From assembly GCF_020400825.1 (NCBI RefSeq), contig NZ_JAINVH010000031.1, positions 1-64,000 on the forward strand: DNA of 64,000 bases, in the 5' to 3' direction. The position numbers and the translations under genes are program-made. The notes under the pieces are model-generated. The model saw only the letters and a list, made by a program, of their open reading frames with translations, was not told the DNA's origin and did no database searches. The stretch is from Streptomyces sp. HPF1205. GTDB taxonomy: Bacteria; Actinomycetota; Actinomycetes; Streptomycetales; Streptomycetaceae. Positions 1 to 64,000 of the stretch are shown here, in pieces; the first letter of the stretch is position 1; each line of letters starts with the position of its first letter.

Positions 1-18
1 GGTAAGGAGTGAGAGGTG

Positions 19-57
19 AGGGGCGCCGGCCGGTGGCGGTTTCCACGGGGCGCCCCT
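19..57. terminator. Hairpin at the window's left edge, probable terminator
   Basis: Arms AGGGGCGCC (19-27) and GGCGCCCCT (49-57) are exactly complementary, and the loop contains a further GTGG/CCAC pairing (33-36/43-46). No gene is visible in 1-280, so this most likely ends a gene lying to the left of the window. There is no U-tract, as is usual in very GC-rich actinobacteria. Confidence 0.45.
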
Positions 58-280
58 TCCCCGAACGGGTGAGCATGACAGCGCGTCAGCACCTCGCGGC
101 CGTGTTCACCGGGTCCGCCGAACGCCGCGGGCTTGCCCGAGTCGCCCGAGCCGCCCGGGGCGGCGGCGAGGGTACCGCCCGGTAAGGCATGATCGGGGTG
201 ACCGATTCGACCACCCTGACCCATTCATTCGACGTGACCCGACTTCACTCGACGTCACACGACGCGACGACGGAGGACCG

Positions 281-763
281 ATGAGCCCAGACCACAACGG
301 TGACGGACGCAGCCTGGGCCAGCTGTTCGCCTCCGCCACGGCGGATCTGTCCGCCCTGGTGCACGACGAGATCGCCCTTGCGAAAGCGGAGCTGCGGCAG
401 GACGCCAAGCGTGCGGCGGTCGGCAGCGGCGCCTTCGTGGCCGCACTCGCGCTGGCCGTCTTCGCCGTACCCATGTTCAGTTTCGCCTGTGCGTACGGCA
501 TTCACGCGCTCGGCGTGACCCTGGGCTGGTCGTTCGCCATCGTGTGCGGCGCCTACGTGTTCCTCGCGGTCGTCGTCGGCATGGTCGGGTACACGCGCTT
601 CAAGAAGGTGAAGAAGCCGGAACGCTCCATCGCCTCGGCCAGGCAGACCGCCGCCGTACTGCAGAAGGCCAAGCCGCACCCGCGTGAGCTCGAACCCAAG
701 GACTCGCGGCCGGCGGTAACGGCCTCGTCGTCCACCGCCTCGGGAACGGGTTCGGGGTCCTGA
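281..763 (+). CDS. Phage holin family (Phage_holin_3_6 / DUF1469-like) membrane protein
   Basis: A 160-residue membrane protein of the actinobacterial 'phage holin family' type, an annotation name that does not imply a phage origin. Residues 11-45 form a charged amphipathic N-terminal helix (Leu-Val-His-Asp-Glu-Ile-Ala-Leu-Ala-Lys). Two membrane segments follow at about 51-73 and 83-104. A basic stretch (FKKVKK) and a disordered Ser/Thr/Gly tail end the protein. The start is preceded by GGAGG at 271-275. It is monocistronic here and followed by short direct repeats of TCGGGTCGTGACG at about 770-800. The family's role is not established; an envelope-associated function is the most that can be inferred. 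Confidence 0.75.
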   Translation: MSPDHNGDGRSLGQLFASATADLSALVHDEIALAKAELRQDAKRAAVGSGAFVAALALAVFAVPMFSFACAYGIHALGVTLGWSFAIVCGAYVFLAVVVGMVGYTRFKKVKKPERSIASARQTAAVLQKAKPHPRELEPKDSRPAVTASSSTASGTGSGS

Positions 764-933
764 CCGGGTTCGGGTCGTGACGAGGCTCGGGTCGTGACGG
801 GGTTCGAGTAGGAGTCGGGGCCGGGGCCGTAGCCCGGCCCTGGGGGTGACCGTTCCCGAGCCGAACGCGACCGAAAAGTGGCTGATCCGGCCCGGGTCCG
901 GCGACCGGCGCGAAGATGTGACACGCTCGGGGC

Positions 934-1887
934 ATGAACCTCCCCGCCGGGTCGCACAGCCCTGCCCCTGCCGGCAAGGGCACATCCGTCGCACGGCTCG
1001 AAGGCCCGTGGACGCACCGGGACGTGGCCGCGAACGGCGCCCGTTTCCACATCGCGGAGATGGGCGACGGCCCCCTGGTTCTCCTGCTGCACGGCTTCCC
1101 GCAGTTCTGGTGGACCTGGCGCCACCAGCTGACGGCGCTCGCCGACGCGGGGTTCCGCGCGGTGGCCATGGACCTGCGCGGGGTCGGCGGCAGCGACCGT
1201 ACGCCCCGGGGCTACGACCCCGGCAACCTCGCCCTCGACGTCACCGGCGTCATCCGTTCCCTGGGCGAGCCGGACGCCGCGCTGGTCGGGCACGACCTGG
1301 GCGGCTACCTGGCCTGGACGGCTGCGGCGATGCGGCCGAAGCTCGTACGGCGACTGGCGGTGTGTTCGATGCCGCACCCGCGCCGCTGGCGCAGCACGAT
1401 GCTCACCGATCTGCGGCAGAGCAAATCGGGCGGCTACATCTGGGGCTTCCAGCGGCCCTGGCTGCCCGAGCGGCAACTCGTCGCGGACGACGCGGCGCTG
1501 GTCGGCAAGCTCATCCACGAGTGGTCCGGGCCGCGACTGCCCGACGAGGAGGACGTGGCCGTCTACCGGCGGGCGATGCAGATCCCGTCCACGGCCCACT
1601 GCTCCCTCGAACCGTTCCGGTGGATGGTGCGCTCGATGGCCCGGCCGGACGGTCTGCAGTTCAACCGCCGGATGAAGCGGCCGGTGCGCGTGCCCACCCT
1701 GCAGATGCACGGTTCGCTCGACCCGGCCGTACGCACCCGCAGCGTGGCGGGCAGCGGCGAGTTCGTCGAGGCCCCGTACCGCTGGCGGCTTTTCGACGGT
1801 CTGGGCCACTTCCCGCACGAGGAGGATCCGGTGGCGTTCTCGACCGAGCTGATCAACTGGCTCAAGGACCCCGAACCCGACCGCTGA
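934..1887 (+). CDS. Alpha/beta hydrolase, epoxide hydrolase-like
   Basis: A 317-residue alpha/beta-hydrolase of the epoxide hydrolase/haloalkane dehalogenase branch. The oxyanion-loop motif HGFPQFWW lies at 53-60. The nucleophile elbow is GHDLGG, with Asp121 where esterases carry Ser. The probable acid is Asp263 (GSLDP) and the base is His292 (GLGHFPHEED). This Asp-nucleophile triad indicates hydrolysis through an alkyl-enzyme ester, of epoxides or possibly C-halogen bonds. The aromatic FWW after HGFP favours epoxide hydrolase. The first ~20 residues look unstructured, so a slightly later start is possible. It is cytoplasmic and apparently not in an operon; the substrate is unknown. Confidence 0.85.
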   Translation: MNLPAGSHSPAPAGKGTSVARLEGPWTHRDVAANGARFHIAEMGDGPLVLLLHGFPQFWWTWRHQLTALADAGFRAVAMDLRGVGGSDRTPRGYDPGNLALDVTGVIRSLGEPDAALVGHDLGGYLAWTAAAMRPKLVRRLAVCSMPHPRRWRSTMLTDLRQSKSGGYIWGFQRPWLPERQLVADDAALVGKLIHEWSGPRLPDEEDVAVYRRAMQIPSTAHCSLEPFRWMVRSMARPDGLQFNRRMKRPVRVPTLQMHGSLDPAVRTRSVAGSGEFVEAPYRWRLFDGLGHFPHEEDPVAFSTELINWLKDPEPDR

Positions 1888-2227
1888 GCCCGGCCCGCGC
1901 AGGCGCTCGTACGACGATCGCATGAAGCGTCAAATTGCCGGACGCATAGGCCAATCGGACGACACGAAGGCGATTACCGACCACGCGGTCAGGGCACGTT
2001 GGTCGGTATGGGTTGGACGCACGACTACCGTGACGTATCGCGCAATCGACGCGCTGCCTCCACCCGCGAGGGTCAGGTGGCGCAGACGGCACTGCCCGCG
2101 CAAGTGCTGGACAGCCGGTTGGGAATTCCGCGCATCCTGAGCCGCCGGGCTCGATGGATGGGTGCCCGATTGCGCCATGTGAGGGACTGAGTAACCGACT
2201 GACCGGGGCGTCCGGGGCGCCGCCGCG
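1888..2227. other. Intergenic region, no gene recognised
   Basis: This 340-bp gap lies between a rightward hydrolase gene and the leftward marP gene. Its first ~100 bp (1920-2000) are less GC-rich than the surroundings. Short open frames in both strands lack ribosome sites and actinobacterial codon bias. Nothing definite is seen. Confidence 0.5.
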
Positions 2228-3427
2228 TCAGAGCGCGCATCCCTGGCTGTCCACCCTCTGGTCCGCTCCGGCCCCGGCCGACACGTCCGGGCGCACCTCG
2301 GCGGCGGTCAGCGCGTATCCGGTGTTCGCGTCGTCCAGCGACTTGGCGAAGACGACGCCCGCCACCCGCCCGTCGCGGGTGAGCAGCGGGCCGCCGGAGT
2401 TGCCCTGGCGGACGGTCGCGTACAGGGAGTACACGTCGCGGTGGACCGTGCCGCGGTGGTAGATGTCGGGCCCGTTGGCCTCGATCTCGCCGCGGATGCG
2501 GGCCGCGCGGACGTCGAAGGAGCCGTTCTCGGGGAAGCCCGCCACGATGGCGTCGTCCCGGGAGCGCGCGTTGCCGGTGATGAAGTGCAGCGGGGGCGCG
2601 TCGAGGCCGGGCACGTCCAGGATCGCGATGTCGCGCTGCCAGTCGTAGACGACGACGCGGGCGTCGTGGAGCCTGCCCTTGCCGCCGACCTGCACGGTCG
2701 GCTCGGAGACTCCGCCGACGACGTGGGCGTTCGTCATCACCTTGTCCTTGGCGAACACGAAGCCCGAGCCCTCCAGGACCTTTCCGCAGCTCGGCGCGGT
2801 GCCGACGACCTTGACGATGCTGCGCCGGGCGTTGCTGACCACGGCGCTGCGGACGAGCGCGGGGTCGGGCGGCGGCACCGAGGTGATGGGCTCCGAGCCG
2901 AAGGGGCCGAAGACCTGGGGCAGTCCGTTCTGGGCGAGAGCGTTGCTGAAGTCGTTGAACCAGGTGTCGGCCTGCGCGGGCACCACCCGGGACACCCCGA
3001 GCAGCACCTTGGACGAGCGCACCTCGCGCCCTATGGTCGGCAGGGTGGTGGTGGCCAGGGCGCTGCCGATCAGCCAGGCCACGAGCAGCATCGCCATGAC
3101 ATTGACGAGCGCGCCGCCGCTCGCGTCCAGGGCCCGGGCGGGCGACCAGGTGATGTGGGTACGCAGCTTGTTGCCGAGGTGCGTGGTGAACGCCTGGCCG
3201 AACGACGCGCACACGATGACGATCGCCACCGCCGACATCACGGCCACCGAACCGGGAGTCGCCGAGTTCGTCGCCTTGTCCCAGAGCGGCGGCAGGAGGT
3301 AGATCGCGGCGAGGCCGCCGCCGATGAAGCCGATCACGGACATGACGCCGACGACGAAACCCTGCCGGTAGCCGACCACGGCGAACCAGACAGCGGCGAG
3401 GATGAGCAGGAAGTCCAGCGCGTTCAC
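2228..3427 (-). CDS. marP: MarP-family periplasmic serine protease (CvpA membrane domain plus trypsin-like protease)
   Basis: A membrane-anchored serine protease related to mycobacterial MarP, which protects against acid and oxidative stress from outside the membrane. I start at GTG 3427, which gives 399 residues beginning with the first membrane helix. This numbering places the triad at His235 (TNAHVV), Asp266 (RDIAIL) and Ser344 (GNSGGP), within two residues of the M. tuberculosis enzyme as I recall it. Cys214 and Cys397 sit where that enzyme has a regulatory disulfide. Residues 1-130 carry about four membrane helices of the colicin V production (CvpA) type. An upstream in-frame extension exists but is Pro/Arg-rich and unlike the family. 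The ribosome site is weak. Confidence 0.9.
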   Translation of the reverse strand: MNALDFLLILAAVWFAVVGYRQGFVVGVMSVIGFIGGGLAAIYLLPPLWDKATNSATPGSVAVMSAVAIVIVCASFGQAFTTHLGNKLRTHITWSPARALDASGGALVNVMAMLLVAWLIGSALATTTLPTIGREVRSSKVLLGVSRVVPAQADTWFNDFSNALAQNGLPQVFGPFGSEPITSVPPPDPALVRSAVVSNARRSIVKVVGTAPSCGKVLEGSGFVFAKDKVMTNAHVVGGVSEPTVQVGGKGRLHDARVVVYDWQRDIAILDVPGLDAPPLHFITGNARSRDDAIVAGFPENGSFDVRAARIRGEIEANGPDIYHRGTVHRDVYSLYATVRQGNSGGPLLTRDGRVAGVVFAKSLDDANTGYALTAAEVRPDVSAGAGADQRVDSQGCAL

Positions 3428-3601
3428 GGAGAACACGGTCTCATGGCCGCTTGTGTGCACCGCACCGTCCAGGCCCGCCCAACGGCGCGCGCACGGCGGA
3501 ACGGGGGCGCACGGCGGAACGCTGCGCGCCGCGCACGGCACCCGCCCGCCGCTCACGACCCGCCCGCGGCCCACGGCACCCGCCGCCGCAGGCCCCGCCC
3601 C

Positions 3602-4348
3602 TTACGCCAGCGGCACCGTGCGGTCCTGGTCCCAGGGTCGCTCCCAGCCCGCGTAGTGCACGATCTTGTCGATCAGGCCGGCCGTGAAGCCCCAGACCAG
3701 GGCGCCCTCGACCAGGAAGGCGGGGCCGCGGAAGCCGCTGGGATGGATCAGGGTGGCGCGGTTGGCGGGGTCGGTCAGGTCGCTCAGCGGCACCCGGAAG
3801 ACCCGGGCGGTCTCGGCCGGGTCCACCACGCCGACCGGACTCGGCTCGCGCCACCACCCGAGCACGGGCGTGACGACGAAACCGCTCACCGGGATGTAGA
3901 GCCGCGGCAGCACACCGAAGATCTGCACCCCGGCCGGATCCAGACCGGTCTCCTCCCGCGCCTCGCGCAAGGCGGCCCGCAGCGGCCCGTCGCCGTCCGG
4001 GTCACCGTCCTCGGGGTCCAGGGCGCCGCCCGGGAAGGACGGCTGCCCGGCGTGCGAACGCAAAGCCGCCGAGCGCTCGATCAGCAGCAGCTCAGGGCCT
4101 CGTTCGCCCTCCCCGAACAGGATGAGCACCGCCGACGGGCGGCCCTCCCCGTCGGGCGGCAGAAACCGGCTGAGCTGCTCCGGCCGCACGCTGTCGGCCA
4201 GAACGGCCACCGGCTCCAGCCACGCGGGCACCCCGTCCGCGCGCACCGGGACCGTGTCCGCTCCCGTACCGCCAAGGGCCGGACCGCCGCCTCCCCGCAC
4301 CTGGCCGGCCGCCTCCGCCCCTGCGCCCGGCCCGCTCCCGCGCGTCAT
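3602..4348 (-). CDS. Nudix hydrolase of the CoA pyrophosphatase (NudL) type
   Basis: A 248-residue Nudix protein predicted to hydrolyse CoA or acyl-CoA to phosphopantetheine derivatives plus 3',5'-ADP. The sequence before the Nudix box (LLLIERSAALRSHAGQPSF, then PGGALD) matches the CoA-specific subgroup. The Nudix helix REAREETGL (128-136) supplies the metal-binding Glu residues. The spacing from the GG at 107-108 is longer than in the canonical box, with acidic residues in between. The first ~40 residues are low-complexity, so the start is uncertain. It lies upstream of marP on the same strand with a 174-bp gap. A 16-codon open frame ends in an ATGA overlap with this start. Confidence 0.85.
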   Translation of the reverse strand: MTRGSGPGAGAEAAGQVRGGGGPALGGTGADTVPVRADGVPAWLEPVAVLADSVRPEQLSRFLPPDGEGRPSAVLILFGEGERGPELLLIERSAALRSHAGQPSFPGGALDPEDGDPDGDGPLRAALREAREETGLDPAGVQIFGVLPRLYIPVSGFVVTPVLGWWREPSPVGVVDPAETARVFRVPLSDLTDPANRATLIHPSGFRGPAFLVEGALVWGFTAGLIDKIVHYAGWERPWDQDRTVPLA

Positions 4349-4395
4349 GAAGCCGCCAGCCCGGTCACATCCGCCGCCACGCCGTCCGTCCCCAT
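4345..4395 (-). CDS. Possible 16-codon upstream ORF overlapping the Nudix start
   Basis: ATG at 4395-4393 opens a 16-residue frame (MGTDGVAADVTGLAAS) whose TGA overlaps the Nudix ATG as ATGA. A TAAGCT hexamer (4403-4408 on the minus strand) ends 7 nt before this ATG. That is the spacing of a -10 element for a leaderless transcript, although no -35 is evident. It may be a coupled leader peptide, the true N-terminus of a frameshifted longer protein, or chance. Confidence 0.25.
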   Translation of the reverse strand: MGTDGVAADVTGLAAS

Positions 4396-4520
4396 GCCGT
4401 TCAGCTTAGATCCAGCCCCCCGTCCCGCACGGGCGATCTTCTGCGGCTGTGGAAAACTCCCGCCGGCATCCGAGGAGGCGTCCCGGAGGGAGAGGGAAGG
4501 GTACGAGCCCCCGTGGCCGT

Positions 4521-5372
4521 TCAGGAGGCGCTGAGCGGCGGCGCGGGCTGCCCGGGGTAGTCCGGCGGCGGCTTGAGGCGCTGGCCTGGGAAACCGCCCT
4601 TCTCGTACTTCAGCAGCTTCTGCGCCTTGTCCGGGTCCATCTCGCCCACGCCGACCGAGGGGCACAGGTGGGCGATGGGGCAGACACCGCAGGCCGGCTT
4701 GCGGGCATGGCACATGCGGCGGCCGTGGAAGACCAGGTGGTGCGAGAGCATCGTCCAGTCGGACTTGGGGAACAGCCGGGCGACGTCCTGCTCGACCTTC
4801 TCCGGGTCCTCCGAGGTGGTCCACTGGAAACGGCGGGCGAGCCGTCCGAAGTGGGTGTCGACGGTGATGCCGGGCACCCCGAAGGCGTTGCCGAGCACGA
4901 CGTTGGCCGTCTTGCGGCCGACGCCCGGCAGCTTGACCAGGTCCTCCAGGCGCCCCGGCACCTCACCGCCGAAGTCGTCGCGCAGCGCGGCGGACAGGCC
5001 GAGCACCGACCTGGCCTTGGCGCGGAAGAAACCGGTCGGCCGCAGGATCTGCTCCAGCTCGGACGGATCCGCGGCGGCCATGTCCTCGGGCGTCGGGTAC
5101 TTCGCGAACAGCGCCGGTGTCGTCTGGTTGACGCGCAGGTCGGTGGTCTGGGCGGACAGCACCGTGGCGATCAGGAGTTGGAAGGGGTTCTCGTAGTCCA
5201 GCTCCGGGTGCGCGTACGGATACACCTCGGCGAGCGCGCGGTTGATCCTGCGGGCGCGCCGTACCAGGCTCACCGGAGGAGCTTGTTCGCTCACAGCGGA
5301 ATCGGGAGTGGCGGCCACTCGTTTGGGCGCCTTGGCCGCCCGTTTCTTCTGCACGCTCGGCGTCTCTGACAC
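4521..5372 (-). CDS. nth: Endonuclease III (DNA glycosylase/AP lyase)
   Basis: A base-excision repair enzyme that removes oxidised pyrimidines and nicks the abasic site. All family hallmarks are visible: the helix-hairpin-helix LPGVGRKTA (148-156) with catalytic Lys154, catalytic Asp172 in VDTHFGRL, and the 4Fe-4S ligands Cys221, Cys228, Cys231 and Cys237 in C-x6-C-x2-C-x5-C spacing. The 283 residues exceed the E. coli length because of an N-terminal extension of ~35 basic residues ([10 protein letters not shown]), common in actinobacteria, and a Pro-rich tail. It is divergent from crp, with 176 bp between the start codons. Confidence 0.95.
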
Positions 5373-5476
5373 CCGCCCAGCCTATGCCCGGACCGCGACG
5401 TCCGCCCTCGCGCACGTGAAGCGGACGGCCCAATCGGACCCCCGGAGCACGATCGCGGGCAACATAAGACATCCTT

Positions 5477-5490
5477 GTGATTGATCGCAC
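5477..5490 (+). promoter_or_regulatory. Candidate Crp-binding site upstream of crp
   Basis: GTGATTGATCGCAC fits the Streptomyces Crp consensus GTG-N6-G-N-CAC, as I recall it, at all fixed positions but one (C instead of the internal G). It lies 58 bp upstream of the crp GTG and inside the crp/nth divergent spacer. The placement suggests autoregulation and possible control of nth. Confidence 0.4.
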
Positions 5491-5548
5491 TGTTTGAGAC
5501 GTCATGCATCATGGGGAAAACCCGGCGATGTCGACAAGGAGAGAGCTC

Positions 5549-6223
5549 GTGGACGACGTTCTGCGCCGTGCCCCGCTTTTCGCGGCGCTCGACGACGAGC
5601 AGGCCGCTGAACTGCGCGCCTCCATGACGGAGGTCACGCTCGCGCGTGGCGACTCGCTGTTCCACGAGGGCGACCCCGGGGACCGGCTCTACGTCGTCAC
5701 GGAGGGCAAGGTCAAACTGCACCGCACCTCACCGGACGGCCGCGAGAACATGCTGGCCGTGGTCGGACCCGGCGAGCTGATCGGGGAGCTGTCGCTCTTC
5801 GACCCGGGCCCGCGCACCGCGACGGCCACCGCCCTGACCGAGGTCAAGCTGCTGGGCCTGGGCCACGGCGACCTCCAGCCCTGGCTCAACGTGCGTCCGG
5901 AGGTCTCCGGCGCCCTGCTGCGCGCCGTCGCGCGCCGCCTGCGCCGTACCAACGACGTGATGTCCGACCTGGTCTTCTCGGACGTGCCCGGCCGGGTCGC
6001 CAAGGCCCTGCTGGACCTGTCCCGCCGCTTCGGCGTGCAGTCCGAGGAGGGCATCCACGTGGTGCACGACCTCACCCAGGAGGAGCTGGCCCAGCTGGTC
6101 GGCGCGTCCCGGGAGACCGTCAACAAGGCGCTCGCGGACTTCGCCGGCCGCGGCTGGCTGCGGCTGGAGGCCCGTGCGGTGATCCTCCTGGACGTCGAGC
6201 GGCTGGCCAAGCGGAGCCGCTGA
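5549..6223 (+). CDS. crp: Crp/Fnr-family transcriptional regulator, cAMP receptor protein
   Basis: A global regulator of the CRP family; in Streptomyces the orthologue controls germination, development and antibiotic production. GTG 5549 is chosen because AAGGAGAGAG (5536-5545) sits just upstream and the product is then 224 residues, the length I recall for the S. coelicolor protein. The cyclic-nucleotide domain occupies 10-125, with the phosphate-binding cassette GELIGELSLFDPGPRTATA (75-93: Glu80, Arg89, Thr90). A dimer helix spans about 120-150. The winged HTH is at 175-204, with LVGASRETVNKAL as the recognition region. It is divergent from nth. Confidence 0.93.
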   Translation: MDDVLRRAPLFAALDDEQAAELRASMTEVTLARGDSLFHEGDPGDRLYVVTEGKVKLHRTSPDGRENMLAVVGPGELIGELSLFDPGPRTATATALTEVKLLGLGHGDLQPWLNVRPEVSGALLRAVARRLRRTNDVMSDLVFSDVPGRVAKALLDLSRRFGVQSEEGIHVVHDLTQEELAQLVGASRETVNKALADFAGRGWLRLEARAVILLDVERLAKRSR

Positions 6224-6291
6224 CTCCGCCGGTCCGGCCCCCGCGGGTCACACCCGCCGGGCTCTTGCCCGCGCCCCCGCGCGTGCCCACA

Positions 6292-6316
6292 GGCCCCCCG
6301 CCGCCGGCGGGGGGCC
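6292..6316. terminator. Bidirectional terminator between crp and kynB
   Basis: A perfect hairpin: GGCCCCCCGCC (6292-6302), loop GCC, GGCGGGGGGCC (6306-6316), then TT. It lies between the convergent crp and kynB genes and can serve both. Confidence 0.7.
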
Positions 6317-6323
6317 TTCGACG

Positions 6324-7376
6324 TCACCAGGCCAGTTGGGCGATCTCGTCCACCACGGCCGTGACCGCCGCGGCCGCCGGGTCGATCAGCGGGAAGTGGC
6401 CCGTGGCGGACAGCCAAGCCACCGTCGGCTCCTCGCCGGCCGCGGCTGCCGCGCGTGCGAAAGCCTCGCTGACCTGCGGCGGGACCTCATTGTCAGTGGT
6501 GCCGTGCACGATTGTCGTGGCGATTCCGGTGGGGAGCAGCGCGGCCGGGTCGGCGTGGGGCAGGCGTGCTTCGAGGTGATCGGGGCCGCCGAGCAGGTCG
6601 AGCACCGCGCCGGAGCAGACGCGCAGCCGGACGGACAAGGCGAGGTCGGCTATCGGGGCGAGGGCCACGACGCCGCGGAACGGAGGGGGTGAAGGGCGGT
6701 GCCAGGGGGATTCGGGGAGCAGCACATGGCGCGCGGCCGCCCACAGGGCGAGGTGGCCGCCCGCGCTGTGGCCGGTGACGACGGTCCGGCCGGGGTCCGC
6801 CACATCCCGGCCGAGCGCCCGTACGGCCAGGTCGGGCAGCGCGTCGAGGGCGGAGGCCACGTCGTCGAAGGTGTCGGGCCAGCGCCCGGCGGGCGGAAGG
6901 GCCGGCGAAGAGGCCTCAGCGGTTTCAGGGGCTTCTGCGGCTTCAGCGGCGTCAGCGGCCTCCTGCCGGGCGGAAGGCCCCCTTCCGGTGACTCTCGGCG
7001 CCGCGGCGGACCGGGGTGGTTCCTGGGCGTCCTGGAGCGCGCCGCGGCGGTATTCCACGGACGCCACCGCGAAGCCCTGCGCCGCCAGGTGGGCGGCGAG
7101 CGGGGAGACGTGAGCGCGGTCGTGCACGGACCGCCAGGCACCACCGTGCAGGAGGGCCACCAGGGGAGCCGGACGGCCGGACACGGCCTGGCGGCGCGGC
7201 CGGTAGAAGTCCACGACCTGGTCGGGGTGGCTGCCGTACGCCTCGGTGGCGTCCGGCGGCACCGGGGCGTGGCCGAACGCCGAGGCCTCCTCGGCCGCCG
7301 CCCGCCCGCCGGGCGCCTCGGTGCCGGGGGCGGCCTCGGGTCCCGCGGTGGACGTGCGGGCGTCGGCAGCGGTCAT
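6324..7376 (-). CDS. kynB: Kynurenine formamidase-type alpha/beta hydrolase
   Basis: The predicted second step of the kynurenine pathway, N-formylkynurenine to kynurenine plus formate. The HGGAW motif (77-81) is the signature of alpha/beta-hydrolase formamidases. The nucleophile is Ser204 in GHSAGG, with Asp295 (GTTDNEVPP) and His327 (TGHFPL) as the likely rest of the triad. The context is decisive: it is the third gene of a kynA-kynU operon, starting 3 bp after the kynU stop. An Ala/Glu-rich insert of ~50 residues (about 113-163), encoded by imperfect GCGGCTTCAG repeats, sits after the second core strand. The N-terminal ~35 residues are low-complexity. At 350 residues it is longer than usual for the family. 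Confidence 0.85.
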   Translation of the reverse strand: MTAADARTSTAGPEAAPGTEAPGGRAAAEEASAFGHAPVPPDATEAYGSHPDQVVDFYRPRRQAVSGRPAPLVALLHGGAWRSVHDRAHVSPLAAHLAAQGFAVASVEYRRGALQDAQEPPRSAAAPRVTGRGPSARQEAADAAEAAEAPETAEASSPALPPAGRWPDTFDDVASALDALPDLAVRALGRDVADPGRTVVTGHSAGGHLALWAAARHVLLPESPWHRPSPPPFRGVVALAPIADLALSVRLRVCSGAVLDLLGGPDHLEARLPHADPAALLPTGIATTIVHGTTDNEVPPQVSEAFARAAAAAGEEPTVAWLSATGHFPLIDPAAAAVTAVVDEIAQLAW

Positions 7377-7379
7377 CGG

Positions 7380-8690
7380 TTACGGGGTCCCTTCCGTCGG
7401 GTGGGTCTCGCCGGTCGCCTCGCCGAGTACGTCCGCCAGGACGCGCGCGGCGCGCAGCGCGTCGGCGAACCGTGTGTAGAGCGGGGTGAAGCCGAACCGC
7501 AGCACATCCGGCCTGCGGAAGTCGCCCACCACGCCGCGGGCGGTCAGTTCGCGCATCACGCCGGCGGCGCCGGCGCAGCGCAGCGACACCTGGCTGCCGC
7601 GAGCGGCGTGGGCGGCCGGGGTGACGGACTGCAGGCGTCCCGCCGGGACGAGCGCGGCCACGCACTCCAGGAAGAAGTCGGTGAGTGCCAGGCTCTTGGC
7701 ACGCACGTCGGCGATCGACACGCCGTCCCATACGTCGAGGGCCGCGTCGAGGGCGAGCAGCGAGAGCATCTCGGGAGTGCCGACCCGCCCGCGGACCGCG
7801 CCCTCCCCGGGCGCGTAGCCGGGAGCCATGCCGAAGGGATCGGCGTGGGAGTTCCATCCGGGCAGGGGCGAGTCGAACCGGGCCTGCAGCCCGCGGCGCA
7901 CGTAGAGGTACGCGGGCGCGCCGGGCCCGCCGTTGAGGTACTTGTACGTGCAGCCGACCGCGAGGTCCACGCCGTCCGCGTCGAGGCTGACGGGCAGGGC
8001 GCCGGCGCTGTGGCACAGGTCCCACACGGCGAGCGCGCCGGCCGCGTGCAGCGCCGAGGTGATCCCGGGCAGGTCGTGCAGCCTCCCCGTGCGGTAGTCC
8101 ACGTGGTTGACCAGGGCGGCAGCGGTCCGGGGCCCGGCCGCGGCGGCCGTCTCCCCGGCGGCCACGGGCCGTACGGTGCGGCCGGTGAGCCGGGCCGCGG
8201 ACTCGGCGATGTAACCGTCGGTGGGGAAGGTGGCCGCGTCGACCAGGATCTCGGTGCGATCCTCCGGGGCCATGCGCACGGCCGCGACGAGGGCCTTGAA
8301 GACGTTCACGCTGGTCGAGTCGCCCACCACGACCTGGCCCGGTCCGGCGCCCACCAGCGGGGCGATCCGGTCGCCGATCCGCTCCGGCGCCGTCCACCAG
8401 CCACTCTCCTCCCAGGAGCGGATGCGCAGGTGGCCCCACTCCCGGGTGATCACGTCGGTGAGCCGCGGCAGCACCCCGGTGGACAAGGCGCCCAGCGAGT
8501 TGCCGTCGAGGTAGACGGTGTCGTCGTCCAGCACGAACCTGTCGCGCACCGGAGCCAGCGGGTCCCCGGCGTCCAGCGTGGCGGCCCGGCGGGCCAGTCG
8601 TTCCCCGGCCGGGGCGGGAGTGGCGCCGACGGGGGTGGCCTGGGCAGGGGTGGCGCGGGCAGGGGTGGCGCGGGATATCGGCTCAGACAT
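7380..8690 (-). CDS. kynU: Kynureninase
   Basis: A PLP enzyme cleaving L-kynurenine to anthranilate and alanine. ATG 8690 is chosen because it overlaps the kynA stop as ATGTCTGA, giving 436 residues. The Schiff-base lysine is Lys250 in CTYKYLNGGPG. Asp224 in VWDLCHSAG contacts the pyridine nitrogen. LDGNSLGALS (61-70) and the GDSTSVNVFK phosphate cup (123-132) are also typical. An N-terminal tail of RATPA/QATPV-type pentapeptide repeats (about 7-27) precedes the conserved core, matching GGGGTGGC repeats in the DNA at 8615-8675. The product feeds anthranilate to tryptophan recycling or secondary metabolites. Confidence 0.93.
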   Translation of the reverse strand: MSEPISRATPARATPAQATPVGATPAPAGERLARRAATLDAGDPLAPVRDRFVLDDDTVYLDGNSLGALSTGVLPRLTDVITREWGHLRIRSWEESGWWTAPERIGDRIAPLVGAGPGQVVVGDSTSVNVFKALVAAVRMAPEDRTEILVDAATFPTDGYIAESAARLTGRTVRPVAAGETAAAAGPRTAAALVNHVDYRTGRLHDLPGITSALHAAGALAVWDLCHSAGALPVSLDADGVDLAVGCTYKYLNGGPGAPAYLYVRRGLQARFDSPLPGWNSHADPFGMAPGYAPGEGAVRGRVGTPEMLSLLALDAALDVWDGVSIADVRAKSLALTDFFLECVAALVPAGRLQSVTPAAHAARGSQVSLRCAGAAGVMRELTARGVVGDFRRPDVLRFGFTPLYTRFADALRAARVLADVLGEATGETHPTEGTP

Positions 8691-9519
8691 GGCTGCGGGC
8701 CGTCCACAGCTCGGGGAAGACGCTCTTGGAGGCGCGTTTCTCCAGCCAGGCCACCCCCGCGGAGCCGCCGGTGCCGGGCTTGGCGCCCATCGCGCGCCGG
8801 GTCGCCACCAGGTGGTCGTTGCGCCAGCGCCAGACGAGTTCGGCGACGTCGGTGAGCATCTCACCGAGGCGGATCAGGTCCGAGTCCTGGTCCGGGTCGG
8901 CGTAGACCTGCTGCCAGACGGCCTCGACACCGGGGTGCGGCTCGTACTTCAGGGCGGGGTCGCGGTCGAGCACCTCGGCGGGGATCGCGAGGCCCCGGCG
9001 GGCCAGCAGCCGCAGCACCTCGTCGTACAGGCTGGGTTCGGTGAGCGCCTTCTCCAGTTCGGCGTGGGCGCCGGGGGTGCCCCTGTGCGGCACGAGCATG
9101 GAGGCGGACTTCTCGCCGAGCAGGAACTCCAGCCGCCGGTACATGGCGGACTGGAAGCCCGAGCCCTCGCCGAGGGCCGAGCGGTAGGCGTTGAACTGAG
9201 CGGGGGTGAGGTGCGCGATCGGTTTCCAGGAGGCGTTGAGCGACTCCAGTTCAGGCAGGCTGCGGCGCAGCGCGGCCATGGCCGTGGGCAGGTCGTCCTG
9301 CCGCAGCGCCCGTGCGGCGGTGGTCCACTCGTGGACGATCAGCGTGAACCACAGCTCCATGACCTGGGTGGTGACCAGGAAGGCCATCTCGCCGGGATCG
9401 TCGGACAGCGGGTGCTGCAAGTGGGTGAGGACGGACGCCTGCACGTAGTCCTCGTAAGGGGTCGTGCCCTCGAACGCGAGGTTCGGGGTCGCCGCCTCGC
9501 CGGTCGGGTGGTGGGACAT
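8683..9519 (-). CDS. kynA: Tryptophan 2,3-dioxygenase with an altered distal haem pocket
   Basis: The haem enzyme that opens the tryptophan indole ring to N-formylkynurenine; first gene of kynA-kynU-kynB. The 278-residue protein keeps Phe47, Arg113 (YRSALGEGSGFQS) and proximal His236 (WRWRNDHLVATRR), with the GTGGS loop at 249-253. At the position of the Xanthomonas enzyme's active-site His55 (FIIQHQTSELW, from memory) this protein reads FLVTTQVMELW, so Thr51 replaces His. I recall the same substitution in Streptomyces relatives, so it is probably a clade feature and not damage. The RBS AGGAGG precedes ATG 9519 (9529-9524 on the minus strand). Confidence 0.92.
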   Translation of the reverse strand: MSHHPTGEAATPNLAFEGTTPYEDYVQASVLTHLQHPLSDDPGEMAFLVTTQVMELWFTLIVHEWTTAARALRQDDLPTAMAALRRSLPELESLNASWKPIAHLTPAQFNAYRSALGEGSGFQSAMYRRLEFLLGEKSASMLVPHRGTPGAHAELEKALTEPSLYDEVLRLLARRGLAIPAEVLDRDPALKYEPHPGVEAVWQQVYADPDQDSDLIRLGEMLTDVAELVWRWRNDHLVATRRAMGAKPGTGGSAGVAWLEKRASKSVFPELWTARSHV

Positions 9520-9677
9520 GCATTACCTCCTGGTGCGCGCCCGGGGTCACCGGGCTGTGCCGCGATCATCTGCCGGGGCGGGGGGATCCGGCAAGGGCAG
9601 CAGGAGGCGACGCCGGGCGCGGGCGGTCACGGGGAGCGGCCGAGTCCGTGCGCGCGGCGGGTGGCCCCGGAGAGGGC

Positions 9678-10469
9678 TCAGGAGACGGGCGGGCCCTGGA
9701 TGTAGCGGCCACGGCGGTCATACGGCCAGGCGTTGGCGACGCAACCGTGCAGCCCCTTGATCTGCTGCATCATCACCGGGGCGAGCTTGCCCCGACCGGG
9801 GCAGCCCTCGTGGCCGTGCCCGATGCGGTGGCCAACCTCGTGGTTGATGATCAGGGCGCGGTAGTCCTGGATGGGGCCGCGGAACTCCGGCGAGCCGAGC
9901 ATCCAGCGCTTGAGGTTGACCACCACGGTGGCGCCCACGTCGCAGTTGACCTCGCCGCCCGTGTCCAGCCCCGCGGCGCCGCAGATCGCGTCCACCGTGT
10001 CCGGCGTGGCGATCTTGATCACGAAGTCGGCGGGCCCCGAGGACACCGGCTGGAAGGCGTCGTGCCCGTCGGCGGTCCAGCCGCGCGGGTCGGCGAGGAT
10101 CGCGGCGATCTCGCGCGCGGCGGACCCAGCTGACAGGTCTATACCGCCTTCCACCTGGACCTTGTAGCGGCGGACCCTGCCGTGTCCGACCGCCCGCCCG
10201 GCCGCGGGCGCGGTGGTGAAGCGGCCGGTGCCGGAGGCCGGGACCCCGCCGGGCGGAGAAGCAGTGGAAGAGCCGATGTCGCCCGAGGACCCCTTGCCGT
10301 CCGCCGGGACGCCCGACGCGCCGCGGTGGTCGCTGCCCCCGGGCCCGTCGGTGTGCTTGGTGGCGTGCCAGGCGTATCCGGCGCCGCCGGCCAGCACCAC
10401 CATCGCGACGAGTGCGAGCGGTACGGCCGCGGCGCGGCGGCCCCCCGTCGAGCGGTTCTGTGCTGCCAA
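9678..10469 (-). CDS. DUF3152 secreted or membrane-anchored putative metalloprotease
   Basis: A 263-residue actinobacterial protein taken from TTG 10469, which has GGGGGAG just upstream; longer in-frame options lack such a site. A signal-anchor segment lies at about 13-33, then a Gly/Ser-rich linker, then the DUF3152 domain. Its core HEVGHRIGHGH (210-220) fits the metzincin zinc motif HExxHxxGxxH, followed by a Cys in EGCPG. Paired cysteines elsewhere (ICGAAG, EVNCDVG, LHGCVAN) suggest an oxidised extracellular fold. It is annotated in databases as unknown function; a zinc protease is an inference from the motif. Same strand as the kyn operon but downstream of DUF3151. Confidence 0.8.
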   Translation of the reverse strand: MAAQNRSTGGRRAAAVPLALVAMVVLAGGAGYAWHATKHTDGPGGSDHRGASGVPADGKGSSGDIGSSTASPPGGVPASGTGRFTTAPAAGRAVGHGRVRRYKVQVEGGIDLSAGSAAREIAAILADPRGWTADGHDAFQPVSSGPADFVIKIATPDTVDAICGAAGLDTGGEVNCDVGATVVVNLKRWMLGSPEFRGPIQDYRALIINHEVGHRIGHGHEGCPGRGKLAPVMMQQIKGLHGCVANAWPYDRRGRYIQGPPVS

Positions 10470-10958
10470 GGCTCCCCCTGGGCAATGGCAGCCGGAACCG
10501 CCGCCCCCGTGTCCCCGTGGCGTTCCCGTGCTGCGCGCGGATGTGCGAGCGGTACCGGCGCTCCGACGCGGCTTCCCGCGCAGGAGCACCAGGAGTCACC
10601 CTCGCACACAAGTGCGTGGTAAGGCCAAATGCCCGCCGACCGCGCCGGGAACGCACGATGTGCCAGGTCCAGGGCCGAGTCCAGGGCCAGGTCCAGGTCC
10701 AGGGCCGGGCGCAGGGCCAGGTCCAGGGATGCGTCGGGGCAAGTGGACGTGTCGGAACGCGGAAGTGCCGGATCGCCGGATCGCGGCTTTGCGGGAGGCG
10801 GCCCAGGCATGCCGATGTGAAGGACGGCGACCCGGCGGACCGCGGACGGCGGACGAGACGAGGCACCGGCGCCCGGCCGTCGCGGTGGACGGTCGGGCGC
10901 CGGTACGGCGGTGCGGCGATGCGGCGGACGGTCGGAGCTCCAGCCCCCGCCCCCGTCG
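10470..10958. other. Gene-free spacer with CAGGGCCAGGTC repeats
   Basis: This 489-bp spacer lies between DUF3151 and the DUF3152 start. It holds short imperfect direct repeats of CAGGGCCAGGTC/CAGGTCCAGG at about 10661-10729 and the hairpin at 10865-10904. No reading frame here has both a start signal and family resemblance. Confidence 0.5.
10865..10904 (-). terminator. Terminator downstream of the DUF3151 gene
   Basis: Arms ACCGGCGCCCGGCCGTC (10865-10881) and GACGGTCGGGCGCCGGT (10888-10904) pair with one mismatch across a 6-nt loop. It sits 55 bp past the DUF3151 stop. Confidence 0.6.
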
Positions 10959-11372
10959 TCAGCCGAAGGTGTCGGCCGCGGTCGGCGAGCTGTCCCGCAG
11001 GAAGACGGTGCAGCGCTCGTACTCGTCCTGCTCGCCGATGGCCTGGGCCGCGCGGCCCAGGGCGTACAGGGCGCGCAGGAAACCGCGGTTGGGCTCGTGC
11101 TCGAAGGGGATGGGGCCCTGACCGCGCCAGCCGGCCCGGCGCAGCGCGTCCAGCCCGCGGTGGTAGCCGGTGCGGGCGTACGCGTAGGACTCCACGGTCC
11201 GGCCCGCCTCGAACGCGTCGTCGGAGAGCTGGGCCCAGGCCAGCGAGGAGGCCGGGTACTTCGCGGCGACCTCGGCGGGAGCCGCGCCGGAGGCGAGCAG
11301 CTCACGCGGTTCCGGGTCGTCGGGCAGGTGGGTCGGGGCGGGTCCCCCGAGCAGGTTCTCGTGATTGGCCAT
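10959..11372 (-). CDS. DUF3151 family protein
   Basis: A 137-residue cytoplasmic protein conserved in actinobacteria, usually next to class II aldolase as here. Recognisable blocks are the N-terminal ENLLGGPAPTHLP, the helical WAQLSDDAFEAGRTVESYAYARTG split by short loops, and HEPNRGFLRALYALGRAAQAIGE. It is rich in alpha-helix with no signal peptide or membrane segment. No function is known; a helical-repeat protein with a partner in central metabolism is only a guess from its neighbour. Confidence 0.85.
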   Translation of the reverse strand: MANHENLLGGPAPTHLPDDPEPRELLASGAAPAEVAAKYPASSLAWAQLSDDAFEAGRTVESYAYARTGYHRGLDALRRAGWRGQGPIPFEHEPNRGFLRALYALGRAAQAIGEQDEYERCTVFLRDSSPTAADTFG

Positions 11373-11400
11373 GGGTTCCAGTCTGCCCGAGGCGCACGCG

Positions 11401-11500
11401 CGAGGCCCCCGGCAGCTTGGGTTCCAGCGGTCCTCGCAGCACCCGCGATCTGTGGGAGTTGCGAGGACCTCTCGAACCCAAGAGGTTGCCGGGGGCCTCG
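11401..11500 (-). terminator. Large imperfect hairpin between fba and the DUF3151 gene
   Basis: The left arm at 11401-11438 and right arm at 11460-11500 are inverted copies over about 38 nt with two short bulges, around a ~21-nt loop. End blocks CGAGGCCCCCGGCA and TGCCGGGGGCCTCG pair exactly, as do GGTCCTCGCA and TGCGAGGACC. On the minus strand it lies after the fba stop and 28 bp before the DUF3151 start. It may be the fba terminator, a structured 5' leader for DUF3151, or both. Confidence 0.6.
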
Positions 11501-11632
11501 TTACGTGCCGGAACGTGACGCGAACCCGCCTTCCGGGCGGCCGGGAGGTGGTGTGCGTGCCACCGCCCGCGCGCGATCACCCGCCTGCGTTCACCCGCCT
11601 GCGTTCAGCCGCGCGCGGTCACCCGCGTGCGT

Positions 11633-12655
11633 TCACTTGCGCTTGTTGCCCGCCGACCGCAGGTTCTCCGCGGCGACCACCACGCGCGCGGCCATGCCCG
11701 CCTCGGCGGCCTTGCCCCACACCCGCGGGTCGTAGGTCTTCTTGTTGCCGACCTCGCCGTCGACCTTCAGCACGCCGTCGTAGTTGCGGAACATGTGGTC
11801 CGCGACCGGCCGGGTGAAGGCGTACTGGAGGTCGGTGTCGATGTTCATCTTGACGACGCCGTTCTCCAGCGCCTCGTTGATCTCGTCCAGGGTCGAGCCG
11901 GAGCCGCCGTGGAAGACGAAGTCGAACGGGCTGGCCTTGCCGTACTTCTGGGCGACGGCGTCCTGCAGCTCCTTCAGGATGCCCGGCCGCAGCACCACGT
12001 TGCCCGGCTTGTAGACACCGTGCACGTTGCCGAAGGAGGCGGCCAGCAGGTAGCGGCCCTGCTCGCCCAGGCCCACCGCCTCGACGGTACGGAAGGCGTC
12101 GTCGACGGTGGTGTAGAGGGAGTCGTTGATCTCGTGCGAGATGCCGTCCTCCTCACCTCCGGTCGGGGTGATCTCCATCTCCAGGATGATCTTGGCCTTG
12201 GCGGCCTCGGCCAGCAGTTCCTTGGCGATAGCGAGGTTGTCGTCCAGGTTCTCCGCCGAGCCGTCCCACATGTGCGACTGGAACAGCGGGTTGCGACCGG
12301 CCTCGACGCGCTCCTGGGAGATCTTCAGCAGCGGCCGGACGTAGCCGTCCAGCTTGTCCTTCGGGCAGTGGTCGGTGTGCAGCGCGACGGTGACCGGGTA
12401 CTTCTCGGCGACGATGTGCGCGAACTCGGCGAGGGCGACCGCGCCCGTCACCATGTCCTTGTTGTACTGACCGCCCAGGAACTCCGCGCCGCCCGTGGAG
12501 ATCTGGATGATGCCGTCGCTCTCCGCCTCGGCGAGGCCGCGCAGCGCGGCATGCAGTGTCTGCGACGAGGTGACATTGATGGCCGGGTAGGCAAACTTGC
12601 CTGCCTTCGCCCGGTCGAGCATCTCGCCGTAGACCTCGGGGGTTGCGATGGGCAT
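11633..12655 (-). CDS. fba: Class II fructose-bisphosphate aldolase
   Basis: A zinc-dependent glycolytic/gluconeogenic aldolase splitting fructose 1,6-bisphosphate to dihydroxyacetone phosphate and glyceraldehyde 3-phosphate. ALHTDHCPKDKLDGY (91-105) contains catalytic Asp95 and zinc ligand His96. ILEMEITPTGGEEDG, SFGNVHGVYKPGN and FHGGSGST supply further metal and phosphate-binding residues. At 340 residues it is the normal length, and GGAGCGG precedes the start. The only following gene on the strand is DUF3151, separated by a large hairpin. Confidence 0.97.
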   Translation of the reverse strand: MPIATPEVYGEMLDRAKAGKFAYPAINVTSSQTLHAALRGLAEAESDGIIQISTGGAEFLGGQYNKDMVTGAVALAEFAHIVAEKYPVTVALHTDHCPKDKLDGYVRPLLKISQERVEAGRNPLFQSHMWDGSAENLDDNLAIAKELLAEAAKAKIILEMEITPTGGEEDGISHEINDSLYTTVDDAFRTVEAVGLGEQGRYLLAASFGNVHGVYKPGNVVLRPGILKELQDAVAQKYGKASPFDFVFHGGSGSTLDEINEALENGVVKMNIDTDLQYAFTRPVADHMFRNYDGVLKVDGEVGNKKTYDPRVWGKAAEAGMAARVVVAAENLRSAGNKRK

Positions 12656-12783
12656 CGTGTCCGCTCCTCATGAGTGTGCGGGTGGTGGTGCTGGCGTGGG
12701 CGACGTCATCGTCGCCCTCATCTTCCCATCCTCGAACGGATACACCACCTCGGCGTACGTCGGACATACCGCGGCCCCCGGAG

Positions 12784-12799
12784 TGTTTCACGTGAAACA
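12784..12799. promoter_or_regulatory. parS: parS centromere site (ParB binding)
   Basis: TGTTTCACGTGAAACA is a perfect 16-bp palindrome. Its inner 14 bp GTTTCACGTGAAAC (12785-12798) is the Streptomyces parS consensus, and the 16-mer fits the Bacillus consensus. It lies in the fba/pyrE spacer. parS sites cluster around oriC, so it anchors the window to the origin half of the chromosome. Confidence 0.88.
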
Positions 12800-12848
12800 T
12801 CCCGAGGGCCGCGTCACCGCAGGTCAGGCCGCATCGGTCGGAGCCGGA

Positions 12849-13391
12849 TCAAGCCAGGCCGAGGTCCGCGAGGGAGTAGACGGACAGGTACGGCAGGCCC
12901 TCCTCGGCGATCCTCGGGCCCGCGCCGCGGTCCACGATCACCGCGACCGCGACGACCTCGCCGCCCGCCTCGCGTACCGCCTCCACCGCGGTCAGCGGCG
13001 AACCGCCGGTGGTCGAGGTGTCCTCGACCACGAGCACCCGGCGCCCCTTGACGTCGGTGCCCTCGATACGGCGCTGCAGCCCATGTGTCTTGGTGGCCTT
13101 GCGGACCACGAAGGCGTCCAGTCGCCGACCGCGCGCGGCGGCCGCGTGCAGCATCGAAGTGGCCACCGGATCGGCGCCGAGCGTCAGCCCGCCCACCGCG
13201 TCGAAGTCCAGGTCGGCGGTGAGGTCGAGCATCGCCTGTCCGGCGAGCGGCGCGGCCTCCCCGTCCAGGGTGATCCGGCGCAGGTCGATGTAGAAGTCGG
13301 CCTCCAGCCCGGACGAGAGGGTCACCTTGCCGTGCACGACGGCCTTGTCCTGGATGTGCCGCAGCAGGGCAGCGCGTACGTCGTCGCTCAT
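12849..13391 (-). CDS. pyrE: Orotate phosphoribosyltransferase
   Basis: A pyrimidine-synthesis enzyme joining orotate and PRPP to form OMP. ATG 13391 gives 180 residues beginning MSDDVRAALL; longer frames upstream are not family-like. The PRPP loop VLVVEDTSTTGGS is at 119-131. The flexible catalytic-loop region VRKATKTHGLQ lies at 97-106 and the substrate-binding SSGLEADFYIDLR at 26-38. It is monocistronic, separated from the rest of the pyr genes, as usual in Streptomyces. The parS palindrome lies 50 bp beyond its stop. Confidence 0.95.
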   Translation of the reverse strand: MSDDVRAALLRHIQDKAVVHGKVTLSSGLEADFYIDLRRITLDGEAAPLAGQAMLDLTADLDFDAVGGLTLGADPVATSMLHAAAARGRRLDAFVVRKATKTHGLQRRIEGTDVKGRRVLVVEDTSTTGGSPLTAVEAVREAGGEVVAVAVIVDRGAGPRIAEEGLPYLSVYSLADLGLA

Positions 13392-13499
13392 ACGCACGAG
13401 ACTATCCGAGGGCCAGGCCTGGCCGGACGTGCTGGTCAGGGGCCGCTTGCCGCTTCCCGGCTCCCTGACCAGCACCTCCGGCTCCCGGCCCTGGGTTCT

Positions 13500-13592
13500 T
13501 GGCTCCGTGCCGCCCGGCCGCGCAGCCCTTCAGCCGCGCAGCCACGCAGCCGCGCAGCCACGCAGCCGTTCAGCCGCGCAGCCACTCCACGG
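13500..13592. repeat. CGCAGCC-type short tandem repeats
   Basis: About ten imperfect copies of CGCAGCCA/CGCAGCCG with TTCAGCCG variants fill the spacer between the epimerase stop and pyrE. They resemble the short GC-rich arrays in other spacers of this window and encode nothing recognisable. Confidence 0.6.
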
Positions 13593-13593
13593 T

Positions 13594-14391
13594 TCAGCCG
13601 ATGCGCTGCCAGGACCAGGTGGTGGTCATCTCCAGCGGGTCGATGGGGGTGACCAGACGCGGCAGGGTGTTGAGGCCGTTGGGCGGCCCGGACTGAGGTT
13701 CCACGCACACCGCCTCGGCGGGCTCGGTGTAGACCACCATCCACTCGGACGGGCTCTCCACTCGTACCCGCATCTCACCCGGCCAGGTGAGCGTGACGTC
13801 CACGCCGTCGGGCATGCCGAAGCAGTCGTCCCACGGACCGGGTTCGGGATCGATGCGGTTGCCGGTCGGCAGGTGGTCGCTACCGCGCTCCTCCTGCCAG
13901 CCCGCCCGGAAGGTGAGCTCGACGTCCTGGCCGCCATGGCCGAGGTTGCGCAGCCACCACGGGTGCCAGCCCGCCTGCGCGGGGAAGGAGTCGCCGGTCG
14001 CCTCCACGCTGAGCGTCAGTTTCAGCGAGTGGGGCGCAAGTTCCACCGTATGAGTGACACGGCCCGGGTACGGCCACGGGTCCGCGAGGTCGTAGTAGTA
14101 GGCCGCTGTGGTCTCGGTGGCGGGAGCCGCCTCCTGCCAGACCGCGTGCCGACCGGTGCCGTGGATGGCGTGCGGCGGTGCGTCGACGGGCAGTTGATGC
14201 GTGACGCCACCGTTGCGGAACACACCGTTCTCGGTGCGGCCGCACCACGGCACCATGATGAAGGCCCCGAATTTGTCGCCCTGGCGCAGGAGTTCGGTCC
14301 CGCCGACTTTCAGCGAGGCGATCCTGCAGCCCTGGTCCGGCCGCAAGGTCAGTTCGGCGTCGCCCGCCGTCAGCTTCTTCTCGTTCGCCAC
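13594..14391 (-). CDS. Aldose 1-epimerase family protein
   Basis: A 265-residue galactose-mutarotase-fold protein, cytoplasmic. Conserved pieces are NGVFRNGG, His77 in PPHAIHGTG, the GWHPWW segment with the second conserved His, and the C-terminal EPQSGPPNGLN, whose Glu is the usual catalytic base. It interconverts anomers of an aldose or hexose 6-phosphate; the sugar cannot be told from sequence. The start MANEKKL is good. The downstream neighbours are unrelated. Confidence 0.9.
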   Translation of the reverse strand: MANEKKLTAGDAELTLRPDQGCRIASLKVGGTELLRQGDKFGAFIMVPWCGRTENGVFRNGGVTHQLPVDAPPHAIHGTGRHAVWQEAAPATETTAAYYYDLADPWPYPGRVTHTVELAPHSLKLTLSVEATGDSFPAQAGWHPWWLRNLGHGGQDVELTFRAGWQEERGSDHLPTGNRIDPEPGPWDDCFGMPDGVDVTLTWPGEMRVRVESPSEWMVVYTEPAEAVCVEPQSGPPNGLNTLPRLVTPIDPLEMTTTWSWQRIG

Positions 14392-14410
14392 GGCACGAGC
14401 GTACCGGCCG

Positions 14411-15436
14411 TCACCTGCGACGCCGCAGCACGCGCCCGACGACCACCGCGGATGCCAGCAAGGCGGCGGCAGCCGGACCGGCCCAGCGCAGGGCGGCGCC
14501 CGTCCCGGCCTGTGGCGCCGGCACCGGCGCGTACCGCCCGCGCGGCGGGGCGTGGTCCACCTCCTCCGCGCTGCGCCCGATCATCGTGCGCCTGGCGTGC
14601 GCGGCCTCGGCCGGGGGTACGAGGTCGTCCAGCGCCGCCGCGCTCTCGGGGACCTCCACCTCGACCTCCACGAGCTCGAACTCCTCCAAGTCCTCCGAGG
14701 GCTCGCCGAGGTCGTCCACGACGTCGGACTCCTCGGAGGAAGCGGCCTCCTTTGAGGGGGGCTCCTTCTCCGGCGCCTCTCCCGTAGCGGGCTCGTCCTC
14801 GCGGGCCTCGGGATTCCCGGGGGCCTCGCCGGCCTCGGCGGCCTCCCGCTCCGGCCCCTCGTTCTCTTCCTTGCCCTCGTTCTCCTCCGGTCGCGGCTCC
14901 CCTGCCGACGCGGCATTCTCGGCGTCGGGTACGGGTACGGGGCCCGGCGCGGCGGCCGGCGGCCGGTCCTCGGCGGGCGGTTCCTCGGGAGCGTTCTCGC
15001 CGAGCTGGGCGGCGAACCGGTCCAGGAGGCGGCGGACCGCCGCGGCGACGACGGCGTCCTCGTAGGACGTCAGACGTCCTACGGCTTCGGCGCGCCCACG
15101 CCACCTAACCGTCGTGCCGGGCTCGGGAGTCCGGGTGGCGACCACCTCGACCTCGCCGCTCGCCGTGACCGCCCCGCTTCCGCGCACCTCCGTGCCCTCG
15201 GCCTGGACGGTGAAGACCGGGCCCTCACCGGAGACGACCACTGTGGCACGGTACGTGATCGTCGAACCGCCGACCCGCAGCCGCAGCCGGCCCCGGGGCT
15301 CGTCGCCCGCGTCCGCGTCGGGCTGCCAGCCGGGCAGACTCGCGGTGACCGCGCCCGGGGTCCGCAGGGCGGCCAGCACGCGCGGGGTGGGGACCGGGAC
15401 GAATGAGTCGTGCTCCATGCGGCGGAGCCTACCCAT
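14411..15436 (-). CDS. SRPBCC (CoxG-like) protein with acidic linker and C-terminal membrane anchor
   Basis: About 341 residues in three parts. Residues 1-150 form an SRPBCC/START-like ligand-binding domain of the CoxG type (FVPVPTPRVLAALRTPGAV, then TVRWRGRAEAVGRL). Residues ~155-290 are a disordered acidic linker dominated by Glu/Pro/Ala with EEFELVEVEVEV. A single membrane helix near 315-335 is followed by RRRR. ATG 15436 is chosen for the AAGGAAG element 8 bp upstream; ATG 15418 (MEHDSF) is an alternative. The domain would lie in the cytoplasm, tethered to the membrane. The ligand is unknown. Confidence 0.75.
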   Translation of the reverse strand: MGRLRRMEHDSFVPVPTPRVLAALRTPGAVTASLPGWQPDADAGDEPRGRLRLRVGGSTITYRATVVVSGEGPVFTVQAEGTEVRGSGAVTASGEVEVVATRTPEPGTTVRWRGRAEAVGRLTSYEDAVVAAAVRRLLDRFAAQLGENAPEEPPAEDRPPAAAPGPVPVPDAENAASAGEPRPEENEGKEENEGPEREAAEAGEAPGNPEAREDEPATGEAPEKEPPSKEAASSEESDVVDDLGEPSEDLEEFELVEVEVEVPESAAALDDLVPPAEAAHARRTMIGRSAEEVDHAPPRGRYAPVPAPQAGTGAALRWAGPAAAALLASAVVVGRVLRRRR

Positions 15437-15557
15437 GCTCGGCGCTTCCTTGACGTGTCCGGACCCATGGTTTTTCACCCGCCGCGTGTACGCCGCGACG
15501 CGTGGCCGCCGACCGGGCACACATGCGGCGGCTGCCGCAGACGCGGACGCGGGCGCG

Positions 15558-16535
15558 TCAGGCCCAGGGCAGGGCGGCGCGGTGGGACCAGTACGTCTGC
15601 GGCGGCTCGGCAAGGGCGCCCAGGAGGCCGGTGACATCGTCGGCGGTGAGGGAGACCTCGCCGGCGCGGAGATTGGAGGCCAGTTGGGCGGTGGTCGCGG
15701 CGCCGGAAAGGACGACGCGCGACCAAGGCTGCTGGAGGGCGGCGGCAAGGGCGAGCGCGTCATAGGAAGCGCCGGTGCGTTCGGCGACGGGAGCGAGGTA
15801 GGCCGCCGTGGCGGCGTCGGGACGGGCCAGGCGGCCGTTGGCGAGGGCTTCCTTGACGATGACGACCCGCCCGGCCGCGTGTGCCTCGGCCAGAGCGGGG
15901 CCCGCGGAGGGTTCGAGGAGGTTCCAGGTGGCCTGGACGCTGCGGAAGAGCGGTTCGCCGTCGACCTCGACGTCCAGGGCCGCACGGATCGCCTCGTGCT
16001 GCCGCGGCCCGCTCGTGGACAGCCCCACGACAACGCCTTCGGCGGCGGCCCCGGCAAGGCGGCGCTGCAGCGCGGTGTCGGTGAGCACGGGGCTGCCCGG
16101 GGTGACGGAGTGCACCTGGTACAGGTTCAGCCGGCCGTCGAGCAGCGCGCGGGTCTCGGCGAGCTGGCGGTCGTACGTGGCCGCGCTGTGCTCCTTGACC
16201 TCGTGCGTCTCGGCGTCGACCCGCCAGTTCGCGGTGTACGTGTAGCCCCACTTGCTGCCGACGACCGCGTCCGCCCGGCCACCACCGGTCGCGAGCCATT
16301 GCGCGAGGAACTCCTCGGCCCTGCCGTACGAGCGGGCGGCGTCGAAGTACCGCACCCCGTGCGCGTACGCGTGATCCAGCAGCTCGTGCGCCCGATCCCG
16401 CATCGCGTCCACCCCGCGCGCGGCCGGCAGGTCCTGGTCCCGGCCCAGGTTGATGTACCCCGGGCGGCCCACCGCTGCCAGCCCGAACCCGATCCCCTCG
16501 GGCACCCCGCCCGGTACCACCGGTTCAGCAACCAT
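15558..16535 (-). CDS. Aldo/keto reductase
   Basis: A 325-residue NAD(P)H-dependent TIM-barrel oxidoreductase. The catalytic tetrad is visible as Asp65 and Tyr70 (RYFDAARSYGRAEEF), Lys95 (VGSKWGY) and the His in LYQVHSV. ATG 16535 follows AGAGGAAG and is preferred over an upstream in-frame start. The C-terminal VVLSGAATTAQLASNL is the cofactor-phosphate region. Substrates of the family are aldehydes, ketones and sugars; this one is unassigned. It reads away from the SDR remnant region. Confidence 0.9.
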   Translation of the reverse strand: MVAEPVVPGGVPEGIGFGLAAVGRPGYINLGRDQDLPAARGVDAMRDRAHELLDHAYAHGVRYFDAARSYGRAEEFLAQWLATGGGRADAVVGSKWGYTYTANWRVDAETHEVKEHSAATYDRQLAETRALLDGRLNLYQVHSVTPGSPVLTDTALQRRLAGAAAEGVVVGLSTSGPRQHEAIRAALDVEVDGEPLFRSVQATWNLLEPSAGPALAEAHAAGRVVIVKEALANGRLARPDAATAAYLAPVAERTGASYDALALAAALQQPWSRVVLSGAATTAQLASNLRAGEVSLTADDVTGLLGALAEPPQTYWSHRAALPWA

Positions 16536-17022
16536 GAACGACGGCTTCCTCTCGGTCTGCTCGCGTGTCCCGCAGAGACGAACCGTCTCCTGACGTCGAG
16601 GATCCCCCACAACGGCGACGCGCGCCGAGTTGTCCACAGGTCGCCGCGGTTGTCCACAGGGCATTCCGGCGCCGGGTGGCTCCCGGTGGGAGACTGCTGT
16701 CCGGGCGGTGGTACGGGGAGGCGGACCGTGCCCGGCCCCGGGGAAACTCGGCGCCGACGTCAGAACACGCCGCCGTTGGCGTAGATCACCTGGCCGTCGA
16801 TCCAGCGCGCGGGGCCGGCGATGAACGGCCTGCGGCCGCGATAGGCCGAGCGGCGCAGCCGCAGCCCCGCCCGTGCCCTGCGCGAGGGGCGCGCCGTCGC
16901 GGGTTCGCGCCCCGGCCCGGCCGGTTGGCTAGGCTGCCGCTGACAGACGCCGCCATACGCGGACAAAGCGGTCGCATCGACCACGCGAGGTCCGCCGTAC
17001 GCCGACCTTTGGGTGGCCCGCC
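16536..17022. other. Spacer with a decayed gene fragment
   Basis: This 487-bp region between the aldo/keto reductase and the Mop gene contains the SDR remnant at its centre. TAGGCT at 16930-16935 could be a -10 hexamer for the rightward Mop gene. No intact gene is seen. Confidence 0.5.
16760..16819 (-). pseudogene. C-terminal remnant of a short-chain dehydrogenase/reductase
   Basis: The last 19 residues of a short minus-strand frame, ending ARWIDGQVIYANGGVF, match the characteristic C-terminus of SDR oxidoreductases (W-[IV]-x-G-Q-V-I-x-A-N-G-G). Upstream there is no Rossmann fold or YxxxK motif in any frame, so only the tail survives. It has a proper stop codon. This is a deletion scar of a former SDR gene beside another oxidoreductase. 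Confidence 0.6.
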
Positions 17023-17445
17023 ATGAACAACCTGAGCATCCGCAACCGGCTGTCCGGCACCGTCGAGAGCGTCACCAGGGGCGCGGTCATGGCCGCGGTG
17101 AAGACCCGCCTGGGCGGCGGTCAGGAACTGGTCGCGGCGATCACCCTGGAGGCCGCCCAGGAGCTCGGTCTCACCGCCGGCACCCCGGTGACCGCTTTGG
17201 TGAAGTCGACGGAGGTCGCCCTGGCCACCGCGCCCGTCAGCGGTGTCACCATCCGCAACCAGCTCGCCGGCACCGTCGAGGCCATCGCACTCGGCGCGGT
17301 GATGGCCTCCGTGAAGGTGAGTGTCGCGGGAGCCGAGTTGACCTCGGTCGTCACCAAGGAGGCGGTCGAGGACCTGATGCTGACCGAGGGCTCGCCGGTG
17401 GTGGCCCTGGTCAAGTCGACCGAGGTCTCCCTCGAGGCGATCTGA
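17023..17445 (+). CDS. Tandem Mop-domain (TOBE) molybdate-binding protein
   Basis: A 140-residue protein made of two Mop/TOBE domains: 3-68, beginning IRNRLSGTVESV, and 73-138, beginning IRNQLAGTVEAI. Both repeat ALVKSTEV near their ends. Such 'dimop' proteins bind molybdate or tungstate oxyanions and act in storage or homeostasis. No mod transporter genes are adjacent. The ATG has a weak ribosome site. The two halves are about half identical, an evident internal duplication. Confidence 0.88.
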   Translation: MNNLSIRNRLSGTVESVTRGAVMAAVKTRLGGGQELVAAITLEAAQELGLTAGTPVTALVKSTEVALATAPVSGVTIRNQLAGTVEAIALGAVMASVKVSVAGAELTSVVTKEAVEDLMLTEGSPVVALVKSTEVSLEAI

Positions 17446-17563
17446 ACCAGGGCGCCCCACCCACCCGCACGCCGGCACCCGGCTACCCAACGCATCGAAT
17501 GATTACCCACAGTCATCAATGGGTATCCGGAGAGCAGGGGCGGCATGAAGGGCGGGGTGAGCG

Positions 17564-18085
17564 ATGCCAGAGGGGCAACCGCTGGTGGCGGGGTCGGCGG
17601 CGGATCATACGGTTTGCCTGCTGCTGCGGCTGGGGCAGGCGGCGTTCCGGCTGTGCGAGGACGGGCTGGGCGTACTGGGCCTGCGGGTGCGCCACTACAG
17701 CGTGCTGCAGGCCCTCGCGGACAACGGCCCGACCGCGCAACTGGCGCTCGGCACATATCTGCGGATCGACCCGGCCACGATGGTCAGCAGCCTGGACGAC
17801 CTGGAGCAGCGGGGCTACGCGGCCAGGGCGCGCGATCCGCTGGACAGGCGCCGGTGCGTCGTGGCCGCCACGGACTCGGGGCTCAGGGCACTCACCGCCG
17901 TCAACGGCCGGCTCCAGCGGCTCGGTGATCACGCGCTCGCCGACCTGAGTGCCGCCGACCGGCGGATGCTTCACCGGCTTCTGACCCGGCTGGCGGCCGG
18001 CCCGGCCCTGCCCGCCGCTTTCGACGCCGTACGGGGCAGGTCGGCGGCGCGGCCCGGACAGGCCACGGCCGCACCGGGCCCGTGA
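17564..18085 (+). CDS. MarR-family transcriptional regulator
   Basis: A 173-residue winged-helix regulator. Residues 35-100 give the MarR signature: LRVRHYSVLQALADNGPTAQ, then LRIDPATMVSSLDDLEQRGY (recognition helix), then the beta-wing ARARDPLDRRRCVVAAT. The C-terminal ~25 residues are a disordered Arg/Ala/Pro tail. The effector and target are unknown. It points at the rodlin cluster across a hairpin. An upstream in-frame GTG cannot be excluded. Confidence 0.85.
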   Translation: MPEGQPLVAGSAADHTVCLLLRLGQAAFRLCEDGLGVLGLRVRHYSVLQALADNGPTAQLALGTYLRIDPATMVSSLDDLEQRGYAARARDPLDRRRCVVAATDSGLRALTAVNGRLQRLGDHALADLSAADRRMLHRLLTRLAAGPALPAAFDAVRGRSAARPGQATAAPGP

Positions 18086-18113
18086 GCGCCGGACGGGCCC
18101 CGGGCACGCGAAA

Positions 18114-18148
18114 GCGGGCCGCCGGCAGGGGGGAGGCCGACGGCCCGC
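18114..18148. terminator. Bidirectional terminator between marR-type gene and rodlin
   Basis: GCGGGCCGCCGGC (18114-18126) pairs with GCCGACGGCCCGC (18136-18148) with one mismatch over a 9-nt loop. It lies between the convergent MarR and rodlin genes. Confidence 0.6.
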
Positions 18149-18162
18149 GAGAGGGCGGGGTA

Positions 18163-18570
18163 TCACCTGTTGGCGACGCCGTTGCCGGACAGGACCGGGA
18201 TGCTGTCCAGGATGTGCGACAGCGGCTCGTCGCGCTTGATCTGGCTGCTGTTCTCGGTGCACTGCTGGTTCTGCGGCGAGGACAGGACGTTGATGTCCTG
18301 GACGGTGACCGGGATGAGGCCGATCAGCGAGCCCACGTTGGCCTTGACCGGCAGGCCGATGCACGGCTTGTTCAGCGTGCCCTGGACCAGACCGATCTGC
18401 GGGCTCTGGGTGCCGCCGGTCGCGGTGTTGCCGTAGGCGGCCACCGCACCGTTGCCGTTCACCGTGGTGTTGCCGTCGTCGTTGCCGATCGCCATGGCCG
18501 GGGAGGCGGTGGCGCCGACGGCGACGACCGAGGCGGCGAGTGCGGCGCCGGCGAGCATCTTCTTGATCAT
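18163..18570 (-). CDS. rdl: Rodlin (aerial-hypha rodlet layer protein)
   Basis: A secreted structural protein that organises chaplin fibrils into the rodlet layer of aerial hyphae and spores. The start ATG 18570 follows AAAAAAGGGACAACA. A signal peptide of ~27 residues ends in SPAMA before IGNDDG. The mature 108 residues carry the family blocks NTATGGTQSPQIGLVQG, LNKPCIGLPVKANVGSL, VTVQDINVLSSPQNQQCTE and the end DSIPVLSGNG. Two cysteines are present. A second rodlin lies at 20906-21316 in the same orientation. Confidence 0.95.
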   Translation of the reverse strand: MIKKMLAGAALAASVVAVGATASPAMAIGNDDGNTTVNGNGAVAAYGNTATGGTQSPQIGLVQGTLNKPCIGLPVKANVGSLIGLIPVTVQDINVLSSPQNQQCTENSSQIKRDEPLSHILDSIPVLSGNGVANR

Positions 18571-18711
18571 TGTTGTCCCTTTTTTGGTGCCTGAATGCAC
18601 GGTTCTGGAAGGTCAGGAGCGATCTGATCAACCGCTCACAAGGGGTTTAGTTCCGGCGTTTCACTCCGACGGGTGACCGGACGGATCCGGCGGAGCGGTG
18701 CGCGGAGGTGG

Positions 18712-19056
18712 TCAGCCGGCGAGCGGGAGACCGCCGCCGAGCAGCGACGTCACCGGGAGACCGCCGAGCAGGGAGGGCAGTACGCCCTTGGCGGCGCCCG
18801 CGGCCTGGCCCAGCAGGGCGCCGGCGCCGGAATTGCCTTGGAGGTTCTGGGCGGCCTTGCTGACGGTTCCGAGCGCGCCGTCGACATGGGTCCCGTCGAC
18901 GGCCTTCTCCAGCGGCTGCTGAGCGAGCAGTTCGTCGACGCCGCCGTTGATGCTGGTCGCCACCGGGCTCCTGCCGCTGTCGGCGAAGGCGGGCGCGCCC
19001 ACGCCGACCGCCATGACGGAGCCGGCCACGACCACTGCGACCTTCGAGTACTTCAC
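18712..19056 (-). CDS. Small secreted protein with a chaplin-like signal peptide
   Basis: A 114-residue protein between rodlin and chaplin genes. Its N-terminus MKYSKVAVVVAG...APAFADSG is nearly the same as that of the neighbouring short chaplin (VKYSKVAAVAAG...APAFADAG), including the AFAD cleavage site. The mature part has no chaplin domain and no cysteine. It contains SINGGVDELLAQQPLEKAV, then Gly/Leu-rich GVLPSLLGGLPVTSLLGGGL. It would be exported by Sec. The function is unknown; its position suggests a coat or sheath component. Confidence 0.75.
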   Translation of the reverse strand: MKYSKVAVVVAGSVMAVGVGAPAFADSGRSPVATSINGGVDELLAQQPLEKAVDGTHVDGALGTVSKAAQNLQGNSGAGALLGQAAGAAKGVLPSLLGGLPVTSLLGGGLPLAG

Positions 19057-19177
19057 TTGCCACCCTTTCGTAGCTGACGCCCAGATCTTCCGAGCCTTCC
19101 GACAAGGACAACGACCGCGAGTGGCAAGGGAAACGACGAGTTAACAGCCGTCCGGACAATCACCCGAACGACTCCAT

Positions 19178-20227
19178 TCAGCGAATGCGCCTCATGGCCC
19201 GACCGGCCCGCCGGTAAAGGAGGGCGCCGCCGATCAGCAGCCCCACACCGGCGGCCCCGGCCGCGCCCACCTCACGTCCGTCCATACCGGTGTAGGCGAG
19301 CTGGGACTCGCCGCCGTACGGCTCGTGGGCCACAGGCGTGCTGTCCGGGACCACCCGCGGGGGTGCCTCCTGGTCCGCCACCGGCACGCTGACCGGCATG
19401 TTCGGCCCACCCGGGTTGGCGGCGGGCGGCTGGGCCGGCGGTTGTGCGGGCGGGGCGGCCGGGCCCTGCGGCGGACGGCCGGGCGTCGGCCGGGGAGCGC
19501 TCACCGAGGAATCCGCCGAGCCGTTGGCGCAGGAATTGCCCATCGCCGGATTGAGCAGGGCGATGACGTCCACGGTGTTTCCGCAGGCATTGACGGGAGC
19601 GTGCACGGGCACGTCCAGGGAATTGCCCGAACCGACTCCCGGCGAGCCTTCGGCGCCGCCTTCACCACGGGCGCCGCTCACCCCCGTGCCCCGCGCGGCA
19701 GGAGCGCCGCGCCCGGCAGGGCCGCTCGCACTCGTGCCGGCCGCGGCATGGGCGTGGGTGCTGTGGGCGTGGGTGCTGTGGGCGTGCGTGGCGTGGGCGT
19801 GCGTGGACTGCGCGTGCGTGTCCGCCCCGTACCCCGCCGGGATGCGCGTCCCTGAGCCTTGTGCCCCCGACGTGTGCGTGTCCGGCCGGTGCCCGGACGA
19901 CGTGTGCAGCGGTGAGCCCTCGGAACCGGACGCCTGGGGGGCGGCCGTTCCGTAGCCCGCCTGCGCACCGGAGTGCCGGGAGTGCGAGACGTTGGCGCAG
20001 TTGTTGCCGAACGCAGGGTTGGCCGCGGCGATGACGTCGACCGTGTTGCCGCAGGCGTTCACGGGCACCTCGATGGGGGCCGAGATGCTGTTGCCGGACA
20101 GTACGCCAGGGGAGTCGGCGGCACCGCCCTGGGCGTCGGAATCGGCGGTCGCGTACCCGCCCGTCACGGCGAGGATGCTGCTCGCGGCAGCGACGGTGAG
20201 CATGCTCCGGCTCAGGATCTGTCGCAT
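19178..20227 (-). CDS. chp: Long chaplin: two chaplin domains, His-rich linker, LAxTG sorting signal
   Basis: A 349-residue cell-wall chaplin of the ChpA/B/C type. ATG 20227 is preferred because GGAGAAAGAG precedes it. The signal peptide runs to about residue 28. Chaplin domain 1 spans 38-79 (Cys59, Cys77) and domain 2 spans 194-235 (Cys215, Cys233). Between them lies a ~115-residue linker whose 137-161 segment is tandem THAH/STHAH repeats. The C-terminus has a Pro-rich wall spacer, LAYTG (310-314), a membrane helix and RRAGRAMRR, typical of a sortase E/F-type substrate. It anchors amyloid chaplin polymers to peptidoglycan. The His-rich repeat is unusual. Confidence 0.93.
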   Translation of the reverse strand: MRQILSRSMLTVAAASSILAVTGGYATADSDAQGGAADSPGVLSGNSISAPIEVPVNACGNTVDVIAAANPAFGNNCANVSHSRHSGAQAGYGTAAPQASGSEGSPLHTSSGHRPDTHTSGAQGSGTRIPAGYGADTHAQSTHAHATHAHSTHAHSTHAHAAAGTSASGPAGRGAPAARGTGVSGARGEGGAEGSPGVGSGNSLDVPVHAPVNACGNTVDVIALLNPAMGNSCANGSADSSVSAPRPTPGRPPQGPAAPPAQPPAQPPAANPGGPNMPVSVPVADQEAPPRVVPDSTPVAHEPYGGESQLAYTGMDGREVGAAGAAGVGLLIGGALLYRRAGRAMRRIR

Positions 20228-20359
20228 CGACTCTTTCTCCGATGGGGATTGCCGCACAGGTTGCTGCCCGGCTGGACTCGACGACGCACCGCCCCGGCGC
20301 GCGTCCCGGCGCCCCGGGGCGGTCGGTCCCGGTCGGACCCGGACCGCTCGGGGCCGACG

Positions 20360-20605
20360 TCAGTGGCTGGTGCTCGCGTTGACGCAGGTCTGACCGAACG
20401 CCGGGTTGAGCAGTGCGATGACGTCGACGGTGTTTCCGCACAGGTTGACCGGGAGGTGGATCGGAATCTGGACGAGGTTGCCGGACAGCACACCCGGGGA
20501 GTGCACGGCGGCACCCGCCGCACCCGCGTCGGCGAACGCCGGGGCGGCGGCCCCCATCGCGATCATGGTTCCGGCGGCGACGGCGGCGACCTTCGAGTAC
20601 TTCAC
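20360..20605 (-). CDS. chp: Short chaplin (ChpD-H type)
   Basis: An 81-residue secreted amyloid surfactant. GTG 20605 is taken because AAGGGAGTTCTAAC lies directly upstream. The signal peptide ends APAFA|DAG. The mature ~50 residues form one chaplin domain: SPGVLSGNLVQIPIHLPVN, then LCGNTVDVIALLNPAFG, then TCVN, with the conserved pair of cysteines. Monomers lower surface tension and assemble into the hydrophobic sheath for aerial growth. It is next to the long chaplin and upstream of it. Confidence 0.95.
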   Translation of the reverse strand: MKYSKVAAVAAGTMIAMGAAAPAFADAGAAGAAVHSPGVLSGNLVQIPIHLPVNLCGNTVDVIALLNPAFGQTCVNASTSH

Positions 20606-20840
20606 GTTAGAACTCCCTTTTCCTAGCGGCGCCTGACACCGCCACGACTCTCGCGCCGGCCGGCCACGTACCTCCGTGTCCGTGAACACCGCTACCGCCG
20701 GGCTAACGACGGCCGCGATCAGAGGCAACTCCCCAGCGAGGGAAGCCGGTCACTATCCACCCGAATGGACGGTGGACAACCGCCGGGCGGGCAGCCGCCC
20801 GGGGCACGAGAGAAACGGAAGGGTGACGGGGGAAAACGGC

Positions 20841-20884
20841 CGCGGCCCCGGCCGCCCGAAAAGCTTCGGAGGACCGGGGCCGCG
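20841..20884 (-). terminator. Terminator after the second rodlin
   Basis: CGCGGCCCCGG (20841-20851) pairs exactly with CCGGGGCCGCG (20874-20884), 22 bp beyond the rodlin stop. The 300-bp spacer 20606-20905 holds nothing else recognisable. Confidence 0.55.
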
Positions 20885-20905
20885 CCCAGGGAGCGGAACC
20901 GTGGC

Positions 20906-21316
20906 TCAGTGGTTGTGCGCGCCGTTGCCGGACAGGATCGGGATGTTGTCCAGCAGGTGCGAGAGCGGCTCGTCGCCCTTGGACTGGGTGGAGTTCTCCG
21001 TGCACTGCTGGTTCTGCGGCGAGGACAGGATGTTGAGGTCCTGGATGCTGATCGGGACGACCCCGAGGAGCGACCCGATGTTGGCCTTGGCCGGCAGGGC
21101 GATGCACGGCTTGTTGAGCGAGCCGGCGATGAGCGCGAACTGCGGGCTCATGTAGCCGCTGGTGTACGTGTTGCCGTAGTACTGCGCGGAACCGTTGCCA
21201 TTCGCGGTGGTGGTCCCGCCGTCGTTGCCGATGGCCATGGCTGACGGGGCGACCGAGGCCGACACGCCTGCGATGGAGGCGGCGACTGCCGCCGTGGCGA
21301 AGATCTTCTTGATCAC
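20906..21316 (-). CDS. rdl: Rodlin, second copy
   Basis: A 136-residue rodlin paralogue of the gene at 18163. GTG 21316 is supported by AGAAGGACCCCACC. The signal peptide ends PSAMA before IGNDGG. The mature protein shares the blocks LNKPCIALPAKANIGSLL, ISIQDLNILSSPQNQQCTE and DNIPILSGNG with the other copy. It differs in a Tyr-rich stretch, SAQYYGNTYTSGYMSPQ. In S. coelicolor, as I recall, the two rodlin genes are adjacent and divergent; here both point left and flank chaplin genes. It is divergent from the polysaccharide operon. Confidence 0.95.
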   Translation of the reverse strand: MIKKIFATAAVAASIAGVSASVAPSAMAIGNDGGTTTANGNGSAQYYGNTYTSGYMSPQFALIAGSLNKPCIALPAKANIGSLLGVVPISIQDLNILSSPQNQQCTENSTQSKGDEPLSHLLDNIPILSGNGAHNH

Positions 21317-21562
21317 GGTGGGGTCCTTCTGAAGAGACATTGCCCCGGTACCAGGGTTGAACTGACCAACCGCGCGACAGGCCATCGGTAATGGAACTTC
21401 ACTCGAATGGAGACCGATTGACGCTTCGTCAGCTTCGCTATTCGGATAGTCATACAAGATCCCGATAGGCGTAGCCTGCGCGCGTCTTACGTGATTTACA
21501 GCCCGGAGCGTGCCAGCGTGCATTCCTGTTTCGCGGTGATCCAGGAAAGCGAGAACGGCGCG

Positions 21563-23164
21563 ATGCCGCACAACCACTCCGCCCTCGCCGGGCTGACGGT
21601 GCTCCACATGACGCAGCCCGTCGAGGGCGGCGTGGCCCGTGTCGTCACCGATCTCGTACGCGCCCAGGTACGCGCCGGCGCGCGCGTCGTGGTCGCCTGT
21701 CCGATCCGCGAGCCCGCGCACGCCGAGCCCGACCGATCCCGGGACGCGCCCCGGGAAGCGCCCTGGGACGCGCCCACGGACGCGCTCCGGGACCGTCCGG
21801 GGATCCAGCCGCTCCACCGTCCGGAGACCCTCCCCCGGGCCGCCGCCCGCGCCGGCGCCGAAGTCGTACGGTGGGACGCCCGCCGCTCGCCGGGCCCCGG
21901 CCTGGTCCGCGAGGTGCGCACCGCCCGCCGCCTGATCAGGGCCGTCCGCCCCGACCTGCTCCACCTGCACAGCGCCAAGGCCGGCCTTGCCGGACGCCTG
22001 GCGGCCAGGGGATCGCTGACCACCGTCTTCCAGCCGCACGCCTGGTCGTACGAGGCCGTCGGCGGCCTCACCGCCCGCGCCGCGCTCCGCTGGGAGCGGC
22101 GCGCGGCCCACTGGTCCGACTGCCTCCTGTGCGTCAGCCGCGCCGAGCGCGCGGCAGGGGAGTCCAGCGGCATCCACGGCGCCTGGACCGTCGTCCCCAA
22201 TGGCGTCGACACCGCGCGATTCGCCCCGGCGGGGACGCCCGCGGAGCCGGTCGGCGCCCCGGGCCGGGACCCCGGCCTGGCTCCGGGGTCGGCCCCCGGG
22301 CCAGGCTTCGGGCCGGTCTTCGGCCACCAGGGATGCGAAGACCGCGAAAGCCACCAAGGCGGCGAGGAGTACGGGCACCGCCAAGGCGGCGAGGACAGCG
22401 GAGGCGCCAGGGCGCGAGAAGTCCGGGACGACCGGGACGACCGGCCCGGCTGGCACGACCGGGATGGCCAGGATGACCGGGACGACCGGGACGACCACCC
22501 CGACCGGGACGAACGGGACGAACGGGACGAACGCGAGGCCAGGCAGGGGCGCGCGGCCCTGCGCGCCGCTCTGCCCGCCCTCCGCGATGTCGGCCCCGAC
22601 ACCCCACTGGTGGTGTGCGTCGGCCGGCTGTGCCGCCAGAAGGGCCAGGACGTCCTGCTGCGCGCCTGGCCCGAGGTCACCGCGCGGTTGCCGCGGGCCC
22701 GGCTGGCCCTCGTCGGCGACGGCCCCGACCGCCGACGGCTGACGCGCGAGGCGCCCGGGAGCGTGATCACGGCAGGCGCCGCGCACGACACCGCGCCCTG
22801 GTACCGGGCGGCCGACGTCGTCGTCCTGCCGTCCCGCTGGGAGGGCATGGCGCTGGCACCGCTGGAGGCGATGTCCTGCGGGCGGCCGGTGGTGGTGACG
22901 GACGTGGGGGGCGCGCGCGAGTGCCTCCCACCGGCAGACGCGCCCGCGTGCGTCGTACCCATCGGCGACGCGCACGCCCTCGCGGCTGCCCTGCTGCGGC
23001 TGTTGACGGACCCGGCGTTGCGCACCGCCGCGGGGGCGCGCGCGCTGGCGCACGTACGCGAACGGCACGACCTGCGACGATCGACCGCCGCCGTGACCGC
23101 GCTCTACGCGGGCCTGCTCGGCCTCCCCGCGCCCGGCCGCCCGGAGAGGGCCGCCCTCCGATGA
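21563..23164 (+). CDS. GT4 glycosyltransferase with a large acidic/basic repeat insert
   Basis: The first gene of the exopolysaccharide operon. A GT-B enzyme: N-terminal domain 10-220 (HMTQPVEGGVARVVTDLV, LLHLHSAKAGLAG, VPNGVDTARF) and C-terminal domain 345-533 (VCVGRLCRQKGQDVLLRAW, then PSRWEGMALAPLEAMSCGRP with the E-x7-E motif). It would transfer a nucleotide sugar to a lipid-linked intermediate at the inner membrane face. Between the domains lies a ~108-residue insert (222-330) ending in repeated DRDDRD/DERDER units, encoded by GACCGGGACGAC repeats. ATG 21563 is tentative; an in-frame start lies 72 bp upstream. It overlaps the next gene by ATGA. Confidence 0.85.
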   Translation: MPHNHSALAGLTVLHMTQPVEGGVARVVTDLVRAQVRAGARVVVACPIREPAHAEPDRSRDAPREAPWDAPTDALRDRPGIQPLHRPETLPRAAARAGAEVVRWDARRSPGPGLVREVRTARRLIRAVRPDLLHLHSAKAGLAGRLAARGSLTTVFQPHAWSYEAVGGLTARAALRWERRAAHWSDCLLCVSRAERAAGESSGIHGAWTVVPNGVDTARFAPAGTPAEPVGAPGRDPGLAPGSAPGPGFGPVFGHQGCEDRESHQGGEEYGHRQGGEDSGGARAREVRDDRDDRPGWHDRDGQDDRDDRDDHPDRDERDERDEREARQGRAALRAALPALRDVGPDTPLVVCVGRLCRQKGQDVLLRAWPEVTARLPRARLALVGDGPDRRRLTREAPGSVITAGAAHDTAPWYRAADVVVLPSRWEGMALAPLEAMSCGRPVVVTDVGGARECLPPADAPACVVPIGDAHALAAALLRLLTDPALRTAAGARALAHVRERHDLRRSTAAVTALYAGLLGLPAPGRPERAALR

Positions 23165-24894
23165 CCAGGGACACCACCCGCGTCCCGCCTCCGGCCGCGC
23201 CCCTTCCGCCCACGACGGCGGCGAGCCCGGACCAGCCCTCTGCCGCGACGCCGGCCTTCGCCGCCCAGGCGGCGCCCGCCGTCCCCTCGGACGCGACCTC
23301 GCCGCCTTCTTCCCGCCGCTCCCTTGCCGCCACACCCCGGCCGCTCCAGCCGCCCCAACCGCCCCAGGAGCTCCGGCCCCTCGCCCTGTCCCCCGCCGCC
23401 TCCACGCCCCGCGGACTCGGCAGGCGCCCGGCGGCCCGCGGGCCGCGGCTCGCCCCGCGCGTCGGGTTGCCACTGGTCGCCATGGACGGCGCGGCGGCCC
23501 TGTGCGGGGCTTACGCCGTCGGGCCCGACGCGGGGCCGTACCTCGCGGGCCCGGTGGTGGCCGTCCTGCTGCTCGCGCACCGGCGGGCGGGCCTGTACGG
23601 CACCAGGTTCGCGCCGGGCGCGCTGGAGGAGGTGCCCGCGGTCGTGACACGGGTTGCGCTCGCGTGGGCGCCGGCCGCTGCCGGCCTCGCCGCCGTCGCA
23701 CCGGGACTCGCCCTGGCCTGGCCCACCCTGCTCGCCGCGGTAGCCGTGACGTCCCTGACCGCCTGCCTGCTGCGTGCCCTGGTGTACGGCATCCGCCGCT
23801 CGTACGGCCGCCGCCACCCGGCCGCGGCACTGGTCGTCGGCCCCGCCTCCTCCGCGGGGCAGGTCGCGGCCGCCCTCGTCGCCCGGCCCGAGTACGGCAT
23901 GCGGCCGGTCGGCCTGATCCCCACCGGAAGCGCCGGAGCCCCCGCGGGCCCCGCCACGGGCGCTCCTACGGGCGTCCCGACCGGCGCCGCTCCGGGCGTC
24001 GCCACAGGCCTCCTGGCGGGCGCGGCCACGGACACGGGCCAGGACCAGTACGGCCTGCCCGTCCTCACCACGCCCGGCGGCCTCGCCCGGGCCGTCCACC
24101 GCCACACCGTGCGCCACGTCCTCGTCGTCGGCCCGGAAGGGCTGGACCACCGCGCCGGCGCCGCCCTGCGGCTACTCGCCGCACATGAGTGCCGCCTGTG
24201 GCACCTGACCACCGCGCCACCGGCCGCGAACCCTCGGTGGCCGCGCGCCGCGCACCTCTGGGGCTTCGCCTGCCACCCGCTGGACCCGGCACCGGCTCCC
24301 GGCGGTTCACGCGGCGGCGCCCGGATCGCCAAGCGCACACTGGACGCCTTGGCGGCGGCCGCGGCGCTGCTCGTCCTCGCGCCCGTCCTCCTGGGATGCG
24401 CCCTGGCGGTGCGGATCGGCGACGGCAGGGGGGTGCTGTTCCGGCAGGAGCGCGTCGGCGCTGGAGGGCGGCCCTTCACCCTGCTGAAGTTCCGTACGCT
24501 GCGGCCGCGCGACGAGCACGAGGCCGCCACCCGCTGGTCCATCGCCGACGACCGCCGGATGAGCGCGGTGGGCCGGTTCCTGCGGCGGACCTCGCTGGAC
24601 GAGTTGCCGCAACTGTGGAACGTGCTGCGCGGCGACATGAGCCTGGTCGGTCCGCGCCCCGAGCGCCCGTACTTCGTGCGGCGGTTCAGCCAGGCACACC
24701 CCGGCTACCAGGACCGCCACCGGGTGCCCGTCGGCATCACCGGCCTCGCCCAGGTGCACGGGCTGCGCGGCGACACCTCCATCGCGGACCGCGCACGCTT
24801 CGACAACCACTACATCGACACGTGGTCGTTCTGGCAGGACGTCGTCATCCTGCTGCGGACGGCCCGGTCGGTCTTCCGGCTCGGCGGAAGCTGA
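23161..24894 (+). CDS. Exopolysaccharide polyprenyl-phosphate sugar-1-phosphate transferase (WcaJ/WbaP-like)
   Basis: A 577-residue initiating transferase, priming repeat-unit assembly on undecaprenyl phosphate. The N-terminal ~100 residues are Pro/Ala-rich. Three to four weak membrane segments follow at about 105-200, then a variable cytoplasmic region with PAGPATGAPTG-like repeats. The C-terminal bacterial sugar-transferase domain begins at the KRTLDALAAAAALLVLAPV membrane helix and contains FRQERVGAGGRPFTLLKFRT, then LRRTSLDELPQLWNVLRGDM, then SLVGPRPERPYFV, all catalytic hallmarks. The start overlaps the GT4 stop (ATGA) and the stop overlaps the next start (TGATG). The sugar substrate is not predictable. 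Confidence 0.9.
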   Translation: MTRDTTRVPPPAAPLPPTTAASPDQPSAATPAFAAQAAPAVPSDATSPPSSRRSLAATPRPLQPPQPPQELRPLALSPAASTPRGLGRRPAARGPRLAPRVGLPLVAMDGAAALCGAYAVGPDAGPYLAGPVVAVLLLAHRRAGLYGTRFAPGALEEVPAVVTRVALAWAPAAAGLAAVAPGLALAWPTLLAAVAVTSLTACLLRALVYGIRRSYGRRHPAAALVVGPASSAGQVAAALVARPEYGMRPVGLIPTGSAGAPAGPATGAPTGVPTGAAPGVATGLLAGAATDTGQDQYGLPVLTTPGGLARAVHRHTVRHVLVVGPEGLDHRAGAALRLLAAHECRLWHLTTAPPAANPRWPRAAHLWGFACHPLDPAPAPGGSRGGARIAKRTLDALAAAAALLVLAPVLLGCALAVRIGDGRGVLFRQERVGAGGRPFTLLKFRTLRPRDEHEAATRWSIADDRRMSAVGRFLRRTSLDELPQLWNVLRGDMSLVGPRPERPYFVRRFSQAHPGYQDRHRVPVGITGLAQVHGLRGDTSIADRARFDNHYIDTWSFWQDVVILLRTARSVFRLGGS

Positions 24895-26285
24895 TGGTCC
24901 TCACGGTCGCCGCGCGAACCGCTCCGCCCGCCGCCGGGTGGCGGCGCGGGTCGGCCGCAAGGCGGCTGGCGCCGCTGCTGCCCGCGCTGGCCACCGTTCT
25001 CCTGCTGGCCGCGCCTATTGCGCCGGGCGACGTCAATGCGGCGGGCAAGGTCGCCCCCGCCGACGCCGCCTCCGCCGTCCTCGTCCTGACCTGCGCGGTA
25101 CGCCTGGTCCGCGCGCGTCGGCAGCCCGTGCTCACCGCCCGGGCGGCGGCGCTCCTCGGCGCGCCCCTCATCGGTTTCGCCGCCTCCGCGGTCACGTCGC
25201 CGGCCCCCGGCCTCGGGGCCGCGGGTTTCGTGCGGTACGCCCAGGTGTTCGTGCTCGTGCCGGTGGCCGTAGTGCTCTCGCTGCGCGATCGGCGCGACGC
25301 CGGGGTGCTCGCGGGCACGGTGGTCGTCCTCGCCCTCCTCCAGGGCGCGGTCGGCACCTGGCAGTACGCCACCGGCACCGGTGCCTCGTACATGGGCCGC
25401 GACGTCAGGGCGGTCGGCACCTTCGGGCCCTCGGACATCATGGGCATGGCGACCGTGGTGGCCTACGGGCTGGTGATCGCCGCCGGTTACGCGCTGGCGC
25501 CCGAGGGGCGTGCGCGGGCGCGCTGGGTCGGGCCGGCGGCAGCGGTGTGCGCCGGCGCGCTCCTCGTACCCCTGGCCGTCTCCTTCAGCCGCGGCACATG
25601 GATCGCCACGGCCGTCGCCTGCGCCGCCGTGATCCCCCTGGCGGGGCGGCGCCGGGCGGGACGCGTCCTCGCCGTCCTCGGCATGTGCGCCGTGCTGCTG
25701 GTCGGCGGCTTCGGCGCCGGCTCCCGGCTCATCGGCGACCGGGTGGCGAGCATCGCCGCGGTCACCGACGCGCCCGACCATTCCGTCACCGACCGCTACG
25801 CCCTGTGGAGCGCCGCCCTGTCGATGTGGCGCGAGCACCCCGCCCTGGGCGTCGGCCTCAAGCGCTTCCCCGCGGAGCGCGACGCGCACGCCCCTTTGGC
25901 GCTGTCCTCCGCGAGCGACACGGAGGGCGCGGGCCAGTCCTTCGTCCGCGAGCCGCTGCTGTCGCCGCACAACATGTACCTGCTCGCCCTGGCGGAACAG
26001 GGCCTGGTGGGCTGCGCCCTGCTCACCGGGTCGTGGGCGGGGCTGCTGGCGCTTGCCGCCACCCGCCTGGCGCCCACCCGGCGCCGCTCCCCCATGAGCT
26101 CGCGCCCCGGCGTCGGCCTGGCCGCCGTCGGGCTGCTGGTGTGGACCTGCGTCGACTTCCTCTACGCGGACATCGGCGGTCCCGCCACCGTCCTGACCGC
26201 CGTGGTCCTCGGGCTCGCCGCCTGGTGGGCGCTTCACCCGGAAGAGGGCCGGGAACAGGGCCCCGCCGACGGGCGTGGGCGGTGA
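24894..26285 (+). CDS. O-antigen ligase/polymerase (Wzy_C) family membrane protein
   Basis: A 463-residue polytopic protein with about 11 hydrophobic segments. The central SFSRGTWIATAVACAAV carries the conserved Arg of the Wzy_C family. A large external loop (about 280-365) contains DRYALWSAALSMWREHPAL, then GVGLKRFP, then LSPHNMYLLALAEQGLVG, with the conserved His. Such proteins polymerise or ligate lipid-linked repeat units outside the membrane; with the neighbouring flippase it is most likely the Wzy polymerase. It is coupled to both neighbours by overlapping codons. The C-terminal ~18 residues are hydrophilic Gly/Arg. Confidence 0.85.
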   Translation: MVLTVAARTAPPAAGWRRGSAARRLAPLLPALATVLLLAAPIAPGDVNAAGKVAPADAASAVLVLTCAVRLVRARRQPVLTARAAALLGAPLIGFAASAVTSPAPGLGAAGFVRYAQVFVLVPVAVVLSLRDRRDAGVLAGTVVVLALLQGAVGTWQYATGTGASYMGRDVRAVGTFGPSDIMGMATVVAYGLVIAAGYALAPEGRARARWVGPAAAVCAGALLVPLAVSFSRGTWIATAVACAAVIPLAGRRRAGRVLAVLGMCAVLLVGGFGAGSRLIGDRVASIAAVTDAPDHSVTDRYALWSAALSMWREHPALGVGLKRFPAERDAHAPLALSSASDTEGAGQSFVREPLLSPHNMYLLALAEQGLVGCALLTGSWAGLLALAATRLAPTRRRSPMSSRPGVGLAAVGLLVWTCVDFLYADIGGPATVLTAVVLGLAAWWALHPEEGREQGPADGRGR

Positions 26286-28093
26286 CGGACGTGACGGACG
26301 TGACCACCGCGACCGCCACCAGGCAGCGAGGACTGGCGTCGGCCGTCCGCCGCGCCACCGCGCCCCATGGAGCCGCCCGCGCCGCGGGCGTCACGGCCGC
26401 GCTCACGGCGGCCGGCTCGTTGCTGGGGCTCGCGCGCGACCAGAGCGTCGCCCACCTCTTCGGCGCGGGGGCCGAGAGCGACGCCTTCCTGGTGGCCTGG
26501 ACTGTGCCCGAGGTGGCGGCGACGGTCCTGATCGAGGACGCGATGGCGCTGGTGATGGTGCCCGCCTTCAGCGTGGTGGCGTCCCGGGGCGGGGAGGTGC
26601 GGGATCTGGTGCGCGCCACCTTGCCGCGTCTGCTCGTGCTGCTCGGGATCGCAACGGGGGCGCTCGCCGCGGGTGCGCCCTGTTTCGTACGCCTCCTGGC
26701 GCCCGGTATCGCCGACCCGGCGGCAGCGGTGGCCTGCACCCGGCTCACGGCCGCCGCCGTCCTCACCTTCGGCGTGGCCGGCTACCTCAGCGCCGCCCTG
26801 CGCGCCCATCGCCGCTTCGTCCCGCCCGCCGCCGTCTACGTCGCCTACAACGCGGGCATCGTCGCCACCATGCTGGCCTTCCACGGCCGGTTCGGGGTGC
26901 GGGCGGCCGCCGCGGGAGTGGCGGCGGGCGGCCTGCTGATGGTCGCCGTCCAACTCCCCTCGGCGGTAGCGGTCCTGCGCGATTCGTCGCCCATGTGCCT
27001 GCCCCGGCCCGGCCGCGACCCAGGCGACCGGGCCGCGTGGGCCCCCGGCACCCCGTACGACCCGGGTCACCGGAACGACCCGGGTCACCGGAACGACTCG
27101 GGCGGTCCGCGCGACCCGAACGATCCCCGCAACGCAAAGGACGCGCACGGTCCGCGTGCCGCCGGCGCCCTCGCGCTCCTTGCCGCGCCCGTCCTCCTCT
27201 TCACCCTCGCCCGCCAGTCCCAGGTCCTGCTGGAACGCTTCTTCGCCGCCCCCCTGCCGCCCGGCGCCATCTCCCACCTCAACTACGCCCAGAAGGTCGC
27301 CCAACTGCCCATGGCGGCCTCCCTCATGATGTGCACGGTCACCTTTCCCTCCGTGTCCCGTGCCCTTGCCGCGGGTGACCGCGCGAAGGCGCGGCAGCGC
27401 GTGGAACGCGACCTGACGCTCGCCTGTGTCGTCGTCCTGCTCGGCGCCGCCTTCGTCATCGCCTGCGCCCCGAGGATCGTGCAGCTCCTCTTCCAGCGCG
27501 GCCGGTTCGACGCGGGCGACACCGCCGCGACCGCGGCCGTGATGCGGGTGTACGCGCTCGGCCTGCTCGGCCAGACCCTGGTGGGCGCGCTGGTCCGGCC
27601 GTACTTCTCCGTCCGGAGGCCGACCTGGTATCCGGCCGCGGCCATGGCCGCGGGTCTGGCCGTCACCGCTGCCGTGGACGCGATCGGGGTTCGCCCGTGG
27701 GGCGTCTACGGGATCGCGGCGGGCAACGCGGCGGGAATCACCATGACCGCCGCCTTGTTGCTGCGCGCCCTGGGCGCCCACGCGGTCGCCGTACGGCTGC
27801 GGGTGATGGCTCCGCGTCTGTGCCGCGTCCTGCTCGCCGCCGCGGCGGCCACTGCCACGGGATGGGCCCTCGCGGACGCGCTCGGGGATCCTCTGGCCGC
27901 GACGGGCGCCTGCGCCCTTGCGGTGCCGGCCGCATTCGCCGCGACCGCCGCGGCGGCCCGTCACGGCGTACGCGGCCCCCTCCGGCCCCTCCGTCCCCTC
28001 CGGCCGCGCCGCATCCGTACCGAGACCGAACCGGCCGCCTCCCCGCCCGGCGGCCCCATCCGCTTCCGCAGCCGCCCGGAGGGCCGCCCATGA
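26282..28093 (+). CDS. MurJ/Wzx-like lipid-linked oligosaccharide flippase
   Basis: A 603-residue MOP-superfamily protein of the MurJ (MviN) family with ~14 membrane helices. Family blocks: LTAAGSLLGLARDQSVAHLFG (43-63, first helix), AFLVAWTVPE, RRFVPPAAVYVAYNAG, SHLNYAQKVAQLPMA, VTFPSVSRALA, QLLFQRGRFDAGDT. In this operon it probably moves the polyprenyl-linked repeat unit across the membrane (the Wzx role) and not peptidoglycan precursor. A hydrophilic insert at 236-292 contains DPGHRN repeats, lengthening a loop between helices. GTG 26282 overlaps the previous stop. Confidence 0.85.
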   Translation: MTDVTDVTTATATRQRGLASAVRRATAPHGAARAAGVTAALTAAGSLLGLARDQSVAHLFGAGAESDAFLVAWTVPEVAATVLIEDAMALVMVPAFSVVASRGGEVRDLVRATLPRLLVLLGIATGALAAGAPCFVRLLAPGIADPAAAVACTRLTAAAVLTFGVAGYLSAALRAHRRFVPPAAVYVAYNAGIVATMLAFHGRFGVRAAAAGVAAGGLLMVAVQLPSAVAVLRDSSPMCLPRPGRDPGDRAAWAPGTPYDPGHRNDPGHRNDSGGPRDPNDPRNAKDAHGPRAAGALALLAAPVLLFTLARQSQVLLERFFAAPLPPGAISHLNYAQKVAQLPMAASLMMCTVTFPSVSRALAAGDRAKARQRVERDLTLACVVVLLGAAFVIACAPRIVQLLFQRGRFDAGDTAATAAVMRVYALGLLGQTLVGALVRPYFSVRRPTWYPAAAMAAGLAVTAAVDAIGVRPWGVYGIAAGNAAGITMTAALLLRALGAHAVAVRLRVMAPRLCRVLLAAAAATATGWALADALGDPLAATGACALAVPAAFAATAAAARHGVRGPLRPLRPLRPRRIRTETEPAASPPGGPIRFRSRPEGRP

Positions 28094-28884
28094 CAGAGGT
28101 GCGCCGCGCGCCCTGGACGCTGATGTACCACTCCGTCGACGACAGCCGGGAGGACCCCTATCTGCTCACGGTCACCCCGCGCCGGTTGGCCCGCCACCTG
28201 GCGTGGCTGACGGACCGGGGGCTGAGGGGCGTGGGAGTGGGCGAGTTGCTGCGCGCCATGGCCGACGGCACGGCACGGCGGCTGGTCGGTCTCACCTTCG
28301 ACGACGGTTACGACGACTTCCGCCGCGCCGCCCTGCCCCTGCTGCTGCGGCACGGCCACAGCGCGACCGTGTTCGTCCTCCCCGGCCGCCTGGGCGGCGA
28401 GAACGCCTGGGACGCGCGCGGCCCGCGCAAGCGCCTCGTGGACGCCGCCGGACTGCGGGAGATCACCGCGGCGGGCATGGAGATCGGCTCGCACGGGCTG
28501 CTCCACCGCGACCTGACCGCCGTTCACGCGGTCACCCTTCTCGCGGAGGTGCGCGGCAGTCGCCGCCGCCTGGAAGACCTCACCGGCGCCGCCCCGGCGG
28601 GCTTCTGCTACCCGTACGGCGCGGTCGACACAAGGGCGCTGCTGGCCGTACGGGACGCCGGCTACGAGTACGCCTGCGCGGTCGATCCCGGGCCGCTGGC
28701 GTGCCGCTACGCGCTGCCCCGCACGTACGCGGGGCAGGCCGACACCGGGCTGCGGCTGCGTGCCAAGCGGCTGCGCCACCGCGCCCGCCGCTCCCTGCTG
28801 CCCGACCACCCGTGGGCGGCGCCTATGCCGCGACCCCCCGAGGAAGCACCGGACCTGCCCGTTCTCCCAGGAGGCGACACATGA
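28090..28884 (+). CDS. Polysaccharide deacetylase (NodB/CE4 family)
   Basis: A 264-residue carbohydrate esterase. TFDDGYDD (69-76) supplies the catalytic base and metal-ligand Asp71/Asp72. SHGLLHRDLT holds metal ligands His135 and His139. FCYPYGAVD is the third motif. It would remove N- or O-acetyl groups from sugars of the polysaccharide. No signal peptide is seen, so it may act on cytoplasmic lipid-linked units or be exported another way. Both gene junctions are ATGA overlaps. Some cysteines and the Arg-rich tail are not family features. Confidence 0.88.
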   Translation: MTEVRRAPWTLMYHSVDDSREDPYLLTVTPRRLARHLAWLTDRGLRGVGVGELLRAMADGTARRLVGLTFDDGYDDFRRAALPLLLRHGHSATVFVLPGRLGGENAWDARGPRKRLVDAAGLREITAAGMEIGSHGLLHRDLTAVHAVTLLAEVRGSRRRLEDLTGAAPAGFCYPYGAVDTRALLAVRDAGYEYACAVDPGPLACRYALPRTYAGQADTGLRLRAKRLRHRARRSLLPDHPWAAPMPRPPEEAPDLPVLPGGDT

Positions 28885-30251
28885 AAGTCCTGCACATCAT
28901 CACCGGGTTGGGGATCGGCGGCGCCGAGCAGCAATTGCGGCTGCTGCTGCGGCACCTGCCGGCGGACTGCGAGGTGGTGACGCTGACCAATCCAGGGCCG
29001 CTGGCCGACGCCATCCGGGCCGACGGCGTCCCCGTCACCCATCTGGGCATGTCCGGCAACCGCGACCTGACCGCGCTGCCCCGGCTGGCCGCGCACATCA
29101 GGGCGGGCCGCTACGACGTCGTGCACACGCACCTGTACCGCGCCTGCGTGTACGGGCGCCTGGCCGCCCGCCTGGCCGGAGTCAGGGCGGTCGTCGCCAC
29201 CGAGCACTCCCTGGGCGCGACCCAGATGGAGGGACGCCCGCTCGGCCGCGGCACCCGCGCCCTGTACCGGGCGACGGAAAGGCTCGGCAAGGGGACCCTC
29301 GCGGTGTCCGACACGGTCGCTCACCGGCTGGACGCCTGGGGCATCCCCGGCGGGCGCATCCACGTCGCGCCCAATGGCATCGAACTGGACCGGTTCCGCT
29401 TCTCCGAGACCGCCCGCGCCGCCACCAGGCTGCGGCTGGACCTTCCCGCGCACGCCTTCGTCGTCGGCGGAGTCGGCCGGTTCGTCAAGGCCAAACGGTA
29501 CGACGTCCTCGTCCGGGCGGTCGCCGCGATTCCCGGGGCCCATCTGCTGCTGGCCGGCGACGGGCCCGAGGAGGTCATGCTGCTGCGGCAGATGCACGAA
29601 CTCGGCATCGCCGGCCGGGCCAGGGTCGCCGACCCCGGCGGCCACGAGGTGCCCGACCTCCTGGCCGCCATGGACCTGTTCGTCTCCCCGTCCCAGGAGG
29701 AGTCGTTCGGGCTGGCGGTGGTCGAAGCCCTGGCCGCCGGACTGCCCGCGCTCTATGTGTCGTGCCCGGCTGTGGAGGACCTGTCCCCGGCGGCCGTGCC
29801 CGGGGCCGTGCGGGTCCCGGCGGACCCCCGGCCGGACGAGCCCGGGGGCCTGGAACAGGGCCACGACCAGGGCCAGGAGGGGCGGCGGGACGGGGACGAG
29901 CAGCCGCGACGGCGGGGGGCGGGGGAAGGCCGGGCGGACCGGCCGGCAAGCGGAGCCGCCCCGCACCTCGAAGCCGCGATCCGCGCCCGGGTGGCGGCCG
30001 GTCCGAACCGGCTGCCGGTGCCGGCGGCTCTGCACCGCTACGACATCGCACGCACCGCGCGCGGCGTGATGGCCGTCTACACCGAGGCGCTGGCGGCGGG
30101 CGGACGGTTCCGGCACCGCCCCGCCATCGTGCCCCCGCCGCCCATCGTGCCCGCGCCTGCCTCCGAGCGGGTCGGGCCGGCCGCCGCGGCGAGCGCCGTG
30201 TCCGTTCCCGGCCCCACCCCCGCGTCCCCGGCCCGGCCGGTCGAGAAATGA
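28881..30251 (+). CDS. GT4 glycosyltransferase
   Basis: A 456-residue GT-B enzyme. The N-terminus MKVLHIITGLGIGGAEQQLR is classic for GT4. VVHTHLYRACVYGRLAARL, VAPNGIELDRF, GGVGRFVKAKRYDVLVRA and the E-x7-E region SPSQEESFGLAVVEALAAG follow. A charged low-complexity segment of ~50 residues (about 315-365) interrupts the end of the second domain, and the last ~60 residues are Pro/Ala-rich. It probably adds a second sugar of the repeat unit. The RBS GGAGG lies 8 bp upstream, inside the deacetylase gene, and the start overlaps its stop. Confidence 0.88.
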   Translation: MKVLHIITGLGIGGAEQQLRLLLRHLPADCEVVTLTNPGPLADAIRADGVPVTHLGMSGNRDLTALPRLAAHIRAGRYDVVHTHLYRACVYGRLAARLAGVRAVVATEHSLGATQMEGRPLGRGTRALYRATERLGKGTLAVSDTVAHRLDAWGIPGGRIHVAPNGIELDRFRFSETARAATRLRLDLPAHAFVVGGVGRFVKAKRYDVLVRAVAAIPGAHLLLAGDGPEEVMLLRQMHELGIAGRARVADPGGHEVPDLLAAMDLFVSPSQEESFGLAVVEALAAGLPALYVSCPAVEDLSPAAVPGAVRVPADPRPDEPGGLEQGHDQGQEGRRDGDEQPRRRGAGEGRADRPASGAAPHLEAAIRARVAAGPNRLPVPAALHRYDIARTARGVMAVYTEALAAGGRFRHRPAIVPPPPIVPAPASERVGPAAAASAVSVPGPTPASPARPVEK

Positions 30252-30937
30252 GCAGCGGCATGAACACCGTCACCTCGGTCGAGTCCATCACTCCTGCCGC
30301 CGGGTCCGGCGGCGGGCGCGTCCCGGGGCGCGGCCCGCACAGGCGGCTGCCGCGCCGGCTGCCGGTCCCCGCGGGCATCTGCATCGGCCTGGCGGCGGGT
30401 CTCGGCTACGGCCTGGCGGCCACCCCGCAGTACACGGCCACCAGTTACGTCGTCGTCGTACCGCAGCACAGCGCGGACTCCGCCACCGCGCTGGGCTTCG
30501 CCCAGGCGTACGGACGGATCGTCACCGGGTCGGCGGTGCTGGCCGGTGCGCAGGCGACCTCGCGCATGGCCGTGTCCGACCTGAAGCCAAAGGTTGCCGC
30601 GCAGACATCACCGGACGCGCCGATGATCGCGGTCACTGGTACCGACGCGCGCGCCAAGGCCGCCGCCCGGATCGCCAACGCCGTCGCCCGGTCCCTGGCG
30701 GCCACCGGCAACCAGGACGCGGCCTCCACGGGGGTGCGACTGCTCGTGTTCTCCCCGGCCGCGACCCCCGCCGCCCCGTCCTCGCCCTCGGCCGCCCTGT
30801 CCGGCGCGGTCGGCGCGAGTGCGGGCGGCCTGCTGGGGGCGCTCGTCCTCCTCGTACGCCCCAAGGAGCGCGAGGAGCGGGCGGCCGCGGCCGGGGTGCC
30901 CGGCCAGGCGCAGGAAGCCGCGAGGGCGGCGGTGTGA
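30248..30937 (+). CDS. Wzz/Wzc-type chain-length determinant-like membrane protein, no kinase
   Basis: A 229-residue protein with two membrane helices at about 39-58 and 184-204 bracketing an extracytoplasmic alpha/beta domain. The domain starts ATPQYTATSYVVVVPQ and includes VTGTDARAKAAARIANAV, the usual polysaccharide co-polymerase pattern. It has no Walker motifs or Tyr cluster, so no BY-kinase is attached. It would set chain length with the Wzy-like protein. It is coupled by ATGA upstream and GTGA downstream. It is short for the family. Confidence 0.75.
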   Translation: MSSGMNTVTSVESITPAAGSGGGRVPGRGPHRRLPRRLPVPAGICIGLAAGLGYGLAATPQYTATSYVVVVPQHSADSATALGFAQAYGRIVTGSAVLAGAQATSRMAVSDLKPKVAAQTSPDAPMIAVTGTDARAKAAARIANAVARSLAATGNQDAASTGVRLLVFSPAATPAAPSSPSAALSGAVGASAGGLLGALVLLVRPKEREERAAAAGVPGQAQEAARAAV

Positions 30938-32265
30938 CCCTCGTGCCCAAGGCCGCCGCCCCCGGCCGGCCACCGGCGCCCGCTCCCGCCGGACTGACCG
31001 TCACCCTTTGCCGCGAGCCGGCGGAGTTCAGGGCGCTGGCGCCTCAATGGCGGCGGCTGCACGCGCGCTGCCCGTCGGCGACGCCCTTCCAGAGTCACGC
31101 CTGGCTGTACTCGTGGTGGCTCTCGTACGGCGTACGGGGGCGGCTGCGGGTGGTTCTGGTGCGCCGGGGGAGCGACCTCGTGGGAGCCGCGCCCATGATG
31201 CGCACGTACCGCCCGCTGCCGGCCCTGGTGCCGCTCGGCGGACGGATCACCGACTTCATGGACGTCCTCGCCGACGCTTCGTGTGCCGAGGAGGTGGCCG
31301 GGGCCCTCGCCGCCGGGCTGCGGCGGGCGGCGCGCGGGACCGTGATCGACCTGCGGGAGGTACGGGCGGGCGGCGCGGCGGAACTCGTCCACAGGCACTG
31401 GAGCGGGCCCAAGCGGCGGCTGGCCGACTCGATGTGCCTCGAACTGCCGGGACTGCCCATGGACGCGCTGATCGCCCGCCTCGGCAGCTCGCGCGGCCAG
31501 CGTGTCAGGTCGCTGCTGCGCAAGCTGGACGCGGCGGGCGTGGAGGAGCGCGAGGTCCCCGCGGCGGACGTGCCCGAGGCGGTGGCGACCATGCTGCGGC
31601 TGCACGCCCTGCAATGGCGGGGCCGCGGCCTGAACCCCGAACACCTGCGGCCTCGGTTCGCCACCCATCTGTCCCGCGCCGCGGCGGCGATGACGGCCGG
31701 CGGGGAAGCCGTCGTCACCGAGTTCAGCGTCGGCGGCGAGGTGGTCGCCGCCAACCTCACCGTCCTGTCACCCACCCTGACCGGCGGCTACCTCTACGGC
31801 GCCCACCCGGACCTGCGCGCCACCCGCGTCCACGTCGGCACCCTCCTGATGCGCCACGGCGTCCGCCACACAGCCGCGGCCGCCCGCGCCACCCTCAGCC
31901 TCCTGCGCGGCACCGAACCGTACAAGGCGCACTGGCGCCCCGCGGCGAGCACCAATCAGCGCCTTCTCCTCGCCACCCGGGCTGCGGCCCTCCCCCTGCT
32001 CCTCCACGCCGCCTTGGCCTCCCTGCGCGCCAAGGCGGCGGGCTCCCCCCGGCTGCGTAGGCTGCGCCACCGCGTGCGCGGGGCCCGCGGCGGCTCCCTC
32101 ACCGCCGATGCCGCGCCGCCACCCCAGCCCGCGAACCGGCCCGCGAACCGGCCCGCGAACCGGCCCGCGTCCCCGCCCGCCTCCCGGACAGCGCCGCCCG
32201 GTACACCGCCGACGACTCGGGATTGGCCCGGCACTGCCACACCCCGTGCGGGCAGTAGTCCGTGA
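30934..32265 (+). CDS. GNAT/FemAB-like acyltransferase (CelD/BcsL type) of the polysaccharide operon
   Basis: A 443-residue protein of the Acetyltransf_6 group, common in exopolysaccharide and cellulose loci. Hallmarks are the N-terminal PFQSHAWLYSWWLSYG, the middle QRVRSLLRKLDAAGVEEREV and TMLRLHALQWRGRG, and C-terminal AANLTVLSPTLTGGYLYGAH, then LLRGTEPYKAHWRP. It probably acylates sugar or amino-sugar residues. GTG 30934 overlaps the previous stop. The last ~55 residues are Pro/Ala/Asn repeats (PANR x3), encoded by a 12-bp repeat, and run antisense through the 3' end of the opposite GH26-like gene. Confidence 0.8.
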   Translation: MTLVPKAAAPGRPPAPAPAGLTVTLCREPAEFRALAPQWRRLHARCPSATPFQSHAWLYSWWLSYGVRGRLRVVLVRRGSDLVGAAPMMRTYRPLPALVPLGGRITDFMDVLADASCAEEVAGALAAGLRRAARGTVIDLREVRAGGAAELVHRHWSGPKRRLADSMCLELPGLPMDALIARLGSSRGQRVRSLLRKLDAAGVEEREVPAADVPEAVATMLRLHALQWRGRGLNPEHLRPRFATHLSRAAAAMTAGGEAVVTEFSVGGEVVAANLTVLSPTLTGGYLYGAHPDLRATRVHVGTLLMRHGVRHTAAAARATLSLLRGTEPYKAHWRPAASTNQRLLLATRAAALPLLLHAALASLRAKAAGSPRLRRLRHRVRGARGGSLTADAAPPPQPANRPANRPANRPASPPASRTAPPGTPPTTRDWPGTATPRAGSSP

Positions 32266-33160
32266 TGCTCTGGTACAGCGGCTTGTGCGCGGCGATCCAC
32301 GCCAGCATCAGCCGCATGTACCGCGGATCGTCACCGTTCCTGAACAGCCCCCATTCGGGGTACGAGGTCGCCTTGCGGTGCCGGGCGGCGAAGTCCACCT
32401 GCGCCTGGAGTCCGTACGGCTCGGTCACCTCGTCGTGGAACGACTCCCCGGGCGGCTGGTCGTAGGAGTCCATGCCGACGATGTCGACCGTGGCGTCGCC
32501 CGGGTAGCAGGCGGTCCAGGCGATCGCGTCCCGGCCGCGGTCGGGCGCGAAGTCGAACCGGAACCGCTGGCCGGGCACCGCCCGCATGGCGGCGACGATT
32601 CGCCTCCAGTACGTCCTCCAGCCGACCGGGTCGGGGGCGCAGCGGCTGGTGTAGGTGGTGCCGTTCATCTCCCAGCCGAGCACGATCACCGCGTCGGGCA
32701 CGCCGAGCCGGACCAGCCGCCGGGCGAGACGGGTGAAGTGCGCGTCGTTCGCGCCGCGCGCGCCGGCCCGGAGCAGGTCCCGCACCCGGGCGTCGGTGAG
32801 GCCGCCCTCGTTGTTCGCCTGCATCGGCACGTTGAGCACGAGCAGCCGGTCCGTCCTTGCGCGCCTCCACGCCGCCCAGGGCACCAGCTGTCCCCCGGCG
32901 CCCTCGACGCCGGACCAGCTGTCACCGGGCAGGTACGTGCGGCCCACGCGCATCTCCGCGCCGCCGAGCCACTTCTCCAGGGCGGCAATGCCGCGGACTC
33001 CGGCGGCGCCGGAGTCGGTGAACGCGCCCATCAGGGGCGCGCGGGCGTCCGCCGGGGGCGTGCCGCTGCCGAGCGCGGTACGGCCGGGCCCGGAGAGGGT
33101 GAGGGCGACAGCCGCCATGGCGGCGCCCGTACGTGCCCACCACAGGCGCCGGTCGGCCAT
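32099..33160 (-). CDS. Secreted GH26-like glycoside hydrolase
   Basis: A 353-residue exported protein from ATG 33160, preceded by AGAGGGAGAAACC. A signal peptide covers about the first 32 residues. The TIM-barrel domain resembles family 26 beta-mannanases: acid/base Glu164 in VLGWEMNGTTYTS and probable nucleophile Glu269 in SYPEWGLF, with DIVGMDSYDQP between. It may trim or depolymerise the polysaccharide made by the convergent operon. The C-terminus is an Arg/Ala/Gly-Ser repeat (AGSR x3) overlapping the other gene by 167 bp. The substrate is inferred only from family and neighbours. Confidence 0.82.
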   Translation of the reverse strand: MADRRLWWARTGAAMAAVALTLSGPGRTALGSGTPPADARAPLMGAFTDSGAAGVRGIAALEKWLGGAEMRVGRTYLPGDSWSGVEGAGGQLVPWAAWRRARTDRLLVLNVPMQANNEGGLTDARVRDLLRAGARGANDAHFTRLARRLVRLGVPDAVIVLGWEMNGTTYTSRCAPDPVGWRTYWRRIVAAMRAVPGQRFRFDFAPDRGRDAIAWTACYPGDATVDIVGMDSYDQPPGESFHDEVTEPYGLQAQVDFAARHRKATSYPEWGLFRNGDDPRYMRLMLAWIAAHKPLYQSITDYCPHGVWQCRANPESSAVYRAALSGRRAGTRAGSRAGSRAGSRAGVAARHRR

Positions 33161-33541
33161 GGTTTCTCCCTCTGTCGGATGTTCGCGGCATCGGATCTGT
33201 CGGAAGGTCCGATGTACCGGACGCACCGGACGGACGCACCGGACAGTCGTCAAGCACGCCTCCTGCCGTCCCGTGCCCGACCGGTCCGGACGCGAATCGG
33301 TACGTGTTTTCGTCCCATCCCTTCCCGTCGGGCGCCGCTTTCTGGCGTGCCGTCAGCAATTGGTGCCCCGGCCCGCGACAAACACCTGACGGTGTCACTC
33401 GGCTGGAGGAATTTGCGCGCAGCGCGGCCCGATTATCCGCTTCTGCTCACCCCTCCGGGCGCATGATGAGCGCGCCCCGGTGGAACCGGCCGCCCGTCGC
33501 GGGCGCCGCCGCGCGTGGGACGCGGCCGAAAGGAGTCCGGC
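33161..33541. other. Divergent promoter region between GH26-like gene and melC1
   Basis: A 381-bp spacer carrying start signals for both directions: AGAGGGAG for the left gene and GAAAGGAG for melC1. CACCTGACGGTG (33386-33397) is a small inverted repeat. No gene and no convincing -35/-10 pair is visible. Confidence 0.45.
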
Positions 33542-33952
33542 ATGGTGACGCGCAGGAGAGTGCTCGGAAGCGGGGCCACGGCTTTCGCGGCGGTGGCCGG
33601 CACGGGGGCCGCGCTGGGGCCGATGCTGGCGGCCGGCCGGCGGGACGCGGTCCGGGCCGACCCGGGTTCGCCCGGGAGCGCGGAGGTGTCCGGCGGCCCG
33701 GCGCCGCTGTTCGACGAGGTGTACCGCGGCCGCCGCCTCCAGGGGTTCGCCGCAGGTGACGGCGCCGAGCCGCTGATCCTCGTCGACGGCCGGCCGTTGC
33801 GGGTGATGCGGAGGGTGGACGGCACCTGGATCAGCCTGGCCAATCACTACCAGCCGTACCCGTCCCCGCTCGCGACCGCCCGGGGCGCGGTCGACACGAT
33901 CGGCCCGGCGCAACTGGCCGGGGCACCCGCCCACGCCCACGGGGGCCACTGA
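33542..33952 (+). CDS. melC1: Tyrosinase cofactor/copper chaperone MelC1
   Basis: The 136-residue 'caddie' protein that delivers copper to apotyrosinase and carries it through the Tat pathway. ATG 33542 follows GAAAGGAG. The N-terminal TRRRVLGSGATAFAAVAG is a Tat-type twin-Arg signal. The mature core has LFDEVYRGRRLQGFAAGDG and the typical NHYQPYPSPLATARGAVDTIG. The His-rich end AHAHGGH may help bind copper. It lies 103 bp upstream of melC2; the spacer has CGCCCACCG repeats. Confidence 0.92.
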   Translation: MVTRRRVLGSGATAFAAVAGTGAALGPMLAAGRRDAVRADPGSPGSAEVSGGPAPLFDEVYRGRRLQGFAAGDGAEPLILVDGRPLRVMRRVDGTWISLANHYQPYPSPLATARGAVDTIGPAQLAGAPAHAHGGH

Positions 33953-34055
33953 CCGGCGCCCGCCGATCGCCCACCGCCGGCCGTACCCGCCGCTCGCCCA
34001 CTGCCCGACCCCCACTGCCCACCGCCCACCGCCGCGACGACCGAGGGGCCCGTCC

Positions 34056-34925
34056 GTGTACACGCGCAAGAATCAGCGGAACCTGACCAGCAGTCAGCGC
34101 CAGCGGTTCGTGGAGGCCGTCCTGGAGCTCAAGCGTCTCGGCGCCTACGAGAAGTACGTGACCACGCACGCCAAGTACTTCGCCGCCGACGGCGAGAGCG
34201 GCCTGCGAGTGGCCCACATGGCGCCGACGTTCTTCCCCTGGCACCGCTATTTCGTGCTCGCCTTCGAGCGCGATCTGCAACTGCTCGACGCGGGGCTCAG
34301 CGTTCCGTACTGGGACTGGACGACCGACCGCGAACGGAACGCGGCGCTGTGGGGCCCCGACTTCATGGGCGGTGACGGCCGCGACAGCGACGGGCAGGTG
34401 ATGACCGGCCCGTTCGCGTACCGCAACGGCAAATGGACGATCACCAACGGCGTGACCACCGAGCCGTACCTCACCCGGAACCTCGGCCGCCCGGACCGGC
34501 CCGTCGCGCTGCCCACGAAGGCCGAACTGGACGGCGCCCTGGCGATGCCCGTGTACGACACGGCGCCATGGAACTCGGCTCCGGAGACGAAGGGTTTCCG
34601 CAACAAGATCGAGGGCTGGACGGTCAGCGAGACCAAGGGCGGCTACCTCCACAACCGGGTCCACCAGTGGGTGGGCGGCCACATGGTCGGCGGCGCCTCG
34701 CCCAACGATCCGGTGTTCTGGCTGCACCACGCCTTCATCGACCTGGTCTGGGTCCGCTGGCAGCGGCTCCATCCCAGGTCGGGCTACCTGCCCGCCCGGC
34801 CGCCGGGCGCACGGGACCCGCAGCACGGCCGGGTCATCAGCCTCGACGAGCCCATGCCGCCGTGGGGGGTGCGGCCGTCCGAGATGCTGGACCACCGGCC
34901 CTACTACACGTACGAGGAAGGCTGA
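34056..34925 (+). CDS. melC2: Tyrosinase MelC2
   Basis: A type-3 copper monophenol oxidase making melanin precursors. From GTG 34056 it has 289 residues. CuA ligands are His38 (TTHAKYF), His54 and His63 (AHMAPTFFPWHRYF). CuB ligands are His199 and His203 (HNRVHQWVGGHM) and His225 (WLHHAFID). The spacings equal those of characterised Streptomyces tyrosinases. It lacks its own signal and relies on MelC1. The loop 103-160 is somewhat longer than in the short secreted enzymes I remember. It is embedded among chaplin genes, where it might also oxidise coat proteins. Confidence 0.96.
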   Translation: MYTRKNQRNLTSSQRQRFVEAVLELKRLGAYEKYVTTHAKYFAADGESGLRVAHMAPTFFPWHRYFVLAFERDLQLLDAGLSVPYWDWTTDRERNAALWGPDFMGGDGRDSDGQVMTGPFAYRNGKWTITNGVTTEPYLTRNLGRPDRPVALPTKAELDGALAMPVYDTAPWNSAPETKGFRNKIEGWTVSETKGGYLHNRVHQWVGGHMVGGASPNDPVFWLHHAFIDLVWVRWQRLHPRSGYLPARPPGARDPQHGRVISLDEPMPPWGVRPSEMLDHRPYYTYEEG

Positions 34926-35053
34926 CCGGTACGCCCATGGCCGCGGGCGACGACATGACGCACGGCGATCCGGCGCAACGCCGGTGCCGGCACCGACGCA
35001 CGACGACCCGGCCCACCGCGCCGGGACGGCGTGGCGGGCCGGGTCGGGGCGAG

Positions 35054-35070
35054 CCCGGTCGGGGACCGGG
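35054..35070. terminator. Short hairpin between melC2 and chaplin
   Basis: CCCGGTC (35054-35060), loop GGG, GACCGGG (35064-35070). It abuts the chaplin stop codon and lies 130 bp past melC2. Confidence 0.45.
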
Positions 35071-35071
35071 A

Positions 35072-35332
35072 CTACCAGCCGCCCTCGTGGGCCGAAATGT
35101 TGGTGCAGGCGTTGCCGAAGGCCGGGTTGAGAATGCCGACCACGTCGATCGTGTTGCCGCACAGATTGACCGGTACGTGGACCGGCACCTGCACCACGTT
35201 GCCCGACAGCACACCCGGCGAACCGACTGCGGCTCCCTCGGCACCCGCGTCGGCCGCGGCAATCCCGGCACCGGCGGTCAGAACCGCACCCGCGGCAGCG
35301 GTGACAGCCGCAGCCTTTGCGATACGCGACAT
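35072..35332 (-). CDS. chp: Short chaplin
   Basis: An 86-residue secreted chaplin, the third chaplin gene in the window. ATG 35332 is supported by CAGGGAGATCTTG. The signal peptide is about 28 residues (GAGIAAADAG). The chaplin domain SPGVLSGNVVQVPVHVPVN, then LCGNTIDVVGILNPAFGNACTN, has both cysteines. The tail SAHEGGW is unlike the other short copy. It probably forms part of the same amyloid sheath. Confidence 0.95.
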   Translation of the reverse strand: MSRIAKAAAVTAAAGAVLTAGAGIAAADAGAEGAAVGSPGVLSGNVVQVPVHVPVNLCGNTIDVVGILNPAFGNACTNISAHEGGW

Positions 35333-35528
35333 CAAGATCTCCCTGAGACGAAAGCCAGCCGCAATGGGTGCGGCTTTTGACGCTCTGCGCAACGGACCGA
35401 GATCACGAATAGTCACGCAAGTTGAGCTGAACCGGTGACGAGGGAGCCCAATAACCCGTACGGGTGAAAAGCCGCGCAGACGGGCACAGGTGTGCGCCGT
35501 GCCGCGTTCTACGGGGCAGGGCGGTGGA

Positions 35529-36593
35529 TCACAGCGCCGGCGCGGCGGCCGGGGCGGAGGGGCTCGCCGGGACGCTCGGGGCGGCGGGCGCCGCGGGAGT
35601 GGCTGGCGCGGCGGGCTGGGCCGTGGTCGGCAGGCCCGTGTCGAGCACGATCGCGACGACCGAGTTCGCCAGGTCGGTGAGCAGGGTGGTCGCGGCGCCG
35701 AGCACGCCGGTGCTGGAGTCGTCGCCGGCGACGGACGCCACGAGCGCGTCGATGGCGTTGTCCAGCTCGTTCAGCGCGTCATCCGTGGACTCCTGCGCGG
35801 AGCGGTTCGCGGCCGGCTTGCCGGGGAGCTTCGGCAGGGCGACACCGCCGGGGCCACCCGGGAACATCGGCGTGCCGGCCCCCTGGGAAGCGCCGCTGGG
35901 CGCCTGGGAGCCGACGGGGGACTGGGGGTGAGCAGGGGACTGGGGGTGGGCCGGACTGCTCGGGCTGCTCGGGCGGGCCGGGGCCTGGGGGTCGGCCGGC
36001 ATGCTGGGCGACTGCGGGCTCGCCGGCATGCTGGGCGACTGCGGGGCGTTCGGGGCGCTCGGCCGAGCCGGGGACTGCGGGCTCGCCGGGGACTGGGGCG
36101 ACGCCGGGCTGCTCGGCTTGGCCGGCGCCTGCGGGTTGGCAGGGCTGCTCGGCTTGGCCGGCGCCTGCGGGTTGGCAGGGCTGCTCGGCTTGGCCGGCGC
36201 CTGGGGGTTGGCCGGGCTGCTCGGGCGGGCCGGGGACTGCGGGGCGTTCGGGTTCGCGGGAGTGTTCGGCGACGTCGACTGCGGGACGCGGCTCCTGGCC
36301 GTGCTGACGGCTGCCTTGGCGGCCTGCGCGTCCCTGGCGAGGATGGCGGCCGAGGCGTGCGGAGCGAGCGCGTCCTGGATCAGTTTGCTGGACGGCTTGA
36401 CCAGGTCGGCCGTGCCCGCCAGCGCCTTGGCCCGCGTGATCAGGGTGACGGCGTCGGCCGGCGCCTTGGCGGTGGTGAAGACGGAGTGGTGGGGCGTGTC
36501 GGCGGAAGCGGCGGTGGCCGCCAGGGCGCCGCCCGTGATGGTGGCGACGAGCGCGGAGGCGACGGCAACGCCGGTGATCCGGGGGTAACGCAT
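35529..36593 (-). CDS. Secreted Pro-rich repeat protein, unknown function
   Basis: A 354-residue exported protein. ATG 36593 follows GGGAAAACCTCCCC and a 31-residue signal peptide ends ASADT. Residues ~32-100 are helical and Ala-rich. Residues ~105-235 are repeats of P-x-x-P-A-x-P-Q; three successive 36-bp units (36106-36213) encode almost identical copies of PSSPANPQAPAK. A second helical segment (STDDALNELDNAIDALVASV) and an Ala/Pro tail follow. No sortase motif or cysteine is seen. The repeats resemble wall-spanning or adhesive spacers. Its place next to a chaplin suggests a coat or wall protein. Confidence 0.7.
   Translation of the reverse strand: MRYPRITGVAVASALVATITGGALAATAASADTPHHSVFTTAKAPADAVTLITRAKALAGTADLVKPSSKLIQDALAPHASAAILARDAQAAKAAVSTARSRVPQSTSPNTPANPNAPQSPARPSSPANPQAPAKPSSPANPQAPAKPSSPANPQAPAKPSSPASPQSPASPQSPARPSAPNAPQSPSMPASPQSPSMPADPQAPARPSSPSSPAHPQSPAHPQSPVGSQAPSGASQGAGTPMFPGGPGGVALPKLPGKPAANRSAQESTDDALNELDNAIDALVASVAGDDSSTGVLGAATTLLTDLANSVVAIVLDTGLPTTAQPAAPATPAAPAAPSVPASPSAPAAAPAL
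36106..36213. repeat. Three tandem 36-bp repeats inside the Pro-rich gene
   Basis: Units 36106-36141, 36142-36177 and 36178-36213 start GGGCTGCTCGGCTTGGCCGG. The first two are identical and the third differs at two positions. They remain in frame (12 codons), so copy number can vary without breaking the protein. Confidence 0.85.
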
Positions 36594-36888
36594 GGGGAGG
36601 TTTTCCCTTCGTCGTGGGGGACAACTACCGGGACCACCGTGAAAAGCGAACAGGACCGCCGCAACCGAAAGACCGGCCGGTGAATTGCCCGGCCCCTGGC
36701 GGGCCGACGGCGGCACCCGGGGAATTCCGGGCGTTCCGGCGGCCGCGGATTCGGCATACGCGAATGAGCCGTTAGGGTCGGCCGGAGCGGCGGAAAACTG
36801 CTCGAACGGGCGAATCCTCGGCCTTCCGCTGGCCCGCAGAGGTGATTTCCGGCGCGTCGCGGCCGCAGTGCGGGCTAGGGTCCGGGTT

Positions 36889-37392
36889 ATGAGCCAGACC
36901 AATACCGCCTCCGCGGCGTCGATCCAGAGCCGGTTGGGCACCCTCGCGGTGATCCCGTGGGCCGGTGAGCACCCCGAGGACGGCGCGGACATCGCCTTTC
37001 TGATGGCCTATTCGCTCGGCGACGGGATCGAGGGGCCTTCGGGCACGGAGACGGCGGTGCTTGCAGCGGCCGAGGAGAGCGGGCTGCCCGTGGGCGGCAT
37101 GATCCTGGACGTGGCGCAGACCTCGCGGACCGACATCAAGGTGCTGGTCGAGGGCGGCAAGGCGGTCCTGACCATGCCGTACCTCCAGGTGACGTGCCCG
37201 GTCCCGGAGGAGTGGACCACCGCGGCCCGGCTGCGCGACGCGGTGTACGTGATCTTCGCCAGCCGGCCCTGGCCCGAGGCCGCGCCCGGTTCCGCGGTCG
37301 GCGAGGAGGCGCTGCGTGCCTTCGCCGGCGACCAGGACGTCCTCACCAGCGCCGCCCACTTCCTGGTCCCGGTGGGCGCGATCCGCTCCTGA
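36889..37392 (+). CDS. DUF5949 family protein
   Basis: A 167-residue cytoplasmic protein restricted to Streptomyces and relatives. Recognised blocks: LGTLAVIPWAGEHPEDG, FLMAYSLGDGIEGPSGTE, GLPVGGMILD, KVLVEGGKAVLTMPYLQVTCP, ASRPWPEAAPGSAVGEEAL. No function is known. TAGGGT (36876-36881) lies 7 nt before ATG 36889, the spacing of a -10 for a leaderless mRNA, and no Shine-Dalgarno is visible. Confidence 0.85.
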   Translation: MSQTNTASAASIQSRLGTLAVIPWAGEHPEDGADIAFLMAYSLGDGIEGPSGTETAVLAAAEESGLPVGGMILDVAQTSRTDIKVLVEGGKAVLTMPYLQVTCPVPEEWTTAARLRDAVYVIFASRPWPEAAPGSAVGEEALRAFAGDQDVLTSAAHFLVPVGAIRS

Positions 37393-37558
37393 CGGGCGGC
37401 GGACCCGCGGGAACCACCGGGGCCGACACGCCGACGGCCGCCCCAGCCGCCCGGGTGCACGCGCCCGGACCGCTGCCGCCCGCGCGGCCGGGGCACGGGA
37501 GCGCATGGGCGGGCCCGTACACACGTCCCGTACACACGTCCCGTGACGTCGCCGACAA

Positions 37559-37589
37559 AAAAGGGGCGCCCTCGCTGGGCGCCCCTTTT
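37559..37589. terminator. Strong bidirectional intrinsic terminator
   Basis: AAAAGGGGCGCCC (37559-37571), loop TCGCT, GGGCGCCCCTTTT (37577-37589): a perfect 13-bp stem with A- and T-tracts on both sides. It serves the convergent DUF5949 gene and small secreted-protein gene. Two copies of GTACACACGTCCC lie just before it (about 37517-37542). Confidence 0.92.
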
Positions 37590-37603
37590 CCGATGGTCGG
37601 GGA

Positions 37604-37870
37604 TCAGCCGTTGACCAGGGAGTTGCCCGCGTCCACGGCGTCGGTGCCGGCCTGGACGGCCTTCTTGACCGCGCCGACCTTCTTGCCCACGCCGGTCTCG
37701 TCGAGCACTCCGGAGGTGGCCGTGCCGGCCTGCTGCCCCGCGGCCTGGGCGGACAGTGCCGCACTGGTCAGCGTCGACCCCAGGTCGGCGGCGTGAGCGG
37801 CGACGGGCGCGGCGGCGGCCAGGAGGAAGGACCCCGCCGCGGCGGTGGTGAGGATGCGGAATGCGTTCAT
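37604..37870 (-). CDS. Small secreted Ala-rich protein
   Basis: 88 residues with an evident signal peptide, MNAFRILTTAAAGSFLLAAA, ending AHAAD. The mature ~60 residues (STLTSAALSAQAAGQQAGT, then GVGKKVGAVKKAVQAGTDAV) are probably helical, with no cysteine. It ends right at the strong terminator. The gene has the codon bias of the genome and resembles other tiny secreted Streptomyces proteins. Function unknown. Confidence 0.7.
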   Translation of the reverse strand: MNAFRILTTAAAGSFLLAAAAPVAAHAADLGSTLTSAALSAQAAGQQAGTATSGVLDETGVGKKVGAVKKAVQAGTDAVDAGNSLVNG

Positions 37871-38311
37871 GATCGATACAACGTCCGAGGCCCCTGCGAG
37901 GGCACGGCCGGACCACGGGCTTCACCCGTTGGTCGAGCGCGCCCGCGCACGTTTTCGCCCACGGCCGCCCGGCCGCGGACGGCTTCGCAGGCCGCCGACG
38001 CGAAGTCCCGAGCACCGGCCGCCGCCCACCACCCACCGGCCACCACCCACCGGCCACCAGCCATCGGTCACTGGCCATCGGTCACCACCGTCCACCCTCC
38101 ACCGGTCACCGCCGCCCACCGCCCCCCGGCCCGCCGCCCCATCGGTCCCGGCCACGCCCCCCTGACGTACTCCGCCGGTCCCCTGTTGCCCGACGGTGAC
38201 AACGGCCGCACAGAGCGGCGAAGTTGCGCTGTCAGGATCCCCATCAGGCGCGCAGTCGCCGACGAAGCGCCAGTGACCGGCACCATCACGTCATTCATGG
38301 GGGAACACATC
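37871..38311. other. Spacer with CCACCGGCCACCA repeats
   Basis: A 441-bp gap between divergent genes. Positions ~38030-38130 are degenerate repeats of CCACCGGCCACCA/CATCGGTCAC. Promoters for both flanking genes must lie here, but none is distinct. No coding sequence is supported. Confidence 0.5.
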
Positions 38312-39403
38312 ATGACCGCTCGTACCGAGGGCCGCACCCGCCGCCGGCGCGGCACCGCCGCCGCCATCGCACTCACCGCGGGCATAACCGCGGGCGCCGC
38401 CATGCTGCTGTCGGCCTGTGGGCCCAACGACCCCGTCTCCAAGGGCACGTCGCCCTCCGCGTCGTCCACGGGCGGTGCGAACGGCACGGGCGGCACCACC
38501 TCGGCCGGAGGCAACGGGAAGAACGGCAACCCCGCCGTCCCCGCCGCGAGCAGCAAGCCGGTCGCGCCCTCCGGCCCCCTCCTCAACGGCACCGCCCGCA
38601 ACGGTCTGACCGTCAGCGACGGCACCCGGTACGTCGTCATGAACGGCACCCGCGTCGACTTCGGCACCATCGTGCGCGACCTGGCCTGGTCGCCGGACGG
38701 CAGCAAGGCGGTGTTCGTCGACGGCTCGGGCAACCTGGACATCAGCAACCCCGACGGCAGCGGCCGGGTGACCGTGGCCCGCAACCCCGGCGGCCAGACC
38801 TGGTCGCACCCCACCTGGCGGGTCCGCAGGGCGGACGCCCAGAGCGGTGTCCCGGCGCTCAACGACATCTTCTTCGCGGTGCGGGCGAGGGGTGTCTCGA
38901 AGCTGTACGGTGTCGCGGCCACGGCCCATGACGGAACCCCGAAGGTGCTCAGCCTGTACTCGGAGTTCGACCCGGACACCGAGCGACTGCCGCAGACCGG
39001 CAACGTGTGGCCCAGCGCGGCCGGCCCGTCCGGTTCCGCGGTGTACGCGAACACCGGCACCGGCGAGGTCTACATCCGCGACGACTACACGCGCCAGCAG
39101 GGATCATCCCTGGCCAAGGGCTCGGAGCCGGCGATGGCGCCCGGCAACGACGGGGACGTCGTGTTCGTCCGCTCGGTGGGCGGCCACGACCACCTGTTCC
39201 TGGAGGAGTCCACGCCCAGCGGGCCGGTGTTCAAGGACCTCACTCCGAACGCCGCCACCGACTACACCGAGCCCGCCTTCTCCGCGGACGGGAAGACCAT
39301 CGCCGCCCGTACGCCCTCCGGCATCGTCACCCTCCCGGCGAACGGCTCGCACGCCCCGGTCAAGGTGTCCGACTACGTCGGCCTGCCCGCCTACCGCGGC
39401 TGA
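38312..39403 (+). CDS. Lipoprotein with TolB/WD40-like beta-propeller repeats
   Basis: A 363-residue exported lipoprotein. ATG 38312 follows GGGGGA at 38300-38305. The basic N-terminus TRRRRGT leads to the lipobox LLSAC with Cys36, then a Gly/Ser/Asn-rich tether (40-90). The rest is beta-propeller-like with blades such as RDLAWSPDGSKAVFVDGSGN, EPAMAPGNDGDVVFVRSVGG and TEPAFSADGKTIAARTPSG, which match the TolB/WD40-like pattern (WSPDG). It sits on the outer membrane face; ligand unknown. Its stop overlaps the convergent gene by 13 bp. Confidence 0.82.
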   Translation: MTARTEGRTRRRRGTAAAIALTAGITAGAAMLLSACGPNDPVSKGTSPSASSTGGANGTGGTTSAGGNGKNGNPAVPAASSKPVAPSGPLLNGTARNGLTVSDGTRYVVMNGTRVDFGTIVRDLAWSPDGSKAVFVDGSGNLDISNPDGSGRVTVARNPGGQTWSHPTWRVRRADAQSGVPALNDIFFAVRARGVSKLYGVAATAHDGTPKVLSLYSEFDPDTERLPQTGNVWPSAAGPSGSAVYANTGTGEVYIRDDYTRQQGSSLAKGSEPAMAPGNDGDVVFVRSVGGHDHLFLEESTPSGPVFKDLTPNAATDYTEPAFSADGKTIAARTPSGIVTLPANGSHAPVKVSDYVGLPAYRG

Positions 39404-40026
39404 TCCGGCGGCGGGCCCGGTACACGGTCCCGCGTCCGGTCCTCCGCCCGAGCGGCCAGTTCCCTGCGCAGCTCGTCCAAGTGGGCGTCCGCCGTGTCGT
39501 GCGGCAGGAACTCCACCACGTCGACGAAACGGAACAGCACCTGCGAGGCGGTGATCGCGAACTCGTAGTCCGCGAATCCCACCACCGCGCCCATCTCGCC
39601 GCGTATCGCGCCCCGGACCACATGCGCCGTCATGTCGTCCGGGGCCTTCGCGTCCAGTCCGCGCCGCGCGTTGGGCCGGGCCAGGTAGGGGCAGACCATC
39701 GAGGCGTAGAGCATGCAGGCCCGGTGGCCGGGGCCCTCAAGCGTCGGTGCGAGGTTCCGGTACGGCCGCCCCGAGGCGCGTGCCTCGCCGATCGCCGCGC
39801 TCTCGGCCGCGCCCACCACCCGCCACACCGGCCCGCGCGGCATCAAGGTGCCGCACACCGAACACAGCCGCCCGCGCGCGCAGTCGGCGCTGCGCTCGTA
39901 GTCGGTGAGCGCGAACTGCGGCCCCCGCTCCCCGTCCCACGGCGTGATCGCCGGTACGGGATAGCCGCGTACGTCCCGCGGCCGCGCCTCGACCGCGGCC
40001 GGCTTGGGCACGGCGTCAAACCGCAC
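39391..40026 (-). CDS. Conserved hypothetical protein with Cys pairs
   Basis: About 211 residues from GTG 40026, chosen because GGAGGGGGTGG precedes it. The sequence has a C-x2-C knuckle (GRLCSVCGTLMPRG) and later cysteines in RACMLYASMVCPYLARP, which could form a zinc site. The C-terminal half is mixed alpha/beta ending in a charged helix (AHLDELRRELAARAE). No signal peptide. I do not recognise the family. It overlaps the start of the DUF1992 gene's 3' end by 11 bp, so the two are probably cotranscribed. Confidence 0.65.
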   Translation of the reverse strand: MRFDAVPKPAAVEARPRDVRGYPVPAITPWDGERGPQFALTDYERSADCARGRLCSVCGTLMPRGPVWRVVGAAESAAIGEARASGRPYRNLAPTLEGPGHRACMLYASMVCPYLARPNARRGLDAKAPDDMTAHVVRGAIRGEMGAVVGFADYEFAITASQVLFRFVDVVEFLPHDTADAHLDELRRELAARAEDRTRDRVPGPPPDQPR

Positions 40027-40489
40027 GCCGGCCACCCCCTCCGCCCGGACGCCCCTCGTCCGGCGTCCTGTCGCCCTCCCCCGTCGGCCGCTCGCCGCGC
40101 CTGCTCCGCCAATCGGCCACGGCACGCTCCACGTCGAAGGGCACCAGGTTCAGCGGCGGCCCCTCCGGCGGGCGGCGAACGGCGGCGGCGATCTTCTCGT
40201 TGACGGCGGTGACGATGCGCCGCACCTCCTCCTCGCTGCCGGCCGAGGCGGCCTCGGCCAGGGCGTCCTCCGCCTCCTTGCGCAGCACCAGCGAAGGCGG
40301 CAGGAAGGACAGGCCCTCGCGCCGCATCTTGTCCTTGACCCACCACATCTCGTCGTACGGCGCGTCCAGCGAGGGCAGGGGCTTGCCCGCGCCGGGCAGG
40401 CCGGCGAAGTCACCGCGCGCCTCGGCCTCGCGGATCTGCCGGTCCGCCCAGGTCTCGAAGGGAAGCCCGGGCGGCTTGCGTTCGGTCAT
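40016..40489 (-). CDS. DUF1992 (DnaJ-homologue C28-type) protein
   Basis: A 157-residue protein with the DUF1992 domain found in DnaJ homologue subfamily C member 28: ETWADRQIREAEARGDFAGL, PGAGKPLPSLD, WWVKDKMRREGLSFLPPSL and the helical RKEAEDALAEA. No J-domain is present. The tail is disordered (Arg/Gly/Pro). The function is unknown. It is likely cotranscribed with the downstream Cys-pair protein. Confidence 0.88.
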   Translation of the reverse strand: MTERKPPGLPFETWADRQIREAEARGDFAGLPGAGKPLPSLDAPYDEMWWVKDKMRREGLSFLPPSLVLRKEAEDALAEAASAGSEEEVRRIVTAVNEKIAAAVRRPPEGPPLNLVPFDVERAVADWRSRRGERPTGEGDRTPDEGRPGGGGGRRAV

Positions 40490-40542
40490 GGCTCACTCCT
40501 CGACTGCCCGCCACCGGACGGGAAGGGGACACGCTTTCGAGG

Positions 40543-42276
40543 CTACAAGCTCGGCCGCCGGGCCTGTCGGGAGTTGTCCACAGGCCGGGTCCGCGTGCGC
40601 TGCCGCGCCGCCAGCAGCGCCACGTCGTCCTCGGGCGACGCCGGGGCCAGCCGCTGCACGATCCGCGCCAGGAGTACGTCCAGCGGGCCGGACGCCTGCG
40701 GCAGCCGGAGCGCCGCCAGCCGGGCCAGCGAGGCGTCGATGTCCTCGAAGCGGCGCTCGACCAGGCCGTCGGTGTACAGCAGCAGGGTCTCGCCCCGCCC
40801 CCAGGCCAGCGGCACCGTCTCGTACCCGCCGCCCAGGTCCGCGCCGAGCGGCGGGCCGGGCGGCACGTCGAGCAGCGCGACCGCGCCGGAGGTGGTGACG
40901 AGCGCGGGCGGCAGGTGGCCGGCGTTGGCGCTCCAGCAGCGGCCCCGTACCGGATCGGCGAAGACCAGCAGGCAGGTCGCCGGGCGCTCCGAGCCGACCG
41001 CGCACAGCAGGGCGTCCATCCGCCGCAGCAGTTCGTGCGGCGAACCGGGCTCGCCGCAGGCGATCCGCAGCATCGAGCGGTAATGGCTCATCTCGACCGC
41101 CGCCTCGACCCCGTGCCCCATCACGTCGCCCATGGCCAGCAGGGCCGTACCGTCCGGCAGGGCGACCGTGTCGAACCAGTCGCCGCCGACCAGGTCGCTG
41201 GTGCCGGCCGGCAGGTAGTGGGTGGCCACGTCGATCCCGGCGTGCGGGGACTCCGTGGCGGGGGCGGCCAGCAGCGCCCGCTGAAGTTCGACCGCGATGG
41301 CGTGCTCGCGGGTATAGCGGCGGGCGTTGTCCAGGCTGAGCGCGGCCCGGTCGGCCAGGGCGCGGGCGACGGCGATGTCCTCCTCGTCGAAGGCGGCCGA
41401 CATCCCGGCCCGTACCAGGGTGACCGTGCCGATCTGGTCGCCGCGCGCGGCCAGCGGAACCGTCATCGCCGAGTGGATGCCGGCCGCGCGGTAGCGGGCG
41501 ACCCGCTCCACATTGGGTGCGGCCCGCGCCAGCTCCGCGTCCGTGGCCAGGTTGGAGACCACCGGCCGGCCCGTCTCAAGGCAGCGGGGGATGGCCGCGC
41601 CGGGCTGGTAGTCGACGTGCTCCCCGGGCACGCCGAACTGCCGCATCTTGTCGCGCATGGCGGGTCTGGCCGCCATCGCCGCCCGGCGCAGCCGCAGCGT
41701 GCCGTGCGGGGGAGGGCGGCGGCCCTCGCCGCCGCTCATGGACAGGACCTCCACGGTGGCGGCGTCCGCGATCACCTCGACCAGCAGGTCCACCAGCTCC
41801 TGGCAGGTCTGGTCCATCTCCAGGGTGGTGCCGATACGGACGGCGGCGGCGTCCAGGAGCAGCAGGCGCTCCCGGGCCCGTTCCAGCTCCCGCTGGCTCT
41901 CGCGGTCCGCGCTGACCTCCATGACGATCGCCCCGAGGCCGCGCGGCTTCCCGGTCTCGTCCTCCAGCCGGAAGTAGCTGCCCTGCCAGTAGCGGCGCTC
42001 GTGCGGGGAGTCGGCCCGGGTCTGGCCGCTGGAGACCATCACCCGCGGCGTGCCGTCGGCGAGGACCTCCCGCAGCACGTGCTCGCCGGCGTCCACCTTG
42101 GGTACGACGTCGGCGATGGCGCGGCCGACGTGCGCGGGCGCGGGCAGGCCGTTCATCCGCGCGAGGGCATCGTTGACGTACACGTAGCGCAGGTCCACGT
42201 CGAGGAAGGCGATGCCGGCGTCCGTGCGGTCCAGCAGCGCACGGCACAGCCACTCCGGCGGGTAGGTGGCATCCAT
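40543..42276 (-). CDS. PAS-GAF-SpoIIE PP2C-type serine phosphatase (RsbU-like)
   Basis: A 577-residue cytoplasmic signalling phosphatase. ATG 42276 follows GGGAGGAGGGACGCCC. Residues ~10-130 form a PAS domain (AGIAFLDVDLRYVYVNDALA). Residues ~150-320 form a GAF domain (GRPVVSNLATDAELARAAP). Residues ~330-560 form the SpoIIE phosphatase, with metal-binding Asp residues in VGGDWFDTVALPDG, MGDVMGHGVEAA and the end SPEDDVALLAAR. It has no HATPase kinase domain. Such enzymes dephosphorylate anti-sigma-factor antagonists; SigF/SigN-type sigma genes lie 4.6 kb away but no antagonist gene is adjacent. Confidence 0.9.
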   Translation of the reverse strand: MDATYPPEWLCRALLDRTDAGIAFLDVDLRYVYVNDALARMNGLPAPAHVGRAIADVVPKVDAGEHVLREVLADGTPRVMVSSGQTRADSPHERRYWQGSYFRLEDETGKPRGLGAIVMEVSADRESQRELERARERLLLLDAAAVRIGTTLEMDQTCQELVDLLVEVIADAATVEVLSMSGGEGRRPPPHGTLRLRRAAMAARPAMRDKMRQFGVPGEHVDYQPGAAIPRCLETGRPVVSNLATDAELARAAPNVERVARYRAAGIHSAMTVPLAARGDQIGTVTLVRAGMSAAFDEEDIAVARALADRAALSLDNARRYTREHAIAVELQRALLAAPATESPHAGIDVATHYLPAGTSDLVGGDWFDTVALPDGTALLAMGDVMGHGVEAAVEMSHYRSMLRIACGEPGSPHELLRRMDALLCAVGSERPATCLLVFADPVRGRCWSANAGHLPPALVTTSGAVALLDVPPGPPLGADLGGGYETVPLAWGRGETLLLYTDGLVERRFEDIDASLARLAALRLPQASGPLDVLLARIVQRLAPASPEDDVALLAARQRTRTRPVDNSRQARRPSL

Positions 42277-42681
42277 GGGCGTCCCTCCTCCCGCGCCTGG
42301 TGCCCCCGTACGTTCCACAGTGCGCGCCACGCCGCGAATCTGCGATTCCGCGCCATGCGTGCAAGACCCCGGCGACAGGCCTCACCCGCAGCACCACGCG
42401 TCCCCTCGTACTGGCGATCGGCTGCGGGAACGCCGTCGAGGCGCCGTCGGAATCGGGTCGTACGGGTTGCGTACGGGCAGGGGGCGCACCCGGACGCCCG
42501 CCGGTCCCGGCCAACCGGCCGCCGGTCCCGGGCTCCCACCCGCCTCAGTGGTGCGCGGACGGCACACGGAGGCGCCCGGAGCCATGCGTATGCACCTTTG
42601 CCGCCGTTCCATCCCTTTTGCTACCCTCGCATCCCTGCGCCACTGCTGCGCCCGGACAAGCCGGGCCGGTAGGCTTTCCGT
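42277..42681. other. Divergent intergenic region upstream of the phosphatase and the 98-aa gene
   Basis: A 405-bp spacer. TAGGCT (42670-42675) lies 6 nt before GTG 42682 and could be a -10 for a leaderless transcript. No -35 is obvious. No coding sequence is supported. Confidence 0.4.
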
Positions 42682-42978
42682 GTGATCTTCAAGCGCATCG
42701 GAAACGGGCGGCCGTACCCGGACCACGGCCGGGTCAGCACGCGCGAGTGGGCGGACGTCGCGCCCCGTCCCGTGCGGCTGGACCAGTTGGTGACGACCAA
42801 GGGGCAGCTCGACCTGGAGACACTTTTGGCCGAGGACTCCACTTTCTACGGGGACTTGTTCGCTCACGTCGTGAAATGGCAGGGCGACCTGTATTTGGAG
42901 GACGGCCTGCACCGGGCGGTGCGCGCGGCGCTCCAGCAGCGCCAGGTGCTGCACGCCCGGGTCCTGGAGATGGACTGA
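42682..42978 (+). CDS. Small conserved actinobacterial protein (VapB-like annotation in relatives)
   Basis: A 98-residue acidic cytoplasmic protein from GTG 42682. The sequence VRLDQLVTTKGQLDLETLL, AEDSTFYGDLFAHVVKWQG and LEDGLHRAVRAALQQRQVLH is highly conserved in Streptomyces. I recall some database entries calling it a VapB-type antitoxin, but no toxin gene is adjacent and there is no clear DNA-binding motif, so I treat it as unknown. It lies 21 bp before the LytR_C gene, so the two are probably one operon. Confidence 0.7.
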   Translation: MIFKRIGNGRPYPDHGRVSTREWADVAPRPVRLDQLVTTKGQLDLETLLAEDSTFYGDLFAHVVKWQGDLYLEDGLHRAVRAALQQRQVLHARVLEMD

Positions 42979-42999
42979 CAATCCGCTTACGCTGCGCTC

Positions 43000-43668
43000 A
43001 TGAGCATGCTGACTCCCTCCGGAATGGGTGGGAAGTACCGGATCACCGGGGAGGCGTATCCGCGGATGCGCAGGCCCCGAAGGCGGGGCCGCGTCCTGGC
43101 GGCCATGGTCGCCACGGTGGTGGTGCTCGGCCTCTTCGGCTGGGGAGCGCTGCAGCTCTACCACGTCTTCAAGGGCGACAACGGCGGCGGCGCCAAGGCC
43201 GGCGCGGGGCCGCGGAACCACGTGTCCTGCAAGCCGGCGGCGGCGCCCACCTCCACCGGCAAGCCGGTCCCGCTGCCGCAGCCGTCCGGAGTGACGCTGA
43301 ACGTGTTCAACGCGACCACGCACGGCGGCCTCGCCAAGAACACCGCCGACCAACTGGCCCAGCGCGGATTCAAGGTGGCCTCGTTCGGCAACGCGCCCAC
43401 GGCCTACGACAAGAAGGTCACCGCATCGGCCCTGCTGGTGGCCGGACCGGCCGGCGAGGCGGCGGCGCGTGAGGCCGGGACGCAGGTGGCCGGCTCCTCC
43501 GTCAAGATCGACCCGACCCGCAAGGGCACGGCGGTCGACCTGCTCATCGGCGACGGCTTCAAGGCGCTGGCCTCCCCGGCGGACGCGGCCAAGGCCCGCG
43601 TGACGGCCGCCAACCCCCCGCCGCCGAAGCCGGTGTGCACCACCCCGAGCGCGTCGCCGAAACACTGA
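43000..43668 (+). CDS. LytR C-terminal domain membrane protein
   Basis: A 222-residue protein. A basic N-terminus (RMRRPRRRGR) precedes one membrane helix at about 31-55. An extracellular LytR_C domain follows (GVTLNVFNATTHGGLAKNTAD, QLAQRGFKVASFGNAP, VDLLIGDGFKAL). It lacks the catalytic LCP domain, so it is not itself a wall-teichoic-acid ligase. It probably binds or regulates envelope assembly. The Pro-rich tail ends PKH. The start MSML lies 21 bp after the preceding gene. Confidence 0.87.
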   Translation: MSMLTPSGMGGKYRITGEAYPRMRRPRRRGRVLAAMVATVVVLGLFGWGALQLYHVFKGDNGGGAKAGAGPRNHVSCKPAAAPTSTGKPVPLPQPSGVTLNVFNATTHGGLAKNTADQLAQRGFKVASFGNAPTAYDKKVTASALLVAGPAGEAAAREAGTQVAGSSVKIDPTRKGTAVDLLIGDGFKALASPADAAKARVTAANPPPPKPVCTTPSASPKH

Positions 43669-43743
43669 CGGCACGCCCCGGGACCACGCCTCAACGCCAC
43701 GACCACACCCGCGGGTGCGCGCCCGCGGCAGGCGGGACGGGAA

Positions 43744-43772
43744 CCCGGCCGGCCCGGACGGGGGCGGCCGGG
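43744..43772. terminator. Terminator shared by the LytR_C gene and upp
   Basis: CCCGGCCG (43744-43751) pairs with CGGCCGGG (43765-43772). It lies between convergent genes and 14 bp past the upp stop. Confidence 0.5.
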
Positions 43773-43785
43773 CCGCGGAAGCGGC

Positions 43786-44421
43786 TCAGCTCACCGTGCC
43801 GTAGAGGCGGTCGCCCGCGTCGCCCAGGCCCGGGACGATGAAGCCGTGCTCGTTGAGCCGCTCGTCGACCGCGCCGGTGACGACGGTGACGGGCTGGCCG
43901 GCGAGTTCGCGCTCCATGGTCTGGACGCCCTCGGGGGCGGCGAGCAGGCACAGGGCGGTCACGTCGTCGGCGCCGCGTTGTATGAGCAGGCGGATGGCCG
44001 CGACCAGGGTGCCGCCGGTGGCCAGCATCGGGTCGACCACGTAGACCTGGCGGCCGGAGAGGTCCTCGGGCATCCGGGTGGCGTAGGTGGTCGCCTCCAG
44101 CGTCGCCTCGTCGCGGACCATGCCGAGGAAGCCGACCTCGGCGGTGGGCAGCAGCCTGACCATGCCGTCGAGCATGCCCAGGCCCGCCCGCAGGATCGGC
44201 ACCACCAGCGGGCGCGGGTAGGACAGCCGCACCCCCGTCGTCGGCGCCACCGGGGTGCGGATGCCGACCTGCTCGGTCCGCACGTCCCGGGTCGCCTCGT
44301 ACGCGAGCAGGGTGACCAGCTCGTCGGCGAGCCGCCGGAAGGTGGGCGAGTCGGTGCGCTCGTCGCGCAGGGTGGTGAGCTTGTGCGCGACCAGCGGGTG
44401 GTCGACAACGTGGAGACGCAT
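43786..44421 (-). CDS. upp: Uracil phosphoribosyltransferase
   Basis: A pyrimidine salvage enzyme making UMP from uracil and PRPP. ATG 44421 gives 211 residues starting [16 protein letters not shown]. The PRPP loop [14 protein letters not shown], the uracil-binding end [24 protein letters not shown] and [14 protein letters not shown] are all present. It is monocistronic with a long upstream region, normal length and normal residues. Confidence 0.97.
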
Positions 44422-44936
44422 GGGGACGACTGTATCCGGCCGCTCCGGGGACGTGCCCGGCCGCGACGGCCCGACGCGTTCTGTGCCCGGGCCTGGCCAA
44501 ACCGCCCGTTCGGGGGAAACCTCGGGGAAACGGCGCCTCGCCCGGCGCCACGCCCGCCGGATGAACGGCGAGGGCGGCCGCCGGGACGCGCCGGCGGCCG
44601 CCAACCGTCGCGTTCCGCCGCCCGGGCGGTGTGATTCGCATCGCATCCGCCGCCCGCCCGGAGGTCGACGCAGCGTGACGAGCGCGGCACGCACGAGAGG
44701 GCGTCCGCGGCCCGGCCCGGTCGCGACACGCCCCGGACCAGGCCGCACAAGATCGCGCCGGGCGGGCGGTTTTCCGCGTCAGTGACGAAGACCTGGCACG
44801 TCGCGGTGGAGAAGACCCTTCGCAACGCCCCGGTTTCTGCCACGATGCCGAGTGGGTGGGACCATCATGAAGCCATCATGAATGTGAAAGCGGCCCTACC
44901 CGGTCCGGACGGCCTGAACCCAGTGGGAGAGTCACG
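44422..44936. other. Divergent spacer between upp and the tadA-associated gene
   Basis: 515 bp without a recognisable gene. 44422-44780 is extremely GC-rich with short Arg/Pro-encoding frames in all phases. 44780-44920 is lower in GC and is the likely promoter region of the rightward pair. A repeated CATCATGAA occurs at about 44869-44883. Confidence 0.45.
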
Positions 44937-45473
44937 GTGTACTTCGCCGCACTGCTCGCGCGCACCGAGGACGGTTGGCAAGCGAGCGAACCCGATCTCG
45001 ACGATGTGGAAACCCTCGCCGATCTGAGCGACCTGGCCCGCGAAGCCGGCGACGAGGAGGAAACGGTTCTGGTCTTCATCGAGCAGGAGGACGCCTGGTT
45101 CGGCGTCATCCGGGTCGACGGTGAAGAGGACCCCAGGATCTATGTGTCCGACGCGGCCGCGGCCGCCCGCAGCTCGTACGGGGAGATCCTGCTCACCGAC
45201 GAGGTGCTGGGCCGCGACCCGCAGGACTTGGACGAGCTGGTCGACCTCGACGGCACGGAGGACGGCGAAAGCGACGACGAGGACGCCGTGGCCGGCCCCT
45301 CGGAGGACCATGTGCCGGCCGGCCCGCTGGGGGACACCGACCTGCTGGCGGACCTCGGCATGAGCGCCAAGGAGCTGCTGGCGCTCAGCGGGGACGGCGC
45401 GCTGACCGGCGAGGCGCTCGGCGAGATCGCCGACGCCCTCGGCTGCGCGGATGTGCTGGAGGCGGTCCGCTGA
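44937..45473 (+). CDS. tRNA adenosine deaminase-associated protein
   Basis: A 178-residue very acidic protein always found upstream of tadA in actinobacteria. It starts at GTG 44937 after GGGAG. The N-terminal domain YFAALLARTEDGWQASEPDL with DLAREAGDEEETVLVFIEQE is followed by an Asp/Glu-rich linker and a C-terminal helical domain, SAKELLALSGDGALTGEALG. A possible partner of TadA; no catalytic motif is visible. The stop is 80 bp before the tadA ATG. Confidence 0.88.
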   Translation: MYFAALLARTEDGWQASEPDLDDVETLADLSDLAREAGDEEETVLVFIEQEDAWFGVIRVDGEEDPRIYVSDAAAAARSSYGEILLTDEVLGRDPQDLDELVDLDGTEDGESDDEDAVAGPSEDHVPAGPLGDTDLLADLGMSAKELLALSGDGALTGEALGEIADALGCADVLEAVR

Positions 45474-45553
45474 CCGCACTCCCCTCCCCTGCGGGGGACC
45501 CTGCCCCGGGTGTCCCCGCGGGGGACCCCGTCCGTGACCCCTGGGTCGCCGCC

Positions 45554-46153
45554 ATGCGGCTGGCGCTGGCGGAGGCCGAACTCGCCCCGCTCACCGGCGA
45601 CGTGCCGGTGGGCGCGGTCGTGCTGTCCGCGGACGGCACGGTCGTGGCCCGGGCACGCAACGAGCGCGAGGCCACCGGCGACCCGACCGCGCACGCCGAG
45701 ATCCTGGCCATCCGCCGCGCGGCCGCCGCACTGGCCGGGGGCCCCGGCACCGCCGCGGGGCTTGACCCCCGGGACGGCCGGGACGCGGGCCCGGACGGAC
45801 TCGGCGGTCCCGACGGGCGGGGCGGCCGGACCGGCCGGAGCACCGGGGACACCCGCCCGCCGGACAGCGCCCGCGGCGCCGAATGGCAGCTCACCGGGTG
45901 CACCCTGGTGGTCACCCTGGAGCCGTGCACCATGTGCGCGGGCGCGATCGTCCTGTCCCGTCTGGACCGCGTCGTCTACGGCGCCCGCGACGCCAAGGCG
46001 GGCGCCGCCGGGTCCCAGTGGGACCTGATCCGCGACCGCCGCCTCAACCACCGTCCCGAGGTCGTCCCCGGTGTCCTCGGCGCACCGGCTGCCGCCCTCC
46101 TCTCCGGCTTCTTCCGGACAACCGATTTCGGACCACGGCCCCCGATGGGCTAG
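45554..46153 (+). CDS. tadA: tRNA-specific adenosine deaminase with a Gly/Asp-rich insert
   Basis: The essential enzyme making inosine-34 in tRNA-Arg(ACG). HAE at 47-49 provides the zinc ligand and proton shuttle (His47, Glu49). TLEPCTMCAGA carries ligands Cys125 and Cys128. A low-complexity insert (about 62-108: DPRDGRDAGPDGLGGPDGRG and so on) separates these motifs, in a place where E. coli TadA has a short turn. The C-terminal region VVYGARDAKAGAAGSQWDL is normal. The ATG has no strong ribosome site; a non-ATG start nearer 45470 is possible. tRNA-Ser follows after 10 bp. Confidence 0.93.
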   Translation: MRLALAEAELAPLTGDVPVGAVVLSADGTVVARARNEREATGDPTAHAEILAIRRAAAALAGGPGTAAGLDPRDGRDAGPDGLGGPDGRGGRTGRSTGDTRPPDSARGAEWQLTGCTLVVTLEPCTMCAGAIVLSRLDRVVYGARDAKAGAAGSQWDLIRDRRLNHRPEVVPGVLGAPAAALLSGFFRTTDFGPRPPMG

Positions 46154-46163
46154 CATCTCCCTC

Positions 46164-46250
46164 GGTAGCGTGTCCGAGCGGCCTAAGGAGCACGCCTCGA
46201 AAGCGTGTGAGGGTTCACGCCCTCCGTGGGTTCAAATCCCACCGCTACCG
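46164..46250 (+). tRNA. tRNA-Ser (anticodon CGA)
   Basis: 87 nt. Acceptor arms GGTAGCG (46164-46170) and CGCTACC (46243-46249) pair fully, with discriminator G. The anticodon stem CACGC/GCGTG encloses loop CTCGAAA with CGA at 46198-46200, reading UCG. The long variable arm GAGGGTTCACGCCCTC-like hairpin and the GGGTTCAAATCCC T-arm are typical of class II tRNA-Ser. CCA is not encoded. Confidence 0.96.
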
Positions 46251-46581
46251 CTCCGAGCAGCACCGACCGAGGCAGTGGAGATCTTTCTCCGCTGCCTCGT
46301 CCCGTTCCGGTCTCCTTTCCGGTCTCGTTTCCCGGCGTGCCGCCCGCGGCCCCCGCCCCGCCGCCGGGTGCCCGCCCCGGCTGCTCGCCCCCCGGCGCTC
46401 ATCGCCGTTCACGCGAGGGCGCCGCATACAGGGCCGCTGAGGGGCCGGGGTTTTACCCGGAGGATGACGTTCCGGGGCCGCGGATGTCGGCGGATTGCGC
46501 TGTCTGACGGATACACTTCACCGATTGCACGGTTGTGACCGCCGGCGAGCGGAGTCGTGGCTGGGGAGGGGCGAGGGCGGC
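46251..46581. other. Spacer between tRNA-Ser and a small membrane-protein gene
   Basis: 331 bp. No genes are recognised. The first half contains CCGTTCCGGTCTCC/TTTCCGGTCTCG direct repeats (about 46302-46330). The last 90 bp are less GC-rich and probably hold the promoter of the next gene. Confidence 0.4.
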
Positions 46582-46746
46582 ATGGCGCAGGCGAGGAAGA
46601 TAGCCACGTATGTGCTGGTGATCTTCGTGCTCTACACGATCATCGACCAGCCCGCCCGGGCAGCGGACCTCGTGCAGGTCGGATTCGTGGGGATATCGAA
46701 CGCCGCCAAGAGCATCGGCCAGTTCATGCACGACCTGGCCAACTGA
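46582..46746 (+). CDS. Small single-pass membrane protein
   Basis: 54 residues from ATG 46582, preceded by GGGGCGAGGGCGG. One hydrophobic helix (ATYVLVIFVLYTIIDQPA) is followed by an amphipathic tail (VQVGFVGISNAAKSIGQFM). It is conserved at this position next to the sigma factor genes in Streptomyces as far as I recall. Function unknown. Longer frames upstream have no membrane-protein character. Confidence 0.65.
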   Translation: MAQARKIATYVLVIFVLYTIIDQPARAADLVQVGFVGISNAAKSIGQFMHDLAN

Positions 46747-46902
46747 CGCGGCGCCACCGAGCCCCCTGCCGCACGGCGGCGGGGGGCTCTGCCGTGTCCC
46801 CGCTCGTACAACACGGCAATATGCGGTGCTTGCGCGAAGGACGCATGAATTGTGATGCTATGACCGCTTTTGCCGGACGAGTGGACCGATGAGGGGTGTG
46901 GT

Positions 46903-47754
46903 GTGCCGGTGTCGGCCCGTACGGCGTCAACGTCGACCACGGCGGCGGCGTCGACAACGTATCCGCGCGGCAGGACGCGGCCGCCCAGCACGAACGCGGC
47001 CGACGCACGGGCGCTCACCCAGGTGCTCTTCGAGCAGATCAGCCGGCTGGAGCCGGGCACCCCCGAGCACGCCCGGGTGCGGGCCGCGCTGATCGAGGTG
47101 AACCTGCCGCTGGTGCGGTACGCCGCCGCCCGCTTCCGCAGCCGCAACGAGCCGATGGAGGACGTGGTCCAGGTCGGCACGATCGGCCTGATCAACGCGA
47201 TCGACCGGTTCGACCCGGACCGCGGGGTGCAGTTCCCCACCTTCGCGATGCCCACCGTGGTGGGCGAGATCAAACGTTACTTCAGGGACAACGTCAGGAC
47301 CGTGCACGTCCCGCGCCGGCTGCACGAGCTGTGGGTGCAGGTCAGCGGCGCCATCGAGGACCTGACGGTGCTGCACGGCCGCTCGCCCACCACCGCCGAG
47401 ATCGCCGAGCGGCTCGGGCTGTCCGAGGACGAGGTGCTGGCCTGTCTGGAGGCCGGCCGCGCGTACCACGCCACCTCGTTGGAGGCCGCGCAGGAGGGGG
47501 ACGGGGCGCCCGGTCTGCTGGACCGCCTCGGCTACGAGGACCCGGCGCTGTCCGGCGTCGAGCACCGGGACCTGGTCCGGCACCTTCTGGTCCAGCTTCC
47601 GGAACGAGAGCGGCGGATCCTGCTGCTGCGCTACTTCGGCAACCTGACGCAGTCCCAGATCAGCGCCGAGCTGGGCGTTTCCCAGATGCACGTGTCACGC
47701 CTGCTGTCCCGCAGCTTCGCCAGGCTGCGGTCCGCAAACCAGATCGAACCGTAG
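46903..47754 (+). CDS. sigF: RNA polymerase sigma factor, SigB/SigF family (SigF-like)
   Basis: A 283-residue group 3 sigma factor. GTG 46903 with TGAGGGG upstream is chosen; an earlier in-frame start adds 11 residues. Region 2 spans ~75-145 ([56 protein letters not shown]). Region 3 is ~150-215. Region 4 has [20 protein letters not shown] and [11 protein letters not shown]. In S. coelicolor the orthologue acts late in spore maturation. No anti-sigma gene is adjacent. It is followed by a second paralogous sigma gene. Confidence 0.9.
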
Positions 47755-47783
47755 CTCAGCGGGATTAAGCCACCTGCGAAGAT

Positions 47784-47819
47784 ATGTCGACATGACGCTA
47801 CAGCGCGTTGCCGACATGT
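47784..47819. promoter_or_regulatory. Palindrome and direct repeat in the sigF-sigN spacer
   Basis: ATGTCGACAT (47784-47793) is a perfect palindrome, and CGACATG recurs at 47788-47794 and 47812-47818. They lie in the low-GC part of the 165-bp spacer, ~100 bp before the second sigma gene. Possible regulator or promoter elements; none matches a consensus I can name. Confidence 0.3.
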
Positions 47820-47919
47820 GACATTCTGCGGATACCGCGTTTGTCGTGGGCGTGCGTCCGGTATTCCAGAGGTGGAACACGTCGCTCGCGACACCCGTCC
47901 GCGACCTCAAGGGGGTGGC

Positions 47920-48765
47920 ATGTCCGTACAGGTGGGCAGTCCCAAGGTGCTGCGTCAGCAGGACGACGCCGAAGCACCGCACGATGCTCTTCACGGCGAG
48001 GCCATCGACACCCGTACGCTGTCCCGTTCGCTGTTCCTGCGTCTGGCGGAACTCCCTGTGGACAGCCCGGAACGCACCTACGTCCGCGACACGCTCATCG
48101 AACTGAACCTGCCCCTCGTGCGGTACGCCGCCGCCCGCTTCCGCAGCCGCAACGAGCCGATGGAGGACATCGTCCAAGTCGGCACGATCGGCCTGATCAA
48201 GGCGATCGACCGGTTCGACTGCGAGCGCGGGGTGGAGTTCCCCACCTTCGCCATGCCCACCATCGTCGGTGAGGTGAAGCGCTTCTTCCGCGACACGAGC
48301 TGGTCGGTGCGGGTGCCGCGCCGGCTGCAGGAGCTGCGGCTGGCGCTGACCAAGGCGAGCGACGAACTCTCCCAGCAGCTCGACCGCTCCCCCACCGTGG
48401 CCGAACTCGCCGCGTGCCTGGGCGTCTCCGAGGAGGACGTGGTCGACGGCCTGGCGGTGGGCAACGCCTACACGGCCAGCTCGCTGGATTCCCCGCCGCC
48501 GGAGGACGACGGCGGCGAGGGCACGCTGGCCGACCGCCTCGGCTACGAGGACTCGGCGCTGGAAGGCGTCGAGTACCGCGAGTCGCTCAAGCCGCTGCTG
48601 GCCCAACTGCCGCCGCGCGAGCGTCAGATCATCATGCTGCGCTTCTTCGCGAACATGACGCAGTCGCAGATCGGCGAGGAGGTCGGCATCTCGCAGATGC
48701 ACGTCTCCCGGCTGCTGACCCGCACCCTGGCGCAGTTGCGGGAAGGGCTGACCGCGGAGGTCTGA
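47920..48765 (+). CDS. sigN: RNA polymerase sigma factor, SigB/SigF family (SigN-like)
   Basis: A 281-residue paralogue of the preceding gene. ATG 47920 follows AAGGGGGTGG. Regions 2 to 4 align without gaps with the first copy, for example [40 protein letters not shown] and RERQIIMLRFFANMTQSQIG. The N-terminus (SVQVGSPKVLRQQDDAEA) and the acidic segment before region 4 (PPPEDDGGEG) differ. In S. coelicolor the corresponding gene acts in the sub-apical stem of aerial hyphae. The name is assigned from order and similarity, not proven. Confidence 0.85.
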   Translation: MSVQVGSPKVLRQQDDAEAPHDALHGEAIDTRTLSRSLFLRLAELPVDSPERTYVRDTLIELNLPLVRYAAARFRSRNEPMEDIVQVGTIGLIKAIDRFDCERGVEFPTFAMPTIVGEVKRFFRDTSWSVRVPRRLQELRLALTKASDELSQQLDRSPTVAELAACLGVSEEDVVDGLAVGNAYTASSLDSPPPEDDGGEGTLADRLGYEDSALEGVEYRESLKPLLAQLPPRERQIIMLRFFANMTQSQIGEEVGISQMHVSRLLTRTLAQLREGLTAEV

Positions 48766-48829
48766 GGACGCGACGGAGTGGCCGCGCGCCCGGGTACGCG
48801 CCCGTACCCGTGCCACCGCGGCGGGCGAG

Positions 48830-49039
48830 TCAGCGCATCGCCAGCGCGACCACTCCGACGACGACCAGCAGCGCGACGACCACGCCGACGATCAGTCCGA
48901 TGCGCGGGCGCGCCTGCGCGCGCTGGACCTGGACGGCGGGCGGCTGCTCCTCGACGAAGGCGCGGAACATCTGGGTGCTGCCGGCCGGGTCGTAATTGTT
49001 GTCCGGGCCGTTGGGGACCTGCGGCGAAGGGTTCGACAT
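48830..49039 (-). CDS. Small tail-anchored membrane protein
   Basis: 69 residues from ATG 49039. A polar N-terminus (MSNPSPQVPNGPDNNYDPAG, then STQMFRAFVEE) precedes a single C-terminal membrane helix (IGLIVGVVVALLVVVGVVAL) that ends in AMR. Convergent with sigN, with 64 bp between stops. Its neighbours suggest nothing; function unknown. Confidence 0.65.
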   Translation of the reverse strand: MSNPSPQVPNGPDNNYDPAGSTQMFRAFVEEQPPAVQVQRAQARPRIGLIVGVVVALLVVVGVVALAMR

Positions 49040-49627
49040 GCCGCCTGACCTTAGCGTGTCGGCGGAACGGCGTGCACCCCCGGATCCAACCCCGGGCAGC
49101 TGCCCATACCCATGACACACGTCGGCCATGCGGACCTCGACGTGCGCTCTGTGCGCCCAGGCGCCGGCGCACGCGGCCGTACCGCCCACGAGCGGCGGCA
49201 GCCCCTCGACATGCTGGACGCGTATACGACGACCGGCGCCCGCCCGCGCTTCGGCGCCGTCCGCGCGGCACCCGGAGCGGTTTGCCGCAGGCCACGGCGG
49301 GTAGACCGGCTTCACCGGAAACGGAATGCTCCTTCCGCAAGGAGGGCGACGACCCGGTGACGGCCCCCGGCCGGCCTGCCTGACCCGCAGCGGAGAGGTC
49401 CAGGCGAGCCGGATGGGGTACGAGGTCCTGGCGGCGGCCGAAGCAGGGGACGGCCGACGCCGTCCGCCGGGGCCCACATCTCGCGCGCGTTGGTCCATCG
49501 GGTTCGGGCCGCTCGCCCGGACGGCGGGCTCCAGGGGTGTCGTGGGCCGAGCGCCGGCAGGCGGGATGGTTCAGTCGGCGGTGGTCCAGTCGGCGGTGGT
49601 CGAGCCGCCGAGCGGGCCTACACGCTG
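49040..49627. other. Gene-poor region, probably decayed
   Basis: 588 bp between a small membrane-protein gene and the ClC remnant. Short frames in both strands have no recognisable domains. Direct repeats GTCGGCGGTGGTC occur at 49573-49604. It appears to be eroded sequence continuous with the pseudogene. Confidence 0.45.
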
Positions 49628-50145
49628 ATGGGCGCGGCGGGCTCCTTCGCGGCCGTCAGCTCGCTGCTCGGCTCGCCGCTGGGGTCGTGGACGGGCCTGG
49701 GCACGTTCTCGCTCGAACTGCCGAGCGTCCCGAGGACGAGCAGTCCCAGGCCTACGGCGGCTGCCTGAGCGCTTTCCGCGGCGGTCCGATCTTCCCGTCC
49801 CTGTTCGTCGGCGCCGCGGGCGGCATCCTGCTGTCCCGCCTGCCCGGCCTCTCCCTCGACGCGGGCTTCGCGACCGGGGTCGGCGCGATGGCCGCGGCCA
49901 TGCTCCGGCTGCCGCTGACCTCCGTGCTGCTGGCCACCTTGCTGATGGGCAAGGAGGGGCTCACGGTGATGCCGCTGGTGATCGTCGCGGTAGTGGTGGC
50001 GTACGTCGCCTCGTACGCGCTGAGGCCGGCGGCGGTCCGGCAAGGCGGTGCGGAAGCCGGAGCGGAGGCCGGAGCGGGGACTGGTGCCGGTACGGGGACC
50101 GGTACCGGGACCGGTACTGGCGCGGGGGCCGGGCCGGGGGAGTGA
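49628..50145 (+). pseudogene. Decayed ClC-family chloride channel/transporter
   Basis: Two pieces of a ClC protein lie in different frames. 49628-49683 encodes GAAGSFAAVSSLLGSPL, the conserved helix that in ClC proteins precedes the gate region. From about 49760 another frame encodes AFRGGPIFPSLFVGAAGGIL, then GVGAMAAAMLRLPLTSVLLAT, the C-terminal ClC core with the GGPIFPSLF motif. The intervening ~150 residues are missing and the frame changes, so it is an internally deleted pseudogene. The end carries AGTGTGTG-encoding repeats (ACCGGTACCGGG). The 5' half is absent. Confidence 0.75.
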
Positions 50146-50361
50146 CCCGGGCGCCGCGACCGGCAACTCGCCCGCGGGAAAAGGGCCGGGGCCGCCCGAT
50201 TCGGTCGCTCGGCGCAGTCACTTGGCCCCCTCCTTTCCCAAATGCCCGCCGGGACACCGCCGATCGGCAATTGGCCGGCTGCCGTTGACCCTGCGTGAAG
50301 CCCTGAGTGAGGCTGGTCGTCTCGATGACCCGGGGGGCAGCGGACACCGGAGGCGGCACTC

Positions 50362-51660
50362 ATGGCCCGGCGGACACGGATGGCGCGACTGGCGGCGGTC
50401 GCCGCGCTCACCCCGGCGCTGGCGTTGGTCGCCGGCTGCGGCGGCCTCGGCCTCGGCTCGTCCAAGAGCAAGGACGTCACCTTACGGGTCGTCACCACGG
50501 ACTACAGCGGGCTGAAGACCGGCACCGACGTGAATCCGTACTGGCGCGGCCTGGCCCGCTCCTTCGAGCGGGCGAACCCGCACATCAAGGTCGAGATCGA
50601 GCCCGTGCCCGTCGCCGACGCCGACGACCGCGTGGCCGCGATGGTCCGGCAGGGCGAGGCCCCCGACATCGCCCAGCTCGACACGTACAGCGCCTTCGCC
50701 GCCAAGGGCGAGCTGTACCCGGCCGACTCGCTCTTCCCGATCAGCATGCAGTCCGAGTTCATCCCCTCGCTCGCGGACGCCGGGTCGGTGGACCACGTGG
50801 AGTACGGGATCCCGTGGGTGGCCGGCACCCGCATGTTCGTCTACAACAAGAAGCTGTTCGCGCGGGCCGGCCTCAAACGGGCGCCGCAGACCTGGGACGA
50901 GCTGAAGGCCGACGCGCGCAGGCTCAAGGACGCGGGCGTGCCGGTGCCGGTCGGGCTGCCGCTCGGACCGCAGGAGGCCGAGGCCGAGACGATGATGTGG
51001 ATGCTCGGCGGCAACGGCGGCTACACCGACGCCAGCGGCGGCTACACCATCGACTCGGCGGCCAACGTCGAGACCTTCTCGTGGCTGCGGAACAACCTGG
51101 TCGACGCGGGGCTCGTCGGGCCGCGCGACCCGGCGAGGACGAACGTCAGCGACGCCTTCGAGGACTTCCTGGCCGGGCGCACCGGGATGCTCGACGGGCA
51201 CATCACCCTGCTGGAGCGCGGGAAGGCCGCCGGGATCGACGTCGGGGTGGCGCCGCTGCCCGGCCGTACCGGACCCAGTCCGCAGACCCTCGGCAACACC
51301 GACTGGGTCATGGCCTTCAAGCCGCCCGGACACCTCGACGCGGACGCGAAGTTCCTGCGCTTCCTCTACAGCGAGTCCAGCATGCTGGACTTCCAGCGCC
51401 ACCACGGCCTGCTGCCGGTCACCGCGGACACCGCCGCGGCGGTGCGGTCCGACCCCCGGTACCGCCCGCTGCTGCCGTTCATGCGGCTGCTGCCCGACGC
51501 GGCGTTCTACCCGGTCGCCAAGCCGTCCTGGGTGCCGGTCGGCCAGAGGCTCAAGCAGGTCATCGGCCAGGCTGTGGACGGCGACCCGAAGACGGTCCTC
51601 ACCCAGCTGCAGGACTACGCGGACGCCGCCGACAGGGGCCAGGGGCAGGGCCGGGGCTGA
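50362..51660 (+). CDS. ABC-type extracellular solute-binding lipoprotein (sugar type), orphan
   Basis: A 432-residue family 1 solute-binding protein. The start follows GGAGGCGGCACTC. The N-terminal basic region MARRTRMARL leads to lipobox LVAGC with Cys26. Domain features: FERANPHIKVEIEPVPVADA, GEAPDIAQLDTYSAFAAKGE, GIPWVAGTRMFVYNKKLFAR, AGRTGMLDGH. It would capture an oligosaccharide or similar solute. No permease or ATPase genes are near on either side, so its partners must be elsewhere. The tail is Gly/Gln-rich. Confidence 0.88.
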   Translation: MARRTRMARLAAVAALTPALALVAGCGGLGLGSSKSKDVTLRVVTTDYSGLKTGTDVNPYWRGLARSFERANPHIKVEIEPVPVADADDRVAAMVRQGEAPDIAQLDTYSAFAAKGELYPADSLFPISMQSEFIPSLADAGSVDHVEYGIPWVAGTRMFVYNKKLFARAGLKRAPQTWDELKADARRLKDAGVPVPVGLPLGPQEAEAETMMWMLGGNGGYTDASGGYTIDSAANVETFSWLRNNLVDAGLVGPRDPARTNVSDAFEDFLAGRTGMLDGHITLLERGKAAGIDVGVAPLPGRTGPSPQTLGNTDWVMAFKPPGHLDADAKFLRFLYSESSMLDFQRHHGLLPVTADTAAAVRSDPRYRPLLPFMRLLPDAAFYPVAKPSWVPVGQRLKQVIGQAVDGDPKTVLTQLQDYADAADRGQGQGRG

Positions 51661-51775
51661 GGACGCGCCTCGCGACCGGACACCCGCGCACTCGGTACCG
51701 GACACCCGCGCGCCCCGCTCACCGGACACCCGCGCGCCCCGGTCCGACGACGCCCCGGTCCGACGACGCCGCGGG
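51661..51775. repeat. CCGGACACCCGCGCG direct repeats
   Basis: Three spaced copies of ACCGGACACCCGCGC and two of CCCCGGTCCGACGACG fill the 115 bp between convergent genes. They may act in termination; no clear stem is formed. Confidence 0.5.
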
Positions 51776-53185
51776 TCAGGCGGCCCGGGCGGCGACCCGG
51801 CCGGCGCGCACCGCCGCGACCAGCGCGGCGTGGTCCTTCTCGTTCCGGTCGGCGTAGACTTCCGCGAACTCGGCCAGCGCCCGGTCGAACACCTCCCCGC
51901 CGCCGAGGTAGGCGGCGATGGCGATACGGTCGCCGGAGCGCGCGTGGGCGCGGGCCAGGGTCGCGCCGCACATCTCCGCGAAGGCGCGCAGCCCGGCGGG
52001 CCGCATGATCTCGGGCTGGGCGATGCCCTTCCAGTCGCGCAACTGGCGTACGTAGAAGTCGCGCTGCCTGCCGTCGATGCCCTCCACCCGCTCCCAGCCC
52101 AGGAAGATGTCGCTGGTGGCCTGCATCAGCCGCTGGCCGCCGACCACCCGCTCGCCCTCGGTGCGGTGGCCGCCGGCGCCCGCGTACGGGGCGAGGACCG
52201 AGGGGCCGGCCTCCTTGGCCTGCAGCAGCAGCGGGTCGGTGTCGTCCTTGCCGAGCAGGAGGATCACCCAGCAGCGGGTGCCGACGCTGCCGACGCCGAC
52301 CACCTTGCGGGCCATGTCGACCACCCGGTAATGCTCCAGCAGGAAGCGCCGGTCGGACTGCAGGGTGCGGCCGTAGCGTTCGACGAGCAGCCGGATCTCC
52401 CGCTCCAGCGCGGTCCGCTCGACGTCGGGCAGGAGGTCGCCGAGCGGTGTGATCAGCGGCGGGTCGGGGGTGATCCGGCGCTGCCCGTGCTCGACGCGAG
52501 TGAGTTTGCGGTACGCCTGCATGGTGTCGCGGGCGCGCGCCCCCGCGACCGCCCGCGCCCAGCGCCCGCGGCCCCTGGCGCTCACTCCCTGGCGCGGCAG
52601 CCGCTCGGTGATCCACTGCTCGTCGAAGTGGACGTACCAGACGGCGAGGTCGCCCATCCCGGCGAAGGCGCGCATCGCCTCCCGGTAGGAGCGCACACCG
52701 GCCCGTACGATCCCGGCGCGCTCCTTCGCGCCGAAACCGTTCGCGCGGGCGGCGATGACCAGGCTCGCGGCCAGGCGTTTGACGTCCCATTCCCAGGGGC
52801 CGGGGAGCGTTTCGTCGAAGTCGTTGATGTCGAACACCAGGCGGCGCTCGGGGGAGGCCAGCAGCCGGAAGTTCAGCAGGTGCGCGTCGCCGCACAACTG
52901 CGCGCGGAAACCGGTGGTGGGGGTGCCGGCCAGGTCCTGGGCCATGATGGCCGCGGCCCCGCGGTAGAAGCGGAACGGCGACTCGGTCATCCGTCCGTAG
53001 CGGATCGGCACCAGCTCCGGCACGCGCGTCGCCGACTGCTCCTCGATCACGTCGACGGGGTCGGGCCGCCCCGCGGCCGGCGTGAACTCGGCGTGGTGGG
53101 AGCGGGGTACGGTCCGGCGGGCCGCCCGCCCGGCCGCGGCCCGCTCGGCCGGGGAGCGCCCGGCCCAGGACAGGTCAGGCGGCAT
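51776..53185 (-). CDS. DUF2252 family protein
   Basis: A 469-residue cytoplasmic protein of DUF2252, which has a kinase-like (aminoglycoside-phosphotransferase-like) appearance. Blocks: RYGRMTESPFRFYRGAAAIM, QLCGDAHLLNFRLLASPERR, VFDINDFDETLPGPWEWDVK, RKVVGVGSVGTRCWVILLLG and YLGGGEVFDRALAEFAE. GDAH and FDINDFDE resemble kinase catalytic and Mg-binding loops, but activity is unproven. Its start overlaps the preceding membrane-protein gene by 11 bp. Confidence 0.9.
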   Translation of the reverse strand: MPPDLSWAGRSPAERAAAGRAARRTVPRSHHAEFTPAAGRPDPVDVIEEQSATRVPELVPIRYGRMTESPFRFYRGAAAIMAQDLAGTPTTGFRAQLCGDAHLLNFRLLASPERRLVFDINDFDETLPGPWEWDVKRLAASLVIAARANGFGAKERAGIVRAGVRSYREAMRAFAGMGDLAVWYVHFDEQWITERLPRQGVSARGRGRWARAVAGARARDTMQAYRKLTRVEHGQRRITPDPPLITPLGDLLPDVERTALEREIRLLVERYGRTLQSDRRFLLEHYRVVDMARKVVGVGSVGTRCWVILLLGKDDTDPLLLQAKEAGPSVLAPYAGAGGHRTEGERVVGGQRLMQATSDIFLGWERVEGIDGRQRDFYVRQLRDWKGIAQPEIMRPAGLRAFAEMCGATLARAHARSGDRIAIAAYLGGGEVFDRALAEFAEVYADRNEKDHAALVAAVRAGRVAARAA

Positions 53186-53624
53186 GGGTCCGCCGGAAGC
53201 CCGCCGTGCACACCGCCCAGATGACGAAGGCGTCGATGGCCACCAGCACCAGCGCCCAGAACGGGTAGTACGGAATCCACATGAAATTTGCGATCATCGA
53301 AAGACCCGCGACGAACACCGCGATGGCGCGGGCCCACGGACGGCCCCGGAAAAGGGCGAAACCCGCCAGGACGACGACAATTCCGAGAGCGAGGTGGAGC
53401 CATCCCCAACTGGTGGTGTTGAACGTGTAGGCGTAATGGTTCGTCACCACGAGAAGGTCGTCCTTGCGAATGGCGGCGATTCCCTCGAGTATCGCCATCG
53501 CGCCACCGAAGATCATCATGACGGCCGCGAACACGATCCAGCCGGACTGCCACATCCCGCCGCCACTGCCCCCTCCGCCGCCGGTGCCGTGCACGTTCTG
53601 CCGCCGCATTTCAGCCGTGGTCAT
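53175..53624 (-). CDS. DUF7144-type four-helix membrane protein
   Basis: A 149-residue protein. A Gly-rich N-terminus (HGTGGGGGSGGGMW) leads to four membrane helices at about 27-48, 72-92, 96-116 and 118-140. The family pattern includes GGAMAILEGIAAI and SWGWLHLALGIVVVLAGFAL. Often found singly in actinobacteria with no known function. It overlaps DUF2252 by 11 bp, so they are coupled. Confidence 0.78.
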   Translation of the reverse strand: MTTAEMRRQNVHGTGGGGGSGGGMWQSGWIVFAAVMMIFGGAMAILEGIAAIRKDDLLVVTNHYAYTFNTTSWGWLHLALGIVVVLAGFALFRGRPWARAIAVFVAGLSMIANFMWIPYYPFWALVLVAIDAFVIWAVCTAGFRRTHAA

Positions 53625-53888
53625 GTCGGGCTCATCTCCTCACGGCGACGGTTCCGCGGCCGTCAGCCGGATGGTGTCGTCGTTCACAAGCCGTGCCTCC
53701 AGGCTGCCACGGGAAACCGGGACCGGCATGTCGGTGATTCGCGGGCGGAATTGAGGGCCCGCCGACCTGCCCACCCGTCACCGCAGGCGCGAATCCCCGA
53801 ATTCACGGCCGGCGGCCGACATGCGGCGCACGCGTAATCGTGCTGAACTGACAGTGCCACGTATCGGCCGCATCGACGGGAGACGACG

Positions 53889-54317
53889 ATGGGCGAATCC
53901 GTGTATCTGGCGTACGACTATCCGGTCCTCGGCGCGTTCTGGACCGCGATGTGGGTCTTCCTGTGGGTGCTGTGGATCTTCCTGCTCTTCCGGGTCGTGG
54001 TCGACATCTTCCGGGACGACTCGCTGAGCGGGTGGGCGAAGACCGGCTGGCTGCTCTTCTGCCTGATCCTGCCGTTCCTGGGCGTGCTGGTGTACGTGAT
54101 CGCCCGCGGCACCGGGATGGGCGGCCGGGAGCAGCGGTCGGCGCAGGCGCAGCAGGAGGCGTTCGACGACTACATCCGCAGGACCGCGGGCACGGGCGGG
54201 GGCGCCGGGACCGGCGGCGACCACGTGGACCAGCTCGCCAGGCTCGGCGACATGCGGGCCAAGGGCGACATCTCGGAGGAGGAGTTCCAGCGCGCGAAGG
54301 AGAAGATCCTGCGCTGA
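53889..54317 (+). CDS. SHOCT-domain membrane protein with phospholipase D nuclease-like N-terminal segment
   Basis: 142 residues. Two membrane helices (about 15-38 and 52-73) form a PLDc_N-like unit (WILFLL-type helix, then KTGWLLFCLILPFLGVLVYV). A hydrophilic linker with a Gly-rich stretch follows. The C-terminal SHOCT motif is QLARLGDMRAKGDISEEEFQ followed by RAKEKIL. SHOCT proteins often oligomerise; the role is unknown. ATG 53889 is preceded by GGGAG. Confidence 0.85.
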   Translation: MGESVYLAYDYPVLGAFWTAMWVFLWVLWIFLLFRVVVDIFRDDSLSGWAKTGWLLFCLILPFLGVLVYVIARGTGMGGREQRSAQAQQEAFDDYIRRTAGTGGGAGTGGDHVDQLARLGDMRAKGDISEEEFQRAKEKILR

Positions 54318-54438
54318 GCGGGCGGGCGGGGCGGGCGCCCGCCGGCTGGGGGTGAGTCGGGCCACCCGCCGGCTGGGGGCGGGGCGAGGGACCCGTCCGG
54401 ATCCCGGACGTGCGGGCCGTCGTCCCGTCTGTTGTATC

Positions 54439-54444
54439 TATGAT
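54439..54444 (+). promoter_or_regulatory. Candidate -10 element for the GntR gene
   Basis: TATGAT lies 9 nt before ATG 54454, in the locally AT-rich stretch TTGTATCTATGATG. There is no Shine-Dalgarno in between, so transcription may start at or beside the ATG (leaderless). A matching -35 is not evident. Confidence 0.4.
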
Positions 54445-54453
54445 GTGCGCATC

Positions 54454-55143
54454 ATGGATGCCACTGTTGCCGCGCCGGGGCCGACGCCCCGGACGAACGC
54501 CGCCGTCAAGGCGCCGGCCGCCGCCGAGCGGGTCTACGCCCACGTCAAGAGCGGGGTGCTGGACCGCCGTTACGAGGGCGGCACGCTGCTGACCGAGGGC
54601 GACCTGGCCGTGGCCGTCGGGGTGTCGCGCACGCCCGTAAGGGAGGCGCTGCTGCGGCTGGAGGCCGAGGGGCTGCTCAAGCTGTACCCGAAGAAGGGCG
54701 CCTTGGTGCTGCCGGTGTCGGCTCAGGAGATCGCCGACGTGGTCGAGACGCGGCTGCTGGTCGAACAGCACGCCGTGGCCAAGGTGGTGGAGGCGGTTCC
54801 CGCCGGGCTCATCGAGCGGTTGGAGGAGTCGCTGGCCGAGCAGCGCAGGCACGCCGAGGCGGGGGACCTGGCCGCCTTCGCCGTCGCCGACCGCTGCTTC
54901 CACGCCACGATCGTGCGGGCCGCCGGCAACCGGATCCTCGCCCAGCTCTACGACCAGCTGCGCGACCGGCAGTTGCGGATGGGCGTGGCCACCATGCACG
55001 CCGAGCCCAGCCGGGTGGCCAAGAACGTCACCGAGCACACCGAGATCCTTCAGGCCCTGCGCGAGGGCGCCGCCGCTACCGCCGCGGACGTCGTGCGGCG
55101 GCACATCTCCTGGGTGAGGGTCCTCGCCAGGGGCGAGTCGTGA
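54454..55143 (+). CDS. GntR-family (FadR/VanR subgroup) transcriptional regulator
   Basis: A 229-residue regulator. The winged HTH at ~24-90 contains RVYAHVKSGVLDRRYEGGTL, then LLTEGDLAVAVGVSRTPVRE and ALLRLEAEGLLKLYPKKGAL. The FCD ligand domain (95-225) has metal-binding residues in RLLVEQHAV and VADRCFHATIVRAAGN, and His in VTEHTEILQAL. It probably represses itself and the coupled MFS gene in response to a small organic acid. The stop overlaps the MFS GTG by GTGA. Confidence 0.92.
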   Translation: MDATVAAPGPTPRTNAAVKAPAAAERVYAHVKSGVLDRRYEGGTLLTEGDLAVAVGVSRTPVREALLRLEAEGLLKLYPKKGALVLPVSAQEIADVVETRLLVEQHAVAKVVEAVPAGLIERLEESLAEQRRHAEAGDLAAFAVADRCFHATIVRAAGNRILAQLYDQLRDRQLRMGVATMHAEPSRVAKNVTEHTEILQALREGAAATAADVVRRHISWVRVLARGES

Positions 55144-56501
55144 CCGCCGGGCCGGTGCCGGGCGACCCGCCGGGCGGCCGGCGGGCGGTTCTCGTCTGGG
55201 GCGTCGGCACCCTCGTCTACCTCGTCGCCGTCGTCCACCGCACCAGCCTGGGCGTGGCCGGCATCGACGCGGCCGACCGCTTCCACATCGGCGCCTCGGC
55301 GCTGTCGAGCTTCTCCATCCTCCAGGTGCTCGTGTACGCGGGCATGCAGATACCCGTCGGCCTGATGGTCGACCGGCTCGGCACCAAGCGGGTGCTGATG
55401 CTGGGCGCGGTGCTGTTCACCTCCGGGCAGTCGGCGTTCGCGCTGTCGCACTCGTACGGCACGGCGCTCGCGGCGCGCGCGGTGCTCGGCTGCGGCGACG
55501 CGATGACGTTCGTGAGCGTGCTGCGGCTCGGCGCGCGCTGGTTCCCCGCCCGGCGCGGACCGCTCATCGCCCAGACGGCCGCGCTGTTCGGCGTCGCCGG
55601 CAACCTGGTGTCCACCGTCGCCCTGTCCCGGCTGCTGCACTCCGCCGGCTGGACGCCGACCTTCCTCGGCACCGCGCTGGTCGGCGCCCTCGTCCTCGTC
55701 CTTGTCGCCGCCTTCCTCAAGGACCACCCCAAGGGTTTCGAGCCCGCCCGCCTCCCGCCGCCGCCCGTGCCCGGGACGGCCGCGCGAGGCGCCGTGATCC
55801 CCGCCCGCCGGGCCGGGATCGCCTTCGTCCGCCGCCAGATCGCCGACTCCTGGCGCGAACCCGGCACCCGGCTGGGCATGTGGACGCACTTCACCACCCA
55901 GTTCTCGGCGATGGTGTTCCTGCTGCTGTGGGGACTGCCCTACCTCGTCGAGGACCAGGGGCTCTCCCGGGCCGCGGCCGGCGGCCTGCTCACGCTGGTC
56001 GTCGTGGCCAACATGGTGTTCGGCATGGTGTTCGGGCAGCTCATCGCCCGCCACCACGGGCTGCGGATGCCGCTGGTCCTCGGGGTGATCGGGGCGACCG
56101 CCGCCGTCTGGGCGGCCGTCCTGGCCTGGCCGGGCGCACACGACCCGCGTTGGCTGCTGATCGTGCTCTGCGTGGTGCTCGGCGCGTGCGGGCCCGGCTC
56201 GATGATCGGCTTCGACTTCGCCCGCCCGGCGAACCCGCCGGAACGGTTCGGCACCGCCTCCGGCATCGTCAACATCGGCGGGTTCACCGCCTCCATGGTC
56301 ACCCTGCTCGCCGTCGGCGTCCTCCTCGACGCCACCGGTGACGACTACCGGGTCGCGTGGAGCAGCGTGTTCGTCCTCCAGGCGGTCGGCGTCAGCCAGA
56401 TCCTGCGGCTGCGGCGCAGCGCGGAGCGGCTGGAACGGGAGCGGATCGCGGTGAGCCGGGTGGAGAGCGTGCACCGCACGGCGGCGCTGACGGACCAGTA
56501 G
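55140..56501 (+). CDS. Major facilitator superfamily transporter
   Basis: A 453-residue, 12-helix transporter. The MFS motif between helices 2 and 3 is PVGLMVDRLGTKRVLMLGAV. Other segments: RAVLGCGDAMTFVSVLRLGA, RWFPARRGPLIAQTAALFGV, and the second-half signature FGQLIARHHGLRMPLVLGVI. It may be a drug or anion:proton exchanger controlled by the coupled GntR protein; substrate unknown. The end is cytoplasmic and charged. Convergent with the conservon P450. Confidence 0.92.
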   Translation: MTAGPVPGDPPGGRRAVLVWGVGTLVYLVAVVHRTSLGVAGIDAADRFHIGASALSSFSILQVLVYAGMQIPVGLMVDRLGTKRVLMLGAVLFTSGQSAFALSHSYGTALAARAVLGCGDAMTFVSVLRLGARWFPARRGPLIAQTAALFGVAGNLVSTVALSRLLHSAGWTPTFLGTALVGALVLVLVAAFLKDHPKGFEPARLPPPPVPGTAARGAVIPARRAGIAFVRRQIADSWREPGTRLGMWTHFTTQFSAMVFLLLWGLPYLVEDQGLSRAAAGGLLTLVVVANMVFGMVFGQLIARHHGLRMPLVLGVIGATAAVWAAVLAWPGAHDPRWLLIVLCVVLGACGPGSMIGFDFARPANPPERFGTASGIVNIGGFTASMVTLLAVGVLLDATGDDYRVAWSSVFVLQAVGVSQILRLRRSAERLERERIAVSRVESVHRTAALTDQ

Positions 56502-56539
56502 GGCGGACGGCCGGGGCGGACGAGGCCGGGCAGGCCCCG

Positions 56540-58060
56540 CTACACCGGCGTGAACTCCACCGGCAGCGCCGTCGGGCCGCGCAGCAGCAGGGAGGGGTCC
56601 CAGCCCACCTCGGCGTCCGGGACGGACAGGCGCAGGTCGGGGAGGCGGTCCAGGAGGACCTCGACCGCGGCCTTCGCGATGGTCTCGGCGATCTCCGGGG
56701 CGGGGGCCGGGCAGCGGTGCTCGCCGTGGCCGAAGGAGAGGTGGGCCTGGTTGCCGACGGCCCCGGGCGCGGGCGCGGCCGTGGCGCCCGGCGACAGGCC
56801 GGGCACCGGGTACGGGCAGACCGCGGGGTCGGTGTTGGCCGCCGCGGGCCCCAGGATCAGGCAGTCGCCGCGCCGGACGAGCCGGCCGCCGAGGTGGGTG
56901 TCACGGGTCGCCCAGCGCCCGACGACCAGATGCGTGGGCGGCTGGGTCCACAGCACCTCGGTGAGCGCCTGCCCGACGCTTCGCCGCCCGCCGTACAGCG
57001 TGACCGCGAAGCGGTCGTCGGTGAGCATCAGCCGCAAGGTGTTGCCGATCCACCGGGCGGTGCGCCGCTGACCGTCCGTCATCAAGGTGAGCAGGTCCTG
57101 GACGATCTCCTCGTCCGCGAGCGCCGCGGGGTGGGCCAGCAGCCGCGACGGCACGTCGGGGCCGGGCTCGCGCCTGCCGCGTTCGAGCAGCGTCTCCATG
57201 GTGTTGCGGGTACGGGCGTGCGCGGCCGAGGCGTCGGGTCCGCCGTCCGGCGCCGCCGCCAGGTCCCGCTCGAGTTCGTCCGTCTCGTCGTCCCGCAGCC
57301 CGAGCAGGCCGGCCATGACCCGCAGCGGCACCTGCTCCGCGTACTGCCGTACGAGTTCGGCCCGCCCGGCGCCCGCGAAGCGGTCGATCGCCGCGTCGGC
57401 CGCGCCCTCGGCGGCCAGCCGCAGCTCGAACTGGTCGGCCCCGGCGAGCACGTCGGCGATCGCCCCGGCCCGCCGCCCGTGCTCGGCGCCCTCGGTGAAG
57501 GACACACTCGCGCCGTGCGCCACGTACGGCAGCAGCGGCCAGCCGGCGGGGACGCGGTCCCAGGCATTCCAGCGCCGCGGATCGCGCCCGAACAGGCCGG
57601 GGTTGGCGGACACGTAGTGCACCTCGCGGTAGCCGAGCACGAGCCAGGCCGGGATGTCCGGGGCGAGCAGCACGGGCGCGACCGGGCCGTGCGCACGGCG
57701 CAGGGCCTCGTACAGCGCGGCCGGGTCGCCGTGGAAGGCGGTGGGGTCCAGGCGCTGCGCGGCGCCCTCCTCCGACGCCCGCCGCGGGACCGGCTGCTCC
57801 CGTTGCGGGGCCGCCGGCTCCCACGGCGTGCCGATCTGCGGCCTGGGCACGGGCTGGAGCGCGGGCCGGTCCGCTGCCGCGTCCGTGTCCGCCCCACCGC
57901 CGGCCCGGCCGCCCGCCCACTCCTCCTGCCCGGACGGCGGCCGCGGGTCCCAGCCGGCGCCCGGCTGCGGTCCGCCGGCCTCGTAGGCACCGCCGAACTC
58001 GCCGTACTCCCCGTACCCGGCCCGGCCCCCGTACTCCCCGTGCTCCCCGTACGCCGTCAC
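56540..58060 (-). CDS. cvnE: Conservon cytochrome P450 (CYP157-like) lacking the ExxR arginine
   Basis: The fifth gene of the conservon, from GTG 58060 overlapping the cvnD stop. 506 residues. The first ~100 are a Gly/Tyr/Glu-rich extension (GEHGEYGGRAGYGEYGEFGG) absent from normal P450s. The haem motif FGHGEHRCPAP places Cys450. In the K-helix where ExxR is expected the sequence is Glu368-Val-Leu-Trp371, the variation described for CYP157 enzymes of conservons. The I-helix region LTLMTDGQRRTARW lacks the usual AGxxT. Catalysis is uncertain; a redox or haem-sensing role with CvnA-D is possible. Confidence 0.88.
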   Translation of the reverse strand: MTAYGEHGEYGGRAGYGEYGEFGGAYEAGGPQPGAGWDPRPPSGQEEWAGGRAGGGADTDAAADRPALQPVPRPQIGTPWEPAAPQREQPVPRRASEEGAAQRLDPTAFHGDPAALYEALRRAHGPVAPVLLAPDIPAWLVLGYREVHYVSANPGLFGRDPRRWNAWDRVPAGWPLLPYVAHGASVSFTEGAEHGRRAGAIADVLAGADQFELRLAAEGAADAAIDRFAGAGRAELVRQYAEQVPLRVMAGLLGLRDDETDELERDLAAAPDGGPDASAAHARTRNTMETLLERGRREPGPDVPSRLLAHPAALADEEIVQDLLTLMTDGQRRTARWIGNTLRLMLTDDRFAVTLYGGRRSVGQALTEVLWTQPPTHLVVGRWATRDTHLGGRLVRRGDCLILGPAAANTDPAVCPYPVPGLSPGATAAPAPGAVGNQAHLSFGHGEHRCPAPAPEIAETIAKAAVEVLLDRLPDLRLSVPDAEVGWDPSLLLRGPTALPVEFTPV

Positions 58061-58755
58061 CGCGGCCCCTCCCCCGGCTGCCCGGCGGCCGAGCGGGCCA
58101 GCAGGTGGCCGACCAGGGTGATCAGCACGTGCTTGGCGGACCGCCGGCTGCGCGCGTCGCAGTCGATCAGCGGGACGGAGGGCGGCAGCGCGAGGGCGTC
58201 GCGCAGTTCGTCCAGCGTGTGCTGGGGCGGGCCGAAGTTGTTGCGGGCCACGACGAACGGAAGCCCGAGGTGCTCCAGCCGGTCGATGGCGTACCAGGAG
58301 TCGGCGATCCGCCGGGTGTCGACCAGGACGACCGCGCCCAGGGTGCCGGAGAACAGCCGTTCCCACAGGAACCAGAACCGTTCCTGCCCCGGCGCCCCGA
58401 ACACGTACAGCACTCGTTCCTCGTCCAGCGTGATCCGGCCGAAGTCGAAGGCCACGGTGGTACGGGACTTGGTGCTCACGCCCGCCGGGTCGTCGATGCC
58501 CAGGCCCGCGCGGGTCATGGTCTCCTCCGTGCTCAGCGGCCGGATCTCGCTGATCGAGCCGACCAGGGTGGTCTTGCCGGCCCCGAACCCGCCGACGACC
58601 GCGATCTTCAGGCCGTCGGACGCGGTGTCCCGCAGGTGCGGCCCGGCCGGACCCGCGCCGCCGCCCCCGTACGCGCCGCCGTGCGTACGGTACGCCCAGG
58701 GCGCGGCCCCGCCCCCGGGTCCGCCCAAGTAGGCGTCAGAGTCTCTGGAGCGCAC
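58057..58755 (-). CDS. cvnD: Conservon GTP/ATP-binding protein CvnD
   Basis: A 232-residue small G-protein-like ATP/GTPase. A Gly/Tyr/Pro-rich leader of ~40 residues precedes the P-loop GGFGAGKTT (55-63). TTVAFDFGRITLDEERVLYV contains the Thr/Asp switch residues. VFGAPGQERFWFLWERLFSG is the switch II region with GxPGQ. The NKxD motif is replaced by ARNNF, as is common in this family. In conservons it cycles with CvnA/B/C at the membrane. GTG 58755 overlaps cvnC by 20 bp. Confidence 0.93.
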   Translation of the reverse strand: MRSRDSDAYLGGPGGGAAPWAYRTHGGAYGGGGAGPAGPHLRDTASDGLKIAVVGGFGAGKTTLVGSISEIRPLSTEETMTRAGLGIDDPAGVSTKSRTTVAFDFGRITLDEERVLYVFGAPGQERFWFLWERLFSGTLGAVVLVDTRRIADSWYAIDRLEHLGLPFVVARNNFGPPQHTLDELRDALALPPSVPLIDCDARSRRSAKHVLITLVGHLLARSAAGQPGEGPR

Positions 58756-59101
58756 GCAGCACCTTCCTCAGCATCTCCGGCGCGGGCAGCATGTCGCCGC
58801 CGGGGGCCGCCGACCGCGGGTGGCGGGCGCTGATCCGGCCGGCGGCCAGCAGATCGGCCAGCAGGATCTTCACCACGCCCACCGGCAGCCCGAGATGGGA
58901 GGAGAGCTCGACCACCGAGGTGGGGTGGTGCCAGCACAGCCGCAGGATCCGCGCGTGCTCCGACTGCATGCCGAGCGCCGGCTCGCTCTCGCCCACCACG
59001 ATCGTCACCAGGTCGAACGTGGTGTCGTCGGTACGGCTTCGGCCACCGGTGACGGTGTAGAGCCGGTCCGGGTCCCCGCTGTCGACCGGCCCGCGGGTCA
59101 T
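58736..59101 (-). CDS. cvnC: Conservon DUF742 protein CvnC
   Basis: A 121-residue winged-helix-like protein of DUF742. DRLYTVTGGRSRTDDTTFDL, LVTIVVGESEPALGMQSEH, ARILRLCWHHPTSVVELSSH and LGLPVGVVKILLADLLAAGR are the family blocks. It forms the membrane-linked complex with CvnA, CvnB and CvnD. The start overlaps the cvnB stop (ATGA). Confidence 0.94.
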   Translation of the reverse strand: MTRGPVDSGDPDRLYTVTGGRSRTDDTTFDLVTIVVGESEPALGMQSEHARILRLCWHHPTSVVELSSHLGLPVGVVKILLADLLAAGRISARHPRSAAPGGDMLPAPEMLRKVLRALQRL

Positions 59102-59574
59102 ACCGGGAGCTTCCCGCGCGGGCCGAAGGGTCCGGCACCAGTACCGGCGCCGGTACCGGCACCCGTACCGGCACGGGTGCGAATGCGCGGGTCGGCCCGC
59201 AGGTGGTCGCCGATCTGCTCGATCAGCTCGCCCATGCCGCGGCCGATGACCGCCGCGTCCGCGTCCTCCTCGCCGATCACCGCCAGGTGCGCGCCCTCGC
59301 CCGCCTCGACGATGAACAGCACACCGCCGTGGAACTCCGTCATCGACTGCCGCACCCCGCCGCTGCCGTCGCCGAACTCCACCGACGCGCCGTGCGCGAG
59401 CGACTGGATGCCGGAGGCGATGGCCGCGAGCTGGTCGCCGCGGTCGGCCGACAGGCCCGGCGACAGGCACAGCTTCAGGCCGTCCCTGGACAGCACCAGG
59501 GCGTGCCGGGCACCCGGCGTGCGCTCCAGCAGCCGCTCCAGCAGCGACTCCAGGCCGCGGTCGGTGGTCGTCAT
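59098..59574 (-). CDS. cvnB: Conservon roadblock/LC7 protein CvnB
   Basis: A 158-residue protein. The roadblock/LC7 domain fills 1-135 (RTPGARHALVLSRDGLKLCL, SADRGDQLAAIASGIQSLAH, MTEFHGGVLFIVEAGEGAHL). It regulates the nucleotide state of the partner GTPase CvnD. The C-terminal ~25 residues are an AGTG repeat encoded by CCGGTACCGGCGCC units, lineage-specific. ATG 59574 overlaps the cvnA stop (ATGA); ATG 59583 is possible. Confidence 0.93.
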   Translation of the reverse strand: MTTTDRGLESLLERLLERTPGARHALVLSRDGLKLCLSPGLSADRGDQLAAIASGIQSLAHGASVEFGDGSGGVRQSMTEFHGGVLFIVEAGEGAHLAVIGEEDADAAVIGRGMGELIEQIGDHLRADPRIRTRAGTGAGTGAGTGAGPFGPRGKLPV

Positions 59575-61298
59575 CGGTCCCATGCCTCCCCGGCTGTCGG
59601 TCCCTCCCCGGTGGCCGTGAAGTCCGCCGGCGCGTGCTCCCCGGTACGTTCCCCGCTGTGCGCGTCGCCATCCCCGGCGCGTGCCTGCGCGCGGCCCGCC
59701 GCCGCCTCGCGGAAGGCGCTGAACCGCGCCCCGGCCGCCGCCCGGGCCCGGGCCGCGCGTTCCTCCTCCTCGGGCGACGGGTCGAGCCAGGCCGCGTCCG
59801 GGTCCGCCGACAGGTCGCCGCGGTGGGAGGCGGCCAGCGTCCGGCCGCGGGTCCGCTTTGGCAGCGGCGCGGTGGGACCGGCGGCCGGGGCGGGGTAGCC
59901 GTACGGCGCCGGGTCGTGGCGCTCCGGCACCGCGAAGTCGGACGCGAAGTCGGCGCCGAAGTCGGGTGCGGGAGGCGGCTGCACGAGGACCGCGCCCGAC
60001 GGGTCCTCGGGCGCCTGGGTGACGATCTTCGGCGGGATGAGCACGACCACGCCCGTACCGCCGCGGGACGACGGCCGGAAGGACACCAGCAGGCCGTGCT
60101 TGCGGGCCAGGCAGCCCACCACGGCGAGGCCCAGCCGGGTGCCGGGCAGCGTCCGCAGGTCCAGGGGGTCGGCCGAGACGAGCTTCTCGGCGCGGGCGAG
60201 GGCGGCGTCGGGCATCACCAGCCCGGCGTCCTCGATGGTGACCACCACGCCGGAGTGGGTCTCCTGGACGTACACGTGCACGTCCTCGGTCGGCGGCGAG
60301 AAGTTGCAGGCGTTGTCCATGAGTTCGGCCAGCGCGTGCATCACGCCCTCGGCGGCGTGCCCGGCGACGGCGGCCGTGGACACCGAGTGCAGCCGCACCC
60401 GGTGGTAGGCGTTGATCCGGCCCATCGCGCCGCGCAGCACGCTCTCCATCACGATGGGCTTGGTCCAGCGGCGGCCGGTGCGGGCGCCGGTGAGCACCGC
60501 GATGCTGTCGGCCAGCCGCCCGGCCTGCGCGGTGCAGTGGTCCAGGTGCAGCAGGTCGCCGAGCACCTCCTCGCCGTGCCGCTGCTCCATCTCCCGCAGG
60601 TCGGCCAGCATCGCGGTGCTCAGCGCCTGCAGCCGGCTCGCGGCGTTCGCGCACGCGGTCGTTCCCGCCGCACGCATCCGCTCGCCGGCCCCGAGTTCGC
60701 GCACCACCACGTCCAGCAGCCGCTGGTGCGCCGGTCCCGAGGGCCGCGGCAGCCGCGACAGCACGGTGTCGGCGGAACCGCCCGCACGCAGCCGGTCGAC
60801 CGCCAGGGGTACGGTCACCTCGGCCAGCCGCGCCGTCTCGCCCTCCAGCGCCGCGGCGCGGGCGGTCTCGGCCTTCAGCGCGGCCCGCAGCGACACCTCG
60901 GCCTCCACGGAGGTGCGCCGGCGCACCTCGGCCTCGCGCGCCACCCGCTGCGCCGCCTCCAGCTCGGCCGCCGCGCGCCGGACGGCCTCGGCGTGATCGG
61001 CGATCGTACGGGCCGCCTCGGCGTGCAACCACTCGGTGCGGTGGCGCATTTCGCGGCCCAGACGGCGGCGGGACAGGCCCAGCGCCAGGGCGACGCCGAG
61101 GAGCGCGGCGGCTATCCCGCCGGTGATCAGGACGACGGGCCGGTCCTCGGTGGACGTACGGGTGGCCGCCGTCCACGCGCACGCCGCGCCCGCCGCGACC
61201 GTGACGGCCAGCGGGAGGACGGCGGCTTTGCCGGCGGAGGTCTTCCGGTGCGGCGGCGGAAGGGGGGCGAACGCTAACGGCGAGTCTTGGGCTGACAT
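59571..61298 (-). CDS. cvnA: Conservon sensor kinase-like protein CvnA
   Basis: A 575-residue membrane sensor. Two helices at about 26-46 and 55-75 lead into a long coiled-coil (~85-165, Ala/Glu/Arg-rich). A dimerisation/phosphoacceptor-like helix follows (DLLHLDHCTAQAGRLADSIA). The HATPase has N-box HALAELMDNACNFSPP, IEDAGLVMPDAALARAEKLV and LGLAVVGCLARKHG. The last ~150 residues are disordered and Ala/Pro-rich. It is the first gene of cvnABCD-P450; ligand unknown. ATG 61298 is preferred over an adjacent TTG. Confidence 0.92.
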   Translation of the reverse strand: MSAQDSPLAFAPLPPPHRKTSAGKAAVLPLAVTVAAGAACAWTAATRTSTEDRPVVLITGGIAAALLGVALALGLSRRRLGREMRHRTEWLHAEAARTIADHAEAVRRAAAELEAAQRVAREAEVRRRTSVEAEVSLRAALKAETARAAALEGETARLAEVTVPLAVDRLRAGGSADTVLSRLPRPSGPAHQRLLDVVVRELGAGERMRAAGTTACANAASRLQALSTAMLADLREMEQRHGEEVLGDLLHLDHCTAQAGRLADSIAVLTGARTGRRWTKPIVMESVLRGAMGRINAYHRVRLHSVSTAAVAGHAAEGVMHALAELMDNACNFSPPTEDVHVYVQETHSGVVVTIEDAGLVMPDAALARAEKLVSADPLDLRTLPGTRLGLAVVGCLARKHGLLVSFRPSSRGGTGVVVLIPPKIVTQAPEDPSGAVLVQPPPAPDFGADFASDFAVPERHDPAPYGYPAPAAGPTAPLPKRTRGRTLAASHRGDLSADPDAAWLDPSPEEEERAARARAAAGARFSAFREAAAGRAQARAGDGDAHSGERTGEHAPADFTATGEGPTAGEAWDR

Positions 61299-61592
61299 CA
61301 ATCGGTACCTCTGGCGGGAGGCCGGCAGCCGCCCGCTGTGCCGGGAGTCGTTGACGTGCGAGCTGTTGAGGCTGGCGTACGAAAGAGCCGTGCGTGGTGG
61401 ATGCGCCTCACCCTACTCGCACAACCCCCTTGATCCGGCCGGAATCCAGGTCTTTCGTCATCCGACCGTCACCGGATCATCACAGCCCGTACAATACGCC
61501 CCTGTTCAGCGCCTTGATCGCCGGTCGGCGGAAGGTCGCGGCGATTTTTGTCGATTCGTCGGCCCGGTTGGCGGGTGGGGGCCGCCTCCCGG

Positions 61593-62420
61593 CTACCTGG
61601 CGACGGTGACGTGCGCCAGGATGGCCCGCGCCAGCTCGTCGTCGCCCTCGGTCTTGAGCCGGTCGTCGCCGACCGCCGCCGCCCTGACCCGCCCGGTCAG
61701 CAGCCGCAGGAACGTCTCCCAGTCCACGACGAAGGTCACCGCGGGGCCGAGCGAGACCGCCGAGTCGATGGTGCCGCGGCCCTCGGCGTCGACCCGGACC
61801 GTCCGCATGAACTCCAGCGGGCCGTGGACGTCGAAGACCACGGCGGACCCGGGTGCGGCCTTCGCGTCGTCGGCGACCAGCCCGGGCAGGAGCCGCAGCA
61901 GGTAGTCGCGGGCCAGTACGGCGCCGGGGGAGGCCAGGTTGCCGGGCTTGTCCAGCGCCCGGCGCAGGTCCTGCTCGTGCACCCAGACGTCGAAGACCCG
62001 GCTCCACAACTGATCTTCCAGGGTGATCTCGCCGCCGCCGATGGCCCGGACCACGGCGTCGGGCTGCCGCGACTCGTTCCGCAACTGCCGGGAGCGGCGG
62101 ATGATCGTGTATTCCAGCTCCGAGGTCATCTCGGGCGCTGTGTGGTGCCTGCGGATGTCGACAGGCACCTCGGTGTAGCGGGCCTTCTCGTCGACGATGT
62201 GGCGCAGGTCGCTGGGAAGGGTGTGGATCGGCCGCGGGTCGCCGAGCAGTTCGCACTCGAAGCCGATGATGTGGGAGACGACGTCGCGGACCGACCAGAA
62301 GGGGCACTCCGTCGGCCGGTTCCACTCCCCTTCCGTCAGTGGCGCGACCATTTCGTTGATGGACTCTATGGAGTGGGTCCAGGCGTCGATGTACGGCTGG
62401 AGCTTGCTGTGGACGGTCAC
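61593..62420 (-). CDS. Maleylpyruvate isomerase family mycothiol-dependent enzyme
   Basis: A 275-residue DinB/MDMPI-fold protein. GTG 62420 has GAGGGG upstream. The N-terminal domain contains ECPFWSVRDVVSHIIGFECE, with likely metal ligand His50, and VFDVWVHEQDLRRALDKPGN, with the other ligands. A C-terminal SCP2-like domain (DVHGPLEFMRTVRVDAEGRG) follows. It probably uses mycothiol in an isomerisation or transfer; the substrate is unknown. Divergent from the nitrilase-family gene with 102 bp between starts. Confidence 0.85.
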   Translation of the reverse strand: MTVHSKLQPYIDAWTHSIESINEMVAPLTEGEWNRPTECPFWSVRDVVSHIIGFECELLGDPRPIHTLPSDLRHIVDEKARYTEVPVDIRRHHTAPEMTSELEYTIIRRSRQLRNESRQPDAVVRAIGGGEITLEDQLWSRVFDVWVHEQDLRRALDKPGNLASPGAVLARDYLLRLLPGLVADDAKAAPGSAVVFDVHGPLEFMRTVRVDAEGRGTIDSAVSLGPAVTFVVDWETFLRLLTGRVRAAAVGDDRLKTEGDDELARAILAHVTVAR

Positions 62421-62522
62421 GGGACCCCTCGACGGATCGGTGCGCGGTCGGGTGGTGGCGCCTAAGTTAGTGTGCGCGCGGGCGCCCATGCACTGCTTTC
62501 GAGTGACGATGGTAGGCCCGAC

Positions 62523-63344
62523 ATGACGAACCGACGTATGGACGGTGCCCCGGTGCGCGCAACGCTGTTGCAGATCGACGTAGACCCGGCGGAATCGGTC
62601 ACCGCGCGACGGGAGCGGGCCGCCGCGCTCGTACGGGCACAGACCGGCGCCGACCTCGTCGTCCTGCCCGAACTGTGGCCGGTGGGCGCCTTCGCGGCCG
62701 GCTCCTTCGCGGCCGAGGCCGAACGGGTCGAGGACGGGCCCACGTACAAGGCGATGTCCGCGGCCGCGCGCGACGCGGGGGTGTGGCTGCACGCCGGGTC
62801 CGTCGTGGAGCGTGACCCTGACGGCCCGCTGTTCAACACCTCGCTGGTCTTCACCCCCGACGGCGAACTGCACACCGCCTACCGCAAGATCCACCGCTTC
62901 GGGTTCCACGAGGGCGAGGCCGCGCTCATGGCGGCGGGCCGCGACGTCGTGACGGCCCGCCACCCGCTCTCCGCACTCGGCCTGGCGACCTGTTACGACC
63001 TGCGCTTCCCCGAGCTGTTCCGGCTCCTGGTCGACGCGGGCGCCCAGACGCTGGTGATCCCGGCCGGCTGGCCGGCCAGGCGCCTGGCCCACTGGCGGCT
63101 GCTGGTGCGGGCGCGCGCGGTGGAGTGCCAGGCCTACGTGCTCGCCTGCGGCACCGCGGGCACGCACGCGGGCGTCGAGCAGGCGGGCCACTCCATGGTG
63201 GTCGACCCCTGGGGCGAGGTGCTGGGCGAGGCCGGGCCGGGCGAGGAGGTCCTCGCCGTCGAGTTCGACCCCGCGCGTGTGGCCGCCACCCGGGCGGAGT
63301 TCCCGGTGCTGCGCGACCGGGTGCTGGGGCTGCCGACGCCGTGA
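62523..63344 (+). CDS. Carbon-nitrogen hydrolase (nitrilase superfamily)
   Basis: A 273-residue amidohydrolase. The catalytic triad is Glu50 (VVLPELW), Lys122 (AYRKIHRFGFHEGE) and Cys157 (GLATCYDLRFPELF). It resembles omega-amidase/2-oxoglutaramate amidase and carbamoyl-putrescine-type members, so an amide is the expected substrate. ATG 62523 is tentative; ATG 62538 (MDGAPVRATL) is an alternative. Cytoplasmic. It is convergent with the FG-GAP gene over a strong terminator. Confidence 0.9.
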   Translation: MTNRRMDGAPVRATLLQIDVDPAESVTARRERAAALVRAQTGADLVVLPELWPVGAFAAGSFAAEAERVEDGPTYKAMSAAARDAGVWLHAGSVVERDPDGPLFNTSLVFTPDGELHTAYRKIHRFGFHEGEAALMAAGRDVVTARHPLSALGLATCYDLRFPELFRLLVDAGAQTLVIPAGWPARRLAHWRLLVRARAVECQAYVLACGTAGTHAGVEQAGHSMVVDPWGEVLGEAGPGEEVLAVEFDPARVAATRAEFPVLRDRVLGLPTP

Positions 63345-63394
63345 GCCGCGCACCCCGCGGGCCCGCGGGACCGTGACGGCCCGAAGGCCGCGAA

Positions 63395-63430
63395 GGCCGG
63401 TTCCGGGGCTCGCGGGCCCCGGAACCGGCC
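63395..63430. terminator. Strong bidirectional terminator
   Basis: GGCCGGTTCCGGGG (63395-63408), 8-nt loop, CCCCGGAACCGGCC (63417-63430): a perfect 14-bp stem between convergent genes. Confidence 0.85.
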
Positions 63431-63449
63431 TCAGCGGACCGCGCGGGAA

Positions 63450-64000
63450 TTACAGGATCACGTTGTACGTGTTCCAGCCCGACCCGATCCGGGTACGGGC
63501 CGCGAACGGCGCCGACGCACTACCCGTGCCCCGGTACAGCCACAGCACACCGCCACCATCGCGGGCCACCATGTCCGCACGCCCGTCACCGGTCACATCA
63601 CCCGCGCCCACGAGAGCCCCGTACGTGTTCCAGCCCGACCCGATCCGGGTACGGGCCGCGAACGGCGCCGACGCACTACCCGTGCCCCGGTACAGCCACA
63701 GCACACCGCCACCATCGCGGGCCACCATGTCCGCACGCCCGTCACCGGTCACATCACCCACGCCCACCAGGACCCCGTACGTGTTCCAGCCCGACCCGAT
63801 CCGGGTACGGGCCGCGAACGGCGCCGACGCACTACCCGTGCCCCGGTACAGCCACAGCACACCGCCACCGTCCCGGGCCACCATGTCCGCACGCCCGTCA
63901 CCCGTCACATCACCCACGCCCACCAGGACGCCGTAGCCGCCCCAGCCGGAGCCGACCTTGACCCGGGCCTTCAGCGGGGGCGTGGGCGTGCCGGTGCCCT
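63450..64000 (-). CDS. FG-GAP/VCBS repeat protein, 3' part (runs off window)
   Basis: The C-terminal ~180 residues of a protein that continues beyond 64000. It is built of 52-residue beta-propeller blades, each with GVGDVTGDGRADMVARDGGG and LWLYRGTGSASAPFAARTRI. The DxTGDGRxD loop is the calcium-binding FG-GAP/VCBS pattern. Three copies are nearly identical and the one nearest the edge is divergent (KARVKVGSGWGGYG). The stop TAA is at 63450-63452. In Streptomyces such domains are secreted, often fused to hydrolases or proteases whose catalytic part would lie outside this window. Confidence 0.9.
   Translation of the reverse strand, partial: GTGTPTPPLKARVKVGSGWGGYGVLVGVGDVTGDGRADMVARDGGGVLWLYRGTGSASAPFAARTRIGSGWNTYGVLVGVGDVTGDGRADMVARDGGGVLWLYRGTGSASAPFAARTRIGSGWNTYGALVGAGDVTGDGRADMVARDGGGVLWLYRGTGSASAPFAARTRIGSGWNTYNVIL
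63464..63931. repeat. Three near-identical 156-bp tandem repeats
   Basis: GTTCCAGCCCGACCCGATCC occurs at 63471, 63627 and 63783, exactly 156 bp (52 codons) apart. The units differ at only a few positions over their length. Such conservation at synonymous sites indicates recent duplication or gene conversion. Confidence 0.92.

Follow-up and report, generated by a model that had tools for sequence, protein, structure and literature searches.

A predicted parS site lies within a terminator-like hairpin behind pyrE, away from the main parS cluster

Catalogs of sites for the partition protein ParB (parS sites) usually show them as points close to oriC. What, then, is a parS site doing behind pyrE, at a distance from the others? 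In the 64,000-nt stretch of DNA that we analyzed (the window), TGTTTCACGTGAAACA at 12784-12799 is a perfect 16-bp parS palindrome. Its 14-bp core (12785-12798) is the sole exact match in the window, and the runner-up has three mismatches. The initial annotation had placed an exact parS between fba and pyrE, and domain matches confirm both neighbors. On the minus strand, the order is pyrE, the parS hairpin, and fba:

12849-13391, minus strand: pyrE, orotate phosphoribosyltransferase (Pribosyltran domain, with a modest score yet above the cut-off); the element is at its 3' end
12784-12799, no strand: parS palindrome, predicted ParB loading site (exact match, core kept in relatives)
12770-12813, minus strand: 44-bp inverted repeat whose tip is parS, a terminator-like hairpin 3' of pyrE (repeat search, fold, arm pairing between species, G-U bias)
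12656-12740, minus strand: fba leader, with a block around GGGAAGATGAGGGCGACGATGACGTC (by-eye comparison of the pyrE-fba spacers of 12 loci)
11633-12655, minus strand: fba, class II fructose-bisphosphate aldolase (F_bP_aldolase domain), the next gene downstream of the element

The PyrE and Fba proteins both align to their relatives across their entire lengths. The leader is probably the fba promoter region, and by eye, in those 12 loci, the block around GGGAAGATGAGGGCGACGATGACGTC is similar in parS carriers and non-carriers. No Rfam family reached its gathering score in the window. We propose, with a probability of roughly 0.7, that the palindrome is a genuine parS of the chromosome, belongs to the ParABS system as an outlying site, and is nested in a terminator-like hairpin that belongs to pyrE. 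Both ParB binding and termination are predictions from sequence.

We compared the site to the other parS sites of its genome (an assembly of 8,406,792 bp in 187 contigs, in which the window is on contig C113). Perfect 14-bp cores occur three times in this genome, and the count rises to 18 places if up to two mismatches are allowed. (One of these, C100:191066, is not symmetric.) The initial annotation had proposed a genome-wide search for further copies; these are 17 more places, all on contig C100, within 86 kb (141232-227518) around dnaA (206154) and parB (199362). Sixteen of these 17 are on the parB side of dnaA. The pyrE-linked site is the only one of the 18 that is off the dnaA contig. The genome also encodes a ParB with N, HTH, and C domains. 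The genome thus has both features expected alongside a chromosomal parS, a gene for a chromosomal ParB and additional copies of the site around dnaA. As a control, we read the core backwards, which gave no exact match in this genome and one match per strand at two mismatches. The backwards core had no exact match in any of the 35 genomes of the host genus either, so we rejected a chance match as the explanation for the exact core. We also rejected a mobile element carrying parS: in its own genome, a query of 12600-12950 gave only the self-match, the reverse-complement match of the inverted repeat to itself, and a 30-base piece of fba elsewhere. The initial annotation's prediction that ParB loads here is well supported, as a prediction, by the conservation of the core and by the parB gene.

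How far is the site from the origin? We took distances from contigs that hold dnaA and pyrE together. (G084 and G090, whose records start at dnaA, and the second pyrE of G089 were left out. We infer that the host genus is Actinacidiphila, and we take genus g14 to be Kitasatospora and g9 to be Streptomyces.) In 16 carriers from the host genus, the pyrE-linked parS is 191-519 kb from dnaA (median 338.5 kb), always on the 3' side of dnaA, opposite the parS cluster. The 12 Streptomyces carriers (159-334 kb) and the single carrier from g12 (228 kb) have it on the same 3' side. In 24 Kitasatospora carriers, it is on the opposite side of dnaA, at 86-139 kb (median 92.5 kb), and for this reason we rejected a conserved fixed distance from oriC. 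The single carriers from g6, g7, and g11 (173-274 kb) have the site on the Kitasatospora side, with pyrE inverted. Among exact GTTYCACGTGRAAC sites, the pyrE-linked parS is the outermost on its own side in G022, G028, and G024, which are relatives whose chromosome is one main contig; there, it is 227, 265, and 348 kb past the next site. It is also the outermost on its side in G097, G147, and G115, but not in G057. (G115 has a farther parS on the other side of dnaA.) Given these distances of 191-519 kb in relatives, outside the main cluster, the site is probably distal here too, and finding it is not enough to put the window beside oriC. The initial annotation's statement that the parS fixes the window near the origin was too strong, and the window's contig does not contain dnaA.

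The site is widely conserved behind pyrE. A core with at most two mismatches is present there in 32 of the 34 host-genus genomes that we read (28/30 plus 4/4). (G016, which is 71% complete, had no match for the locus and is outside the 34.) We also drew evenly from the rest of the family, which gave 114 genomes, every one with a pyrE match. Of these, 70 have parS behind pyrE: 69, plus G089 via a second pyrE (L254). (G146, whose stretch ends after 129 bases at a contig end, was counted as a miss.) By genus, the site is present in 36/38 genomes of g14, 20/38 of g9, 3/3 of g13, 2/2 each of g7, g8, g11, and g16, and 1/1 each of g6, g12, and g17. It was not found behind pyrE in g2 (0/3), g3 (0/14), g4 (0/1), g5 (0/4), g10 (0/1), or g15 (0/1). 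So presence is not universal: it is absent from 18 of the 38 Streptomyces genomes and from all 14 of g3. A named collection, made up of the best 80 loci, overlaps in species with the family draw. (L046 was dropped as a duplicate of L031.) Among the matches listed there, parS is upstream of fba in 27 of 62 Streptomyces and Kitasatospora loci and in 0 of 17 loci from other actinobacteria. Two more Kitasatospora in this collection, L091 and L103, have parS behind pyrE.

These two loci separate the neighboring genes. In L091, the gap between pyrE and fba is 1255 bp, and parS is 135 bp behind the pyrE stop, with arms of over 20 nt; in L103, the gap is 1132 bp, and parS is 22 bp behind the stop. In the 38 g14 genomes, 36 have parS after the pyrE stop, and 37 of the 38 fetched stretches have no fba start pattern, by a crude test. 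Across carriers, the core is 6-233 nt behind the stop codon. By its position, parS is tied to the 3' end of pyrE rather than to fba.

On a tree of PyrE and FBA with 91 rows, the presence or absence of the site changes 8 times, versus 28.7 times for shuffled labels. (Rows without pyrE or that were too short were left out. L091 and L103 are scored as absences on this tree, since only the 500 bases before fba were inspected, though both have the site behind pyrE.) Thirty of the 37 absences fall in one Streptomyces branch, and parS behind pyrE is absent from the Streptomyces clade that includes S. viridochromogenes (25 rows of the tree). Within the host genus, G023 lacks the parS stretch; its spacer is just 99 bp, and its pyrE is inverted relative to dnaA. 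The simplest reading of the tree, whose root is not fixed, is loss from ancestral presence.

Two other observations concern these loci. First, in five members of the genus (G008, G010, G014, G025, and G029), PyrE is just 76-84% like that of the host; of these, G008 alone is in the tree, where it is placed outside the genus clade. This hints at exchange of the locus or at a loosely drawn genus. Second, in Streptomyces sp. NRRL F-4489 (L054), four perfect parS cores in tandem, with a 24-bp pitch, replace the single armed site behind pyrE, 151-223 bases before fba.

We then turn to what surrounds the palindrome, which is absent from the initial annotation. The parS is the center of the 44-bp inverted repeat, whose 22-nt arms are 86% complementary, with no spacer. 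As pyrE-sense RNA, a 46-nt piece folds at about -36 kcal/mol, and the 189-nt intergenic region between pyrE and fba folds better than 200 of 200 shuffles (z = -3.96). What one looks for in an intrinsic terminator, a stable stem-loop close behind the coding region with conserved pairing, is found here. There is no U-run directly 3' of the stem, so we do not class the element as a canonical intrinsic terminator, and a consensus terminator scan found nothing. (Streptomyces terminators often lack U-runs.) The local fold has z < -3 in 101 of 127 carrier rows versus 4 of the 17 C100 sites; in 18 of the 127 rows, z > -2. The pyrE-fba spacers of non-carriers are shorter than those of carriers (medians of 151 versus 227.5 bp), and their best 64-nt windows fold less stably (medians of -30.8 versus -40.0 kcal/mol). 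Still, the non-carriers also hold a fair hairpin, so termination would not require the parS element.

Across the 127 carrier rows, the core has just three spellings, GTTTCACGTGAAAC (106 rows), GTTCCACGTGGAAC (16 rows), and a mixed type (5 rows), and the same three account for 16 of the 17 C100 sites. The arms vary, yet in 121 distinct arm pairs, an average of 9.45 of 14 positions are paired, versus 5.05 if the 3' arms are dealt anew among the rows (maximum of 5.64 in 1000 rounds). Within the host genus alone, the average is 10.3 versus 7.8 (maximum of 8.8). The 17 C100 sites, as a control, average 5.2 of 14. In G126, G141, G131, G057, and G111, whose arms are unrelated to each other, 16 of 16 positions are paired. 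(L083 was left out of the arm counts, as its contig end is too close.) A caveat is that 30 of the 121 distinct carriers have weak arms, with at most 6 of 14 positions paired. In L034 and L037, the core is intact and the arms are weak; these two and G047 are almost armless. Conversely, G009 (L023) has arms that are complementary, by eye, around a decayed core. Such loci speak for two functions that can be separated. We also noticed, by eye, a third parS-like half-site 3' of the palindrome in L257 and in Kitasatospora rows such as G067, G074, G115, and G125, with which a hairpin between half-sites could form in another register. Some Kitasatospora rows may pair via this third half-site, which the ungapped count would miss; other rows are simply weak.

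The mismatches within the stems are also informative: a hairpin that works as pyrE-derived RNA should have G-U mismatches on that strand rather than A-C. In 81 good stems, 56 mismatches are G-U on the pyrE-sense strand and 14 are A-C (which is G-U on the opposite strand). After thinning identical contexts, the ratio is 44:10, while 59% are G-U in the shuffles (p = 4e-4). Unthinned, the ratio is 13:6 in group g1, 17:3 in the named collection, and 11:1 in g9 (g14, at 2:1, is uninformative). The shuffles overstate independence, given the kinship among rows and the species that occur in both collections; kinship weakens this p-value but not the direction of the bias in the larger groups. The excess of G-U on the pyrE-sense strand suggests selection on the RNA. 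Together, the kept core, the arms that are re-paired in other sequences, and the G-U bias point to two layers of selection, and these comparisons indicate that the hairpin is under selection separately from the parS core.

Do other parS sites have such arms? A second parS in a long inverted repeat is at C100:198022 (L130, 3023-3036), about 60 nt behind trxA and next to parB; it stands between trxA and a converging GNAT gene. We compared this site in seven genomes in which the end of the gene was recognized. (It was not recognized in the pieces from G115 and G057.) In the host's genome and in G028, G022, and G031, 16-18 of 20 arm positions are paired, with differing sequences, and pairing is poor in G024 (10), G097 (5), and G147 (9). 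We also observed that a distal parS in G028 (C1:4261374; L265), 165 kb from dnaA, has arms with 19 of 20 positions paired. A parS in a long-armed hairpin is neither unique to pyrE nor a rule.

Another palindromic element in the window, at 11400-11505 behind fba, is about 100 nt long and very stable (z = -8.4 for 117 nt). There is a partial copy on contig C125 of the same genome and six places in G028, and it has matches in only three of the 35 genus genomes, the host's own included. It looks like a dispersed REP-like or MITE-like repeat.

We considered three other explanations for the parS hairpin. First, the long inverted repeat might act as DNA, either by extruding a cruciform or as an extended ParB target that aids nucleation far from the cluster. 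The symmetry of the arms about the ParB palindrome fits this idea, as do the long arms at other parS sites (the trxA site in 4 of 7 genomes and the distal site in G028). But a role as DNA predicts that G-T and A-C mismatches would be near their proportions in the shuffles, and the observed 44:10 follows the pyrE transcript. Also, G009 retains its arms without a usable core, and at G022:3441379, which is also distal, just 7 of 20 arm positions pair. We consider this explanation unlikely.

Second, the site might be a parS alone, with arms that are left over or that are complementary by chance in GC-rich DNA. The nearly armless carriers (L034, L037, and G047) and the lack of arms at most C100 sites are what this would predict. 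Against it, pairing across the 121 distinct carriers is far above that of shuffled partners, with sequences that differ by genus, and most rows fold with z < -3. We think it quite improbable.

Third, a bare terminator whose tip resembles parS by accident would explain a kept hairpin right behind the stop codon, but hardly the rest: the arms vary while the 14-bp core keeps the spellings of the oriC-region sites, a constant tip is not expected of such a terminator, and L054 has four tandem perfect cores at the locus. We consider this very improbable and rejected a hairpin without a parS function.

We return to a distal parS nested in the hairpin of pyrE. On the DNA, the 16-bp palindrome would be where ParB-CTP loads, most likely as at the other parS sites, before sliding outwards. 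The result would be a small second segrosome on the parS-poor arm, 0.2-0.5 Mb from oriC. On the RNA, the pyrE transcript would fold the palindrome and the arms into one long hairpin, which most likely stops or trims the transcript ahead of the fba leader. If so, this one place probably serves both as a segregation mark on the chromosome and as an aid in stopping transcription. Perhaps parS and the hairpin share it because either use is served by a palindrome and because a ParB complex would be little disturbed on intergenic DNA where transcription has ended: the 3' intergenic region would be a free place for the palindrome, and the terminator would keep RNA polymerase off the ParB complex. A more elaborate version is a two-way device: bound ParB would alter the frequency with which pyrE transcripts end ahead of fba, and the terminator would in turn protect the ParB complex from RNA polymerase. 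In sporulating hyphae, chromosome segregation would thereby be coupled to the expression of pyrimidine and glycolytic genes, and the site would belong to a class of these composites in Streptomycetaceae (with the trxA site and the distal site in G028). We regard this version as doubtful.

Either way, one distal parS stays behind one gene across many genera, even where the gene is on the other side of dnaA. At this small locus, one could test how RNA polymerase and ParB complexes coexist on the same DNA, and which role a single parS has on the parS-poor arm of a linear chromosome. The apparent losses (G023 and the large Streptomyces clade) and the partial loss in G009, which has arms without the core, are ready comparisons.

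How does this site compare to known systems? The open-licence PMC papers that we searched, in texts whose site lists are in supplements outside our scope, describe no parS linked to pyrE or fba and no parS inside a terminator hairpin. The site itself is of a known kind; the composite around it is undescribed in those papers. Like the chromosomal parS sites of Streptomyces, it has the same palindrome, with ParB present and most sites on one side of dnaA. In S. venezuelae, ParB ChIP-seq is reported to have found 16, and later 17, bound parS sites (PMC4852455, PMC12511625), with ParB spreading over 2.5-3 kb at parS (PMC12511625). The set in our genome is of similar size (18 places, and 17-21 in four relatives). 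What sets the pyrE-linked parS apart is its outlying position, across dnaA from the cluster in the host genus, its link to pyrE, and the hairpin around it; the portions of PMC12511625 consulted state no S. venezuelae parS position that can be matched to it. The initial annotation also referred to parS sites in the corresponding area of S. coelicolor. This species is reported to have 23 central parS palindromes and one near an end, and the portions of PMC4852455 consulted do not name the pyrE-fba place among them. Across 20 closed streptomycete chromosomes, 79.86% of parS sites are right of oriC and 20.14% are left; the main text of that study, whose site list is in its supplement, describes no hairpins and no conserved site on the side with few parS (PMC8743542). 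By these figures, the pyrE-linked parS of Streptomyces and Actinacidiphila would be in the 20.14% minority. The Kitasatospora site, at 86-139 kb from dnaA, is on the other side, unlike in those two genera.

Like intrinsic (Rho-independent) terminators, the element is a stable GC-rich stem-loop behind a stop codon and before the leader of the next gene. Unlike them, it has no U-tract, and where they have a free loop, it has a fixed palindrome for protein binding. Finally, at the intergenic parS3 and parS4 sites of Pseudomonas aeruginosa, ParB is reported to repress the neighboring genes, which is a precedent for parS affecting the transcription of its neighbors (PMC7022226). As described there, those sites are upstream of the genes that are repressed, while the pyrE-linked site is in a 3' hairpin.
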